Shown here in pieces: positions 1 to 51,985 of a DNA stretch of 51,985 nucleotides (its first letter is position 1; the number at the start of each line of letters is the position of its first letter). The notes below the pieces were generated by a model. The model was not told the DNA's origin. It saw only the letters and a list, made by a program, of their open reading frames with translations, and ran no database searches. Source of the DNA: Chloroflexota bacterium (lineage in GTDB: Bacteria; Chloroflexota; Anaerolineae; DUEN01); the NCBI GenBank assembly GCA_013152435.1, contig JAADGJ010000013.1:1-51985 (forward strand), in the 5' to 3' direction. The position numbers were made by a program, and so were the translations under genes.

Positions 1-85
1 GGCCTCCTGGAAGCCTCTTCAGAGCCCTCTCTGGACGTCAGAAAGCTCCCTGCATACGCAAGGAGCCGGTTCAAAACGCCAAAGT

Positions 86-237
86 CCAGGGCAGGGGCGA
101 TTCATGAATCGCCCCTGCCTACAGGTAGGCGGCAGATAAATCCCCCGTTTGGGAAAAGGCCCTCAGCGCCATTCATGCAACGCTGCTCACGGAATGGCCT
201 CCTGTGGGCTCACCAACACGAGACAGGGAAACCACCC
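86..237. repeat. Dispersed repeat family A, copy 1, with 30-bp perfect palindrome
   Basis: A segment of about 150 bp recurs in the same orientation at 12211-12365. It opens with a perfect 30-bp palindrome at 90-119, centred on TTCATGAA. The shared tail has an ATTCATGCA motif, GCTGCTCAC and a closing ACCAACACGAGACAGGG block. No convincing ORF is shared by the copies; the small ORFs across it are chance readings. The rest of 1-291 shows no gene. Confidence 0.75.
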
Positions 238-291
238 ACAGATGGCGGATAAGAAACCCGTCCTACATGCTCTATTCCTTGAGAGACCGCT

Positions 292-1287
292 TTATGAGAT
301 ACCCGCGCGGCCGTCTGCGAGGAGAGGGGCAGCCAGGGCGAGGCACTGTTGCTTATATCGCTCCGCCCCCATCCGATCGTTTCGTCGCCAGACGCTGATC
401 GGCATGTACTTCTGCACCTCATACAGGAGATAAAAGCGATGGCGGATCATCGCTGCAGAGGACTCATCCCGCCGGGCGCCATACCCGGACCAGAAAGGCG
501 GCTCGCTGATCCCACAGTAATCGAGAACGGCGAACTCGATCTCCACGTCCCCCCACAACGCACGATCGAAATCCACCAGCCCGGTCACATTCCCAGCCTC
601 GTCGATCAGGATGTTCTGACTCCACACGTCCATGTGCAACAGGCGAGAAGCCACCGGGCGATCGAAATAGTCGATGTACGCGTCGAGCAGGTCGCGCATC
701 ATCTTCGCTTCCGCCGGCGTGTAACTGCCACACGCTTCCACATCGTCTAGCAGCTTCCGCCACATGACGCGAAAGGCATCCACCCACGTGGGCTGAGGCT
801 CCATAGGGCGATGAGCGCCCAGGTATCCATACGCCTGAACGCCCAGGCACTCCGGCGCCGTGAGCTCGTGGAGCTGACGCAGGTACACCCCCACCTGATG
901 CAGGGCCCGCCGCCACTGCGCCCGCGTGAGATGAGGGATGTCGCTCATGGGGGTTCCCGGCAGAGCCCGCATCAGGATGTAATCCCGATCGATGCGCGTC
1001 CGGCTGAAGTCGTATCCCACGATCTCCGCCACCGGGATCGTCGTGCGCTCCCGGATCAGAGCGTGAAGCTCCGGCTCCTGGCGCATCATCAGCCGCTCGT
1101 AGAAGAGGAAACCGGCATCGTCCGGCGGGGCGATGCGCAATACGAACCGCTCGCCATCGCCCTCCACCCAATACGAGCGGTTATGCTTGCCCGTGCGAAT
1201 GGGCCTGAAACGCAAAGAGCCCACGTCCGCCCCGACATGGGCCCTCACCAGCTCCTCCAGGATCTCAACAGGAAAAGATTCCGACAA
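292..1287 (-). CDS. Aminoglycoside phosphotransferase-fold kinase (APH family)
   Basis: A 331-residue protein of the APH/choline-kinase fold, expected to phosphorylate a small-molecule hydroxyl with ATP in the cytoplasm. The catalytic loop HMDVWSQNILID has the Brenner pattern HxDxxxxN, and LVDFDRALWGD supplies the metal-binding Asp about 20 residues later. The N-terminal part includes NRSYWVEGDGERFVLRI, a plausible nucleotide-binding strand pair. Translation appears to start at TTG (1287-1285) behind GGAGCG. It lies 62 bp downstream of the glycosylase gene on the same strand, so it may be the last gene of a three-gene unit. The substrate cannot be read from sequence; resistance should not be assumed, because this fold is common in housekeeping kinases. 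Confidence 0.82.
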   Translation of the reverse strand: MSESFPVEILEELVRAHVGADVGSLRFRPIRTGKHNRSYWVEGDGERFVLRIAPPDDAGFLFYERLMMRQEPELHALIRERTTIPVAEIVGYDFSRTRIDRDYILMRALPGTPMSDIPHLTRAQWRRALHQVGVYLRQLHELTAPECLGVQAYGYLGAHRPMEPQPTWVDAFRVMWRKLLDDVEACGSYTPAEAKMMRDLLDAYIDYFDRPVASRLLHMDVWSQNILIDEAGNVTGLVDFDRALWGDVEIEFAVLDYCGISEPPFWSGYGARRDESSAAMIRHRFYLLYEVQKYMPISVWRRNDRMGAERYKQQCLALAAPLLADGRAGIS

Positions 1288-1349
1288 GATGCGCTCCAGC
1301 TATGCGGGCATCGATGAATATCTGCCCCCCTCACGACCCGGGCGGCGCG

Positions 1350-1964
1350 TCACCGGGACACGTAGCGACTGGACCGAACCCAGAACCGCCAGGGAGCCTG
1401 CCGATCTCGCTCGTCGGCGTAATGGATCCCGATCCGGGGGCCACGCGCCACCTCCTCATCCGGAACCTCCCGCCCCCGCTCCAGCCACAGCTCATCCCCA
1501 TGGACCAGGTCGGCGCCATTGAAACGCTTGTCGATGGCCATCGCCTGGGTCAGCCGGGCGGGGCCGCTGGTCAGGTCCCGGTCCCTCAGACGTCTCCGGT
1601 CGGCCCGGCGCAGCCTGCGCATCACCTCCAGGCCCTCAACCGGCTCCAAGGCCCGGATCAGGATCGCCGCCGGGAAACCCTCCTCCTCCGTGACCACGTT
1701 CAGCATCCAGTGCATGCCGTAGGTGAAGTAGACATAGGCACGGCCGGGCGGGCCAAACATCACCTCGTTCCTGGGGGTGCGCCCCCGGCTGGCGTGGCTG
1801 GCGGTATCCCCATGCCCCACGTAGGCCTCGCATTCGACGATGACGCCACTGAGGCGCTGGCCATCTAACAGACGGACCAGCCGCGCCCCCAACAGCTCCC
1901 GGGCGACGATCAGCGTATCGCGAGCGAAAAAGTCGTAAGAGAGGCGATCTGTCCCCGCTGTCAT
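1350..1964 (-). CDS. 3-methyladenine DNA glycosylase (AAG/MPG family)
   Basis: A 204-residue protein of the alkyladenine DNA glycosylase family, which excises alkylated and deaminated purines in base-excision repair. Recognisable family segments run in order: ARELLGARLVRL near the N-terminus, VECEAYVGHGDTASHA with the catalytic-base Glu region, the FGPPGRAYVYFTYGMHWMLN core, and ILIRALEPVEG. The length suits bacterial members. The ATG is preceded by GGGGA. The upstream CDF gene ends only 8 bp away on the same strand, so the two are probably cotranscribed; no functional link is obvious. Confidence 0.9.
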   Translation of the reverse strand: MTAGTDRLSYDFFARDTLIVARELLGARLVRLLDGQRLSGVIVECEAYVGHGDTASHASRGRTPRNEVMFGPPGRAYVYFTYGMHWMLNVVTEEEGFPAAILIRALEPVEGLEVMRRLRRADRRRLRDRDLTSGPARLTQAMAIDKRFNGADLVHGDELWLERGREVPDEEVARGPRIGIHYADERDRQAPWRFWVRSSRYVSR

Positions 1965-1972
1965 CTCGTCCC

Positions 1973-2962
1973 CTATGTGATGGGAGCGCTCTCCTCCCGA
2001 TGATACGAGACCGTCATCGCCGGCCGTCCGGCGCCCGTCTCCCGGGCGCTCGGTTCAACCCCGGGCGACGATGGCTCCTGAACGGGATGATAATGCACAT
2101 GGACCCGCCGCAAGAACTCGATGTTCTCGTACAGGACACGTTCCACATGGGATGCGATCTGATCCCCGGCAGCCACGCTCAGGGTGCCATCCACCCCGAT
2201 GGTGAGATTGACCACCAGGTATGGCCCGAACCGATGGGCGTGGATCTCCTCGACCTCCCTCACCCCCGGCACCGTCGCCAACAGCTGGGTGATCTGCTCC
2301 GCCAGCGACCGCCCCGGCACCGTGTCCATCAGATCCTCGGAGGACTCCCGCAGGATCTCGACGCCCGTCCTCAGGATGACCAGCGCCACCAACGCGCCGG
2401 CCATGGGGTCCACCCACAGGTAACCATGGCGTCCCAGGAAGATGCCGACGGCCGCCGCGGAGGCCGAGAGCACGTCGTTGCGATGATCATAGGCCATGGC
2501 CAGCACGGCCGCGTTCTTCGTCTGATTGCCCACCCGATAGGTGAAGACGGTCAACCCCATCTTCATCCCGACGGTGAGCAACGCCACCCACAGCGCTGCC
2601 GCCGATGCGCCGCTAAAGTCGCCCTGCCCGGAGAGCAGGTTATACACCTCATTGACCGCGTTCCAGAAGACGGCGATGCCCGTGGTGATCACGAACGCCC
2701 CGACCACCAACGCCCCCACGCTCTCCAGCTGGCTATGCCCATACGGGTGCTCCTCGTCCGCCGGCTTGCCGGCCAGCCGCATGAACACGCTCACGATGAT
2801 GTAATACGCCACATCGCTGGTGGAATTGATGCCATCAGCGAGCAACGCCGGGCTGTTCCCCAGAATACCGATGGCCGTCTTCAATGCGGCCAGGAAGATA
2901 TTCGCCACCAAACCGATATTGGCGGCCTGGATGCTCTTTCGTTCCCTCTGCTCAGGACTCAT
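1973..2962 (-). CDS. Cation diffusion facilitator family transporter
   Basis: A 329-residue inner-membrane CDF transporter that would export Zn, Fe, Mn or Co in exchange for protons. The N-terminal half has hydrophobic helices with the metal-site pattern ADGINSTSD in TM2 and AYDHRNDVLSASA in TM5, each with paired Asp or His/Asp ligands. A cytoplasmic ferredoxin-like domain follows from about residue 205 (VPGVREVEEIHAHRFGPY). The tail after about residue 300 is low complexity. ATG is preceded by GGGGGAG. It heads the minus-strand group CDF, glycosylase, APH. Metal specificity is not predictable here. Confidence 0.9.
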   Translation of the reverse strand: MSPEQRERKSIQAANIGLVANIFLAALKTAIGILGNSPALLADGINSTSDVAYYIIVSVFMRLAGKPADEEHPYGHSQLESVGALVVGAFVITTGIAVFWNAVNEVYNLLSGQGDFSGASAAALWVALLTVGMKMGLTVFTYRVGNQTKNAAVLAMAYDHRNDVLSASAAAVGIFLGRHGYLWVDPMAGALVALVILRTGVEILRESSEDLMDTVPGRSLAEQITQLLATVPGVREVEEIHAHRFGPYLVVNLTIGVDGTLSVAAGDQIASHVERVLYENIEFLRRVHVHYHPVQEPSSPGVEPSARETGAGRPAMTVSYHREESAPIT

Positions 2963-3221
2963 CGCTCCCCCAGCTCATATCCCCAACCCCGATCGGCCAT
3001 CGGTCACAGACCCGATGACGTCGCTCTCCCCTCGGGCGATCGGGCGTCCCCTATCATACATGATTTGTCCGCCGACGCCTATGTTCTCGGACAGTGTCCC
3101 GACTCGGAGGTCAAAGTAAACCGTGCCTCATCGTCGCTTTCGCATCCTCCCTATCATACTCAACAGGCCATCTCGGGCAAATCCCCCGGTCGTAAGGGTA
3201 ATAGGCGGACCAGGCTGGGAA

Positions 3222-3298
3222 AGGGCTGGAGCAAGAGGGATTTTGGCGAAAGGAGTCCCTTAGGCACCCTATCGGTAAATTTCAGACACGCTGTGAAA
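3222..3298. repeat. Partial copy of MITE-like family B (one end)
   Basis: This stretch matches one end of the family B elements at 8475-8738 and 34601-34848. It shares the GGTAAATTTCAGACACGCT end and the GAGTCCCTTAGGCACC-like stretch before it. Only one terminal inverted-repeat half is visible, so it looks like a decayed or solo end. It sits in the 685-bp gap between the divergent CDF and M1 peptidase genes, which otherwise holds family D copy 1 and a promoter. Confidence 0.5.
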
Positions 3299-3436
3299 TG
3301 GGAACCACGAAGGCACTAAGACCCCAAGGTAGAGAAGGCGGAAGTGCGCTACCTCAGGGCTTCTTCGGCGTACACAGACACAACATCTTGCCGTGCCTCA
3401 TGGGGCCAACTTCGCCTATACGGCTTCGTGTCTTGG

Positions 3437-3546
3437 CGCGGGTGGCGGAAGGCAGTGCCTTTCACCACTCAAAAGGCCAACCTTGAGGAGCGGGCCAGCC
3501 CTCGTCCCTGCAGATGTCACGTATGCCGATATGAACGCTGGGCTAA
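3437..3546. repeat. Dispersed repeat family D, copy 1
   Basis: A 110-bp block, from GCGGGTGGCGGAAGGC to ATGAACGCTGGGCTAA, recurs in the same orientation at 12539-12647 with roughly 80 percent identity by eye. Several short ORFs cross it, but the copies differ by indels and share no frame. It is non-coding repeat material directly upstream of the peptidase promoter. Confidence 0.65.
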
Positions 3547-3579
3547 TGAAAAGGCCCGGCTCCCCACCCTCAACGCGGC

Positions 3580-3608
3580 GTGACAAGGGGAACCAAATAC
3601 GCTATAAT
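3580..3608 (+). promoter_or_regulatory. Sigma70-type promoter for the M1 peptidase genes
   Basis: GTGACA at 3580-3585, a 17-bp spacer, and a perfect TATAAT at 3603-3608. Predicted transcription starts near 3615, leaving about 33 nt of leader before the ATG at 3648. This is the best promoter in the 2963-3647 gap. Confidence 0.75.
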
Positions 3609-3647
3609 GGTGACACTACGGGAACCACCGGCGTAGGAAGAAAACCC

Positions 3648-5138
3648 ATGCACCTGGTCCGCTGCCTCATCCGACTGCTCGTCATCGCCCTCATGGTGAG
3701 CGCCTGCACCGGCGCCGAGACGCCCCCTCCGCCAGATCCGTACGCGCCATACCGCCCGGCCATGCTGGAGGACTTCCAGGGGGATCTGGACCAATTGCCG
3801 CCGGTCCCCCGCTACAAACTCATCCTGGACGTCGACATACCCACACGGCACCTCGACGGCAAGGGCATTGTGATCGTCCCCAACCGCCTCCCCGTCCCCC
3901 TCTCCGACCTGTACTTTCGCCTGTATCCCAACCTGCCCCAGTACCGAGGCAGGCTAAGCCTGGAGATGGTGACGGTGGGCGGAGCGCTCACCGCCTTTGA
4001 CTACGCGCCGGACGGTAGCTCCCTGCACGTCATCCTGCCCGAGCCCCTTCCCCCCGGCCAGACGGTCGAAATCGGATACACCTGGAGCCTGGACGCCCCC
4101 ACCAGCCCTACCGGGTACATGGTGTTTGGGGAGAGCCAGGGCATTCTCAGCCTCCCGCTGAGCTATCCCATCCTGGCCGTCTCGGAGATGGACGTCACGG
4201 GGCAGCGTCCCAACTGGCACCTGGAGGTCGCCCCGCCCCACGCCGACGTCGCATTCACGGAGAGCGCCTTGTATCAGGTGGAGCTGATCACGGCGCCCGA
4301 GGTCACGGTGGTCAGCTCGGGCATCGTGGTGAGCCAGACCACCACAGCCGAGGGGAAGCTCGTCCGCCAGTTCGTCACCGGGCCGGTGCGGGAGTTCACG
4401 CTCATCATGTCCCCCCAATTCCAGGAGGCCTCCGAAAAGATCGGCGATACGACCGTGCACTCCTATTTCCTGCCCGAAGATCGTCAGGCCGGGCAACAGG
4501 CGCTGGCATACGCCGCCGCGGCCACGCAGGTGTACAGCGATCGCTTTGGAACCTACCCCTTCACCGACCTTAGCGTGGTGGAGGCGCCGCTTCAGTACCG
4601 GGGCATGGAATACCCCGAAGTCAACCTCATCGGCATTGACACCTATCGGGAGCGGAGAGAGGACCAGGAGTTCCTGATCGCCCACGAGATCGCCCATCAA
4701 TGGTGGTACAATCTGGTGGGCAACGATCCGGTCAATCGTCCCTGGCTGGACGAGGGCCTGGCCGAATATTCGACTTACATCTACTACGAGACGATCTACG
4801 GCAAGGAGCGGGCCGACCGGCTGCTTCGCAACCGCTGGGAGGTCCCGCTGGCGTACGCCAGGGAAAACGGGCTGGACACCATCGTCGGGCAGCCGGCCTC
4901 CGGATTCGGGCCCGTCAACTACGAGACGATGGTCTACGCCAAGTCCGCCCTCTTCTTCCACGCCCTGCGACAGGAGATGGGCGACATCGCCTTTTTCAAG
5001 CTCCTGCGCACGCTGGTGTCCAAGTACCGTTACCAGGTCTTGACGCCGGATGATCTGCTGGCGGAGGCACGGAGAGCCTCCGGGCGGGATGTGACGCCGG
5101 TCTATCGCCAGTGGATCCTGACGGCAGCGGAACCCTGA
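3648..5138 (+). CDS. M1-type metallopeptidase lipoprotein (first of a tandem pair)
   Basis: A 496-residue secreted zinc aminopeptidase-like protein. It begins with a lipoprotein signal peptide (MHLVRCLIRLLVIALMVSAC), so it is probably anchored outside the membrane. An N-terminal beta-domain (about 50-210) leads to the gluzincin domain with HEIAH at 346-350 and the third zinc ligand Glu at 369 in WLDEGLAEY, the HEXXH-18-E spacing of M1. YRGMEYPEVN stands where the GxMEN exopeptidase loop lies. ATG at 3648 is chosen over upstream in-frame starts because it follows AGGAAG and gives an intact signal sequence. The next gene is a paralogue 57 bp downstream. Confidence 0.88.
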   Translation: MHLVRCLIRLLVIALMVSACTGAETPPPPDPYAPYRPAMLEDFQGDLDQLPPVPRYKLILDVDIPTRHLDGKGIVIVPNRLPVPLSDLYFRLYPNLPQYRGRLSLEMVTVGGALTAFDYAPDGSSLHVILPEPLPPGQTVEIGYTWSLDAPTSPTGYMVFGESQGILSLPLSYPILAVSEMDVTGQRPNWHLEVAPPHADVAFTESALYQVELITAPEVTVVSSGIVVSQTTTAEGKLVRQFVTGPVREFTLIMSPQFQEASEKIGDTTVHSYFLPEDRQAGQQALAYAAAATQVYSDRFGTYPFTDLSVVEAPLQYRGMEYPEVNLIGIDTYRERREDQEFLIAHEIAHQWWYNLVGNDPVNRPWLDEGLAEYSTYIYYETIYGKERADRLLRNRWEVPLAYARENGLDTIVGQPASGFGPVNYETMVYAKSALFFHALRQEMGDIAFFKLLRTLVSKYRYQVLTPDDLLAEARRASGRDVTPVYRQWILTAAEP

Positions 5139-5194
5139 GAGCGCTGGGAGCGGATATCCGGCCTCGACGCGACGTCGCATCACGAGGAGCACCT

Positions 5195-7024
5195 GTGAAA
5201 ACGAGATCCCTTTGGAGTCGGGCGAGGGTTTGCCTGACGATTCTGGCCTTCGTGCTGTGGGGAACCGCCTGCCAGCTACCCACACCTCCCATCGTCTACA
5301 CCCCGATCCCCCCAGCCCCGACGCCGACTTCACCGCCCCCACCTCCGCAATCGCTCAGCCTGGACGACCTCACGCTCTTCGAGCAGGCGATGATCCCCAT
5401 CGCTCGGGGCGACGTCGCCCAGGTCGCCACCGTGCTGCGCCCCACTCGTTACCGCATCGATGCCCGATTCGATCCCACGTCCCGCACCATCAGCGGCCAG
5501 GAGATCGTCCGATACACCAACAACGAGGCCGGGCCCCTGGATGCCGTCTATTTTCGCCTGTTCCCCAACCTGCCCAGGAGCGGCCGAGCGACGGTCTCCT
5601 CGCTGACGGTGGATGGCGCCTCCGTAACGCCTCAACGGGAGCTTGCGGGAAGCGCCCTGCGAGTACCGATGGATCCGCCGCTTCCTCCGGGCGCCTCCGT
5701 CACGTTCCAGCTGGACTTCACCGTCCAGGCCCCCGCCACGCCGGGAGGCAACTACGGGGCGTTTGCCTACACCAATGAGGTGGTGGCGCTGGCGGGATTC
5801 TACCCGCTGATCCCGGTGTTCGATGACGAGGGGTGGAACGTAGAGATCGCCCCGGCGTACGGCGACCCCGTATACTCCGATACCAGCTTCTATCTGGTGC
5901 GATTCACATTGCCAACCGGATGGGAAGTCGCCGCGTCCGGCTCCACTTTAGGCGTGGAGGACAACGGCGACGGCACGACCACCTGGACGATCGTCTCCGG
6001 CCCCATGCGAGACTTCAACCTCGCCGCCTCCCCCGCCTACCGTACGATGGAGATGCAGGTGGACGACACGGTGGTCCGATCCCATTTCAAGCCCGGGGAT
6101 GAGGCAGGGGGACGGCGAGCGCTGGAGTACACGGCCCACGCCCTGCGCTACTTCAACGAGATCTTCGGCATCTACCCCTTCGCCGAGCTGGACGTGGCTG
6201 CCACCCCTACGACGGCCGGCGGGATCGAATATCCCGGGCTGATCGTGATCGCGGAGCGGCTGTACGGGGAGAAGGGGGGCTTCTTCGAGTGGGCCACGGT
6301 CCACGAGACCGCCCACCAGTGGTGGTACAGCCTGGTAGGGAACGATCAGGTGGACGATCCGTGGCTGGATGAGGCGCTGACGCAATATGTCACGTGGATG
6401 TACGTAGAGGCGACCTACGGGAAGGTGGCCGCAGCGATCGCCCGCCGGGCCTTCTTCGACGAGCCCTATCGGCGGTTGGTGGAGGAGGGAAAGGATCCGC
6501 CCATCGGGTTGCCGGTGCGGGCTTACAGCGAGGAGGACTACGGCCCCGTCGTCTACGCCAAAGGGCCGCTCTTCTTCCACGAGTTACGGCAGACGATGGG
6601 CGACGCGACGTTTCGGGCATTCCTGCGAACCTACTTCGAACGCTACCGATACCGCATCGCCACGCCCGAGGATCTGCTCACGGTCGCGCAGGAGACCTGC
6701 CGCTGCGATCTCACCCCGATCTACGCCAGGTGGGTTCTGGGCATCACCCTGGGCGAACCGCCCACCCGGGGACGGATATCCAGCCAGACGGTGAACGCCA
6801 GCCCCTCCCTGAGAACTCCGAGCCTTCCACCCCACGACCGGAGGGCTCGGACATCCCCATCGCCTCCAGGGCACGGTGAAGGCGATCAGGACGGGAACGA
6901 TGAGGAGACTAGCAACAGCGTGCGCCATCACCATGGCTTTGCTGTGGCTGTTAGGCATCGCCTCCGGGAGGGCGTCCGCCCAGTCGGGCACGGGCGTCAT
7001 CCGCGTGGCGACCACCGGCCGTGA
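5195..7024 (+). CDS. M1-type metallopeptidase lipoprotein (second of the pair)
   Basis: A 609-residue paralogue of the preceding gene. It starts at GTG behind GAGGAG, with a lipoprotein-like signal peptide ending in LWGTAC, then a Pro-rich linker. HETAH lies at 370-374 and the Glu ligand at 393 (PWLDEALTQY). GGIEYPGL replaces the exopeptidase loop. The recognisable domain ends near 6765 (YARWVLGITLGEP). The last 85 or so residues are low complexity, and the stop codon falls 125 bases inside the next gene. That tail has no counterpart in the first peptidase and may reflect loss of the original stop or a frameshift. Confidence 0.85.
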   Translation: MKTRSLWSRARVCLTILAFVLWGTACQLPTPPIVYTPIPPAPTPTSPPPPPQSLSLDDLTLFEQAMIPIARGDVAQVATVLRPTRYRIDARFDPTSRTISGQEIVRYTNNEAGPLDAVYFRLFPNLPRSGRATVSSLTVDGASVTPQRELAGSALRVPMDPPLPPGASVTFQLDFTVQAPATPGGNYGAFAYTNEVVALAGFYPLIPVFDDEGWNVEIAPAYGDPVYSDTSFYLVRFTLPTGWEVAASGSTLGVEDNGDGTTTWTIVSGPMRDFNLAASPAYRTMEMQVDDTVVRSHFKPGDEAGGRRALEYTAHALRYFNEIFGIYPFAELDVAATPTTAGGIEYPGLIVIAERLYGEKGGFFEWATVHETAHQWWYSLVGNDQVDDPWLDEALTQYVTWMYVEATYGKVAAAIARRAFFDEPYRRLVEEGKDPPIGLPVRAYSEEDYGPVVYAKGPLFFHELRQTMGDATFRAFLRTYFERYRYRIATPEDLLTVAQETCRCDLTPIYARWVLGITLGEPPTRGRISSQTVNASPSLRTPSLPPHDRRARTSPSPPGHGEGDQDGNDEETSNSVRHHHGFAVAVRHRLREGVRPVGHGRHPRGDHRP

Positions 7025-8651
7025 TACGATCGGCTGCGGCAGCCCGACCTACCCCTGCCGCACGATCCAGTACGCGGTCGATCAGGCTGAGACAGGCGAT
7101 ACCATCCTCATCGCAGCGGGGGTGTATACCGACATCCACGCCCGCTCCGGCGTCACCCAGGTGGTGTATATCGACAAATCGGTGACGCTCCGCGGCGGCT
7201 ATCCTCCAACGGGATGGGAGGCCCCCTCGCCCGCTGACCACCCCACCATCCTGGACGCGCGGGGGCAGGGGCGAGTGCTCTTCCTCACGGGAAACATCAC
7301 CCCCACGATCGAAGGGCTCCACATCACCGGTGGGGATGCCACGGGATTGGGCGGGGGCCCGGGAGGGTTCGACGCCGGAGGCGGGATCTACATCTACCGG
7401 GCGACGGCCACCGTCCGCAACAACGTGATCCAGAACAACGTGGCCAGCACGACCGGCCAGGGATACGGCGGCGGGATATGTATCTACCGCGGCAACGCCC
7501 TCGTCAGCGGCAACACGATACAGGGCAACACGGCCAGCACGACCGATCTGGGCGAGGGCGGCGGGCTGAGCCTCGCCTTCGGCCAGGCCACCATCGAGGG
7601 GAACACGGTACGAGAGAACACGGCCAGCTTTCTCAAACGAGGCTCCGGCGGCGGGGTCCATGTCTACTACGCCAGCGCCGCTTTGCAGAGGAATCGAATA
7701 GAAGGGAACACGGCCAGCCGGGTCTCCTTTGGCTACGGCGGCGGGATACGCGCCCTCTGGAGCGACGTCACCCTGGTCGGCAACACGATCCGGGGCAATG
7801 TAGCCAGCGTGTCCTCGGCCGGATTCGGAGGCGGGCTGGAACTGTGGTACGCCCACGCCACGATCGAGGGGAACGCCATCATCAGCAACACAGCCACCTC
7901 GAGATCTGGCCACCCCGGCCTGGGAGGCGGGATCGACATCTACCGCAGCGCCCCGATCACCGTGACCAACACGCTGATCGTCCAAAACCACGCCAACACC
8001 CGGGGAGGCGGGGTTCATATCGAAGGTGGGCCGGGCGAGCCCGCCTCCGCCCGCCTGCTCCACACCACCATCGCCGACAACAGGGGGGAGGGCCCCGGGA
8101 TCCTCGTAGGTGAGGGGGCTACCCTGGCCCTCACCAACACGATCATCGCCGGCCACTACAAGGTGGGCCTCTCCGTGGCCCAGGGCAGCACGGCCACCCT
8201 GGAGGCCACGCTGTGGTGGGGCAATGGGTCGAACATGGACGGCGAAGGGACCATCTCCACGGGGGCGATCCACGTCACGGGCGATCCGGCCTTCTGGAAC
8301 CCGATGCAACAGGACTATCACCTGACCCTCCGATCGGCGGCCATCGACCGGGGCGTGGACGCGGGCGTGCCCCAGGACGTGGACGGGGATCCTCGCCCAG
8401 CCAGGGCGGGCTATGACATCGGAGCGGATGAGTACATCGACGGCACGTATACTTACCAGTACTTGCCTCTGATGCTCAGAGCGCGTCTGGGAAATGCCGT
8501 TGCTTCTGCTATGGGGAGGCCCGGAAGGGTAGAGCCTCTCCGGGAAAAGCTATTCTCCCGCCTTCGACCTGCCCGGCCTCGGCCCGGGTCCTTCGGCAAG
8601 GGCCGAGAAAGGCAGGTGCAGGCCGGAAAAGCGGGGTTTCCGTGGAGGTGA
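6900..8651 (+). CDS. Exported right-handed beta-helix protein with repeat-derived C-terminus
   Basis: A secreted parallel beta-helix (pectate-lyase-like) protein. A signal peptide (cleavage likely after GRASA) is followed by RVATTGRDTIGCG and YPCRTIQYAVDQAETGDTI, the opening of CSLREA/choice-of-anchor-Q-type proteins. Then come at least seven coils of N-x-I-x-N-x-A-S followed by GGGI. A choice-of-anchor Q-like end (SAAIDRGVDAGVPQDVDGDPR...GADEY) leads into YLPLMLR. The final 55 or so residues after that motif are encoded by the family B element at 8475-8738. ATG 6900 is preferred (AGGA eight bases upstream); GTG 6876 is in frame. Probably surface binding or carbohydrate-related; the ligand is unknown. 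Confidence 0.82.
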   Translation: MRRLATACAITMALLWLLGIASGRASAQSGTGVIRVATTGRDTIGCGSPTYPCRTIQYAVDQAETGDTILIAAGVYTDIHARSGVTQVVYIDKSVTLRGGYPPTGWEAPSPADHPTILDARGQGRVLFLTGNITPTIEGLHITGGDATGLGGGPGGFDAGGGIYIYRATATVRNNVIQNNVASTTGQGYGGGICIYRGNALVSGNTIQGNTASTTDLGEGGGLSLAFGQATIEGNTVRENTASFLKRGSGGGVHVYYASAALQRNRIEGNTASRVSFGYGGGIRALWSDVTLVGNTIRGNVASVSSAGFGGGLELWYAHATIEGNAIISNTATSRSGHPGLGGGIDIYRSAPITVTNTLIVQNHANTRGGGVHIEGGPGEPASARLLHTTIADNRGEGPGILVGEGATLALTNTIIAGHYKVGLSVAQGSTATLEATLWWGNGSNMDGEGTISTGAIHVTGDPAFWNPMQQDYHLTLRSAAIDRGVDAGVPQDVDGDPRPARAGYDIGADEYIDGTYTYQYLPLMLRARLGNAVASAMGRPGRVEPLREKLFSRLRPARPRPGSFGKGRERQVQAGKAGFPWR

Positions 8652-8738
8652 GGTCCCCTCCACACCTCCCCCCGTGGAGCTGGTCGTTGAGGGAGACCCC
8701 TCAGACACCTTGTCGGTAAATTTCAGACACGCTCTCAG
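8475..8738. repeat. MITE-like element B, copy 1, with terminal inverted repeats
   Basis: A 264-bp element bounded by CTCAGAGCGCGTCTG and CAGACACGCTCTCAG, which are inverted repeats of each other with two mismatches. A copy in opposite orientation lies at 34601-34848. The interior is shared along its length: the GCTTCYGCTATG block, CGACCTGCC, GGGTCCTTCGG, GGCAGGTGCAGGCCGGAAAAG and CCCCTCCACACCTCC. There is no transposase inside. The left end falls inside the beta-helix gene, immediately after the codons for YLPLML. Confidence 0.75.
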
Positions 8739-8769
8739 AATAATAGATTAGGGAATCAAGGAGAGCACG

Positions 8770-10107
8770 ATGCCGAGACCGCTTACCGCCGTCCTCATCG
8801 GCGCCGGCAACCGGGGTTCCGAGGCGTACGGCTCCTACGCCCTGGCGCACCCCGAGCAAATCCGCTTCGTGGCCGTCGCCGAACCACACGAGGGGCGCCG
8901 CGCCCGCTTCGCCCAAGCGCACGGCATCCCCCCAGAGCACCAATTCACCACATGGGAGGATCTCCTGGCCCGGGGGAAGATCGCTGACGCCGCCCTCGTC
9001 TGCACGATGGATCGGATGCATGTAGAGCCGGCCGTGGCCGCGCTGGAAGCCGGGTACGATGTCCTGTTGGAAAAACCCATGGCGCCCACCCTGGCAGGGT
9101 GCGTGCAGCTCGTCCAGACGGCCGAGCGCACCGGGCACCTCCTGCAGATCGCCCACGTCCTGCGTTATGTCCCCTTCTTCTCCATGCTACACGATGTCGT
9201 CGCCTCCGGGCGCCTGGGCGATATCATCACCGTCGAGCACAGGGAGAACGTCTCCTACTGGCACATGGCTCATTCCTTCGTGCGCGGCCTCTGGCGCAAC
9301 AGCGACATCGCCAGCCCGATGATCCTGACCAAATGCTGCCACGACCTGGACATCCTGTTCTGGCTGTTCGGACCGTGCCGCCGACTGAGCTCGTTCGGCT
9401 CGCTGATCCACTACCGGGCGGAGAACGCCCCGTCGGGAGCCCCGGAGCGATGCACGGATGGCTGCCCGGCCGCCGATGAGTGCCCCTGGTACGCGCCCCG
9501 CATTTATCTGGAACAGACGCCCCTCAAGCTCTCCATGCCGGGACTGGAGGCCATCGCCGACTACCAAGGATGGCCCGTATCCGTCCTCTCCGAGGATCCC
9601 AGCCCGGAGGCCAGACGACGCGCGCTGGAGGCCGGGCCCTATGGGCGCTGCGTATACCACTGCGACAACAACGTCGTCGACCACCAGGTGGTGAACATGG
9701 AGCTGGAGGGCGGCACCTCGGTCAGCATGATCATGCACGGTCACTCCCACAAGGAGGGCCGCACGATGCGCTACGATGGCACCCGCGCCACGCTTCTGGG
9801 CCGCTATTACCTCGACGAGCAGTGGATCGAGATCCACGACCACCTCACAGGCCGGGTGGAAAGGGTCGAGTTCCCGATGGCCTCGGCGGGAGCGGGAGCA
9901 ACCGGGCATGCCAGCGGCGATCAGGGGCTGATGGCCGCCTTCGTCCGGGCGGTCAACGGCACGGAGCCGGCGCTCACCACCGCCAGAGATTCGCTCGAAA
10001 GCCACCTGATGGCCTTCGCCGCCGAGGAGGCCCGGCTGAACGGGAGCGTGATCGACATGAAGGAATTCCGTCAGCGGGCGGAAGCGAGCACGCCGCCTAA
10101 GGGTTAG
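8770..10107 (+). CDS. Gfo/Idh/MocA family NAD(P)-dependent oxidoreductase
   Basis: A 445-residue cytoplasmic oxidoreductase of the glucose-fructose oxidoreductase/inositol dehydrogenase family. The N-terminal Rossmann motif is VLIGAGNRG (residues 8-16). The family motif EKPMAPT at about residue 98 carries the conserved Lys, and CCHDLDILFWLFG in the C-terminal domain has the His-Asp that usually act in substrate binding. A Cys-rich insert around residues 225-245 (CTDGCPAADECPWY) resembles a metal-binding patch seen in some family members. ATG follows AAGGAGAG. The substrate is probably a sugar or cyclitol; not determinable. Confidence 0.9.
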   Translation: MPRPLTAVLIGAGNRGSEAYGSYALAHPEQIRFVAVAEPHEGRRARFAQAHGIPPEHQFTTWEDLLARGKIADAALVCTMDRMHVEPAVAALEAGYDVLLEKPMAPTLAGCVQLVQTAERTGHLLQIAHVLRYVPFFSMLHDVVASGRLGDIITVEHRENVSYWHMAHSFVRGLWRNSDIASPMILTKCCHDLDILFWLFGPCRRLSSFGSLIHYRAENAPSGAPERCTDGCPAADECPWYAPRIYLEQTPLKLSMPGLEAIADYQGWPVSVLSEDPSPEARRRALEAGPYGRCVYHCDNNVVDHQVVNMELEGGTSVSMIMHGHSHKEGRTMRYDGTRATLLGRYYLDEQWIEIHDHLTGRVERVEFPMASAGAGATGHASGDQGLMAAFVRAVNGTEPALTTARDSLESHLMAFAAEEARLNGSVIDMKEFRQRAEASTPPKG

Positions 10108-10116
10108 GGGGCACAC

Positions 10117-10905
10117 ATGTACCCCTACATCGATCTGGGTCCCTGGCACATCAGCACATACACAGTGACCGCCACCCTGGCCCTGACGCTTGTAACCGGG
10201 CTGTATATCTATCCCCGGCTGCTCAAGCTCGGACGTCCACCCGGCCTGATCACCTGGTGCATCCTGATAGCCGCCATGGGCGGATTCGCCAGCGCCTACG
10301 CCGCCAGGATCGCGATCACCCTCTGGCATCGGCTACAAAGCGGCCCCCTCGCGCCAGCAGCGGGATTCAGCGTCATCTGGGCAGCCGTGGGGGTGTACGC
10401 CGCGGCGCTCTACTGCGCGTGGAGATATCGGCTGCCGCTAGGCCGCACCCTGGATCTGGCCGTCGTCCCCGTCCCCCTGGGACAGGCGATCGGGCGCCTG
10501 GGATGCTTTGCCAGGGGCTGCTGCGGGGGCAGGCCGACCGATTCATGGCTCAGCATCTACATGCCGAACACACAAGGCGTATGGGCGCATCGCTACCCCA
10601 CCCAGCTCATGAGCCTGGCGGCGAACCTGCTGATCTTCCTCATCCTTCTGCTCGTGGAGCGCTACGGCCAGAAACGCCCGGATAAGCCGCCCGGGGCGCG
10701 CATCTGGCCGTTCGACGGATTCCTGGTCCTCCTCTACATGGAGCTGTTCGGCATCAAGCGGTTCTTCATCGCCTTCCTGCGAGAAGGCGCTACGCCCGTG
10801 CTCGGCCCGCTCAGCTGGATACAGTTGCACGCCATCCTCCTGATGGCCTTCGCGACGACGCTCATCCTCTGGAACCGAAACCGACGAAAGGAGGAAGCCT
10901 CATGA
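10117..10905 (+). CDS. lgt: Prolipoprotein diacylglyceryl transferase-like membrane protein
   Basis: A 262-residue polytopic membrane protein of the Lgt family, which transfers diacylglycerol from phosphatidylglycerol to the lipobox Cys of prolipoproteins. Family features are the short start with a beta-hairpin (MYPYIDLGPWHISTYT), about seven hydrophobic segments, and GQAIGRLGCFARGCCGG, the position of the Lgt signature with its essential Arg. HRYPTQL and a late RFFIAFLREG segment also fit. The signature is divergent (Cys-rich, no canonical GNF.N.E), so this may be a lineage-specific paralogue. It lies 9 bp after the oxidoreductase and overlaps the next lipoprotein gene by 4 bp. Confidence 0.72.
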   Translation: MYPYIDLGPWHISTYTVTATLALTLVTGLYIYPRLLKLGRPPGLITWCILIAAMGGFASAYAARIAITLWHRLQSGPLAPAAGFSVIWAAVGVYAAALYCAWRYRLPLGRTLDLAVVPVPLGQAIGRLGCFARGCCGGRPTDSWLSIYMPNTQGVWAHRYPTQLMSLAANLLIFLILLLVERYGQKRPDKPPGARIWPFDGFLVLLYMELFGIKRFFIAFLREGATPVLGPLSWIQLHAILLMAFATTLILWNRNRRKEEAS

Positions 10906-12107
10906 GCAACCGGTTCACATCCCGATGGCATCAGATCCTGCTGATCTTCGCCCTCCTCATGCTCTCTCTCGCTCTGATGGTTTCAGGGTGCTACGACGAT
11001 GACGATGATGTCGAAAGGAGCAGGAGTGCCACCGAGATAAAAAAGAAGACCAACTCGACACAGCACATCGACGGGGTCTCCGCCGCCCCACAAGCGGATT
11101 ACTACCTGTGGCAAACCACACAGTGGTTCTATCTGGAAAAGCAGGAGGTCACTCCGGATCTGTGCCAGGACTGGACGGACTTCTGGCAGAGCGGGAACGC
11201 CTTCATCGCCATACGCGCTCCGATCTCCGCCACCATCACGTACCAGACCTCCTACAGCCCCACGCTGAAGCTTGTGAACCGAAGCTGGCCCCCGAAGACC
11301 TTCACGACCATCCCCATGGAAAGCCAGCCCGAGCGTGTGGCCTACATGGAGCAGGCGATGCCGACAGGTCAGGACGAACACTGGCTGGCCATCAGCGGGG
11401 CCACCTCACCCCCCATCCACTGCTCGCTCACATCGAATCTCAGCGGAGGTGAATGGGATTTCCAACTGGACATCTTCTACGACTTCGGCGGCGCACAGGG
11501 AGCGGGCGAGGGGGCTAACCTGGTCCACTACTACTGCTATGAGGGCCAGGATCCGCCCTTCTTCTTCCCACAATCAAGTCAGGCCTCAGGCGAAGGGCGC
11601 GTGATCCGGTCATCGCTTGAAGGGGATGCGATCACCTGCATAGGACCGGATCCCTTCTCCCTTTCCAGCGATTTCCCGTCCTGGGGGCTAGAAGGGAGGC
11701 TCACCGACACCGTCGACGCATCCCAACCCATCACGCTCAGCTACCTTCTGTACAACTACGAGTTCACAACGCTCTCCGTGGACGTCACATATACGTCCAC
11801 GCTGGGCACCATCTGGGGGATCTATGAGGGAACCGAACAAGGGCCAAAGATTCCCCTCACCAAGATCACATCCCCCATTCGCGTGGCCAGCATGCAGGAG
11901 TACTACCTGTGGCTGATCGCCGATATTCCATCCGATACGCCAGCCGGCCCCTACTACCTATCCGTCACCGCAAGCCTCACAAGCCCCCCCGAAATGACAT
12001 CCCAGTCTGCCACAGCGACCACGGCCATCTGGGTCGGCCAATGGACCGCTCCACAGCCGTCCAAACGATACATCTACATGCCGCTGGTGCGGCGCACCTC
12101 CCCTTGA
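10902..12107 (+). CDS. Lipoprotein of unknown function with C-terminal YMPLVRR tail
   Basis: A 401-residue predicted lipoprotein: an N-terminal hydrophobic stretch ends in the lipobox LMVSGC, followed by an Asp-rich run. No domain is recognised. The body is beta-rich, with many short Thr/Ser-rich strands. The last residues, RYIYMPLVRRTSP, contain the same Pro-Leu-Arg-type tail seen at 8454-8477 and in the protein at 26327. The ATG overlaps the Lgt-like gene by ATGA, so the two are translationally coupled. That pairing fits a lipoprotein and a lipid-modifying enzyme, though dedicated modification is only an inference. Confidence 0.75.
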   Translation: MSNRFTSRWHQILLIFALLMLSLALMVSGCYDDDDDVERSRSATEIKKKTNSTQHIDGVSAAPQADYYLWQTTQWFYLEKQEVTPDLCQDWTDFWQSGNAFIAIRAPISATITYQTSYSPTLKLVNRSWPPKTFTTIPMESQPERVAYMEQAMPTGQDEHWLAISGATSPPIHCSLTSNLSGGEWDFQLDIFYDFGGAQGAGEGANLVHYYCYEGQDPPFFFPQSSQASGEGRVIRSSLEGDAITCIGPDPFSLSSDFPSWGLEGRLTDTVDASQPITLSYLLYNYEFTTLSVDVTYTSTLGTIWGIYEGTEQGPKIPLTKITSPIRVASMQEYYLWLIADIPSDTPAGPYYLSVTASLTSPPEMTSQSATATTAIWVGQWTAPQPSKRYIYMPLVRRTSP

Positions 12108-12210
12108 GGGCGAGCATCGGGGTAGTCGAGGGCGATACCCTCGGCTACCCCGTCCCCGCCTTTAGATAAAGCAACATATGAACCCTGGGTAGTCTCCCTC
12201 ATGGGTGTTG

Positions 12211-12365
12211 CCAGGGCAGGGGCGATTCGTGAATCGCCCCTGCCTACAGGTAGGTGGCGGTAGATATCCCCGTCTGGGAAAAGCCCACAGGAGGCGCCAT
12301 TCATGCAGCGCTGCTCACAAAATGGTCTCCCGTGGTCTCACCAACACGAGACAGGGGGACCACCG
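12211..12365. repeat. Dispersed repeat family A, copy 2
   Basis: Second copy of the 86-237 element, in the same orientation. Its palindrome at 12215-12244 matches that at 90-119 except for one central base. The shared tail runs to ACCAACACGAGACAGGG. Confidence 0.75.
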
Positions 12366-12404
12366 AACCCTGGTTTTCAGGAAATAGCGGGGTTCTGAAA
12401 GGGG

Positions 12405-12482
12405 AGGTGCGGAGGGGCTTCCCCTTTGCAGAAAAACTCTTCCTCTCGCCTTCTACCTGCCTGGTTGGGGCTCTGGCCGATT
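12405..12482. repeat. Dispersed repeat family C, copy 1
   Basis: A block with GGTGCGGAGGGGCTTCCCC, GAAAAACTCTT and CTGCCTGGTTGGGGC recurs inverted at 26011-26095. Its interior also resembles the middle of the family B elements, so B and C may be related. Confidence 0.6.
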
Positions 12483-12538
12483 ATCCGAAACGAATGACGC
12501 GGCCCACATGTTTCTTTCACCACGCGAAGATCAATAGT

Positions 12539-12647
12539 GCGGGTGGCGGAGGCAGCGCCTTTCGCCACTCGAAAGGCCAGTCTTGGGAAGCGGGCCAATC
12601 CTCATCCCTGCAGGTGTCATGTATGCCGACATGAACGCTGGACTAAG
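12539..12647. repeat. Dispersed repeat family D, copy 2
   Basis: Direct copy of 3437-3546, with the same GGGTGGCGGA start and ATGAACGCTGGACTAA end. Confidence 0.65.
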
Positions 12648-12924
12648 GCCCTGTGTACCGAACCAGGGCTTTTCAAAGTTAAACACCTGCCCCTGAAATC
12701 CTGCCGTAGGGGCGCCCCTTATGGGCGCCTGAGGCAGCCCTTGTGGCTGCCTCTACAAGATCTAAAGTAACGCCCGAGCCCTTAGAGACGTATTTGGTAG
12801 GAGCGCAACACCGTTGCGTCCCTGCAACGCCCTTTCCCAAGTGAAGCGAGGCAGGTCTGAGGTGAGGCGCCCGGGGAGAGCCTCCGTTAGATTTTTGAAA
12901 AGCCCCGTACCGAACCGATCGGGT

Positions 12925-12953
12925 TTGACATGCCCGGCGGGATGTGCTAATAT
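12925..12953 (+). promoter_or_regulatory. Strong sigma70-type promoter of the lysine operon
   Basis: A perfect TTGACA at 12925-12930, a 17-bp spacer, and TAATAT at 12948-12953. Transcription should begin near 12960, giving a leader of about 455 nt before hcs at 13417. The leader holds two peptide ORFs and an intrinsic terminator. Confidence 0.85.
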
Positions 12954-12985
12954 CGCCCCTGTGAAGGTGTACTCTCATCTCGGGG

Positions 12986-13057
12986 ATGTGTGACGTGCTT
13001 TCCTGTATCACCCTCCGCAGCAAGAAGCAGAGCAAGGCCAAGAAGCCGGACCATTAG
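12986..13057 (+). CDS. Lysine-rich leader peptide (attenuator peptide 1)
   Basis: A 23-codon ORF reading MCDVLSCITL then RSKKQSKAKKPDH. Five Lys codons, all AAG, fall within eight codons at 13022-13045, just before the TAG at 13055. The ORF begins about 26 nt after the predicted transcription start. Its stop codon touches the 5-prime strand of the antiterminator (13057-13067). This is the classical layout of a leader peptide whose ribosome senses charged tRNA-Lys. The ribosome-binding site is weak (GGGG directly before ATG). The sequence shows codon content and placement; regulation by ribosome stalling is inferred. Confidence 0.75.
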   Translation: MCDVLSCITLRSKKQSKAKKPDH

Positions 13058-13115
13058 GTCTGGTTGACGGCGTTTGCTCCGCACGCGGAGGAGTTGCGAC
13101 CAGCTCAGCCAGACC
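13057..13115 (+). promoter_or_regulatory. Predicted antiterminator of the lysine attenuator
   Basis: GGTCTGGTTGA at 13057-13067 can pair with TCAGCCAGACC at 13105-13115 (11 pairs, one of them G-U). This uses bases of the terminator left arm (13105-13107) and its loop. A small CTCCG/CGGAG hairpin (13077-13090) lies between the strands. A ribosome stalled on the Lys codons leaves the 5-prime strand free; one that reaches the stop codon would cover it. Confidence 0.65.
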
Positions 13116-13137
13116 GGCCATATGAGCTGGTCTTTTT
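13098..13137 (+). terminator. Intrinsic terminator within the lysine leader (attenuator)
   Basis: A perfect 10-bp stem, GACCAGCTCA (13098-13107) with TGAGCTGGTC (13123-13132), has a 15-nt loop and is followed by TTTTTGTT. It lies 280 nt before hcs and inside the operon transcript, so it only makes sense as a conditional terminator. Confidence 0.85.
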
Positions 13138-13173
13138 GTTACCAGGCACCCCTTCCGTTACGAGGATCCGTTC

Positions 13174-13242
13174 ATGCAGGCTACCCGTGATGCCAACACC
13201 AAGCGCAGCAAGTGCAAGCGGCCAGACCGCGGGTCTGGTTAG
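13174..13242 (+). CDS. Second lysine-containing leader mini-ORF
   Basis: A 22-codon ORF reading MQATRDANTKRSKCKRPDRGSG, preceded by a good Shine-Dalgarno (GAGGA, 7 nt from ATG). It has three AAG Lys codons. Its KRSKCKRPD core resembles RSKKQSKAKKPD of the first leader peptide, and both ORFs run into GGTCTGGTT, so the unit looks like a diverged duplication. No U-tract terminator follows, so if it regulates, it may act on translation of hcs or on a Rho site. Confidence 0.55.
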   Translation: MQATRDANTKRSKCKRPDRGSG

Positions 13243-14612
<1,370 letters not shown>

Positions 14613-14613
<1 letters not shown>

Positions 14614-15905
14614 TGGGCAAGACGTTCGCCGAGAAGGCGCTGGCGCGCGCCGCTGGGGTTTCCGAGGTCACCGCTGGGCAGGTGATCGACGCCCGACCGG
14701 ATGTGATCCTATCCCACGACAACACGGCTGCCATCGCCCGGACGTTTTCCTCCCTGGGCGTCGACCGGGTTCGACACCCGGAGCGGGTGGCCATCGTGCT
14801 GGATCACGCCGTCCCGGCTCCCACCACGCGCCACGCGCAGAACCACGCCGAGATCCGGCGGTTCGTGGCGGAACAGGGGATCACGCATTTCTTCGACGTG
14901 GGACGCGGCATCTGCCATCAGGTGCTGAGCGAGGAGGCCATCGTCCTGCCCGGCCAGCTCATCCTGGGGGCAGACTCCCACACGACCCATTACGGCTGGA
15001 TGGGCGCGTTCGGCGCTGGCGTGGGCCGCAGCGAGGTGGCCGCGCTGTGGGCCACCGGCGAGCTATGGCTGCGGGTGCCCGAGTCCATACGCATCGTGCT
15101 GGAGGGATCACTCCCCCTCGGCGTGACGGCCAAGGATTTCGCGCTGCGCGTCATCGGCGACCTGGGCGCCGACGGCGGGATCTATCTGTCCATCGAGTTC
15201 AGCGGCTCTGGCATCGAGGCCATGTCCGTGGAGTCCCGCATGGTGTTGCCCAACATGATGGCCGAGATGGGGGCCAAAAACGCGTACGTGCCCCCCGATG
15301 CGGTCGTGTTCGACTGGCTGGCACCCCGGCTGGCGCGCCGCACCGGGCGTCCCGTCGAGGAGTGCCGGGCACAGATCGAGGCCGGCGCGCTATATCCGGA
15401 CCCGGATGCCGAATATGTCGCCGAATACCGGTACAACGCCGCGGAACTGGAGCCGTACGTCGCTTGCCCACACACAGTGGATAATGTGGTGCCGCTGTCG
15501 GAGGTGGCGGGCACGCGGGTGCAACAAGCGTTCCTGGGCACCTGCACCAACGGCCGGCTGGAGGACATCGCCCTTGCAGCCGAGGTGATCCGGGGGCGAC
15601 GCGTGGCCCCGGACACCCGCCTTCTGGTGATCCCCGCTTCCAACCAGGTGCTGCAGGAGGCCATGGAGCGCGGCCATATCCAGACGCTGATCGAGGCGGG
15701 TGCGATCATCGGCGTGCCAGGGTGCGGGCCGTGCATGGGCAACCATATGGGCATCCCCGCCCCCGGCGAGGTCACCATCTCCACGGCCAATCGCAATTTC
15801 CGCGGGCGTATGGGCACGCGAGAGGCGGAGATCTATCTGGCAAATCCAGCAGTGGTGGCGGCGTCCGCCATCAAGGGAGTGATTGCCGACCCGAGGGAGT
15901 TGTAG
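14613..15905 (+). CDS. lysT: Homoaconitase large subunit
   Basis: A 430-residue aconitase-family large subunit that isomerises homocitrate to homoisocitrate together with the small subunit. The [4Fe-4S] cluster ligands are visible as Cys311 (FLGTCTNGR), Cys371 and Cys374 ([12 protein letters not shown]). [21 protein letters not shown] is the conserved substrate loop. The length is typical of the LeuC/LysT subfamily. The start codon overlaps the hcs stop. It is separated from lysU by a gap holding a palindromic cassette. Confidence 0.93.
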
Positions 15906-15918
15906 GCGTGGAGCGGGG

Positions 15919-15969
15919 AGCGCAATACGCAACACGCAATACGTATTGCGTATTACGTGTTGCGTAATG
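15919..15969. repeat. Palindromic gap cassette G1 (word ACGCAATACG)
   Basis: The lysT-lysU gap is filled by tandem variants of ACGCAAT/ACGCAAC read into their reverse complements. It includes a perfect 18-bp palindrome at 15934-15951 (ACGCAATACGTATTGCGT). Related cassettes lie at 16487-16553, 17980-18036 and 32561-32612. Confidence 0.8.
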
Positions 15970-15999
15970 AGGTAATGCATAAAGGATATGGGGTCCGCC

Positions 16000-16503
16000 A
16001 TGACGATCCGAGGCCGAGTCTGGAAATACGGCGACAACGTGAACACCGACGTCATCTTCCCCGGCAAGTACACCTACACCATCACCGATCGCCGGGAGAT
16101 GGCCCGGCACGCGCTGGAGGATCTGGACCCGAGCTTCGCGGGGAACGTGCAGCCCGGCGATGTGATCGTGGCCGGGCGCAACTGGGGATGCGGCTCCAGC
16201 CGGGAGCAGGCGACCATCTGCCTGAAAGAGGCGGGGGTGGGCGCCATCGTGGCCGAATCGTTCGCCCGCATCTTTTATCGCAACGCGCTCAACAACGGGC
16301 TCCCGGCCATCATCTGCCCGGAGGCGGCCGCCGCGTTGGAATCCGGCGATGCGGTGGAGATCGATTTAGAGGCTGGAACGATCCGGCGTGGAGACGATAC
16401 ATGGCACTTCCCGCCGCTGCCGGAGACGGCTTTACGTCTGATCCAGGCGGGAGGGTTGATCCCATATCTCAGACGGGAGCTAGGGACAACACGCAATACC
16501 TAA
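16000..16503 (+). CDS. lysU: Homoaconitase small subunit
   Basis: A 167-residue aconitase swivel-domain subunit, partner of LysT. Diagnostic segments are [14 protein letters not shown] near the N-terminus, [11 protein letters not shown] in the middle (substrate-binding Ser-Arg) and [23 protein letters not shown] 16000 is preferred because it gives the family N-terminus; an in-frame ATG at 15988 would leave almost no room after AAAGGA. The last residues (GTTRNT) and the TAA stop are encoded by the palindromic cassette at 16487-16553. Confidence 0.9.
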
Positions 16504-16553
16504 CACGCAACACGTAACACGCAACACGTAATTGCGTACTGCGTATTGCGTGT
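16487..16553. repeat. Palindromic gap cassette G2
   Basis: Five tandem variants of the word AACACGCAATAC/AACACGTAAC are followed by their complement (ATTGCGTACTGCGTATTGCG). It supplies the last codons and stop of lysU and ends just before the ribosome-binding site of the MazG-like gene. Confidence 0.75.
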
Positions 16554-16573
16554 GGGTGCGAGGGAACGAGATC

Positions 16574-16918
16574 GTGGACATACGGGAGCTTACAACGCAG
16601 GTGGAGGCGTTCATCGCCGACATGGGATGGGCGGGGCCGGAATCGCCCTGGCCGCGCACGCCGCGCAACCTGGCCACGTCCGTGATGATCGAGGCGGCCG
16701 AGCTACTTCAGCACTTCCAGTGGGGTGACGAGGTGACCGACCCGGACGCGCTGGGCGCGGAGATGGCCGACGTGCTCATTTACCTGCTGCAGCTGGCTGC
16801 GATCACCGACATCGATCTGGAAGCGGCCACCGTGGCCAAGCTGGCCCGCAACCGCCAGCGATTTTCGCCTTCGAAAATAGGAACCGCGAAGGGCGCAAAG
16901 AGCGCTAAGGATTTTTGA
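16574..16918 (+). CDS. MazG-like nucleotide pyrophosphohydrolase
   Basis: A 114-residue all-alpha NTP pyrophosphohydrolase of the MazG/RS21-C6 (dCTPase) type. The metal-binding signature is EAAELLQHFQW in helix 2 and EMADVLIYLLQLA in helix 3, matching EExxE with ExxD (the first Glu is replaced by Ile-Glu-Ala-Ala-Glu spacing). It would hydrolyse non-canonical or excess nucleoside triphosphates. GTG lies 8 nt after AGGGA. The last 12 residues (GTAKGAKSAKDF) are encoded by the cassette at 16881-16950. It has no known role in lysine synthesis; it is probably a hitchhiker in the operon. Confidence 0.82.
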   Translation: MDIRELTTQVEAFIADMGWAGPESPWPRTPRNLATSVMIEAAELLQHFQWGDEVTDPDALGAEMADVLIYLLQLAAITDIDLEAATVAKLARNRQRFSPSKIGTAKGAKSAKDF

Positions 16919-16950
16919 AAGCCTTTGCGTCCTTCGCGCCCTTTGCGGTT
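16881..16950. repeat. Palindromic gap cassette G3 (word AACCGCGAAGGGCGC)
   Basis: A long imperfect inverted repeat. AACCGCGAAGGGCGCAAAG on the left mirrors CTTTGCGTCCTTCGCGCCC and GCGGTT on the right, made of an 11-nt word repeated with variation. It overlaps the 3-prime end of the MazG-like gene and ends 18 nt before the hicdh start. Confidence 0.8.
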
Positions 16951-16968
16951 AGATTAAAGGGACCAGGC

Positions 16969-17970
16969 ATGAGTCATCGCATCTGCGTCATCGAGGGAGA
17001 CGGCATCGGACGGGAGGTGATCCCGGCGGCCGTGGCCGTGTTGCAAGCCACCGGCGTTGATCTGACGTTCGAGCACGCCGAAGGCGGCTTCGGCTGCTTC
17101 CAACGACGCGGCACGGCGCTGCCGCCGGAGACGCTGGCACTGGCCCGGGAGTGCGACGCCGTCTTCTTCGGCGCCACCCAATCGCCCTCGGGCAAAGTAG
17201 ATGGGTATCGCAGCCCTATCCTGGAGCTACGCCGGGAGCTGGACCTCTACGCCAACCTGCGCCCCGTGCGCTCGCTGCCGATCCCCGACAGCCGCCCGGG
17301 GATCGACCTGCTCATCGTGCGGGAGAACACGGAGGGTCTGTACATGCGCCGTGAGCGCAGCGACGGCGAGACGGCCATCGCCGAGCGCGTCATCACCCGC
17401 CGGGCGTCGGCACGCATCATGCGCGTGGCCTGCGAGCAAGCCCAGGGCCGTCGCGGCCACGTGACGCTGGTGCACAAAGCCAACGTGCTAACCGAGACCG
17501 ATGGCCTGTTCCGCCGGACGGCGCTGGAGGTGGCCGAGGCGTACCCGGGCGTTCGGGTGGATGAGCTGCTGGTGGACACGGCGGCCATGCGCCTGGTGCA
17601 GGCGCCCGAATCGTTCGATGTGCTGGTGACCACGAACCTGTTCGGCGACATCCTGAGCGACGAGGCGGCCGGGCTGGTGGGGGGCCTGGGGCTGGCCGCC
17701 TCGGCCAACATCGGCGATCGACACGGGCTGTTCGAGCCCGTCCACGGATCGGCCCCGGACATCGCCGGGCGAGGCATCGCCAACCCCATCGCCGCCATCC
17801 TGGCCGGCGCGCTGATGCTGGACTTCCTGGGCGAATCGGAGGCAGCCGACCGCGTCCGGTCGGCTGCACTGGACGTCTTGAAACACGGCCCCCGCACGCC
17901 CGACCTGGGTGGGGACGCCCGCACCGCCGACGTGACGCAGGCGGTCGTGAGGAGGATGAGTGATAGGTAG
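16969..17970 (+). CDS. hicdh: Homoisocitrate dehydrogenase
   Basis: A 333-residue beta-decarboxylating dehydrogenase that oxidises homoisocitrate to 2-oxoadipate with NAD. IEGDGIGREVIPAA opens the fold. VRENTEGLYMRRER is the substrate loop resembling Thermus homoisocitrate dehydrogenase rather than the Ser-type loop of isocitrate enzymes. LVHKANVLTETDGLF carries the catalytic Lys, TTNLFGDILSDEAAGLVGGLG the metal Asp residues, and HGSAPDIAGRGIANP the NAD loop. ATG 16969 follows AAAGG; upstream in-frame codons lie inside cassette G3. Broad activity on isocitrate, as reported for some relatives, is possible. Confidence 0.9.
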   Translation: MSHRICVIEGDGIGREVIPAAVAVLQATGVDLTFEHAEGGFGCFQRRGTALPPETLALARECDAVFFGATQSPSGKVDGYRSPILELRRELDLYANLRPVRSLPIPDSRPGIDLLIVRENTEGLYMRRERSDGETAIAERVITRRASARIMRVACEQAQGRRGHVTLVHKANVLTETDGLFRRTALEVAEAYPGVRVDELLVDTAAMRLVQAPESFDVLVTTNLFGDILSDEAAGLVGGLGLAASANIGDRHGLFEPVHGSAPDIAGRGIANPIAAILAGALMLDFLGESEAADRVRSAALDVLKHGPRTPDLGGDARTADVTQAVVRRMSDR

Positions 17971-17979
17971 CTTTCCGTA

Positions 17980-18036
17980 TTACGCAATACGCAATACGTT
18001 TCATGGGTTTCGTATTTCGTATTGCGTATTGCGTAA
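17980..18036. repeat. Palindromic gap cassette G4, perfect 19-bp inverted repeat
   Basis: TTACGCAATACGCAATACG at 17980-17998 is the exact reverse complement of 18018-18036, with a 19-nt loop. It fills the hicdh-lysW gap, ending 12 nt before the lysW Shine-Dalgarno. There is no U-tract, so a terminator is unlikely; an RNA-processing or stability hairpin is possible. Confidence 0.85.
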
Positions 18037-18062
18037 TAACGTAAGGTTAAGGAGGAACTACC

Positions 18063-18239
18063 ATGGCCGAAGTCCGAACCGCCGAATGCCCTGAGTGCGC
18101 TGCCGAGATCGAGCTGAGCGATGTGATCGTCGGCGAGATCATCGAATGTCCCGATTGCGGCGTGGAACTGGAGGTGCGAAACCTGGACCCGTTGGAACTT
18201 GACCTGGCCCCACAGGAAGAGGAGGACTGGGGAGAGTAA
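18063..18239 (+). CDS. lysW: LysW amino-group carrier protein
   Basis: A 58-residue acidic carrier protein. Alpha-aminoadipate is attached through its amino group to the gamma-carboxyl of the C-terminal Glu and stays bound until lysine is made. The zinc ribbon is visible as Cys9-x2-Cys12 and Cys29-x2-Cys32. The chain is rich in Glu and Asp and ends in the signature EDWGE. It starts at ATG with an ideal AAGGAGG 7 nt upstream, fitting the high expression a stoichiometric carrier needs. It is flanked by cassettes G4 and G5 and followed by its ligase LysX. The gene is short enough for automated callers to miss. Confidence 0.96.
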
Positions 18240-18244
18240 AGGGA

Positions 18245-18328
18245 TGAGGCAATGAGGCACAAAGGTATGAGGGAAGACGCGGGGTTCAGGATGTAGGCGC
18301 CCTCGTTACCTCGTCGCCTCGTTGCCTC
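18245..18328. repeat. Palindromic gap cassette G5 (word TGAGGCAA)
   Basis: TGAGGCAATGAGGCAC at the left and CGCCTCGTTGCCTCA at the right form an imperfect inverted repeat made of GAGGCAA-like words. It fills the lysW-lysX gap and uses a different word from G1-G4. Confidence 0.7.
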
Positions 18329-18353
18329 ACCACTCGCATACCGGAGATGAACC

Positions 18354-19247
18354 ATGAAAGTTGGTGTCCTTTGCTCGCGCATTCGCGTCGAGGAGAAGCT
18401 GCTTTTCCAGAAGATGGAAGAGCGCGGGATCCCCTTCGAGCGCATCGACGATCGACAGGTGATCTTCGACTTCCACAGCGACGGTTGGACGCAATACGAC
18501 GTCGTCCTGGAGCGTTGCATCAACCACTCCCGGGCGTTATACTCCCTGCGCATCCTGGACGATCGCGGCATCCCTACCGTCAACACGTTCGAGGTAGCCG
18601 ACACGTGCGGCAATAAGCTGCTGACCACCTCGGCGTTGGTGCGGGCGGGCGTGCCCACGCCCAAGACCTTCATCGCCTACACGCCGGAGTCGGCGCTGGA
18701 GGCCATCGAGCGCATGGGCTATCCCGTGGTGCTCAAGCCGGCCGTGGGCTCGTGGGGTCGCCTGCTCTCCAAGATCAACGATCGCGATGCCGCTGAGGCC
18801 GTGCTGGAACACAAACAGATCCTGGGGACCTATCATCACTCCATCTTCTACATCCAGGAGTATATCCACAAGCCCGAACGGGACATCCGGGCGTTCGTGG
18901 TGGGCGACGAGACCATCTGCGCCATCTATCGCATCTCGCCTCACTGGATCACCAACACGGCGCGTGGTGGCACCGCAACCAACTGCCCGATCACGCCCGA
19001 GCTGAACGATCTCTGCGTCCGGGCTGCCCGGGCCGTCGGCGGGGGCGTCGTCGCCGTCGACGTGCTGGAAGATCCCGAGCGCGGCCTCCTGGTCAACGAG
19101 GTGAACTACACCATGGAGTTCCGGAACTCCATCGAGCCCACCGGCGTGGACATCCCGGGCCGCATCATCGATTTCGTCGTGCGCGTGGCAAAGGAGGGAT
19201 GGGCCGCCGCCAATGGCTGGGAGCAACCCGCGGAGGTGACGGCCTGA
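18354..19247 (+). CDS. lysX: LysX, alpha-aminoadipate-LysW ligase
   Basis: A 297-residue ATP-grasp ligase of the RimK/LysX group that joins the amino group of alpha-aminoadipate to the C-terminal Glu of LysW. Features in order: an N-terminal pre-ATP-grasp domain; [20 protein letters not shown] with the ATP-binding Lys; [20 protein letters not shown]; and [23 protein letters not shown], with metal ligands and the C-terminal signature of LysX proteins. ATG follows CGGAGATG. Its stop overlaps the HAD gene start by one base. An additional ArgX role (glutamate) cannot be excluded from sequence alone. Confidence 0.95.
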
Positions 19248-19975
19248 TGCCTCTGCGTGCGATCACGTTCGACTTTTGGGGAACGCTGTACTGGGTCCCC
19301 ACGGACGGCACCAGCCGAGAGCGACGCACTGAGCTGCTATATCGCTACCTGACCAAACACGGATACGCCATCTCACGAGAACGGCTGCGCGCGGCGTTGG
19401 ACGACAGCTTTCGACGCGCTTACGAGGTGTGGATACGGGAGATGCGCACGGCGAATGCGGCCGAGCGGCTGCGATGGATCCTGAGCGACGTGGGAGCCAC
19501 GCTCCCCTCCCAGGTTCGCGATGCCCTGAGACGAGAGATGGAGGAGACGCTGCTGTCCGAGCCGGTGACGCCAATTCCGGGGGCCATCGAGACGGTGCGC
19601 GCACTGGCCGGGCGCTATCGCCTGGGGCTGATCTCCGACACGGGCATGAGTCCCGGCCGTGTCCTCCGCCACTTCATGGCCCGCGATGGGATCCTCGGGC
19701 TGTTCCAGTACTGCGCGTTCTCCGACGAAACCGGACGGGCCAAGCCCCATGAACGGCAGTTCCTGGATACGCTGAAGCGGCTGGAGGCGCGGCCGGAGGA
19801 GGCCGCTCATATCGGCGACCTGGCAGCCACCGACATCGCGGGCGCCCGCCGTGTGGGCATGAAGGCCGTGCTCTTCACCGGCATCACCGAAGGGCAGGAT
19901 CCCTCGCAGGCCCATGCCATCATCTCCTCCTACGAGGAACTGCTTCCCATCCTGCACGCGTGGAGCGACTCATGA
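19247..19975 (+). CDS. HAD-superfamily hydrolase
   Basis: A 242-residue haloacid dehalogenase-like phosphatase. Motif I is FDFWGTLYW (nucleophile Asp in DFWGT), motif II LISDTGMS, motif III around TGRAKPHERQF (Lys), and motif IV IGDLAATDIAGARRVGM. An alpha-helical cap lies between motifs I and II. ATG overlaps the lysX stop and follows GGAGGTGA; the gene then overlaps lysY by ATGA. The tight coupling on both sides shows it is a true operon member. The substrate is unknown; a role in the pathway or in metabolite repair is possible but not shown. Confidence 0.88.
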   Translation: MPLRAITFDFWGTLYWVPTDGTSRERRTELLYRYLTKHGYAISRERLRAALDDSFRRAYEVWIREMRTANAAERLRWILSDVGATLPSQVRDALRREMEETLLSEPVTPIPGAIETVRALAGRYRLGLISDTGMSPGRVLRHFMARDGILGLFQYCAFSDETGRAKPHERQFLDTLKRLEARPEEAAHIGDLAATDIAGARRVGMKAVLFTGITEGQDPSQAHAIISSYEELLPILHAWSDS

Positions 19976-21033
19976 GCACAGATCGGCTGAGCGTGAGCAT
20001 CGTAGGGGCCTCCGGATACACCGGCGGCGAACTGTTACGCCTGCTGTTAAGCCATCCCGACGTCGAGATCGGACAGGTCACCTCGGAGCGCCACGCGGGA
20101 CGTTATGTCCACTTCGTGCATCCCAATCTCCGCGGCCACACCCGGCTGAAGTTCACCAGCGCCAGCGAGCTCCAGCCATGCGATCTACTCTTCCTTTGCC
20201 TGCCCCATGGCCAGGCGCAAGCACGTATCGATGACTTCGCCGCGCTGGCGCCTCGCATCATCGACCTGAGCGCCGATTTCCGGCTGCGCGACCCGGTGCT
20301 ATACGAACGGTGGTACGGTCAGCCTCATGCCGCGCCCGAATGGCTGGGCCGATTCGTCTACGGGCTGCCGGAGCTCCATCGCGAGGAGATCCGGGGCGCC
20401 TCGTACGTCTCCGGCGTGGGCTGTAACGCTACGGCGACCACGCTGGCGCTGTGGCCGCTCTTCCAGGCCGATCTGGCCGACCGGAGCCGCGACGTCGTCG
20501 TCGAGGTGAAGGTGGGATCATCGGAGGGAGGCAACAGCCCATCGGAGGCCTCGCATCACCCGGAGCGGAGCGGGGTCGTACGATCGTTCGCCCCCACCGG
20601 CCATCGCCATACCGCCGAGGTCGTCCAGGCGCTTTCCTCGACCGGCCAGACGCCGCCCATCCACCTCTCGGCGACGGCCATCGAGCTGGTGCGCGGCGTG
20701 CTGGCCACCGGACACGTGTTCCTGAAGGACCGGAGCCTGACCGAGCGAGACCTGTGGAAGGCTTATCGGGCGGCCTATCGGGATGAGCCGTTCGTCCGCA
20801 TCGTCAAGGAGCGCCAGGGAATCTACCGCTATCCGGAGCCGAAGATCGTGGCCGGGTCGAACCATGCGGATGTGGGCTTCGAGCTGGACCCGGAGACCGG
20901 TCGGGTGGTCGCGCTGTGCGCCATCGACAACCTGATGAAGGGCGCCGCGGGCACAGCCGTGCAGTGTATGAACCTGATGTGCGGCTTCCCGGAGACGAGG
21001 GGGCTGGAGTTTACGGGATTACATCCGGTGTGA
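19972..21033 (+). CDS. lysY: LysY, LysW-aminoadipyl 6-phosphate reductase
   Basis: A 353-residue NADPH-dependent reductase of the ArgC family that reduces the LysW-bound aminoadipyl phosphate to the semialdehyde. The Rossmann start is VSIVGASGYTGGELLRLLLSHP. The catalytic Cys151 lies in SGVGCNATATTLALWPL. Later segments KVGSSEGGNSPSEASHHPERSG and the C-terminal IDNLMKGAAGTAVQCMNLM are typical of ArgC/LysY. ATG 19972 overlaps the HAD stop. Context (LysW, X, Z) identifies LysY rather than ArgC. Confidence 0.95.
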   Translation: MSTDRLSVSIVGASGYTGGELLRLLLSHPDVEIGQVTSERHAGRYVHFVHPNLRGHTRLKFTSASELQPCDLLFLCLPHGQAQARIDDFAALAPRIIDLSADFRLRDPVLYERWYGQPHAAPEWLGRFVYGLPELHREEIRGASYVSGVGCNATATTLALWPLFQADLADRSRDVVVEVKVGSSEGGNSPSEASHHPERSGVVRSFAPTGHRHTAEVVQALSSTGQTPPIHLSATAIELVRGVLATGHVFLKDRSLTERDLWKAYRAAYRDEPFVRIVKERQGIYRYPEPKIVAGSNHADVGFELDPETGRVVALCAIDNLMKGAAGTAVQCMNLMCGFPETRGLEFTGLHPV

Positions 21034-21039
21034 GCACCG

Positions 21040-21170
21040 GATACGGATACAGGATTCATGATGCACGATGCGGGGTTCGGGACATAGGATGCAGAGCACC
21101 CTATCCGGATCCCGGGCCCTGCCTCCCTGCATCCTGCATCTTGCACCCTGTATCCTGCACCTTGCATCCT
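21040..21170. repeat. Palindromic gap cassette G6 (word GGATGCA)
   Basis: The lysY-lysZ gap carries tandem GGATACAGGAT/GATGCACGATGC words on the left and their complements (CTGCATCCTGCATCTTGCACC) on the right, forming a long imperfect inverted repeat. The architecture is the same as G1-G5 but the word is different. Confidence 0.75.
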
Positions 21171-21186
21171 GACCGAAGAGGTGACC

Positions 21187-21990
21187 ATGATCGTCGTCAA
21201 AATCGGTGGCAGTGAGGGGATCAACCTGGACCTGATCGCGGATGATATCGCCGCGTTGGTGAAAGAGGGCCAACGGATGATCGTCGTCCACGGCGGCTCG
21301 GCGGAAACCAACCGGGTGGCCGAGGCGCTGGGGCACCCTCCCCGTTTCGTCACGTCCGTGTCGGGCTACACCAGCCGCTACACCGACCGCAAGACGCTGG
21401 AGATCTTCGAGATGGTGTACTGCGGCAAGGTCAACAAGGGGCTGGTGGAACGGCTCCAGCGGCGCGGCGTGAACGCGGTGGGGCTCTCCGGGCTGGACGG
21501 CCGCATCTTTGAGGGGCCGCGCAAGGCGGTCATCAAGGTGATCCAAAACGGGCGGCGCATGGTGCTGCGGGATGACTACACGGGCAAAGTGGAGCGGGTA
21601 AACGCGGATCTGCTGCGCCTGCTGCTGGACAACGGCTATCTGCCGGTGCTCACCCCGCCGGCCGCCTCCTACGATGGCGAGGCCATCAACGTGGACGGGG
21701 ATCGGGCGGCCGCGGCGGTGGCCAAGGCGATGGGGGCCGAGCAGCTCATCATCCTGTCCAACGTGCCGGGCCTGCTACGCAACTACCCGGACGAATCCAG
21801 CCTGATCCCGCATATCCCGCGCGGCCGGGTAGAATCGGCCATGGACTTCGCCCAGGACCGGATGAAGAAGAAGGTGCTGGGGGCCACCGAAGCGCTGGAA
21901 TCGGGCGTGCGCCGGGTGGTCTTCGCCGACGGCCGGATGGAACAGCCGATCCGCCGGGCGTTGGCCGGCCAGGGAACCGTCATCGAGTGA
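21187..21990 (+). CDS. lysZ: LysZ, LysW-aminoadipate kinase
   Basis: A 267-residue amino-acid-kinase-fold enzyme (ArgB family) that phosphorylates the side-chain carboxyl of LysW-bound aminoadipate. VVKIGGSEG is the phosphate-binding Lys loop, VVHGGSAETN the substrate-binding loop and AINVDGDRAAAAVAKAM the nucleotide segment. LSNVPGLLRNYPDESSLI and RMKKKVLGATEALESGVRRVVFADGR complete the family pattern. ATG 21187 is chosen over GTG 21181 for its spacing to AGAGG. Confidence 0.95.
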   Translation: MIVVKIGGSEGINLDLIADDIAALVKEGQRMIVVHGGSAETNRVAEALGHPPRFVTSVSGYTSRYTDRKTLEIFEMVYCGKVNKGLVERLQRRGVNAVGLSGLDGRIFEGPRKAVIKVIQNGRRMVLRDDYTGKVERVNADLLRLLLDNGYLPVLTPPAASYDGEAINVDGDRAAAAVAKAMGAEQLIILSNVPGLLRNYPDESSLIPHIPRGRVESAMDFAQDRMKKKVLGATEALESGVRRVVFADGRMEQPIRRALAGQGTVIE

Positions 21991-22020
21991 ACAGGATGCC
22001 CCACACGGACGAGGTGCATT

Positions 22021-22920
22021 GTGAATGAGACGAAGGCCACCATTGACATCTCTCCGGAGATCAAGGAGAAGCTCCTGTCCTTCCAGCGAAACGAGATCAC
22101 CGAGCATCTGATCTATCAGCGGCTGGCTCAGAGTGTGAAAGAGCCGGAGAATCGGAAGATCCTGGAGCAGATCGCAGCCGATGAGTTGAGGCATTACAAC
22201 ACCTGGCGCGGCTACAGTCAAGAGGATGTGCCACCGGACAGGCGTCAGGTATGGTTCTACACCACGCTGAGCCGGATATTCGGGCTGACCTTTGGGCTGA
22301 AGCTGATGGAAAGCGGCGAAGAGGCGGCTCACGAGGACTACGCATCGCTGATCGGCGTGCTGCCAGATGCAGAACAGCTGGCAGAGGAGGAGAAGGTCCA
22401 CGAATCCCGGCTCATCGACCTCCTCGACGAAGATCTACTGCGGTATGTGGGGTCCATCGTCTTGGGATTGAACGACGCGCTGGTCGAGTTGACCGGCGCA
22501 CTGGCGGGCCTGACCCTTGCGCTGCAAAATACACAGCTCATCGCCATGACGGGCGCCATTACGGGCATCGCGGCGGCGCTGTCCATGGCCACGTCCGAGT
22601 ACCTGTCCGTGCGGGAGGAGCAGGACATCACCGATCGAACGCCCGGCAAGGCCGCGGTGTACACCGGCCTGGCGTACATCGCGACCGTGCTCGTCCTGAT
22701 CGCGCCCTATCTCTGGTTCGAAAACTACTTCGTGTGCCTGATCGCCACGCTGATCATCGCCGTGGCGATCATCGCCCTGTTCAACTATTACGTGGCCGTC
22801 GCCAGAGAGCTCTCCTTCCGCAAACGTTTCCTGGAGATGGCCGCGCTGAGCTTAGGCGTCGCTGCCTTCAGCTTTTTGGTGGGCTACGCGCTCCGCACCC
22901 TCTTCGGGGTCGAGGTCTAG
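22021..22920 (+). CDS. Ferritin-like/CCC1 (VIT1) fusion, probable iron or manganese transporter
   Basis: A 299-residue protein with an N-terminal rubrerythrin/ferritin-like four-helix domain (about residues 8-135) fused to a VIT1/CCC1-type membrane domain (about 140-299). Likely di-metal ligands are in LSFQRNEITEHLIYQRL (Glu), IAADELRHYNTW (ExxRH), the SGEEAAHEDY helix and AEEEKVHESRL (ExxxH). The membrane part has the CCC1 pattern LGLNDALVELTGALAGL and SMATSEYLSVREEQD. Such fusions resemble MbfA-type iron exporters. GTG start follows GAGG. Its place between lysZ and lysJ is unexplained; a membrane iron carrier in a lysine operon may be chance co-transcription. Confidence 0.88.
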   Translation: MNETKATIDISPEIKEKLLSFQRNEITEHLIYQRLAQSVKEPENRKILEQIAADELRHYNTWRGYSQEDVPPDRRQVWFYTTLSRIFGLTFGLKLMESGEEAAHEDYASLIGVLPDAEQLAEEEKVHESRLIDLLDEDLLRYVGSIVLGLNDALVELTGALAGLTLALQNTQLIAMTGAITGIAAALSMATSEYLSVREEQDITDRTPGKAAVYTGLAYIATVLVLIAPYLWFENYFVCLIATLIIAVAIIALFNYYVAVARELSFRKRFLEMAALSLGVAAFSFLVGYALRTLFGVEV

Positions 22921-22980
22921 CCTCCGCGCCACGGCCGCCCGGCCTGAGACGAGGGTCCCCTTCTTCCGGGAGGAAGCACT

Positions 22981-24288
22981 ATGTCGTCCAACATGTCCAT
23001 CATCGAGCTTGAATCTCGCTACACCTCCGGCGCGTACCCCAAGCGGGAGGTCGCCATCGTGCGCGGCCGGGGAGCCCGGCTATGGGACGCCGACGGTCGC
23101 GAGTACATCGATTGCGCCTCCGGCCATGGCGTGGCGCTCATCGGCCACGGCCGCCCCGAGGTGGCCGACGCCATCGCCGAGCAGGCCCAGCGACTCATCA
23201 CCTGTCCGGAGGTCTTCTACAACGACCAGCGCGCCCGCCTGCTGGAGCGGCTGATCGGCCTGGCACCCGAGGGGCTGACCCGGGCCTTCCTCTGCAACTC
23301 CGGCGCAGAGGCCATCGAGGGCGCCATCAAGTTCGCCCGTCTGGCCACCGGCCGCCCCGGCATCGTGGCGACCATGCGCGGCTTCCACGGCCGCACCCTG
23401 GGCGCGCTCTCCGCCACCTGGGAGAAGAAGTACCGACGGCCGTTCGAGCCGCTGGTCCCCGGGTTCACCCATGTGCCCTACAATAACCTGGACCGGCTGG
23501 CCCAGGCCGTCACCGAGGACACCGCGGCCGTCCTCCTGGAGGTCGTCCAGGGCGAGGGGGGCGTCCGGCCCGGCTCCCGGGAGTTCTTGCAGGGCGCCCG
23601 GGAGGTCTGCGACAAGGCTGGGGCCCTGTTGATCGTGGACGAGGTGCAGACGGGATTTGGCCGCACAGGGCGATGGTTCGCGGTAGAGCACCATGACCTC
23701 CGGCCTGACCTGATGGCGCTGGCTAAGGGGATGGCAGGCGGCGTCCCCATGGGCGCCGTCCTCATGACCGACGCCGTAGCCAGCCAGATCAAGCCGGGCG
23801 CACATGGCTCCACCTTCGGCGGCAATCCGCTGGCCTGCGCGGCCGCCCTGGCGACCATCGATGTGCTGGAGCGGGAGGATCTGCCCCGCCAGGCGGCGGA
23901 GAAGGGGAGCTATCTCATCGAGCGCCTGCGCCGCATCGAGTCGCCGAAGATACGTGAGGTCCGAGGGGTGGGGCTGATGGTGGGCGTGGAGCTGAGGGAG
24001 CGCAGCACGCCATATCTGCGCAGGCTGATGGACCGGGGCGTGTTGGCTCTGCCGGCAGGGCCTACGGTCGTCCGCTTCCTGCCACCGCTGGTCATCAGCC
24101 GGGAGGAACTGGATCGAGTCGTGGACGAGCTCGCCATCGTGCTGGCTAAACACGTTAACGGTAGGGGCAGGGCTGAGACCTGCCCCATGCGCATCAACTT
24201 AACGACGCAGGCAAGGACCTTCGATTGCTGCTCTGCACTATCTGGACAATGTCACATTCGAGGCGACAGGGAAATCAGCCGCCTGTGA
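22981..24288 (+). CDS. lysJ: LysJ, LysW-aminoadipate semialdehyde transaminase
   Basis: A class-III PLP aminotransferase (435 residues) that converts LysW-bound aminoadipate semialdehyde to LysW-lysine using glutamate. CNSGAEAIEGAIKFAR is the phosphate-binding region. LIVDEVQTGFGRTGRWF has the PLP-ring Asp, and LAKGMAGGVPMGAVLM holds the Schiff-base Lys. HGSTFGGNPLACAAALAT follows. The natural domain ends near IVLAKHV (about residue 397). The remaining 38 residues start inside a GGGGCAGG palindrome at 24164-24186 and look repeat-derived. ATG follows GGAGGAAG; ATG 22993 is an alternative. Confidence 0.93.
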   Translation: MSSNMSIIELESRYTSGAYPKREVAIVRGRGARLWDADGREYIDCASGHGVALIGHGRPEVADAIAEQAQRLITCPEVFYNDQRARLLERLIGLAPEGLTRAFLCNSGAEAIEGAIKFARLATGRPGIVATMRGFHGRTLGALSATWEKKYRRPFEPLVPGFTHVPYNNLDRLAQAVTEDTAAVLLEVVQGEGGVRPGSREFLQGAREVCDKAGALLIVDEVQTGFGRTGRWFAVEHHDLRPDLMALAKGMAGGVPMGAVLMTDAVASQIKPGAHGSTFGGNPLACAAALATIDVLEREDLPRQAAEKGSYLIERLRRIESPKIREVRGVGLMVGVELRERSTPYLRRLMDRGVLALPAGPTVVRFLPPLVISREELDRVVDELAIVLAKHVNGRGRAETCPMRINLTTQARTFDCCSALSGQCHIRGDREISRL

Positions 24289-24573
24289 CGATCTGTCACC
24301 CTGAGCGGAGCAGGGCGGAGCGAAGGGTCTCCCACCATGCGGGAGGGAGATTCTTCGCTTCGCTCAGAATGACGCATCAAATATGACATTGTTAAGCTAT
24401 TCAGGGGCCAGCATGCCTCAAGAGTGTAAGGGCGAGGCATCCTTGGAAGTACCATCGACATGAGCGTCCGCGCATCTGATGTAGAGAGCGTGCATTATAG
24501 CATCGCCGCTGCAGGATGCCTCGCCCCTACGGGCTTAAATTGATGCCTATGGGGCAGGTCTGAGACCTGCCCC
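24164..24573. repeat. Cluster of four palindromic repeats between convergent genes
   Basis: Four inverted repeats are stacked here: GGGGCAGG/CCTGCCCC at 24164-24186; a long imperfect hairpin at 24295-24373 (GTCACCCTGAGC on the left, GCTCAGAATGAC on the right); an 18-bp near-perfect pair 24426-24443 with 24513-24530; and GGGGCAGGTC/GACCTGCCCC at 24551-24573. The first overlaps the lysJ 3-prime end. The last abuts the stop codon of the convergent phosphatase gene. No gene is seen in 24289-24572. They may end both transcripts. Confidence 0.75.
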
Positions 24574-25430
24574 TACACAAATCCCACGCGGGGGTTCACG
24601 CCCGCCGACTCGCAAGCGGCCGCCACATGGCCGACGATCTTCGAATGGGCACGGCCGTTGCTGGCCACCACCCCCCAGCGAGCGTGCACGTCCGGCTGAT
24701 TGTAACGGAAGGGACGGCCCCAACAATCGGTCATCCGGCCCCCGGCAGCCCGCAGGATGGCATCCGGCGCACACACATCCCACTCCTTGCACCCCAGGCT
24801 GGGATGGATATACAGGTCGGCTTCCCGGGTCGCCAGCAGGCTCACCTTCAACCCGACGCTCCCACAAGGCCGATCCTGTCGGATGCCCAAAGCCTGCCGA
24901 ACGGCCTCGGTCAGCGGGCTGCGATGGGTACGGCTGACCACCAGACGCATCTGGGCGGGCTCAGAGACATCGGACACACGCAGGGGCTCACGCGAGCCAT
25001 CCTGCTCCACCCAAGCCCCCACGCCCGACTGGCCGATGAACAGCCGCTCGGCGATGGGCTGATAGACCAATCCCAACACGGGCTCGCCGTCGATGACCAG
25101 CCCGATCATCACCACGAACTCGCCGGTGCGGTTCACAAAGTCCTGCGTGCCATCCAGCGGATCCACGATCCACACCCGCCGGTGACGCAACCGGGAGCCA
25201 TCGTCCGCCGTCTCCTCGGACAGAAGCCCGTCGTGAGGAAAGGCCGACCGCAAGGCCTCCACGATAATATCGTTACTGGTCCGGTCGGCCGCCGTGATCG
25301 GCTCGTCCGGCGTCTTCCATTCCACGGTGGCGCCGCGAGCGTAGATGGCGGCCACCTGAGCACCAGCCCGGCGGATCACCTCCCGGGCGATCTCCAACTC
25401 CCGTGCTAGAGGCGGTAAAGTCGATGTCAT
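24573..25430 (-). CDS. Inositol monophosphatase/CysQ-family phosphatase
   Basis: A 285-residue Mg-dependent, Li-sensitive-type phosphatase. Metal-binding motifs are ETAD with LLSEE (Glu), WIVDPLDGTQDF (the DPxDGT signature) and CKEWDVCAPDAILRAAGG (the WDxxAP signature). The family hydrolyses inositol phosphates or 3-phosphoadenosine 5-phosphate; the DPLDGTQDFVNRTGEF pattern leans toward CysQ-like enzymes. The ATG at 25430-25428 overlaps the start of the divergent DUF123 gene (25424), an unusual head-to-head arrangement; its AGGTG site is very close to the ATG. The stop codon lies at the edge of a palindrome. Confidence 0.86.
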   Translation of the reverse strand: MTSTLPPLARELEIAREVIRRAGAQVAAIYARGATVEWKTPDEPITAADRTSNDIIVEALRSAFPHDGLLSEETADDGSRLRHRRVWIVDPLDGTQDFVNRTGEFVVMIGLVIDGEPVLGLVYQPIAERLFIGQSGVGAWVEQDGSREPLRVSDVSEPAQMRLVVSRTHRSPLTEAVRQALGIRQDRPCGSVGLKVSLLATREADLYIHPSLGCKEWDVCAPDAILRAAGGRMTDCWGRPFRYNQPDVHARWGVVASNGRAHSKIVGHVAAACESAGVNPRVGFV

Positions 25431-25900
25431 ATCACCTGATCCATAACGAAGATTGGACGGGAAGCCAGATCCCGAATGAGCCCGGCACATACGTGCTGTT
25501 CTTCCACCTCGCCGAGCCGCTCACGATCTCCCCGGGCCGTCTGGGAACGCACCACCTGGATAGCGGATGGTACGCCTACGTGGGCAGCGCCCGTGGGCCT
25601 GGCGGCCTGGCCGCCCGCGTGGCCCGCCATTTGCGGCCGGCGGCGGAAAAGCGCTGCCACTGGCACGTCGACCACCTGACCGCCCGGGCCCACGTAGAAC
25701 GCATCGCATGGGCGGTGGGGGATGACCGCCAGGAGTGCCAGTGGGCCCGCCGGCTCCTGGCCCTGCCTGGCTCCTCCGTCCCGATCCCCCGCTTTGGGGC
25801 ATCGGATTGCACCTGTCCTGCCCACCTGATCCGGGTGCCCAGCGCGGCGGCGGCATACCAGGCGCTGACGGCGGCCCCTCCCGGGTCCGCCCCCGGCTAG
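25424..25900 (+). CDS. DUF123 (GIY-YIG-related) family protein
   Basis: A 158-residue protein of the DUF123 family, distantly related to GIY-YIG nucleases. PGTYVLFFHLAEP and GWYAYVGSARGPGGLAARVARHLR match the GIY-YIG-like core (here TYV...AYVGSA). KRCHWHVDHLT and FGASDCTCPAHLI give conserved His and Cys residues. The biochemical activity of DUF123 proteins is not established. The start at 25424 is supported by AGAGG upstream and by the family N-terminus. It is divergent from and overlaps the CysQ-like start. Confidence 0.8.
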   Translation: MSYHLIHNEDWTGSQIPNEPGTYVLFFHLAEPLTISPGRLGTHHLDSGWYAYVGSARGPGGLAARVARHLRPAAEKRCHWHVDHLTARAHVERIAWAVGDDRQECQWARRLLALPGSSVPIPRFGASDCTCPAHLIRVPSAAAAYQALTAAPPGSAPG

Positions 25901-26326
25901 GGGGACACCGCCCTATTGGCATCAAGTTAAGCGACGCGGAAGCGTGGCCCCGCATCTCTGGGGTGGCTCGGAGGGGCGGTAGCCCCTCACCTGCCCCATG
26001 GGGCCGGAGGCCACCGGCCAAAGCCCCAACCAGGCAGGGAAAAGGCGAGAAAAAGAGTTTTCCTGCGGAGGGGCTTCCCCTCCGCACCTACCGCCCATGG
26101 AGGGAAAAAGCGACAGGCGGGAGCCTCGCCCATGCTGTTACGCTGGTGCGAATACGGCTAGGGGGACACCGCCCCCCATCTGGGCTCCCAATCCCGGAAT
26201 AAGACACGCCCACGTGCGGCCTCTACTCTCGCCCACACGTGGGCGTATTCCTGCAACCGATCAGAAAGATGTTCGCATCCCTCGCGCGACGAGCCGTTCC
26301 TCGCTCACGCGAATCCCACCTTCGCG
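25901..26326. other. Intergenic repeat region
   Basis: No gene is seen in 426 bp. It contains hairpins near 25965-26010, an inverted copy of family C, and a short direct repeat GGCTAGGGGGACACCGCCC at 25896-25914 and 26157-26175. It also has a CCCACGTG/CACGTGGG-type inverted pair at about 26208-26245. Confidence 0.6.
26011..26095. repeat. Dispersed repeat family C, copy 2 (inverted)
   Basis: Reverse-complement counterpart of 12405-12482, sharing GCCCCAACCAGGCAG, GGCGAGAAA and GGGGCTTCCCCTCCGCACC. The GAGGGGCTTCCCCTC core is itself a hairpin. Confidence 0.6.
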
Positions 26327-28273
26327 TTAGTGAGAGCCGTCCACGGCGGGGAGAAACACCTGACGCTGGGCGAACACGACGACCAGGTCCACGCCGTGAA
26401 GCCGCGGGGACACGGTCGGCCCGCCATCGATGACGATCGTCGCCCGGTTGAGGCCAGGCGTCATCTTGGTCTCGTCAACGGTCACGTAAATGGCGGAGGG
26501 CGCCGTGCCTTCGGACGGTTCCAGATTCACCCACGGAACTGTGGGGACCGTCACTACGCCGGATTCCCCTTCAACCCGCACGCCATCCTCCGTGATCTCC
26601 AGCTTCCCGGACCGATCCAGCGCGTCCGACAGCGTCACCCAACTGCCGGCGGGGATCACGCCCGCCACCCAGTCGATGCCGGACCCCGTAATCAGGATTC
26701 GCGGCAGCGGGTACGTGCGGCCGGTCATCACCGTGAGCACGATCTTATCGGGCTGGACGTCAAAGGGCGGCGCCGTCAGCGTCAGATTCACCACCACTTC
26801 CTTGGGGCTTCCCGAGATGCCCGCGGCGGTCACCTGCACACGACCCTCGTACGTTCCCGGCGGCATGCCGGTGGTATCGATCAGCAACGTGATCGTCGCC
26901 GGGGTGGTACCGCTGGAGGGGCTGATGGTGAGCCACTTGGAGCCCGCCGTCACCGTCGCCGACCAAGCGAAGGATCCGCCCGCCCCCACATTCGTCACAT
27001 CCACGAAGCGATTGGTCTTGTCGCCGCTCTGCAATTGCAGGCTCAGGCTGGTGGGGGTCACACCTAATTGCGGCTCCGCTACGATCCCCTCCCCGTCCAG
27101 GTTGCCCAGAGCGATGGGGTTGCGCCCAAAGGTTCGATACGAACCGGCGATGTTGGTGTATGAGGTGTCCACATCCGGGCTCTGATAGATGCGGATCTGG
27201 GTGGACGAGAGGATGACCGCCTCAGCACGGCTATCGCCATCCACATCTCCGGCCACCACGGCTTTCCAGTTCCGCCCGATCCTCACCTCAAATGAGGGGA
27301 CCGCATCGGTGCCATAATTGCGCATGATGAAGGAGACCCCGTCATCCGTCCGGGGATCTCGCAGCAGGAAGACCTCGTCATCCCCGCTGTTGTTCACGTC
27401 GCCCAAAGCGATATCGGTGAAATAGGGATAGAACTTCTCCCCATGAACCGTATCCAAAGAGCTGCTCCCGCTCTTCCAACGCATGACCAGATACGAGTTC
27501 AGCGCCGCGATCACGTCCTGCCGTGTGAGGACGATCTCATCCTTGAGGTTGGACACGGCGTCGGTGTCGCCGATCGCGATGTCCAGCCACGGGAAGTCGT
27601 AGGATTTGTCGTGCAGCGCCGACCACGTGACGGGATTGAGGATGGTCAGCCGGCGGTCATGGAGGCTCTCCCAGTAGCGGATCATCCCGATGTCATCCCG
27701 ACCATCCGCGTTGACATCCCCCAGGGCGATGGCATCCCACGGCCAGCCGTAGCCGTTGTCTCGGACCTTCGTCCAGCTCGTGCCATCAGCGCCCCCATCC
27801 CACACGGTCAGATGCTCGCGGATCCCACCCGCGTTATCCGAGTGGGTCAGGACGATCTCGTCCCGGCCATCGGCGTCGATATCGCCCGTGGCCACCAGCT
27901 CCCACACATTGGGCGAAGCGCTACGGTTGAAGACGACCTTGGCCTGCCCCTTTTGGACGACCGGATCGAAGACCTTGGCCGTGGCCCCGCGCAACGCGAT
28001 GATCTCATCATCGCCGTCGCCGTTGAAGTCCCCTGTCGCCACCGCGGACCACCCGCTATCTGGGGACTGCCAGACCACCGCCTCCTTCCCGGGCGGCACG
28101 TACGGATCATGCACCTTGATCCGCCCCGTGGAGTCCAGATAGACGATCTCCTGATCTACAGTTGGGGCTGCAGCGACGGTGGGTATCCCTGACGGGCCCC
28201 ATAGGCCAGCCCACGGTACGGCCAATACGGCCAACACGATCAGGGCCACACCCCACGCTCTGTGTCTCTTCAT
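26327..28273 (-). CDS. Exported FG-GAP/VCBS repeat protein with BACON-like domain
   Basis: A 648-residue secreted protein. The signal peptide is cleaved near PTVAAAP. Residues of about 55-390 form an FG-GAP beta-propeller, with at least six repeats of the type GDFNGDGDDEIIALR, GDIDADGRDEIVL, GDVNADGRDDIGMI and GDVDGDSRAEAVIL, each with Asp-rich calcium loops. A BACON-like Ig-fold module follows (SAWSATVTAGSKWLTISPSSG-type, about 420-490), then a second similar module. It ends in RQVFLPAVDGSH, a variant of the Pro-Leu tail on other exported proteins here. ATG follows AGGAGGT. Adhesion or extracellular binding is likely. Confidence 0.85.
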   Translation of the reverse strand: MKRHRAWGVALIVLAVLAVPWAGLWGPSGIPTVAAAPTVDQEIVYLDSTGRIKVHDPYVPPGKEAVVWQSPDSGWSAVATGDFNGDGDDEIIALRGATAKVFDPVVQKGQAKVVFNRSASPNVWELVATGDIDADGRDEIVLTHSDNAGGIREHLTVWDGGADGTSWTKVRDNGYGWPWDAIALGDVNADGRDDIGMIRYWESLHDRRLTILNPVTWSALHDKSYDFPWLDIAIGDTDAVSNLKDEIVLTRQDVIAALNSYLVMRWKSGSSSLDTVHGEKFYPYFTDIALGDVNNSGDDEVFLLRDPRTDDGVSFIMRNYGTDAVPSFEVRIGRNWKAVVAGDVDGDSRAEAVILSSTQIRIYQSPDVDTSYTNIAGSYRTFGRNPIALGNLDGEGIVAEPQLGVTPTSLSLQLQSGDKTNRFVDVTNVGAGGSFAWSATVTAGSKWLTISPSSGTTPATITLLIDTTGMPPGTYEGRVQVTAAGISGSPKEVVVNLTLTAPPFDVQPDKIVLTVMTGRTYPLPRILITGSGIDWVAGVIPAGSWVTLSDALDRSGKLEITEDGVRVEGESGVVTVPTVPWVNLEPSEGTAPSAIYVTVDETKMTPGLNRATIVIDGGPTVSPRLHGVDLVVVFAQRQVFLPAVDGSH

Positions 28274-28328
28274 CTATACCTCCTCACAAGAGGGAATCGC
28301 CGAAAATCTCCAGCGCCTTTCGGCGGGC

Positions 28329-28357
28329 ATTATAACATAGTACCTGAGCCCTCCCAA
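28329..28357 (-). promoter_or_regulatory. Promoter of the FG-GAP protein gene
   Basis: On the minus strand, TTGGGA (28357-28352), a 17-bp spacer and TATAAT (28334-28329), about 56 bp before the ATG. Confidence 0.7.
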
Positions 28358-28404
28358 ACAGATCAAAGTGCGCCCTCATCACGATCTCTCCATGCTCTTT
28401 GTGC

Positions 28405-28433
28405 TTGACACTCCCATGGGCACATGCTAATCT
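28405..28433 (+). promoter_or_regulatory. Promoter of the class V aminotransferase-tgt-uppP group
   Basis: TTGACA at 28405-28410, a 17-bp spacer and TAATCT at 28428-28433, about 68 bp before the GTG start at 28501. It is back to back with the minus-strand promoter at 28329-28357. Confidence 0.78.
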
Positions 28434-28500
28434 ACGCCCGGGTTGCCCGGATATCAGTCCTCGCCGGGCACGCACCGACATCCCATGGAGGGCCGTCATC

Positions 28501-29628
28501 GTGAACATTCAGGCCATACGAGCGCTGTTTCCGGTCACCCAAAAGAAGGCGTACCTCAACCACGCGGCCGTGTCCCCCATGCCCAAGCCCGTCTACGACG
28601 CGATGCGTTCCTATCTGGACCAGCGGCTGCAGCAGGGCACGGCCTCATATGACGAGGAACACAACCCCCTGACGCAAGCGCGGGAACGTGCGGCGCAGCT
28701 CATCGGCGCCCGGCCGGAGGAGATCGCCATCACCCGCAACACATCCCATGGCATCATGCTGGTCGCTGAGGGGCTGGACTGGCGACCGGGCGATAATGTG
28801 GTGTGCGCGGAGACGGAGTTCCCCGCCACCGTGTATCCGTGGCGCAACCTGGAGGACCGCGGGGTGGAGATCCGCATCGTCCCGGCCCAGGGCCATCGCG
28901 TCCCCCTGGACGGGCTGCACGCCGCCATGGACCGGCGCACTCGCGTCGTGTCCATCAGCTTCGTCGAGTTCTTGACCGGATACCGCAACGATCTGGCGGC
29001 CATCGCCCAGATGTGCCGTGAGGTGGGAGCCTACCTGTGCGTTGATGCCATCCAGGGGCTTGGCGCTATCGATCTGAACGTGGAGGAGGCGGGCGTCGAC
29101 TTTCTGTCCGCCGGGGGGTTCAAATGGCTGCTGGGCCCCACCGGAGCGGGCATCTTCTACTGCCGGCAGGAGCGCCTCAACGACCTGAGCCAGGCCATAC
29201 TGGGCTTCGGCGGCGTGGATGCGGAGCCGGGGGACTACTTCCACTTCGATCTGCCGTGGAAGCAGGATGCCTCACGCTTTGAGGAGGGCGTCCTGGCCTT
29301 CAACAGCGTTACGGGCCTCGCCGCCAGCCTGAAGTTTATCCTCGACGTGGGGATCCCCCAGATCCAGGCTCGCGTGCTGGACCTGACCGGCTACCTGCTG
29401 GAGCAGCTTCAAGGGCGCCAGGTGGAGATCATCACCCCGCACGCACGACCGGGGGAGCGCTCCGGCATCGTCTCGTTCATCCCCAGGGGAGAGGACCCGG
29501 CCCTGCTGGTCGAGCGCATGGAGGAGGAGGACATCGTCGTCTCCCAGCGCGGCCCCGCCATCCGGGTGTCACCCCATTTCTACAACACCACCGAGGAGAT
29601 CGATCGGGTTCTCGAGTTCATCCCATGA
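28501..29628 (+). CDS. Class V aminotransferase (cysteine desulfurase-like)
   Basis: A 375-residue PLP enzyme. YLNHAAVSPMP is the N-terminal signature of class V proteins. ITRNTSHGIMLVAEGL binds cofactor phosphate, LCVDAIQGLGAIDLNVEEAG has the ring-stacking Asp-Ala, and SAGGFKWLLGPTGAGIFYC carries the Schiff-base Lys. There is no clear catalytic Cys loop of a NifS/IscS desulfurase, so it may be an isopenicillin-epimerase-like or related enzyme. GTG 28501 follows GGAGGG; ATGs further upstream overlap the promoter. It overlaps tgt by ATGA. Confidence 0.88.
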   Translation: MNIQAIRALFPVTQKKAYLNHAAVSPMPKPVYDAMRSYLDQRLQQGTASYDEEHNPLTQARERAAQLIGARPEEIAITRNTSHGIMLVAEGLDWRPGDNVVCAETEFPATVYPWRNLEDRGVEIRIVPAQGHRVPLDGLHAAMDRRTRVVSISFVEFLTGYRNDLAAIAQMCREVGAYLCVDAIQGLGAIDLNVEEAGVDFLSAGGFKWLLGPTGAGIFYCRQERLNDLSQAILGFGGVDAEPGDYFHFDLPWKQDASRFEEGVLAFNSVTGLAASLKFILDVGIPQIQARVLDLTGYLLEQLQGRQVEIITPHARPGERSGIVSFIPRGEDPALLVERMEEEDIVVSQRGPAIRVSPHFYNTTEEIDRVLEFIP

Positions 29629-30827
29629 CGTTCCCAAATCCCCAATCTTCATCCCAACACCCGCCTTCATTCCATTTCTCCATAGAGGCCACGGACGGCT
29701 CGGCCCGTGTCGGCGTCTTCCATACCCCTCACGGTCCTATCCACATGCCCTGCTTCGCGCCGGTGGGCACCCAGGCCACCGTGAAGACGGTCACCCCGCA
29801 CGAGCTGGAGGCGCTCGGCGCCGAGCTGATCCTGGCCAATACGTATCATCTCTATCTGCGTCCCGGGGCCGAGCTCATCGCCCGTCTGGGTGGGCTGCAC
29901 CGCTTCATGGCCTGGGACCATCCTATCCTCACCGACTCCGGTGGGTTTCAGATCTTCAGCCTGGCCCACATGCGACGGGTGGACGAGGACGGCGTCACGT
30001 TCCGGTCGCACATCGACGGCTCGGAACATCGCTTCACACCCGAACTGGCGATCCAGACCCAGGAGCTGCTGGGCGCCGACATCATCATGTGCCTGGACGA
30101 ATGCCCCGACCCCAGGGATCGGGCCTATAATGAGGAGGCGCTGCGCCGCACCCACGCCTGGGCGGAGCGGTGCAAGGCCGCCCAGCGACGGAAGGACCAG
30201 GCGCTGTTCGGCATCGTCCAGGGCGGCATCTTCCCCGATCTGCGGGCGGAGAGCGCCCGATTCCTGAGCGCCCTGGACTTCCCCGGTTACGCCATCGGCG
30301 GGCTGTCCGTCGGCGAGACGAAGGAGGAGATGTACGCCACGCTGGACGCGCTGATGCCGCTTATGCCGACCGACCGGCCGCGCTATCTCATGGGCGTGGG
30401 CACGCCGGAGGACATCCTGGAGGCCGTGGCCCGGGGCATCGACCTGTTCGATTGCGTGCTGCCCACCCGGGTGGCCCGCAACGGGGGGCTGCTCACCCGA
30501 CGGGGTCGGATCAACCTGCGCAGCGCCCGGTTCGCCGAGGACCCCGATCCCGTGGAGCCGGGCTGCACCTGTTACACCTGCCAACACTTCAGCCGGGCCT
30601 ACCTGCGCCACCTGTTCAAGGCGGGCGAGGTCCTGGCCCTGCGGCTGGCCACCCTCCACAACCTGCACTTTATGCTCCGCCTGATGGACGACGTGCGTGC
30701 ACACATCCGGGCGGGCACGTATTTGCAGTTCAAGGCGGAGTTCCTGGCTCACTACACCCTGCCCGATCAGGAGGCCCGACACGCGCAGTTGGAGCGTCGT
30801 CGGAAGGCCCTCAACCGGAGGACCTGA
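29625..30827 (+). CDS. tgt: tRNA-guanine transglycosylase
   Basis: A 400-residue bacterial Tgt, which exchanges guanine-34 for preQ1 in queuosine-type tRNAs. MPCFAPVGTQATVK, LANTYHLYLRPG and ILTDSGGFQIFSLA (catalytic Asp) are present. So are GALFGIVQGGIFPDLR-like ALFGIVQGG, AIGGLSVGETKEEM and FDCVLPTRVARNGGLLT. The zinc site is CTCYTCQHF with a following His. The length is close to typical. The start overlaps the previous gene; uppP follows 48 bp later. Confidence 0.96.
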   Translation: MTFPNPQSSSQHPPSFHFSIEATDGSARVGVFHTPHGPIHMPCFAPVGTQATVKTVTPHELEALGAELILANTYHLYLRPGAELIARLGGLHRFMAWDHPILTDSGGFQIFSLAHMRRVDEDGVTFRSHIDGSEHRFTPELAIQTQELLGADIIMCLDECPDPRDRAYNEEALRRTHAWAERCKAAQRRKDQALFGIVQGGIFPDLRAESARFLSALDFPGYAIGGLSVGETKEEMYATLDALMPLMPTDRPRYLMGVGTPEDILEAVARGIDLFDCVLPTRVARNGGLLTRRGRINLRSARFAEDPDPVEPGCTCYTCQHFSRAYLRHLFKAGEVLALRLATLHNLHFMLRLMDDVRAHIRAGTYLQFKAEFLAHYTLPDQEARHAQLERRRKALNRRT

Positions 30828-30875
30828 GGCCCTCTCCACCTCAGAAGCCACGAAAAGCCACGACAGGAGGCACGT

Positions 30876-31688
30876 TTGAACCCTTTTCAGGCATTGGTGC
30901 TCGGCATTCTGCAAGGTGCCACCGAATTCCTGCCCATCTCCAGCTCTGGACATCTGGTGCTCATCCCCTGGCTGCTGAACTGGCAACCATCCAGCCTGCT
31001 GTTCGATACGATGGTCCATTGGGGGACGCTGACAGCCGTCATCATCTACTTCTGGCATGACCTGCTGCGGCTGGTCATCGCTGGGGCCCGTGGCCTGTTC
31101 CGGAGATCCCTGGACGATCCCGACGCCCGCCTGGCGTGGGGGATCGTGGTCGGCACCATCCCGGCCGTGATCCTGGGCTACCTGTTTAAGGACCAGTTCG
31201 AGGCGCTGTTCCTGAACCCCCGGGCGGTCAGCGGGTTCCTACTGCTCACCGCCCTCGTGCTGTTCATATCCGAGCGGTGGAGCCGGCAACGCCGCCCGCT
31301 CCGGGAGGTGGGCCTGGCGGACGCGCTGCTCATCGGCCTAGCGCAGGCCACGGCCATCACCCCCGGGATCTCCCGCTCCGGCGCCACCATCGCGGCCGGG
31401 CTGGGCCGCGGGCTGCGCCGGGAGACGGCTGCCCATTACAGCTTCCTGCTCGCCACCCCGGCCCTGCTGGGCGCCGGCCTGCTCCAACTCGTCGAGGCCA
31501 CCACCGCCGGCGAGCTAGGCGCGCAGGTAGGCACCCTGATCATCGGGTTCCTGACAGCCGCCATCACCGGCTACCTCTGCATCCGCTTCCTGCTGCGCTA
31601 CTTACAACATGGGAAGCTCTACATATTCGCGGCCTACTGCGCCCTGGCCGGTTTGGGCGGCCTGACGCTTTCCTTCATCCGGGGCTGA
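30876..31688 (+). CDS. uppP: Undecaprenyl-diphosphatase
   Basis: A 270-residue membrane enzyme of the UppP/BacA family that dephosphorylates undecaprenyl diphosphate to recycle the peptidoglycan lipid carrier. The motif LGILQGATEFLPISSSGHL contains the conserved Glu and SSSGH. The second motif is ITPGISRSGATIAAGL with the catalytic Arg region. About seven or eight membrane segments are evident. The start is TTG at 30876, five bases after AGGAGG. A strong homologue of the standard enzyme. Confidence 0.95.
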   Translation: MNPFQALVLGILQGATEFLPISSSGHLVLIPWLLNWQPSSLLFDTMVHWGTLTAVIIYFWHDLLRLVIAGARGLFRRSLDDPDARLAWGIVVGTIPAVILGYLFKDQFEALFLNPRAVSGFLLLTALVLFISERWSRQRRPLREVGLADALLIGLAQATAITPGISRSGATIAAGLGRGLRRETAAHYSFLLATPALLGAGLLQLVEATTAGELGAQVGTLIIGFLTAAITGYLCIRFLLRYLQHGKLYIFAAYCALAGLGGLTLSFIRG

Positions 31689-31694
31689 CCGCAT

Positions 31695-32561
31695 ATGTCC
31701 ATCGGGCATAACCCAGGGAGGCAGACCACAGGAAAAGCCGGCGGCCGCTGGCTTACAGGCGGGATCATCTGGCTTGTCATCACGCTGATGACGGCGTGCA
31801 GCCCCGCGGCGGTCACGCCCACGCCTTCCACGCTGCACATCGCCGGGTCGGCCAGCATGGGACCACTGCTCCGAGACCTGGAGCAGGCCTTTTACGCGCA
31901 ACACCCGGAGATCTACCTGGATATCCAGGAGGACAACACATCCCTGGGGCTGGCCCTGCTGGCCGATGGCGAAATCGACATGGCAGCGGCCTCATGGCTA
32001 CCCGAAGAGCTACCGGAGACATGGATGGCGACCCCGATCGCCTGGGATGGGATCGCCGTCATCGTGTATCCGGACAATCCACTGGAGGAGCTGACTATGC
32101 TCCAGCTACGTCAGCTGTTCGCCGGGTGGGCCTTCCGTTGGGAGGACGTGGGAGCGCCGATGGGCACGCCGGATACGGAGGCGACGATCCATATCCTCAG
32201 CCGGGAGGACGGCTCCGGGACGAGAGCCATCTTCGAGGAGCGTGTGATGGGGGAGGAGCGGGTGACCCTGACGGCGCTGGTGATGCCCGGGGGCGACGCC
32301 GTCGTGGACTACGTCGCCGAGCATCCCCAGGCCATCGGATACGTCTCCATGGGACAGGTGGACGAGCGGGTCAAGATGTTGCGGATCGAGGGAATACGGC
32401 CGACCCCGGAGACGGTGAGCGATGGCAGTTACCACCTGGCCCGGCCGTTCTACCTCGTCACACGGGGGGAGCCCACCGGCCCCGGCAAACGCTTCATCGA
32501 TTTCGTTTTGAGCCCGGCAGGGCAGACGATCGTAAGCAAACGCTACGGGCGCATTCGGTAG
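31695..32561 (+). CDS. PstS-like phosphate-binding lipoprotein
   Basis: A 288-residue periplasmic-type solute-binding protein with a lipobox at VITLMTAC. The PBP-like domain begins LHIAGSASMGPLLRDLEQAF, as in PstS (GSTTV position). It contains DMAAASWLPEE, IAWDGIAVIVYPDNPLEELT and the anion-binding signature REDGSGTRAIFEERV. No pst permease or ATPase genes are nearby, so it may act as an orphan binding or sensing protein. An ATG 6 bp after uppP suggests cotranscription. The stop is followed at once by cassette-like repeat G7. Confidence 0.85.
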   Translation: MSIGHNPGRQTTGKAGGRWLTGGIIWLVITLMTACSPAAVTPTPSTLHIAGSASMGPLLRDLEQAFYAQHPEIYLDIQEDNTSLGLALLADGEIDMAAASWLPEELPETWMATPIAWDGIAVIVYPDNPLEELTMLQLRQLFAGWAFRWEDVGAPMGTPDTEATIHILSREDGSGTRAIFEERVMGEERVTLTALVMPGGDAVVDYVAEHPQAIGYVSMGQVDERVKMLRIEGIRPTPETVSDGSYHLARPFYLVTRGEPTGPGKRFIDFVLSPAGQTIVSKRYGRIR

Positions 32562-32612
32562 TATTGCGTGGTGCGTATTGCGTATTACGTGGTGCGTATT
32601 GCGTGGTGCGTT
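32561..32612. repeat. Gap cassette G7, single arm of the GTATTGCGT word
   Basis: Tandem variants of GTATTGCGTGGTGC fill the gap between the PstS-like gene and the next. It is the same word as the right arms of G1, G2 and G4, 14 kb away, but without a left arm. Confidence 0.7.
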
Positions 32613-32631
32613 GATGGAGGAGCGATCACCG

Positions 32632-33552
32632 ATGTCATTCGCCTTATCATCCATGTGGTCACAGCACAGGTTCGAAGATCTGCGGTCCCTGGCGCAGGCC
32701 GCCATGGCGCTGGGGTTCCCTTCATTGGAGATCAGCCACATCGTCACCCCGGACCAGGTGGCCGACCTCCGGCCGGGGGACATCCCCATCCTGTCCGTGC
32801 ACTACCCGGCCCCCACCCGGCCATCACCCTATGGCCGCCCGGCCGACACCTTCCTCTCCTCCCCCGATGAGGAGAGGCGACAATGGGCCGTGGCTCAGGG
32901 CGAACGCTGTCTGCAATTTGCGGCCGAGATGGGCGCCCAGGCCGTGTGCGTACACCTGGGCACGGTCGACATGCCCACCCACTGGGAGTGGGCGCTGGAA
33001 CAGCGCTATCTGGGAGGGCAAAGCCAATCCCCTCTCTACACGAAACTCCGTGATCACATCATCGCTGAGCGCGCCGAGCGCGCCCCCGCCTATCTGGACG
33101 CGACCCGTCGCAGCCTGGATGCGCTGGCGAAGATCGCACAGCGCCTGGGGGTGCGCATCGGGATCGAGTCTCGCCGTCACTATCGGGAGATCCCTATCCT
33201 GGACGACCTGGCTATTTTGCTACGCGAACACGACCCCGACCTCGTGGGATTGTGGTATGATATGGGCCACGTACAGGTGCTGGCCAACCTGGGCTTCCAC
33301 CGACACCAGGACTGGCTGGACGTCTTCGCCGACCGGATCGTGGGGGTACACCTGCACGACGTGATCGGCCTGCGAGATCACCTGCTGCCCGGGCTGGGCG
33401 AGCTGGATTTCGCCCACATCGCCCGCCATCTGCCCAACACAGCCGTACGCACTCTGGAGCTGGACTGGTACTATGAAGGCGAGGAATTGCAGGAAGGCCT
33501 GATGCACGTCCGGGCGGCCGGCTGCATTCCGGAGGAGTCCATCACCTCATGA
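32632..33552 (+). CDS. TIM-barrel sugar phosphate isomerase/epimerase-like protein
   Basis: A 306-residue protein of the xylose-isomerase-like TIM-barrel (AP endonuclease 2) superfamily. Supporting segments are FPSLEISHIVTPDQ, AVCVHLGTVDMP, RIGIESRRHYREIP (metal Glu), VGLWYDMGHVQVL (metal Asp/His) and VGVHLHDVIGLRDHLLPGLGELDF (HxHD and the conserved G.G..DF). These residues form the usual divalent-metal site. The start ATG 32632 follows GGAGGAG. The substrate is not predictable. It overlaps the next gene by ATGA. Confidence 0.85.
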   Translation: MSFALSSMWSQHRFEDLRSLAQAAMALGFPSLEISHIVTPDQVADLRPGDIPILSVHYPAPTRPSPYGRPADTFLSSPDEERRQWAVAQGERCLQFAAEMGAQAVCVHLGTVDMPTHWEWALEQRYLGGQSQSPLYTKLRDHIIAERAERAPAYLDATRRSLDALAKIAQRLGVRIGIESRRHYREIPILDDLAILLREHDPDLVGLWYDMGHVQVLANLGFHRHQDWLDVFADRIVGVHLHDVIGLRDHLLPGLGELDFAHIARHLPNTAVRTLELDWYYEGEELQEGLMHVRAAGCIPEESITS

Positions 33553-34580
33553 GCGACGATTCGCCGCGCCTGGCGTGCCTGCTGGCGCCGCAACGCAATC
33601 CGCAATACGCCGACCTGGTCGCACAGCTGGCGCTGCCGGAGCTGGAGATGAGCCCTCTGGGCCCGCTGATCGAGCGGGCGGAGCGCCGGGAGATCGCCGG
33701 GGTGCCGTTCCTGGTGCTCTCCCTACGCGATACCCCAGATCCTGATCGATTATCCTGCCTGGGCGAGATGTCCATGACCCAGGGGTTCTTCTGGCTGGAG
33801 GAGGAGCTCGGCGGGCTGAGCGGGCCATGGCTCCAGCCCATCGACGTGCCCACGCCCGTTGGCCTCCCCCCCACCCTGCTCTACGCCCGTCGCTATCGGG
33901 GCAAGACCAACGAGGATCTCACCCGCTTCCTGCTCAACGCGGCCCGCTTCGCGTCGGATTTCGCCCAGGCCCCGGGCCCGTTGGACGTACTGGATCCCCT
34001 GTGCGGCGGCGGCACGACGCTCTTCGCCGCTCTGGTCGCCGGCCACAACGCGTACGGCGTCGACCACACCCGCAACGACGTCGCCTCCACCGCCAGCTTT
34101 CTGCGCAACTTCCTGACCGAGGCCAGGATCCGCCATGAGATCCGAGAGGAGCGGCTGCGCAACCTAGGACGCCGCTGGACCTTCACCGTCGAGGGCCCCG
34201 CGGGCCCGCGGACCTGCGTGTTGGCCCACGGGGATACCACCGACGCGTCGGCGCTGCTGCCCGGTCTGCATCCACACCTGATCGTGGGCGACCTGCCCTA
34301 CGGCATTCAGCACAAAGGGAGGGTGCTGGATCTGCTGAGCTCCGGGCTGCCCGTCTGGACGCGAATGCTCCGCCCGGGCGGCGGGCTGGCGTTGGCATGG
34401 GACGCCACGCGGCTCCCGAGGGAGGAGATGCTGGCGGCGGCGAGCCAGGCGGCGCCGGACATGGAGTTCCTAGACACGGCCCCATGGAACGGCCTGACGC
34501 ACGCGGTGGATCGCGTGATCAAGCGGCGCGATGTACTGACAGGCCGTCGCCGCGGTCTACAGGCGGATGACAAGCATTGA
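33549..34580 (+). CDS. SAM-dependent RNA/DNA methyltransferase (UPF0020/TRM11-like)
   Basis: A 343-residue Rossmann-fold methyltransferase. LDPLCGGGTTLFAAL is the SAM-binding motif I (DPxCGGGT, as in THUMP-type methylases). AYGVDHTRNDV is motif II. IVGDLPYGIQHKG is the catalytic motif IV, the D-L-P-Y form of the N/D-P-P-Y box for exocyclic-amine methylation. There is no clear THUMP domain at the N-terminus. Guanosine N2 or adenosine N6 of tRNA/rRNA is the likely target class. Translationally coupled to the upstream isomerase. Confidence 0.82.
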   Translation: MSDDSPRLACLLAPQRNPQYADLVAQLALPELEMSPLGPLIERAERREIAGVPFLVLSLRDTPDPDRLSCLGEMSMTQGFFWLEEELGGLSGPWLQPIDVPTPVGLPPTLLYARRYRGKTNEDLTRFLLNAARFASDFAQAPGPLDVLDPLCGGGTTLFAALVAGHNAYGVDHTRNDVASTASFLRNFLTEARIRHEIREERLRNLGRRWTFTVEGPAGPRTCVLAHGDTTDASALLPGLHPHLIVGDLPYGIQHKGRVLDLLSSGLPVWTRMLRPGGGLALAWDATRLPREEMLAAASQAAPDMEFLDTAPWNGLTHAVDRVIKRRDVLTGRRRGLQADDKH

Positions 34581-34600
34581 TATGCGAAAGCTCACTCTCG

Positions 34601-34848
34601 TGAGAGCGTGTCTGAAAATTTACCGGCAAGGTGCCTGAAGGTCTCCCTCAACGACCGGCTCCACAGGGGGAGGTGTGGAGGGGAAGTCCCCTCCACGGAA
34701 ATCTCTCTTTTCCGGCCTGCACCTGCCTCTCTCGGCCCCTCCCGAAGGACCCAGGCCGAGGCCAGGCAGGTCGAAGGCAGGAGAGGGACTTTTTCCGGAG
34801 GGCCTCCTCATAGCGGAAGCAATGGCATGCCTCAGACACACTCTGAGA
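34601..34848. repeat. MITE-like element B, copy 2 (opposite orientation)
   Basis: An element of about 248 bp bounded by TGAGAGCGTGTCTGA and TCAGACACACTCTGA inverted repeats. Its reverse complement aligns with 8475-8738 along the whole length by eye. It has no coding capacity and occupies most of the 325-bp gap between the methyltransferase and the ProRS-like gene. Confidence 0.75.
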
Positions 34849-34905
34849 CATTCGGCGCCGGAGATCGTTCCAGACGAAGCAGAACATTGATTCGGAGGGA
34901 CAGCG

Positions 34906-36462
34906 GTGGAGATTGAGCGACTGTTCGGACGAACACGACGGGAGGTTGGCCAACAGCGCGAGCCGGCGGGGCAGACCTGGCTGCGTCGGGCTGGATATCT
35001 GCGCACGGGCCCAGGCGGCACGCTCACGTGGCTTCCTCTGGGCATGATCGCCCTGGACCGGCTACGTCGCCTGTGCGTGGACATCGTGTCCGACGCGCAA
35101 CCCCTGGCGCGGCACGCCTCCGGCGCCGGAATCGCATCCTGGCTATGCGATCTGGCCGGCTCCGAGATACGCTCCTACCGCCAACTCCCCCAGCGGCTGC
35201 ACTGGGATAAACAGCCCGATCTGGGGGTGCTGGCCTGGCTGGAGGCCACGGCGGAGGACCTGGAGGCGAGCACAACCGTCACATGGGAGGACTGGCGCGC
35301 CGTCTGGTCCCGCCTCAAACTCAACGCCGGGGAGATAAAGTCGACGCCCCGCGAGGGCGGCACGGCAAAAGCCTGGGCCATGCCCTGCGCCGATGGCCCC
35401 GACCGATGGCTCGCCTGCCCCGCGTGCGGACACGCCGGAGAGCCCGGCGCGCTGCGTCCCAAGATCGCTCCCCCGCCGCCGGAGCCGCCGCAGGAGGCCG
35501 AAGAGGTCGCCACCCCCGGCTGCGAGACCATCCAGGAGGTGGCCGACTTCCTGCATGTCCCCACATCCCACACGCTCAAGGCCGTCTTCTACGCCACCGC
35601 CGAGGGGCATATCATCTTCGCGGTGATCCGAGGCGACCTGGAGGTGGACCCGGGCAAGCTGGAGCGCGCCATCGGACGGCCGCTGCACCCGGCCACGCCG
35701 GAGGAGCTGGAGACAGCCGGAATCGTAGCGGGCTACGCATCCCCTGTCGAGCTGAGCCGGCGAGAGCACATCACCGTGATAGGCGATCCATCCATTCAGG
35801 CCGACGTGAACTTCGTGGCGGGGGCCAACCGCCCGGGATATCACCTGCGCGGCGTGCGCTACCCCAGGGACTTTCAGGTGGACATCCTGGCCGATCTGGT
35901 GCTGACGGAGCCGGGGGACGCCTGCCCCGCCTGTGATACGCCCCTGGAATCGACGGAGGGAGTGATCCTCGTCCATCTGGAGACCCTCTCCACCACACCG
36001 CAGGGGCCCACCTATCTGGACTCCGAGGGGCGCCCCCATCCGCTGCACATCGCGATCGCCCAGGTCGATCTGGGGCGGATCCTGATCGCCATAGCGGAGA
36101 CGCACCACGACGACCACGGACTGATCCTGCCTGCGATCATCGCCCCGTACGACGTACACGTGGTCGTCCTGAACCCGGGACAGCCGGCGGTGGCGGCCGC
36201 CGCGGACGAGGTCGCGCAGGAGCTCGAGGAGAACGGGTGGCAGCCCTTGTGGGACCGCCGGGCGGAGAGCGCCGGCGTCAAGTTCACCGACGCCGACCTG
36301 ATCGGGCTGCCCTGGCGTGTGACCGTCAGCCCTCGCAGCTTGAAGCAGGGCGGCGTGGAGATCAAAGCGCGCGCCAAGGCCGCTCGCGTGGTCGTCGCCA
36401 TCGATGGGCTCGTAGACGCCCTATCCGAGATACCGGATGAGCCGCCATCTGACGGGCAATAG
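34906..36462 (+). CDS. Prolyl-tRNA synthetase paralogue with degenerate catalytic core
   Basis: A 518-residue protein with the outline of a bacterial ProRS but a damaged aminoacylation domain. Residues 30-60 (GTLTWLPLGMIALDRL) resemble motif 1. The motif 2 region is replaced by an unrelated stretch with one CPAC pair. Residues 206-345 match the inserted YbaK-like editing domain, including K225 (TLKAVFYAT) and GYHLRG with H313, the positions used in Ala-tRNAPro deacylation. The motif 3 region reads LHIAIAQVDLGR instead of the MGCYGIGVSR-type loop. The C-terminal anticodon-binding domain (about 405-518) keeps SLKQGGVEIKARAKA. A trans-editing or regulatory role is inferred. GTG start follows GGAGGGA. 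Confidence 0.75.
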   Translation: MEIERLFGRTRREVGQQREPAGQTWLRRAGYLRTGPGGTLTWLPLGMIALDRLRRLCVDIVSDAQPLARHASGAGIASWLCDLAGSEIRSYRQLPQRLHWDKQPDLGVLAWLEATAEDLEASTTVTWEDWRAVWSRLKLNAGEIKSTPREGGTAKAWAMPCADGPDRWLACPACGHAGEPGALRPKIAPPPPEPPQEAEEVATPGCETIQEVADFLHVPTSHTLKAVFYATAEGHIIFAVIRGDLEVDPGKLERAIGRPLHPATPEELETAGIVAGYASPVELSRREHITVIGDPSIQADVNFVAGANRPGYHLRGVRYPRDFQVDILADLVLTEPGDACPACDTPLESTEGVILVHLETLSTTPQGPTYLDSEGRPHPLHIAIAQVDLGRILIAIAETHHDDHGLILPAIIAPYDVHVVVLNPGQPAVAAAADEVAQELEENGWQPLWDRRAESAGVKFTDADLIGLPWRVTVSPRSLKQGGVEIKARAKAARVVVAIDGLVDALSEIPDEPPSDGQ

Positions 36463-36463
36463 A

Positions 36464-36497
36464 AAAGGCGGACGACCCAAAGGCCGTCCGCCCGATC
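36464..36497 (-). terminator. Intrinsic terminator of the SRP RNA gene
   Basis: On the minus strand, GGCGGACGGCC pairs with GGTCGTCCGCC across a short loop and is followed by TTTTC. It lies directly after the SRP RNA 3-prime end. It overlaps the end of the ProRS-like gene spacing on the other strand and has no T-tract for plus-strand transcripts. Confidence 0.85.
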
Positions 36498-36503
36498 ATT
36501 CCT

Positions 36504-36770
36504 GGTCGTGCACCCCCTGTCGAGCCGCGCACACCGGCTTGCAGGACTAGCCAGCTCTGGCCAGGCGCCCCCGCGGCACCCAGGGGTGACCGCTTACCGT
36601 TGCTTCCTTCCGGACCTGGCGGGGTTCGCGGGCCCCTGCTGCGCAGGACCCAGCCTTCAACACCGCTTGGCCCTGCAGTCCCGGCGCACGCTAGCCCTCG
36701 AGGGGGAATTCGACCCCGCTATAGCGGATTGCGGGTACAGGGCACCGCTAGCTCCCCGTCTAGCACGACC
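36504..36770 (-). ncRNA. ffs: Signal recognition particle RNA, large bacterial type
   Basis: A 267-nt SRP RNA with Alu and S domains. The invariant apical loop CAGGTCCGGAAGGAAGCA lies near 36604-36621. The 5-prime domain has GTGCTAGACGGGG, GGTGCCCTGTACC and CGCAATCCGCTATAGCGGGG, closely matching Bacillus scRNA. The termini are set by a perfect 8-bp helix, GGTCGTGC (from 36770) with GCACGACC (to 36504). It has its own promoter and terminator. Confidence 0.95.
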
Positions 36771-36776
36771 AGCCAT

Positions 36777-36805
36777 ATGGTAAATGAACCCATCTGCTTT
36801 GTCAA
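36777..36805 (-). promoter_or_regulatory. Promoter of the SRP RNA gene
   Basis: On the minus strand, TTGACA (36805-36800), a 17-bp spacer and TACCAT (36782-36777). It is 6 bp before the predicted RNA 5-prime end at 36770. Confidence 0.85.
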
Positions 36806-37001
36806 ATAGGACTCCCCGTCCTAAAACGAGCCGGGCCCCAACAGCTGCCTCCACCGAACAGCATGAAAGGGACCCAATGACCTTTCATTCCTGGAAGTGG
36901 CAAGCACAGGATGGGGAGCCCTCCATAAGATCGGCTTCCACCTCCTCGGTCATACCGCCCGGCCGGAGCTTCAACGGCGGTCTGCGTCCCATCCGAGCCG
37001 T

Positions 37002-37274
37002 CTACAGGCGCTCAAGCCCGGCGATCTTCTCCGCCGCGTGGATCAGATCGTTGATGTTGTCGTGCAGCGGATGCTGGCGATCGAAATAATTCAATAGCTC
37101 CGTCGCCTCCTGGATGATCTCACGAGCCCGCTCCGGGGTGGGACCCGAGCGGATCTCCTCCCACAGGGCCACCCGCTTGGCCCTCGCCTCCTCGGCTGTC
37201 ATCGAGGGCTTCGTGGCCTCAGCCGTCTCCGCCTGGTCCTGACCACGCCGGAGCAGCTTATCTAGGATCGACAT
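37002..37274 (-). CDS. Conserved small acidic/basic helical protein, function unknown
   Basis: A 90-residue cytoplasmic protein, MSILDKLLRRG at the start and ALWEEIRSGPTPERAREIIQEATELLNYF in the middle, predicted all-helical with alternating charged faces. No domain is recognised. A strong GGAGGAGGT lies before the ATG, and an extended -10 (TGCTATACT, minus strand at 37326-37321) lies about 45 bp upstream, so it is probably genuine. Upstream in-frame codons extend to 37496 but run through promoter and terminator sequence. It lies between the SRP RNA and tRNA-Ser genes. The gap 36806-37001 shows nothing else beyond an ATGAAAGG/CCTTTCAT inverted repeat. Confidence 0.7.
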   Translation of the reverse strand: MSILDKLLRRGQDQAETAEATKPSMTAEEARAKRVALWEEIRSGPTPERAREIIQEATELLNYFDRQHPLHDNINDLIHAAEKIAGLERL

Positions 37275-37471
37275 ATGCCACCTCCTCCCCACGGGGAGCC
37301 CGGCTCGTCTTGCCGTAACTAGTATAGCACAAAAAAAGGGGACGAGATATATCAATCTACCGAATTCGCCAGATATTCCATATTTAGATACGCGGCATGG
37401 GAACGGTGAGCGATCCTTCCCAGCGTCATCCGTGCGCAGAGGGGCATGTCCACACACGTGCGAGGGACAAC

Positions 37472-37494
37472 AAAAAAGCCGCCGTCTCGGCGGC
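37472..37494 (-). terminator. Intrinsic terminator of tRNA-Ser(GGA)
   Basis: Minus-strand stem GCCGCC(GAGAC)GGCGGC followed by six T residues. Confidence 0.88.
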
Positions 37495-37521
37495 ATCCAG
37501 GGGGAACCTATGGAGAACAGG

Positions 37522-37608
37522 CGGAGAGGGCGGGATTTGAACCCGCGAGGGCTTTCGCCCTACGCGCTCTCCAGGCGCGCGCACTAGGCCAGACTATGCG
37601 ACCTCTCC
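37522..37608 (-). tRNA. tRNA-Ser (anticodon GGA)
   Basis: An 87-nt class II tRNA. The acceptor GGAGAGG pairs with CCTCTCC, followed by discriminator G. The anticodon loop CTGGAGA gives GGA, reading UCC/UCU. A long variable arm (GGGCGAAAGCCC) and GGTTCAAATCC T-loop confirm Ser. CCA is not encoded. Its promoter TTGGTC, 17 bp, TATAAT lies at 37646-37618 on the minus strand. Confidence 0.95.
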
Positions 37609-37726
37609 ACGGGCTCCATTATATCATCGAGCGAGGAATTGACCAAATCATACGCCCACGATGGGCCGGCTTCACGATTCCTCGCGACGATATTCCCTCC
37701 GCCCCGTCTATACACTTTGAACAAAC

Positions 37727-37750
37727 AAAAAAAGACCCCAATCGGGGTCC
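37727..37750 (-). terminator. Intrinsic terminator of tRNA-Ser(CGA)
   Basis: Minus-strand stem GACCCCGATTGGGGTC followed by seven T residues, between the two tRNA genes. Confidence 0.9.
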
Positions 37751-37765
37751 CAGCTCAAACACAGG

Positions 37766-37855
<90 letters not shown>

Positions 37856-37870
37856 GACACGAAAATTATA

Positions 37871-39013
37871 GCACATGACGCACGAGGAGGCAAAGCACCG
37901 CGCTGCGGATGCGAGTCCTCGATCCCGATTTCGGAGAGTCAGCTCAAGTCTGTGCCCGGCGCGTCATTCCCAAATATCCGCATATAATTTCGACCGTTAC
38001 CGGCGCGACTCCTGCCCATCGATGGTGTTGTGTCGAATGGTGAGGTGTGATATCCTGGTGGATGGGCACAGAAGGCCCGTCATGACCACGGCGGAGAAAC
38101 GCTCGCCAATTCGCTCGTTCTCTCGACAAGGCCACCCGGCCGAAGAAGGCGGAAAACGACCCGATCTCTTTAAAAGTGGGACTTCCCGAATCAAAAAGTT
38201 GTGGTATAATAGGCTTAGCGCTACCTTCCTCATCTAGCGTTCTAAGCACAACGATTCATCCTGCAGGTTGATAACTGACGCCCTTTGCGTATATCGTCTC
38301 GCCGTTACAGGAGGAGATCGTTTTGCGACACCCGCCCGATTACAGGAATGACACAAGCAGGACACATAGCAGCCACAGGATGACGGCGGGACATTTCGGT
38401 TACACGAACATCTCTTCAGTGTTCCATTGGCTCGGTCACCCGCCCCGGTGTGTCCTTTCCGAGTTCATTGAGATCTTGTTGCTCTCGTCTTGAGCCGTTC
38501 GTCACCCGGTTCGCGTTTGCCCTCGCCAGGCAAAGCGACAGACAGAAGGCAGTTCATCACTTAAAGCTAATAGCGCTCAACGGTGAGGACTTCCGGGGTT
38601 GAAAGCGCATTGCCGCCCCAGGCGGCGCGCCGTTCTTTTCTCTATGGCCCAGCTCACACGCATCACGGTGTGAGACGCATGGGACTTGATCGCTCGGCAT
38701 GCCGATCAACCACAAACACAGAGGAGGCGAGTTCCGGCGCACACAGAACAGTCAGATCCGTGATTCGCTCCAACCACCCTGGAAGAGCCCACGCGGATTG
38801 GTGATCCCCAAAGGGAAGTCACGCGACGGACGCGTCTCGGATCATAGAGAGCAGGTCTCGCGGCGTGATCATGCGTGAGCTCATGAGCGCTTAGTTATCC
38901 AAAGTAACGCCTTATCGTTCCATACAGACCCAAGTACACCCTTATCACGTCAGGTGGCCAAGTTCCCTTGTCCGCCCAAGGAACCGGCTAATCATCACAA
39001 AGGAGGTGGCTAA
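37871..39013. other. Long intergenic region, possible long leader
   Basis: No convincing gene is seen in 1.14 kb. A TGGTATAAT extended -10 lies at 38202-38210, and a weaker TATAAT at 37983-37988. If transcription starts near 38217, the leader to the lipoprotein at 39014 is about 800 nt. It contains a candidate 56-codon ORF, 38323-38493, with AGGAGGAG six bases before a TTG start, but its protein is not recognisable. Hairpins occur near 38614-38632 (GCCGCCCCAGGCGGC). No known riboswitch or RNA motif was recognised. Confidence 0.5.
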
Positions 39014-40003
39014 ATGCGGTTCCCTAAGTCGCTCATCGTCTTCAGCGTAGGTCTCGTCGTGGCATTAATTGTCACGAGCTGCGGTCCCGCGGTACCGCCG
39101 ACGACGGAGGAGGAGGCCTTCCTGCTCGCTCTCCCCAGGCTGACGCTGACCTTTGACGCCGATGGCTATCCCAGCCTGGCGGGGTTGAATCTGGATGAGC
39201 TGAACCCGATACTCAAGCAGTATGCGGGCGTTGATCTGGAAGCTTCCCTCGCCACCATGCGGATCGATCCCTTCTGGGTCTCCTGGATGACGAACGCCAA
39301 CGTCCAGCACATCGAGATCCAGTATGGCGCCGGCGGTGTCCTGCTCTTCGTGAACGGGAAGCTGCTCCCCCATCTGGCCTGGAGCGAGGAGAGCTTCGAG
39401 AACCTGGGCACCGTGGCGGAGACCTTCATGGGGCAGGTGCCGTGGACGGGTATGCTCAAGGCGTTCCTGCCGTTCGTGCGCCGCACGGGCATCGGCCTGG
39501 TGCTGATGTTCCCCAAGCAGGAAGGCGTCGCGGCGATCCCCGTGCGTGATCCGGGTGCTGTGCCCCAGGTGGCCGCGACCGAGATCACACCCTCCGTCAT
39601 CGCCCGGGCCGAGATCGCCTACGACAACGACGGTGTGCCTTCCCTGCTGGGCATCTCCTCCCGTGACCTGAGCAACATGACGGGCATGGACCTGCGCATG
39701 GTGGAGCTGCCCCCGGCCCTGATCGCGCAGATGAAGGCGCTCAACATCCAGCACATCGAGCTGCGGACCCGCAGCAACGGTATCTGGGTGTACATCAACG
39801 GCATGGAGCTGCCGCACCTCGCCTGGGATGATGTGCTGCTGACCGATACGGCCAGCCTGTACGCTCAGATGAACCCGGGTAGCCCGTTCATCGAGCTGGT
39901 GAACTTCCTGCTGCCGGCCCTGGCCCAGGCGGATGTGGATCTGCTGATCCGCTTCCCGGTGGCCGAGGGTGCCAAGGTCATTCCGGCGGAGATGCACATC
40001 TAA
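39014..40003 (+). CDS. Lipoprotein with two tandem homologous domains, function unknown
   Basis: A 329-residue lipoprotein (lipobox LIVTSC at residue 20). It consists of two copies of a domain of about 140 residues: the first (about 35-175) and second (about 195-329) share DGYPSLAGL/DGVPSLLGI, NVQHIEI/NIQHIEL, GVLLFVNGKLLPHLAW/GIWVYINGMELPHLAW and a final Phe-Pro strand. The domain is not one I recognise. The Shine-Dalgarno AAAGGAGGTGG is an almost complete anti-SD complement, implying high expression. A strong terminator follows (40019-40050). Likely an abundant surface or periplasmic lipoprotein. Confidence 0.82.
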   Translation: MRFPKSLIVFSVGLVVALIVTSCGPAVPPTTEEEAFLLALPRLTLTFDADGYPSLAGLNLDELNPILKQYAGVDLEASLATMRIDPFWVSWMTNANVQHIEIQYGAGGVLLFVNGKLLPHLAWSEESFENLGTVAETFMGQVPWTGMLKAFLPFVRRTGIGLVLMFPKQEGVAAIPVRDPGAVPQVAATEITPSVIARAEIAYDNDGVPSLLGISSRDLSNMTGMDLRMVELPPALIAQMKALNIQHIELRTRSNGIWVYINGMELPHLAWDDVLLTDTASLYAQMNPGSPFIELVNFLLPALAQADVDLLIRFPVAEGAKVIPAEMHI

Positions 40004-40018
40004 TGCGCACAAGCCTTA

Positions 40019-40050
40019 GGGCTCCGGCCACGCGGCCGGAGCCCTGGCTT
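40019..40050 (+). terminator. Intrinsic terminator after the duplicated-domain lipoprotein
   Basis: An 11-bp GC-rich stem, GGGCTCCGGCC with GGCCGGAGCCC, a 4-nt loop, then TGGCTTTG. Confidence 0.75.
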
Positions 40051-40107
40051 TGCCGCCGACATGCCATCCGTCCGCCTTCAGCCCCAGCTTAGAAAGGAGC
40101 ACGGCTA

Positions 40108-40401
40108 GTGGAGAGGAGTTCTTCGGGACTGCGCGTGATAGCCACTATCTTCAAGGTTCTTGCGTGGGTGCTCTTGGCGGTCGGGATCATCGCTACCGTC
40201 GTATTATACGGGGTCATCGGGCGGTTCACCGCCTATGCCCCGGACGCGCTGGCCAGCGCGGGTAGGCTGGTAGCCTTCTTGCCCATCATCACGGGCATCT
40301 TGTACTTCCTCTTCTTCTTCATCACCAGCAACGTCATCACCCTGTTGCTGCAAATCGAAGAGAACGTACGCACCGCCTCTCAGCACTTGACGCAACGCTG
40401 A
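40108..40401 (+). CDS. Small membrane protein of unknown function
   Basis: A 97-residue protein with two membrane segments (about residues 10-36 and 51-78), short charged ends and a basic C-terminal helix. No family is recognised. GTG start, preceded by AAAGGAG. A terminator hairpin at 40452-40486 follows. It probably forms its own small transcription unit with the preceding lipoprotein. Confidence 0.7.
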   Translation: MERSSSGLRVIATIFKVLAWVLLAVGIIATVVLYGVIGRFTAYAPDALASAGRLVAFLPIITGILYFLFFFITSNVITLLLQIEENVRTASQHLTQR

Positions 40402-40451
40402 AATCAAGGCAGTTCCCGATCGCGGCATACCCTGTGCGTGCCGAGCGCAAC

Positions 40452-40490
40452 AAACCCCGACCTTCAGGTGACGGAGGTCGGGGTTTGACT
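40452..40490 (+). terminator. Intrinsic terminator after the small membrane gene
   Basis: A 12-bp stem, AAACCCCGACCT with AGGTCGGGGTTT, and an 11-nt loop. It is AT-flanked on both sides, so it could act in both directions. The remaining gap to 40578 shows nothing else. Confidence 0.75.
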
Positions 40491-40578
40491 TTCCCCGGGC
40501 ACGAGGGACGGCCCGGCCCCCAAGAGAACAGCCGACGATGCCCATCGCAAGCCCCCAAAGCTTCCCCACCTGAATCGT

Positions 40579-40607
40579 TTGTCAAATCATGACGCCGGTG
40601 GTAAAAT
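40579..40607 (+). promoter_or_regulatory. Promoter of the pyrimidine gene group
   Basis: TTGTCA at 40579-40584, a 17-bp spacer and TAAAAT at 40602-40607, about 70 bp before the pyrC start. No PyrR-type attenuator is seen in the short leader. Confidence 0.7.
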
Positions 40608-40677
40608 CAGCCGACCGTGATACCAGGGACGCGCCCGCAGGCCACCACCGCCGCGGGCCTTCATTTGAGAGGGACGA

Positions 40678-41760
40678 TTGACTCGTATCCGTTTGCCAGG
40701 GTTGATCGACGTACACGTCCACCTGCGAGAGCCCGGATTCACGCACAAGGAGGACTTCCTCAGCGGCACCCAGGCCGCTCTCGCCGGGGGCATTGTGACC
40801 GTTCTAGACATGCCCAACACATCGCCCCCCACGATCACCCCAGAGGCCCTGCTGGCCAAGGCCCGACTCGCCGCCGCCAAAGCGGTCAGCGACGTCGGGC
40901 TTTTTGTGGGGGCCACGGATACGGATGGATACGTCCCCTGTGCCCCACGAGCGGCAGGACTGAAGGTGTACGTGAACGAGACCTTCGGCTCGCTGCGCAT
41001 CGACTCGCTGCCGACCCTCATGCGCATCTTCCGCCAGTGGCCAGGCCCCGGCCCCATCACCGTCCATGCAGAGGGGATCGCCCTGGCAGCGTGTCTGACG
41101 TTGACCCGGTTATACGACCAGCGCCTGCACGTCTGCCACGTCGCCCACGCGGCGGACATTCGCCTGATCGCACAGGCCAAAGCCAAGGGCGCCCAGGTCA
41201 CCTGCGAGGTCACCCCACATCACCTGTTCCTGACTCAGGAGGATCTGCCGCGCCTGGGCCCCCTGGGCGATATGCGGCCCCGACTGGGCACATCGGCCGA
41301 CCGGGACGCGCTGTGGGAACACCTGGACATCATCGACTGCTTTGCCACCGATCACGCGCCGCACACGCTGGAGGAGAAGCGAGGGGAGTCGCCGCCCCCC
41401 GGCGTCCCGGGGCTGGAGACGATGCTGCCGCTCCTGCTCACCGCCGCCCACGAGGGGCGCCTGACCCTCGACGGGATCGTCGAGCGCCTGCACCACAACC
41501 CGGCACGGATCTTCGGCATCCCCCTGGACCCGGAGACGTGGACGGAGGTCGACCTGGACGCCCGGTACACCCTCGGCGATTCTCCCCTACACACGCGCTG
41601 CGGATGGACCCCCTTCGCGGGCATGTCCGTCACGGGCCGGGTGACCCGGGTCGCCCTGCGCAACGAGATCGTCTTCCAGGATGGTGTCGTGTTGGCCCAG
41701 CCGGGCACCGGGCGCGTGCTGTTCGGGGCCACGGAGGCGACCGCCAATCCGACGGGTTAG
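40678..41760 (+). CDS. pyrC: Dihydroorotase, CAD-type
   Basis: A 360-residue amidohydrolase that cyclises carbamoyl aspartate to dihydroorotate. [18 protein letters not shown] gives the HxH zinc ligands. [18 protein letters not shown] carries the Lys expected to be carboxylated. [13 protein letters not shown] and [15 protein letters not shown] complete the metal site and catalytic Asp. These segments, [18 protein letters not shown] and [12 protein letters not shown] resemble the DHO domain of animal CAD more than typical bacterial PyrC. The start is TTG at 40678 behind GAGAGGG. It precedes pyrB by 15 bp, the same order as DHO-ATC in CAD. Confidence 0.94.
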
Positions 41761-41775
41761 CAGAGGAGGCTTGTT

Positions 41776-42780
41776 ATGAACGCACATGCTGACGTTCCCC
41801 AGTCCGACCTGAGCTACGCCATGGCGAAGGCTCGTCCTGCGGATTATACTGAGAACGGTTTCTACGGGCGGGACATCCTCTCCGTCCGCCAGTTCAACCG
41901 GGAAAACCTGAAATACATCTTTCGCGTCGCCGAGGAGATGCGCTCCATGGTCGAGCGCTTCGGATCGGCCGACCTGCTGCAGGGCAAGGTGCTGGCCAAC
42001 CTCTTCTACGAGCCCAGCACCCGTACCTCATCCTCGTTCAGCGCGGCCATGCAGCGATTGGGCGGACGGGTCATCGCCATCAACGAGGTGGTCTACTCAT
42101 CGGTCAGCAAAGGGGAATCCCTGCCCGACACGGTTCGCACCCTGGAGTGCTACGCCGACGTGATCGTGCTGCGGCACCCGGAGGTAGGCGCCGCCGCCAC
42201 CGCAGCCCGTTACACGCGCAAGCCCATCATCAACGCGGGCGACGGCGTGGGAGAGCACCCCACACAGGCCCTGCTCGATCTGTTCACCATCCAGGAGGAG
42301 CTGGGACGGATCGACGGACTGAAGGTGGCCATGGTGGGCGACCTGAAATACGGTCGTACGGTGCACTCCCTAACCCGGCTGCTCTGCCTGTACGACGTGG
42401 ATCTGTACTTCGTCTCCCCGGACATCCTTGCGATGCCACAGGAGATCCTGCAGGAGGTGCAGGAGGTCGGACTGGATTACATGGAGACCCAGGATATCCA
42501 CGATGTGATCCAGGACGTGGATGTACTGTACGTCACCCGGGTGCAAAGGGAGCGATTCACCGATCTCTCCCAGTACGAGGCGGTGAAGGACTACTACATC
42601 GTCGATCCGGAGCTGATGGCCCTGGCCAAGGAGGAGATGATCATCATGCACCCGTTCCCCCGCGTGGGGGAGATCAGTTACGCGGTGGACAGCGATCCAC
42701 GCGCCGCGTACTTCCGACAGATGGTCAACGGCATGTATATCCGCATGGCGCTATTGGCCGCCGTGCTGGGTAAGGCTTAA
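41776..42780 (+). CDS. pyrB: Aspartate carbamoyltransferase, CAD-type
   Basis: A 334-residue catalytic chain that joins carbamoyl phosphate and aspartate. [21 protein letters not shown] is the carbamoyl-phosphate site, with SSVSKGESL the 80s loop. [35 protein letters not shown] and [25 protein letters not shown] follow. Loop wording is close to the ATC domain of CAD. No regulatory PyrI gene is adjacent. ATG follows AGAGGAGG. It is cotranscribed with pyrC. Confidence 0.95.
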
Positions 42781-42822
42781 ATCATCACTACCTAACAACC
42801 CTTTTCGGACGAGGTGGAACCG

Positions 42823-43995
42823 ATGAGCAAGAAGACACTGGGTATCTTAACCGGCGGGGGTGACGTCCCCGGGCTCAATCCGTGTATGAAGGCTGTGGTT
42901 CTGCGAGCGCTGGAAGCGGATTATCGAGTCCTCGGCATTCGCCGTGGCTGGGCGGGACTGCTTTATTACAACCTGGACGAGCCTTCCACACATGACTACT
43001 ATGTGCGGGAGCTCCACCGCCACGACGTGCGCACCATCGATCGCACGGGCGGCACCTTCCTCCACACATCCCGAACCAATCCGCAGAAGGTCAAGCCCAA
43101 GGCCACCCCGGGCTTCCTGCGGAACTCCTCCTGGGGCAAGCCGGTGGACGACGAAGGGACCATGGATTACACCGACTACGTGCTCAAGGTCATCGAACAC
43201 CTGGGCATCGATGTGCTGATCACCATCGGCGGCGACGATACGCTCAGCTACACGGCGCGCCTGGATAAGGAGGGCGTGCCGGCTGTGGCCATCCCCAAGA
43301 CGATGGATAACGACGTCTTCGGCACCGACTACTGCATCGGGTTCTCCACCGCGGTCACCCGCAGCGTGGAGATGATCACGAACATGCGCACGTCCGTGGG
43401 ATCCCACGAGCGCATCGGCGTCGTGGAGCTGTTCGGGCGCAATTCCGGGGAGACCAGCCTGATCAGCGCCTACCTGGCCGACGTGGATCGCGCCATCATC
43501 TCCGAGGTGCCCTTCGACATCGAGAAGCTCTGTGACTTCCTGCTGGAGGACAAGCGCAACAACCCGTCCAACTACGCCATCATGACCATCTCCGAGGGCG
43601 CCGTGATGGAGGGCGGCGAGGTCATCGAGCGCGGCGAGGAGGATGCCTACGGCCATCGCAAGCTGGGCGGCATCGGCCTGGTCGTCGCCGAGGAGATCAA
43701 GCGCCGAACCGGCCAGAACATCATGTATCAGCAGCTCGGCTACCTGATGCGCTCCGGCGCGCCGGACTCTCTGGACCGCATGGTGGCGCTGTCCTTCGGC
43801 AACCTGGCCATGCAGCTGGTCCTGCAGGGAGAGACCGGCAAGATGGTGGCGCTGCAGGGCGGCAAATACACCACCGTGCCCATCGAGTACATCATGTCGG
43901 GCGTCAAGCGCGTGGATGTAGAGAACCTGTACGATGTCGAGAATTACCGGCCCAGGATCCACAACGTCCTGGGGATGCCCATGTTCCTGTATTAA
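42823..43995 (+). CDS. pfp: 6-phosphofructokinase, probably PPi-dependent
   Basis: A 390-residue PFKA-family enzyme acting on fructose 6-phosphate in glycolysis. [16 protein letters not shown] binds phosphate. [15 protein letters not shown] has Asp at the position that is Gly in ATP enzymes, and [13 protein letters not shown] has Lys in place of the ATP-type Gly. Together these are the recognised PPi-type pair. [12 protein letters not shown] and the C-terminal [15 protein letters not shown] complete the fold. ATG 42823 follows GAGGTGG; GTG 42814 is in frame. It lies between pyrB and pyrFE with no known pathway tie. Confidence 0.9.
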
Positions 43996-44058
43996 AGGCG
44001 AGCGAGGGGGACATCCCTTTGTCACCTTCCAGGAAAGGCTATCCTTACAATTGACAAG

Positions 44059-44089
44059 GGGCCGGGGAGATCGATTTCCCCGGCCCTTC
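44059..44089 (+). terminator. Terminator-like hairpin after pfp
   Basis: A 10-bp stem, GGGCCGGGGA with TCCCCGGCCC, and an 8-nt loop, followed only by TTCG, so strength is uncertain. The rest of the gap to 44208 holds a family B-like TTTCAGACA fragment and AT-rich direct words. Confidence 0.6.
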
Positions 44090-44208
44090 GCACAACAGCT
44101 TGACGTATCTCTGAATGCTCATCTTCATGCTCTTCTTGGTGTCTTAGCGACTTCGTGGTGTGTTTTTCAGACATATTCTCAGACACGTCCTTGGACACAG
44201 GGGGGCTC

Positions 44209-45630
44209 GTGTCACAGACATTCTTCGATAAACTAGCAGAGGTGGCCCGACGCAGGCAATCCCTGCTTTGCGTCGGGTTGGATCCCAACCCGGCCTATCT
44301 CCCCAGCCGCTTCCGGGATGCGGTCGATCCGATCCTGGCGTGGAACTGGGAGATCATCAGCGTCACGGCGGACATCGCCTGCTGCTACAAGCCCAATATC
44401 GCCTTCTACGAGGCACTGGACGACGGGATGGAGACGCTGCGCAAGACGCTGGCCGCGATCCCCGAGGAGGTCCCGGTGCTCCTGGACGCCAAGCGGGGGG
44501 ACATCGGGTCCACCGCCGAGGCCTACGCCCGGGCCGCCTTCGAGCGCCTGGGCGTCGACGCGATCACCGTCAACCCGTATCTGGGCGAGGACGGCGTGCG
44601 CCCCTTCTCCCGCTACGCCGATCGAGGCGTGTTCGTCCTCTGCCATACCTCCAACCCCGGAGCGGCCGACCTGCAGACGCTGCCGGTGGACGGCCGCCCC
44701 CTCTACCTGCACGTGGCCGAGCGCGCGCCGCACTGGACCGATCACGACAACATCGGGCTGGTGGTGGGAGCCACATATCCACAGGCGCTGGCGGCCGTGC
44801 GCGCGGTCGCCCCGGAGACGTGGCTGCTGGTACCCGGCGTGGGCGCCCAAGGCGGCGATCTGGAGGCTGCCCTGCGCGCCGCCCTGCGGCCGGATGGGCT
44901 CGGCGTGATCATCAACGTGTCCCGCGGCATCGCCCGGGCGGACAACCCACGAGAGGCCGCGCTGGACCTCTACGATGCCATCAACGCCGCCCGAAAGGCG
45001 GTATCCGCATCGCCTTCAGGCCGGACGCAGGCCGCCCTACGCCCGCTGATCCTGCGCCTGCACGATCTGGGAGCGATCCGGTTCGGCCAGTTCACGCTGG
45101 CCTCCGGGCGGACTTCCCCCATCTACATCGATCTGCGGCTGCTGGTGAGCGATGCCGGCGCGCTGCGCATGGCCGCGCAGGCCTACGCCGATCGACTGCG
45201 GGGCCTCCGCTTCGATCGACTGGCGGGCGTGCCCTACGGAGCGCTCCCCATCGCCACCGTCGTCGGCCAGCTGCTCGGCCGCCCCCTCATCTACCCACGC
45301 AAGGAGGCCAAGCAGCACGGGCTGGGCCGCCGGATCGAGGGGACCTACGGGGCCGACGAGCGGGTCGTGATCATCGAGGATCTGATCACCAGCGGGGGCA
45401 GTGTGCTGGATGCGGTGAGGGCGCTGCGCGATGCGGGGCTTCAGGTCACCGACGCGGTGGTGCTCATCGATCGAGAGCAGGGCGGCGTGGAGAACCTGGC
45501 CGCGGCGGGAATCACCGCCCACGCGGTGATGCGTCTGAGCGACATGCTGACCGTGCTGGTGGAGGCCGGCCGCATCACCGCCGAGCAGGCGCAGGCGGTC
45601 CGGACCTATCTGGCGGAGAACCGGGGATGA
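44209..45630 (+). CDS. pyrFE: Bifunctional OMP decarboxylase - orotate phosphoribosyltransferase
   Basis: A 473-residue fusion catalysing the last two steps to UMP. Residues 1-270 are a type-2 OMP decarboxylase: [32 protein letters not shown] (the catalytic D-K-D network), [13 protein letters not shown] and CHTSNPGA. Residues of about 290-473 are [39 protein letters not shown] and [17 protein letters not shown], the PRPP site. The domain order is the reverse of animal UMP synthase. GTG 44209 is preferred over in-frame upstream codons. It overlaps pyrD by ATGA. Confidence 0.93.
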
Positions 45631-46580
45631 GCGTAGACCTCAGCGTCGATCTGTGCGGCGTCCGGCTCCCGAACCCGATGATCCTGGCCTCCGGCATCCT
45701 GGGGACCAGCGCGGCGCTGATGGAGCGGGTGGGACGCGGCGGCGCGGGCGCCGTGACCAGCAAGTCGTGCAGCCCGCAGCCCCGAGAAGGGCACCCCAAC
45801 CCGACGGTGATCAAATGGGGGCCGGGGTTCCTGAACGCGGTGGGGCTGGCCAACCCCGGCATGGAGGCCCAGGTCGAGATCCTGCGGGAGACGCGCTGTC
45901 GGCTGGCGGACACGGGCGTGGCCATCATCGGCAGCATCTTCGCCGAGACGGTGGAGGGCTTCGCCCGGGTGGCGGAGGCACTGAGCGCGGCGGAGCCCGA
46001 CCTGCTGGAGGTGAATATCTCCTGCCCGAACGTGGCCCACGAGTTCGGGGCGCCCTTCGCGTCGGCGCCGGAGACGGCGGCCGCGGTCACCCGGGCGGTG
46101 AAGTCGGCCACGGACATCCCCATCATCGTCAAGCTCTCCCCCAATGTGACGGACATCGCCGTCATCGCCCGGGCGGTGGAGGAGGCGGGCGCCGACGCCA
46201 TCGCCGCCATCAACACGGTATCCGGCATGGCCATCGATATCGAGGCCGCCCGGCCCATCCTGGCCAACCGGGAGGGCGGGGTGTCCGGCCCGGCCATCAA
46301 GCCCATCGCCGTCCGCTGCGTGTATCAGTGCTATCAGGCGGTCTCCATCCCCATCATCGGCATCGGCGGGGTGAGCAGCGGCGCCGATGCCATCGAGATG
46401 ATCATGGCGGGCGCCCGTGCGGTGGGCGTGGGATCGGCCGTATTCTGGGGCGGCGTGGACACGCTGGGGCGGATCGCCCGGGAGGTGGCGGAGTTCATGG
46501 CTGGGCATGGCTACGCCCGGGTCAGCGACATGGAAGGGCTGGCCCATCGGCCATCGGCCCCAGCCCCCAACGCCGAGTAG
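45627..46580 (+). CDS. pyrD: Dihydroorotate dehydrogenase, type 1B catalytic subunit
   Basis: A 317-residue flavoprotein that oxidises dihydroorotate to orotate, passing electrons through PyrK to [37 protein letters not shown] and [15 protein letters not shown] (catalytic Cys of class 1B) are present. So are [30 protein letters not shown] and [32 protein letters not shown] overlaps the pyrFE stop. PyrK is 656 bp downstream, separated by a transposase-like pseudogene. Confidence 0.95.
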
Positions 46581-46597
46581 CCTGCAGGGGTGCGGAA

Positions 46598-47240
46598 GTG
46601 AAGGGTCCAACCCAAAAGCCGGGGCGCCGGTCGATCCGATTGCGTGATTACGATTATGCCCAGCCCGGCGCGTATTTCATCACCGTCTGCGCCTATCAAC
46701 GCCAATGCCTGTTTGGAGAGATTGTGGACGGGGAGATGCAATTGAACGAATGGGGACGCGTGATTCAGGCATGTTGGGAGGCGATTCCCGATCATTTCCC
46801 CAACGTGGAATTGGATGCCTTTGTGATCATGCCGAATCACATCCATGGCATCATCACCATCGTAGGGGCGACGCATGCGTCGATCACCGCCACGCGGGCC
46901 CAAACCGAGATCCATTGGTGCCATCATCGGGTCATTCAAATCCGCCGTCACCCGGCGGATCAACGCGCTGCGGGGGACGCCGGGCGCGCCCGTCTGGCAG
47001 CGCAACTATTACGAACACGTCATCCGGGATGAGCCGGCCCTCCACCACATCCGGGAATACATCGCCACCAATCCGGCACGATGGGCCATGGACCGGGAAA
47101 ACCCCAACCGCCGAGGGCAGGACCCCTTCGATCGCTGGCTGGCAGGGCAAGGCAGGCTCTCCCCGGGCCACTGCCCAGCCCCACCCCACAGAGGGACGAA
47201 TCGACTCCCACTTCCATACCCTGGCGGAGGCGAACGATGA
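46598..47240 (+). pseudogene. REP-associated tyrosine transposase (RAYT), frameshifted
   Basis: An IS200-like Y1 transposase of the RAYT group, about 214 residues if one base is removed. GRRSIRLRDYDYAQPGAYFITVC opens the family. VIMPNHIHGIITI has the HUH metal site, and NYYEHVIRDEPALHHIREYI the catalytic Tyr. The frame changes near 46884-46888: GATHAS is in one frame and PPRGPKPRSIGAIIG in the next, implying a single-base insertion or a sequence error. It starts with GTG after AGGGG, and its TGA overlaps the pyrK ATG. RAYTs act on REP-like palindromes, which abound here; no flanking target palindrome was defined. Confidence 0.85.
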
Positions 47241-47992
47241 CGCTGCACCTGGATCGCTGCGCGCCGGACCTGCCCCGGGCGGCCCGGGTCACGGACACGT
47301 GGGAGGAAAACTACCGCACCCGTACCTTCGTGCTGGACTTGCGGTTGGAGGCCCGACCGGGCCAGTTCGTGATGGTCTGGCTGCCCGGCATCGAGGAACG
47401 CCCGCTGAGCCTCATCTCGGGCGATCCGGTGTCGTTCACCGTGGCCCGGGTGGGGCCGTTCACGACCGCGCTGCACCAACTCCGGACGGGCGATCGCCTG
47501 TGGGTGCGGGGGCCGTATGGCAACGGTTTTGAGATGCGTGGCCAACACCTGCTATGCGTGGGCGGCGGCTATGGCGTGGCGCCCATGCTCTTCGTGGCGC
47601 GAGAGGCGCTGGCCGCCAAGCGCCGGGTGACGGCCATCATCGGTGCCCGCACCGCCGACGATCTGCTGTTCCTCGACCGGTTCGCCGAACTGGGCTGTCC
47701 CGTGATCACGACCACGGACGACGGGTCGGCCGGGATCCATGGGCTGGCCACCGACGGCATCCGCCACGTGCTGGAACGGGAGCCGGTGGACGAGATCTAC
47801 GCCTGCGGGCCGCGCCCCATGTTGGAAGCCATCCTGCAGCTGTGTCAGGCGAAGCGGCTGCCCTGTCAGTTGAGCTGGGAGAATAAGATGCGCTGCGCCA
47901 TCGGCATCTGCGGCACGTGCGAGCTGGACGGCTGGCTGGTGTGCCGCGAGGGACCAGTGCAGCGCTGGGCGCCGGGAGTAGAGGCCGACTGA
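47237..47992 (+). CDS. pyrK: Dihydroorotate dehydrogenase electron-transfer subunit
   Basis: A 251-residue FAD and [2Fe-2S] protein that links PyrD 1B to NAD. ARPGQFVMVWLPGIEERPLSL is the FAD-binding barrel, LLCVGGGYGVAPMLFVA the NAD-binding region, and EIYACGPRPMLEAI follows. The Cys cluster is CAIGICGTCELDGWLVC. ATG 47237 is overlapped by the RAYT stop (ATGA), and its ribosome site GGCGGAGGCG lies in the transposase reading frame. Its proper partner pyrD lies upstream of the transposase. Confidence 0.93.
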   Translation: MTLHLDRCAPDLPRAARVTDTWEENYRTRTFVLDLRLEARPGQFVMVWLPGIEERPLSLISGDPVSFTVARVGPFTTALHQLRTGDRLWVRGPYGNGFEMRGQHLLCVGGGYGVAPMLFVAREALAAKRRVTAIIGARTADDLLFLDRFAELGCPVITTTDDGSAGIHGLATDGIRHVLEREPVDEIYACGPRPMLEAILQLCQAKRLPCQLSWENKMRCAIGICGTCELDGWLVCREGPVQRWAPGVEAD

Positions 47993-48144
47993 GCCGAGGA
48001 CAGGACGATCGATAGGGCCTTCGTAACAGAAGGCGAATGACGAAGGACGGAGGATGAGCGAGCACCCCCGTGCCCCTAGTGCTTTTGGGACTTCGTGATG
48101 CCAGCCAATGGTGAGATGCCCTCACCGTAAGGAGAAAAGATCCA

Positions 48145-49020
48145 ATGAACACGAAGACAGTAGCCGTTCTGGGGCTGAAATTGTTGATCCTGACCGCCCT
48201 GCTCTTCGTCCTCTTCTCGGTCAGCTCGCTGGTGGTCGGGCTGGAGGACACCGATCAAGCCGTCGACCAGACGAGCGCGGCGGCGGCCCTGCTGGTCGTC
48301 TGCGCGCTGCACACCGCTATCCTCAGCTACCTCATCCTCCGCTCCCGCTGGACCGGCTGGCGGCTGGTCGCGACGATCTTTGTCATCTACTACGGCGTGA
48401 TGACGTTCCTGTCGCAGATCGAGACGGTGGTCTTCCTGAAGTATCTGGTGAGCATCATCCCGGCGGAGATGATCCCCAGGCTGTTCGCACAGGGGATCCT
48501 CATCGCGGCGCCGTTCTCGCCGTTGGCCGTCCTGATCCTCGGGAAGATGAAGGGCACCGAGATCCCGGAGGAGCCCGATCGACGCCTGGACATGCCCTGG
48601 ACCGGATGGGGCTGGCGGCTGCTCCTGATCGGGGTCATCTACCTGGTGATCTACATCTCGTTCGGCATGTTCGTCTTCCGGCCGCTGGCGGGTGAGGCGT
48701 TCGACGAATACTACGCCAACCTCCAGATGCCCGCCTGGATCCTCCCGTTCCAGATCGTGCGCGGGATGGTCTGGGGCCTGCTGGCGCTGCTGATCGTCCG
48801 GATGCTGAGAGGCCCCTGGCGGCAGGCCGAGCTGGTCGTGGCGCTGTCGTTCTCGATCCTCATGGGCTCCCTCCTGCTGATCCCGTCGGGGATCATGCCG
48901 GACGTGATCCGACACGCCCATCTCGTCGAGGTCACCACCTCTAACTTCGCCTTCGGCTGGATCGCCGCCTGGCTGCTCCACATCCGCCAGAGGCCGCGCG
49001 CACAGGAGGAGATGGCGTGA
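48145..49020 (+). CDS. Multi-pass membrane protein of unknown function
   Basis: A 291-residue protein with about seven or eight hydrophobic segments and short connecting loops, typical of an integral inner-membrane protein. No family signature is recognised. An EDTDQAVDQTS acidic loop follows the first segment. It overlaps the nucleotidyltransferase by GTGA, so it belongs to the same unit as the molybdenum-hydroxylase accessory genes. A transport or sensing role is possible but unproven. The preceding gap (47993-48144) contains only degenerate GAAGGACGGAGGATGA-type words. Confidence 0.75.
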   Translation: MNTKTVAVLGLKLLILTALLFVLFSVSSLVVGLEDTDQAVDQTSAAAALLVVCALHTAILSYLILRSRWTGWRLVATIFVIYYGVMTFLSQIETVVFLKYLVSIIPAEMIPRLFAQGILIAAPFSPLAVLILGKMKGTEIPEEPDRRLDMPWTGWGWRLLLIGVIYLVIYISFGMFVFRPLAGEAFDEYYANLQMPAWILPFQIVRGMVWGLLALLIVRMLRGPWRQAELVVALSFSILMGSLLLIPSGIMPDVIRHAHLVEVTTSNFAFGWIAAWLLHIRQRPRAQEEMA

Positions 49021-49607
49021 TCTCGGCCATCGTATTGGCCGCGGGGATGTCTCGCCGCATGGGGCGGCCCAAGCTGCTGCTCCCCCTCGGCGACGAGCTG
49101 GCAATCCAGCGCGTGGTGCGCACGGTGACGGGCTCCACCGTGGACGAGACCATCGTGGTCGTCGGGCATCGGCGGGCGGAGATGGAGGATGCACTCAAGC
49201 AGTTCCCCGCTCGCGTGGTGTATAATCCCGATTACGCGCAGGGCGAGATGTTGTCCTCCATCCAGACGGGACTGCGGGCCGCGTCCGCCCAGGCCACAGC
49301 CGCCCTCATCGTCCTGGGCGATCAGCCGGGGATCTCCACGGCGGTCATCGACCGGATCGTCACCGCGCTGCGGGCGCACGGTGACCAGATCTGTCTGCCC
49401 ACCTATGGCGGTCGACGCGGCCATCCCATCGGCCTGCCGCGCCGGTTCTGGTCGGAGGTGCTGGCGCTGGGGTGGGACGCCAGCCTGCGCGATGTGATCC
49501 GGCGCCACCGGGAGGACATCATGGAAGTGGCCGTCCCCGACGAGGCCGTGCTCATAGATATGGACACGCCGGAGGACTACGAACGGGCTCTTGGACGACT
49601 GGAGTAG
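49017..49607 (+). CDS. MobA/MocA-like molybdenum cofactor nucleotidyltransferase
   Basis: A 196-residue GT-A fold nucleotidyltransferase. AIVLAAGMSRRMGRPKLLLPL is the NTP-binding signature with the Lys. ALIVLGDQPGIS holds the metal Asp. LPTYGGRRGHPIGLPRRFW and DIDTPEDY-like IDMDTPEDY end the domain. Members of this group cytidylate or guanylate molybdopterin for molybdenum hydroxylases. The neighbouring xdhC supports that role. GTG start overlaps the upstream stop. Confidence 0.88.
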   Translation: MISAIVLAAGMSRRMGRPKLLLPLGDELAIQRVVRTVTGSTVDETIVVVGHRRAEMEDALKQFPARVVYNPDYAQGEMLSSIQTGLRAASAQATAALIVLGDQPGISTAVIDRIVTALRAHGDQICLPTYGGRRGHPIGLPRRFWSEVLALGWDASLRDVIRRHREDIMEVAVPDEAVLIDMDTPEDYERALGRLE

Positions 49608-49624
49608 CAAGGAGAGCGGCGTCA

Positions 49625-49680
49625 GTAACAGATTCCGTCTTTCGTCCGTCGTTTTTGGTCTGTCGTCGTATTTTCTGAAC
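49625..49680. repeat. Gap cassette G8, tandem CGTC words
   Basis: Between the nucleotidyltransferase and xdhC genes lie tandem variants of TCGTCCGTCGTTT and GGTCTGTCGTCG, resembling a single arm of the word-based cassettes in the lysine operon. Confidence 0.45.
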
Positions 49681-49695
49681 CAGAGAACGGAGATT

Positions 49696-50823
49696 ATGGA
49701 GACGCTCTATCGCAAGCTGGCGGAATTCCTGGAGCGTGGTGAGACAGTAGCCGTAGCCACCATCATCGAGGTGAAGGGCTCCGTGCCTCGCGAGGTGGGG
49801 GCCAAGATGATCATCCACCCGCTGGGGCAGCACGTGGGCACCGTGGGCGGCGGCTGCGGAGAGGCGGACGTCATCCGGACCGCGCTAGACGTGATCCGCA
49901 CCGGCCAACCGACCACCGTGACGGTCGACCTCACCGAGGACATCTCACTGCAGAGCACGGGCGTGTGCGGCGGCATCATGCAGGTATACGTCGAGCGGTG
50001 GCGATCCGACGAGCCCCCCGCCGCCCGCCAGATCATCGACGCCATCCTGCACTCCATCGAGGAGCGGGAATCCGTGGCGCTGGTCACCGTGACGCAGGCG
50101 CCGCCGGAGCTGGCCGCAGTACACGGCCGCCATGCCGTCGTGTGGCTGGACCGCCCCCCATTGGGCGATCTGGGCCTGGGTGATCGAGAGGCACAGGCCT
50201 TGTCCGACGCACGAGAAGCGCTGAGCCAGCGCCAACACCGGATCCTGCGCTATCCGTCCCCGGACGGCGCATTGGAGCTGTTCGTCGAGGTGCAGCACCG
50301 CCCGCCGCGCCTTATCATCGTCGGCGCGGGACACATCGCTCAGCCGCTGGCACAACTGGGAAGCATGTGCGACTTCCGGGTCACCGTGCTGGACGATCGG
50401 CCGCAGTTCGCCCGGCCGGATCGCTTCCCCACGGCCGACGAGGTGATGGCCGCGCCGCTGCAGGAGACGATGCGGCGATGGGCCCAGGAGGGCCGCCTGG
50501 ACCCGGACACCTACATCGTCCTGGTCACCCGGGGACATCAACACGACGTCGATTGCCTGTTGGAGGTGCTGGACGCCCCCGTCGCCTACCTGGGGATGAT
50601 CGGCAGCCGCCGCCGTGTGCGCGCCGTGTTCCAACTGCTAAGCGAGGAGAAGGGGATCCCAGAGGAGAAGTTCGACCGGGTGTACGCCCCCATCGGGCTG
50701 GACATCAGCGCCCATACCCCGGCCGAGATCGCCGTGTCCATCATGGCGGAGATCATCAAAGTCCGACGTGGCGGTGGTACAGGGGCTTCTCTGTCCGAGC
50801 GCCGCCGCTCCTCCCAACAGTGA
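49696..50823 (+). CDS. XdhC/CoxI family molybdenum hydroxylase maturation protein
   Basis: A 375-residue XdhC-family protein, which delivers sulfurated molybdenum cofactor to xanthine dehydrogenase or CO dehydrogenase-like enzymes. VATIIEVKGSVPREVGAKMII and GGGCGEADVI form the N-terminal XdhC_CoxI domain with the conserved Cys. RLIIVGAGHIAQPLAQLG begins the Rossmann domain, and YLGMIGSRRRV and [24 protein letters not shown] end it. ATG 49696 is preferred over upstream in-frame codons, which fall in cassette G8. No hydroxylase structural genes are in the window. Confidence 0.93.
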   Translation: METLYRKLAEFLERGETVAVATIIEVKGSVPREVGAKMIIHPLGQHVGTVGGGCGEADVIRTALDVIRTGQPTTVTVDLTEDISLQSTGVCGGIMQVYVERWRSDEPPAARQIIDAILHSIEERESVALVTVTQAPPELAAVHGRHAVVWLDRPPLGDLGLGDREAQALSDAREALSQRQHRILRYPSPDGALELFVEVQHRPPRLIIVGAGHIAQPLAQLGSMCDFRVTVLDDRPQFARPDRFPTADEVMAAPLQETMRRWAQEGRLDPDTYIVLVTRGHQHDVDCLLEVLDAPVAYLGMIGSRRRVRAVFQLLSEEKGIPEEKFDRVYAPIGLDISAHTPAEIAVSIMAEIIKVRRGGGTGASLSERRRSSQQ

Positions 50824-50916
50824 GCCTGGCCATTCGCTCATACTGGCATACGCGACGCTGTCGAGCGGCGAAAGGCGCTGCCTTCCGCCATCCACATCAA
50901 GATACAATCCCGTCCC

Positions 50917-51306
50917 TCAGCCCAGCCAATCCTCGATGGCCAACCCCGGTATTCGCTCAAAGTGGTGACGGTTGTGGGTGACCAACGGGATCCCATGCGC
51001 CAGAGCGATGCTGGCGATCCGAAGGTCCAGGTCGTTCAACCGCTTCCCGGTCCGCTCCAGTTCGGCCCTCAACAAGCCAAACCGACGGGCGGCCCCCTCA
51101 TCGTAGGGGAGGATCGTGACGGCGGCAAGCAGCACATCTAAACGAGCCAGATTCTCCAGAGCTCGTGCCGACTTATGAGCTCCGTGGGTTAGCTCTCCCA
51201 CACTGATCGCCGTCACCGCCAATTCCTCATCCGGCGTGATGTGGTCCCGTAAGTCCAATCGGCCGCGCAGCAGGGCCACACAGTGATCGCTGTCCAGGAT
51301 CCTCAC
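50917..51306 (-). CDS. PIN-domain toxin, VapC family
   Basis: A 129-residue PIN-domain ribonuclease. RILDSDHCVALL supplies the first acidic residue, ISVGELTHGA the Glu, and RLNDLDLRIASIALAHGIPLVTHN the distal Asp pair plus a THN turn. It ends with FERIPGLAIEDW. As a VapC-type toxin it would cleave RNA when not held by its antitoxin. It overlaps the antitoxin gene upstream by 4 bp (ATGA on the minus strand). Confidence 0.9.
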   Translation of the reverse strand: MRILDSDHCVALLRGRLDLRDHITPDEELAVTAISVGELTHGAHKSARALENLARLDVLLAAVTILPYDEGAARRFGLLRAELERTGKRLNDLDLRIASIALAHGIPLVTHNRHHFERIPGLAIEDWLG

Positions 51307-51647
51307 AGCGCGACCTCAGCCTGTGAACCTTGACGCTCCCGGTCGGCGTTGATCTCCTCAGCCAGGGCGGCCAGTTCTTCCTCATCGCGCCACAAACCAA
51401 ATGCGGCCATGGCCGGGTGGGCTTCCCCGGCCTCGATCTGAGATAGAAGCTCCTTATCCTGGCCGAGGGCCAGAGCCAGTTGCCGGGCGGCTTGCGCAGA
51501 ACGCTCCAGACGCTCCCACTCCGCTGCGCTGACCAAGACGGCCATCGGGCGCTTCCGCCGCTGGATCAAGAAGCGCTCCCCCGCCGCCGCCCGTGAGATC
51601 AAATCCGAAAAACGGCTCTTCGCCTCGGCGATACTGACGACTTTCAT
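51303..51647 (-). CDS. Phd/YefM-family antitoxin
   Basis: A 114-residue antitoxin partner of the VapC-like gene. The DNA-binding N-terminal part reads MKVVSIAEAKSRFSDLISRAAAGERFLI, typical of Phd/YefM. VLVSAAEWERLERS follows, then a long acidic/helical tail (EEELAALAEEI) likely to cover the toxin. ATG is preceded by GAGGTGAGGT. No clear operator repeat was identified in the 70 bp upstream. Confidence 0.88.
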   Translation of the reverse strand: MKVVSIAEAKSRFSDLISRAAAGERFLIQRRKRPMAVLVSAAEWERLERSAQAARQLALALGQDKELLSQIEAGEAHPAMAAFGLWRDEEELAALAEEINADRERQGSQAEVAL

Positions 51648-51874
51648 ACCTCACCTCATCTCTCAAATTGGACAAAATGACCTGTTGGTGGCATCGTAAC
51701 ATAAAGCAGGCGAGCACGCAAGGCTTTGCATCCGAGATTCACCGGCACAGAAGCCTTACTTTTCAGCCTGGATGGTCTCCATAAATACGCGACCGTCACC
51801 TCAGCGCCCACCAAATGTCAGGTAAGATCCCGCCCGATAATGGAACATGAGCAGGGGAGGGGACGTCTCCAACT

Positions 51875-51985
51875 ATGATGAAACGCCTTGGCACGTTCCA
51901 CTATCTGCTCCTGTTGATCGGCGGGCTCGTAGTGGGTGCAGGGCTCCTCGTCGCCAGCATCCTGGCCGGGCTGCCCTCACCCGAA
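51875..51985 (+). CDS. Start of an exported or membrane protein (truncated by window end)
   Basis: The first 37 codons are open to the end of the window: MMKRLGTFHYLLLLIGGLVVG then a second hydrophobic stretch, a signal peptide or membrane anchor with basic start. A GGGGAGGGG site lies about 15 bases upstream. The rest is missing, so no function can be given. Confidence 0.5.
   Translation, partial: MMKRLGTFHYLLLLIGGLVVGAGLLVASILAGLPSPE

Follow-up and report, generated by a model that had tools for sequence, protein, structure and literature searches.

How is transcription of the lysine biosynthetic operon of this Chloroflexota bacterium controlled? In the window analysed here (the whole stretch of 51,985 nucleotides), hcs, the first gene of the operon, is preceded by a region at 12925-13137 that a preliminary description, made from sequence alone, had read as an amino-acid attenuator of the trp/his type in front of a LysW-type lysine operon. 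Our analysis supports this reading. We consider it very likely (probability about 0.92) that the region is a transcription attenuator in which a translating ribosome senses charged tRNA-Lys and, as part of the same reading, that it belongs to a Chloroflexota-wide family built on one recurring chassis, which bears Lys codons in some members, Arg codons in others and apparently Pro codons in yet others, each before the matching genes. The anatomy, conservation, codon specificity, covariation and folding on which this view rests are shown; ribosome stalling, termination, read-through and regulation in vivo are inferred, there being no expression data.

The downstream operon is composed as follows:

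13417-14613, + strand: hcs, homocitrate synthase, first gene of the operon (TIGR02146, 509 bits, above cut-off)
14613-24288, + strand: the rest of the lysine operon, namely hacA, hacB, a pyrophosphohydrolase-like gene, homoisocitrate dehydrogenase, lysW, lysX, a HAD-like gene, lysY/argC-like, lysZ, a ferritin-like gene and lysJ (NCBIfam; by eye)

The lysX and [LysW]-aminoadipate kinase genes score above their NCBIfam cut-offs, argC/lysY was also identified, and the expected NCBIfam families were hit by lysJ, hacA, hacB and homoisocitrate dehydrogenase. The lysW gene (18063-18239) encodes a protein with the C-terminal end EEEDWGE. This is an operon of the LysW-type alpha-aminoadipate lysine pathway. 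Three genes with labels assigned by eye are interleaved in it: a MazG-type pyrophosphohydrolase-like gene (16532-16918), a HAD hydrolase-like gene (19199-19975) and a gene for a ferritin-like membrane protein (22021-22920). Elsewhere in the window, a large bacterial SRP RNA and two tRNA genes were seen at 36506-36768 and 37522-37852 (- strand).

The first leader and its predicted RNA switch

An attenuator of the trp/his type is expected to have a translatable leader ORF with clustered codons for the end product, mutually exclusive 1:2, 2:3 and 3:4 hairpins giving opposite outcomes upon stalling and completion, and an intrinsic terminator ahead of a biosynthetic operon, here that for lysine. 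The following elements meet each of these criteria, the second on the strength of folding and of covariation that is strong for 1:2 and 3:4 and weak for 2:3:

12925-12953, + strand: sigma-70-type promoter, TTGACA-17-TAATAT, with an extended -10 TGC (sequence)
12995-13057, + strand: first Lys leader peptide ORF, encoding MLSCITLRSKKQSKAKKPDH and a stop codon (GTG start preferred, alternative ATG at 12986; Lys codons kept in relatives)
13022-13045, + strand: Lys codon cluster, the putative sensor, AAG AAG CAG AGC AAG GCC AAG AAG (sequence)
13030-13079, + strand: 1:2 anti-antiterminator hairpin (13046-13052 with 13057-13063) and outer helix (13030-13039 with 13069-13079) (folding; covariation)
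13057-13115, + strand: 2:3 antiterminator (13057-13067 with 13105-13115) (MFE with segment 1 masked; weak covariation)
13098-13137, + strand: 3:4 intrinsic terminator (13098-13107 with 13123-13132) and U-tract (folding; covariation)

The promoter hexamers (12925-12930 and 12948-12953, with a 17 nt spacer) are common to all four genomes of the GTDB family. The preliminary description had proposed a 23-codon ORF, with five AAG codons in eight just before its stop. Both the frame (ATG 12986 to TAG 13057) and the AAG count held, but the peptide is more likely the 20-residue MLSCITLRSKKQSKAKKPDH, beginning at GTG 12995, because the alignment of the four family genomes places the start there (GTG, or ATG in one genome), preceded by a purine-rich ribosome site (GGGGA/AGGA/GGGAG). 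Nor does the Lys run directly abut the stop codon (TAG, 13055-13057): it ends three codons earlier, followed by CCG GAC CAT TAG. Given a Lys frequency of 2.3% in the operon, the probability of finding at least five Lys in eight codons is about 3.5e-7. A search for the exact DNA pattern of the cluster gave no matches.

The promoter, the antiterminator, the terminator and the bases shared between the last two had all been described correctly. The antiterminator consists of 11 pairs, including one G-U, and begins at the last base of the stop codon; the 10 pairs of the terminator stem are all perfect, with TTTTT (13133-13137) after them, and bases 13105-13107 are common to both. What the preliminary description had missed is the 1:2 hairpin with its outer helix, along with the second leader and the phylum-wide, codon-swapped family presented below. 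Segment 1, CCGGACC (13046-13052), which spans the Pro-Asp codons, is complementary to segment 2, GGTCTGG (13057-13063), while in the outer helix the Lys-codon stretch GAGCAAGGCC (13030-13039) pairs with GGCGTTTGCTC (13069-13079).

The region folds with a z-score of -5.8, and 0/200 shuffles folded as well. We folded growing transcripts with different 5′ parts masked to mimic the ribosome, as the preliminary description had suggested, and the predicted switch was reproduced. Without a ribosome, the RNA formed the 1:2 hairpin and the terminator. With the RNA free from 13055, mimicking a stall at the last Lys codons, the 2:3 antiterminator was the MFE structure (-38.2 kcal/mol) through to 13140, and with a ribosome at the stop codon the terminator formed. 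When the unmasked part began at 13048, the antiterminator dominated until the terminator arm was complete; the full-length MFE in this case is still the terminator, and the switch may therefore rely on co-transcriptional kinetics.

We propose the following mechanism. When lysine is plentiful, the ribosome would reach the stop codon and cover segment 2, allowing 3:4 to form and transcription to end near 13137. In the absence of translation, the 1:2 hairpin would sequester segment 2 and transcription would end again. When charged tRNA-Lys is scarce, the ribosome would stall on the AAG cluster and break 1:2, so that 2:3 would form in place of the terminator and hcs would be transcribed. Lysine production would very probably be switched on only when lysine is short, by way of two Lys-rich frames in switchable RNAs.

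Conservation and codon exchange across the phylum

The absence of conserved Lys codons or stems in relatives would, according to the preliminary description, have refuted its reading. Comparison of the leaders of orthologous hcs genes, which it had also suggested, gave the opposite result. Requiring three or more Lys among the final 12 codons of an ORF, and a terminator 35-120 nt beyond its stop, we found a Lys-rich tail and terminator in 37/129 hcs-upstream regions. Neither the reverse strand nor any of 8 dinucleotide shuffles gave a single case, and the next amino acids by the same criteria were Arg (12) and Ser (11). The relatives' leaders contain, for example, KKQSKAKKPDR, KKSKKQKPD, KRSKSKKEPDHWSG or KKPDR, and are typically followed by a terminator whose loop bears CCAGAC or a variant of it.

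In an alignment of 34 attenuators, both partners vary in 13 of the 20 pairs that make up 1:2, the outer helix and 3:4. Covarying cells in these helices numbered 41, compared to 15.2 in shuffled alignments, with 0/500 shuffles scoring as high, although these counts are somewhat inflated by related sequences. Helix 2:3 is 81% paired and covaries only weakly (2 pairs with changes on both sides, a score reached by 9/500 shuffles), in part because segment 2 has to remain complementary to segment 1 as well. Many members of the organism's GTDB class have no attenuator upstream of hcs; in those inspected by eye, hcs lies inside the operon. At two other loci (L007, L031), the first of two terminators upstream of hcs directly follows the promoter and no Lys leader was seen.

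We used a covariance model of the attenuator, R1, for genome searches. It matches 167/396 genomes of the class and 30/301 genomes of a phylum sample, some of the latter from families that do not belong to the class. Three elements were found in the genome from which the window comes: the attenuator described above (E = 1.8e-22), the second leader (1.2e-9) and an element on contig C99 (1.1e-9). The last is an Arg-codon attenuator (G000:C99:26337-26456, - strand; locus L143) encoding MSPLPIHARLPRSPRRLQPDHWSG and a stop codon; the gene immediately after it is argC-like and part of an argC-argB-like operon, and close relatives L176 and L178 carry argC. Weak matches on two further contigs of this genome (C54 and C35, E about 0.06) were rejected as ordinary terminators with no leader seen.

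Away from hcs, Arg-rich leaders precede argC and argG, and Lys-rich leaders precede lysX operons. The ratio of Lys-type to Arg-type leaders was 0:21 at argC, 0:7 at argG, 16:3 at lysX and 43:0 at hcs (Fisher P about 3e-20); in other words, 28/28 leaders at argC/argG are Arg-type and 59/62 leaders at hcs/lysX are Lys-type, the three lysX exceptions being mixed K/R leaders. The P value is only indicative, as the genomes are related and, where more than one leader frame was open, the choice was made by eye.

The same chassis also carries Pro-rich leaders (e.g. RLPSPPEPEKPD) before a prolyl-tRNA synthetase or a metallophosphoesterase-like gene, an apparent proline branch of the family. The loci concerned, most of them with Pro-rich leaders, are L195, L198, L203, L207, L211, L217, L220 and L250, with proS at L203 and L211; no leader ORF was picked at L211 or L250, both before proS-like genes. 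We had considered the L195 match, before a metallophosphoesterase gene, to be a false positive, an idea dropped once Pro-rich peptides were found at proS (L203) and ahead of other members of the metallophosphoesterase gene family (L198, L217).

Two kinds of leader were seen in other contexts. Gln-rich leaders (QQRGQQQPDRRSG, NNSQRQQPASRSG) occur on the chassis before a LysE-like transporter at L248 and L251, in genomes outside the class, and Lys-rich leaders occur before a NUDIX-like gene at L200 and L221, away from the lysine operons seen.

A second leader between the attenuator and hcs

A second Lys-rich leader, preceded by GAGGA, lies between the attenuator and hcs:

13174-13242, + strand: second Lys leader peptide ORF, encoding MQATRDANTKRSKCKRPDRGSG and a stop codon (R1 match at 13200-13307)
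13220-13240, + strand: 1:2 hairpin of the second element (13220-13228 with 13232-13240) (folding)
13242-13282, + strand: 2:3 of the second element, the segment from 13242 with 13265-13282 (folding)
13266-13307, + strand: 3:4 stem of the second element, terminator-like (U-tract absent in 3/3 genomes)
13282-13359, + strand: alternative ON helices, X (13282-13292 with 13349-13359) and 4:5 (13296-13302 with 13337-13343)
13335-13413, + strand: anti-Shine-Dalgarno CGGCTCCCC (13335-13343) and hcs ribosome site GGGAGGAGCCG (13403-13413)

The CGGCTCCCC sequence has two alternative partners, the hcs ribosome site and segment 4, GGGGAGC (13296-13302), and helix X goes with the second of these pairings. 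One possibility, which extends the main reading and does not compete with it, is that this second element is a translational attenuator acting in series with the first. A ribosome stalled at the Lys codons of the second leader would free segment 2 to pair with segment 3, and segment 4 would then take up the anti-Shine-Dalgarno and open the hcs ribosome site. In favour of this idea, the leader, hairpin, stem, anti-Shine-Dalgarno and Shine-Dalgarno (SD) form high-identity blocks in three genomes, and identity drops to near zero in the stretches that separate the blocks. In relatives L003 and L004, release of segment 2 shifts the MFE from anti-SD:SD to 4:5, and the anti-SD:SD probability falls from 0.99 to 0.08 and from 0.61 to 0.05, respectively. 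All pairs of helix X are kept in 3/3 genomes despite one-sided changes, the two complements occur together in only 14/200000 shuffles, and the fourth family member (L005), which has no second leader, lacks both the anti-SD and the complementary SD flank. Against it, the comparison rests on only three genomes, closely related; the OFF fold in the window remains more stable by about 8 kcal/mol (-97.6 vs. -89.5); SD accessibility in L003 and L004 rises from 0.17-0.20 to only about 0.30; and the second attenuators of relatives in other families do have a U-tract. With three genomes and folding alone to go on, we rate this reading at slightly below even odds.

It is also possible, though somewhat less likely, that the second leader descends from a transcription attenuator, has decayed with the loss of its U-tract and is now without function. 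Second attenuators with a U-tract do exist in other families (L015, L097, L104, L106, L107), but the Lys codons, hairpins and downstream anti-SD have been kept here while the flanks have not, and the strong stem persists in 3/3 genomes. Tandem leaders or terminators, there with U-tracts, were found at L015, L050, L083, L097, L104, L106, L107 and L120.

Taken together with the transcription attenuator, the translational version of the second leader leads to a bolder reading, in which two Lys leaders gate one operon at two levels, first transcription and then the hcs ribosome site, on a phylum-wide chassis with swapped Lys, Arg and Pro codons. We put this forward tentatively, the balance of evidence leaning slightly against it. 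If true, the tandem would be a case of one signal read twice in series.

Other explanations and known systems

Could the first element be a riboswitch-like leader binding a protein or metabolite, its Lys codons being incidental? The strongly conserved RNA structure would fit such a leader. We nonetheless think this very unlikely, since codon identity follows the downstream pathway on an otherwise common chassis. Rfam covariance models gave only chance matches to the attenuator, far below their gathering scores, and the lysine riboswitch (RF00168) was found in 0/60 relatives and not in the window's genome, while the search was positive in four control genomes. A chance pairing of an upstream gene's constitutive terminator with a random Lys-rich ORF, for which one might cite that promoters and terminators are no commoner than chance in a window-wide scan, is all but excluded by an arrangement kept in many genomes, placed between promoter and hcs, and found 0 times in shuffles or on the reverse strand.

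The ribosome-mediated attenuator remains our preferred reading. Leader-peptide attenuation is itself already known, and the Chloroflexota chassis is a new form of that mechanism; our literature search found no report of such attenuation for Chloroflexota, which is not proof of its absence. The phylum gains a widespread amino-acid control system that is absent from Rfam. The occurrence of Lys, Arg and Pro codons on one RNA switch before matching genes amounts to a natural codon-swap experiment, and directly tests the origin and re-tuning of leader-peptide attenuators.

Like the lysine riboswitch (L-box), the element would provide lysine-responsive leader control of lysine genes, but with the ribosome as the inferred sensor. 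The second element resembles translational attenuation of the ermC/cat type, in that a leader stall is predicted to remodel a hairpin masking a downstream ribosome site; it differs in its predicted signal, an amino acid in place of an antibiotic, and in its predicted place behind a transcription attenuator.

The lysine gene cluster of Thermus thermophilus is reported to be under leader-peptide attenuation. It has in common with the present system the pathway and hcs as first gene, which is likewise preceded by a terminator and by a short leader containing neighbouring Lys codons. The Thermus/Deinococcus-group hcs loci that we searched have short Lys leaders (e.g. those ending in AREKKLRRGGAG, and MKYREAKKLYAGGAG) and terminators. 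These leaders differ in sequence and architecture, being single elements without the PDxxSG/CCAGAC chassis. A common origin is not shown, because R1 has no significant match there (best E 0.011 at these loci; none at E <=0.01 in five Deinococcota genomes). Loci L052, L258 and L264-L275 are of this different design, the terminator arm at L052 overlapping the leader ORF.

The closest parallel in design is with trp/his-type attenuation in enteric bacteria, which has the same cognate-codon leader ORF, 1:2, 2:3 and 3:4 hairpins, intrinsic terminator and biosynthetic operon. The amino acid, phylum and sequence differ. In the Chloroflexota element, moreover, the protecting 1:2 hairpin takes in the Lys codons themselves, translation stops at a codon within the 1:2 loop or just past segment 2, and the element is often duplicated in series.
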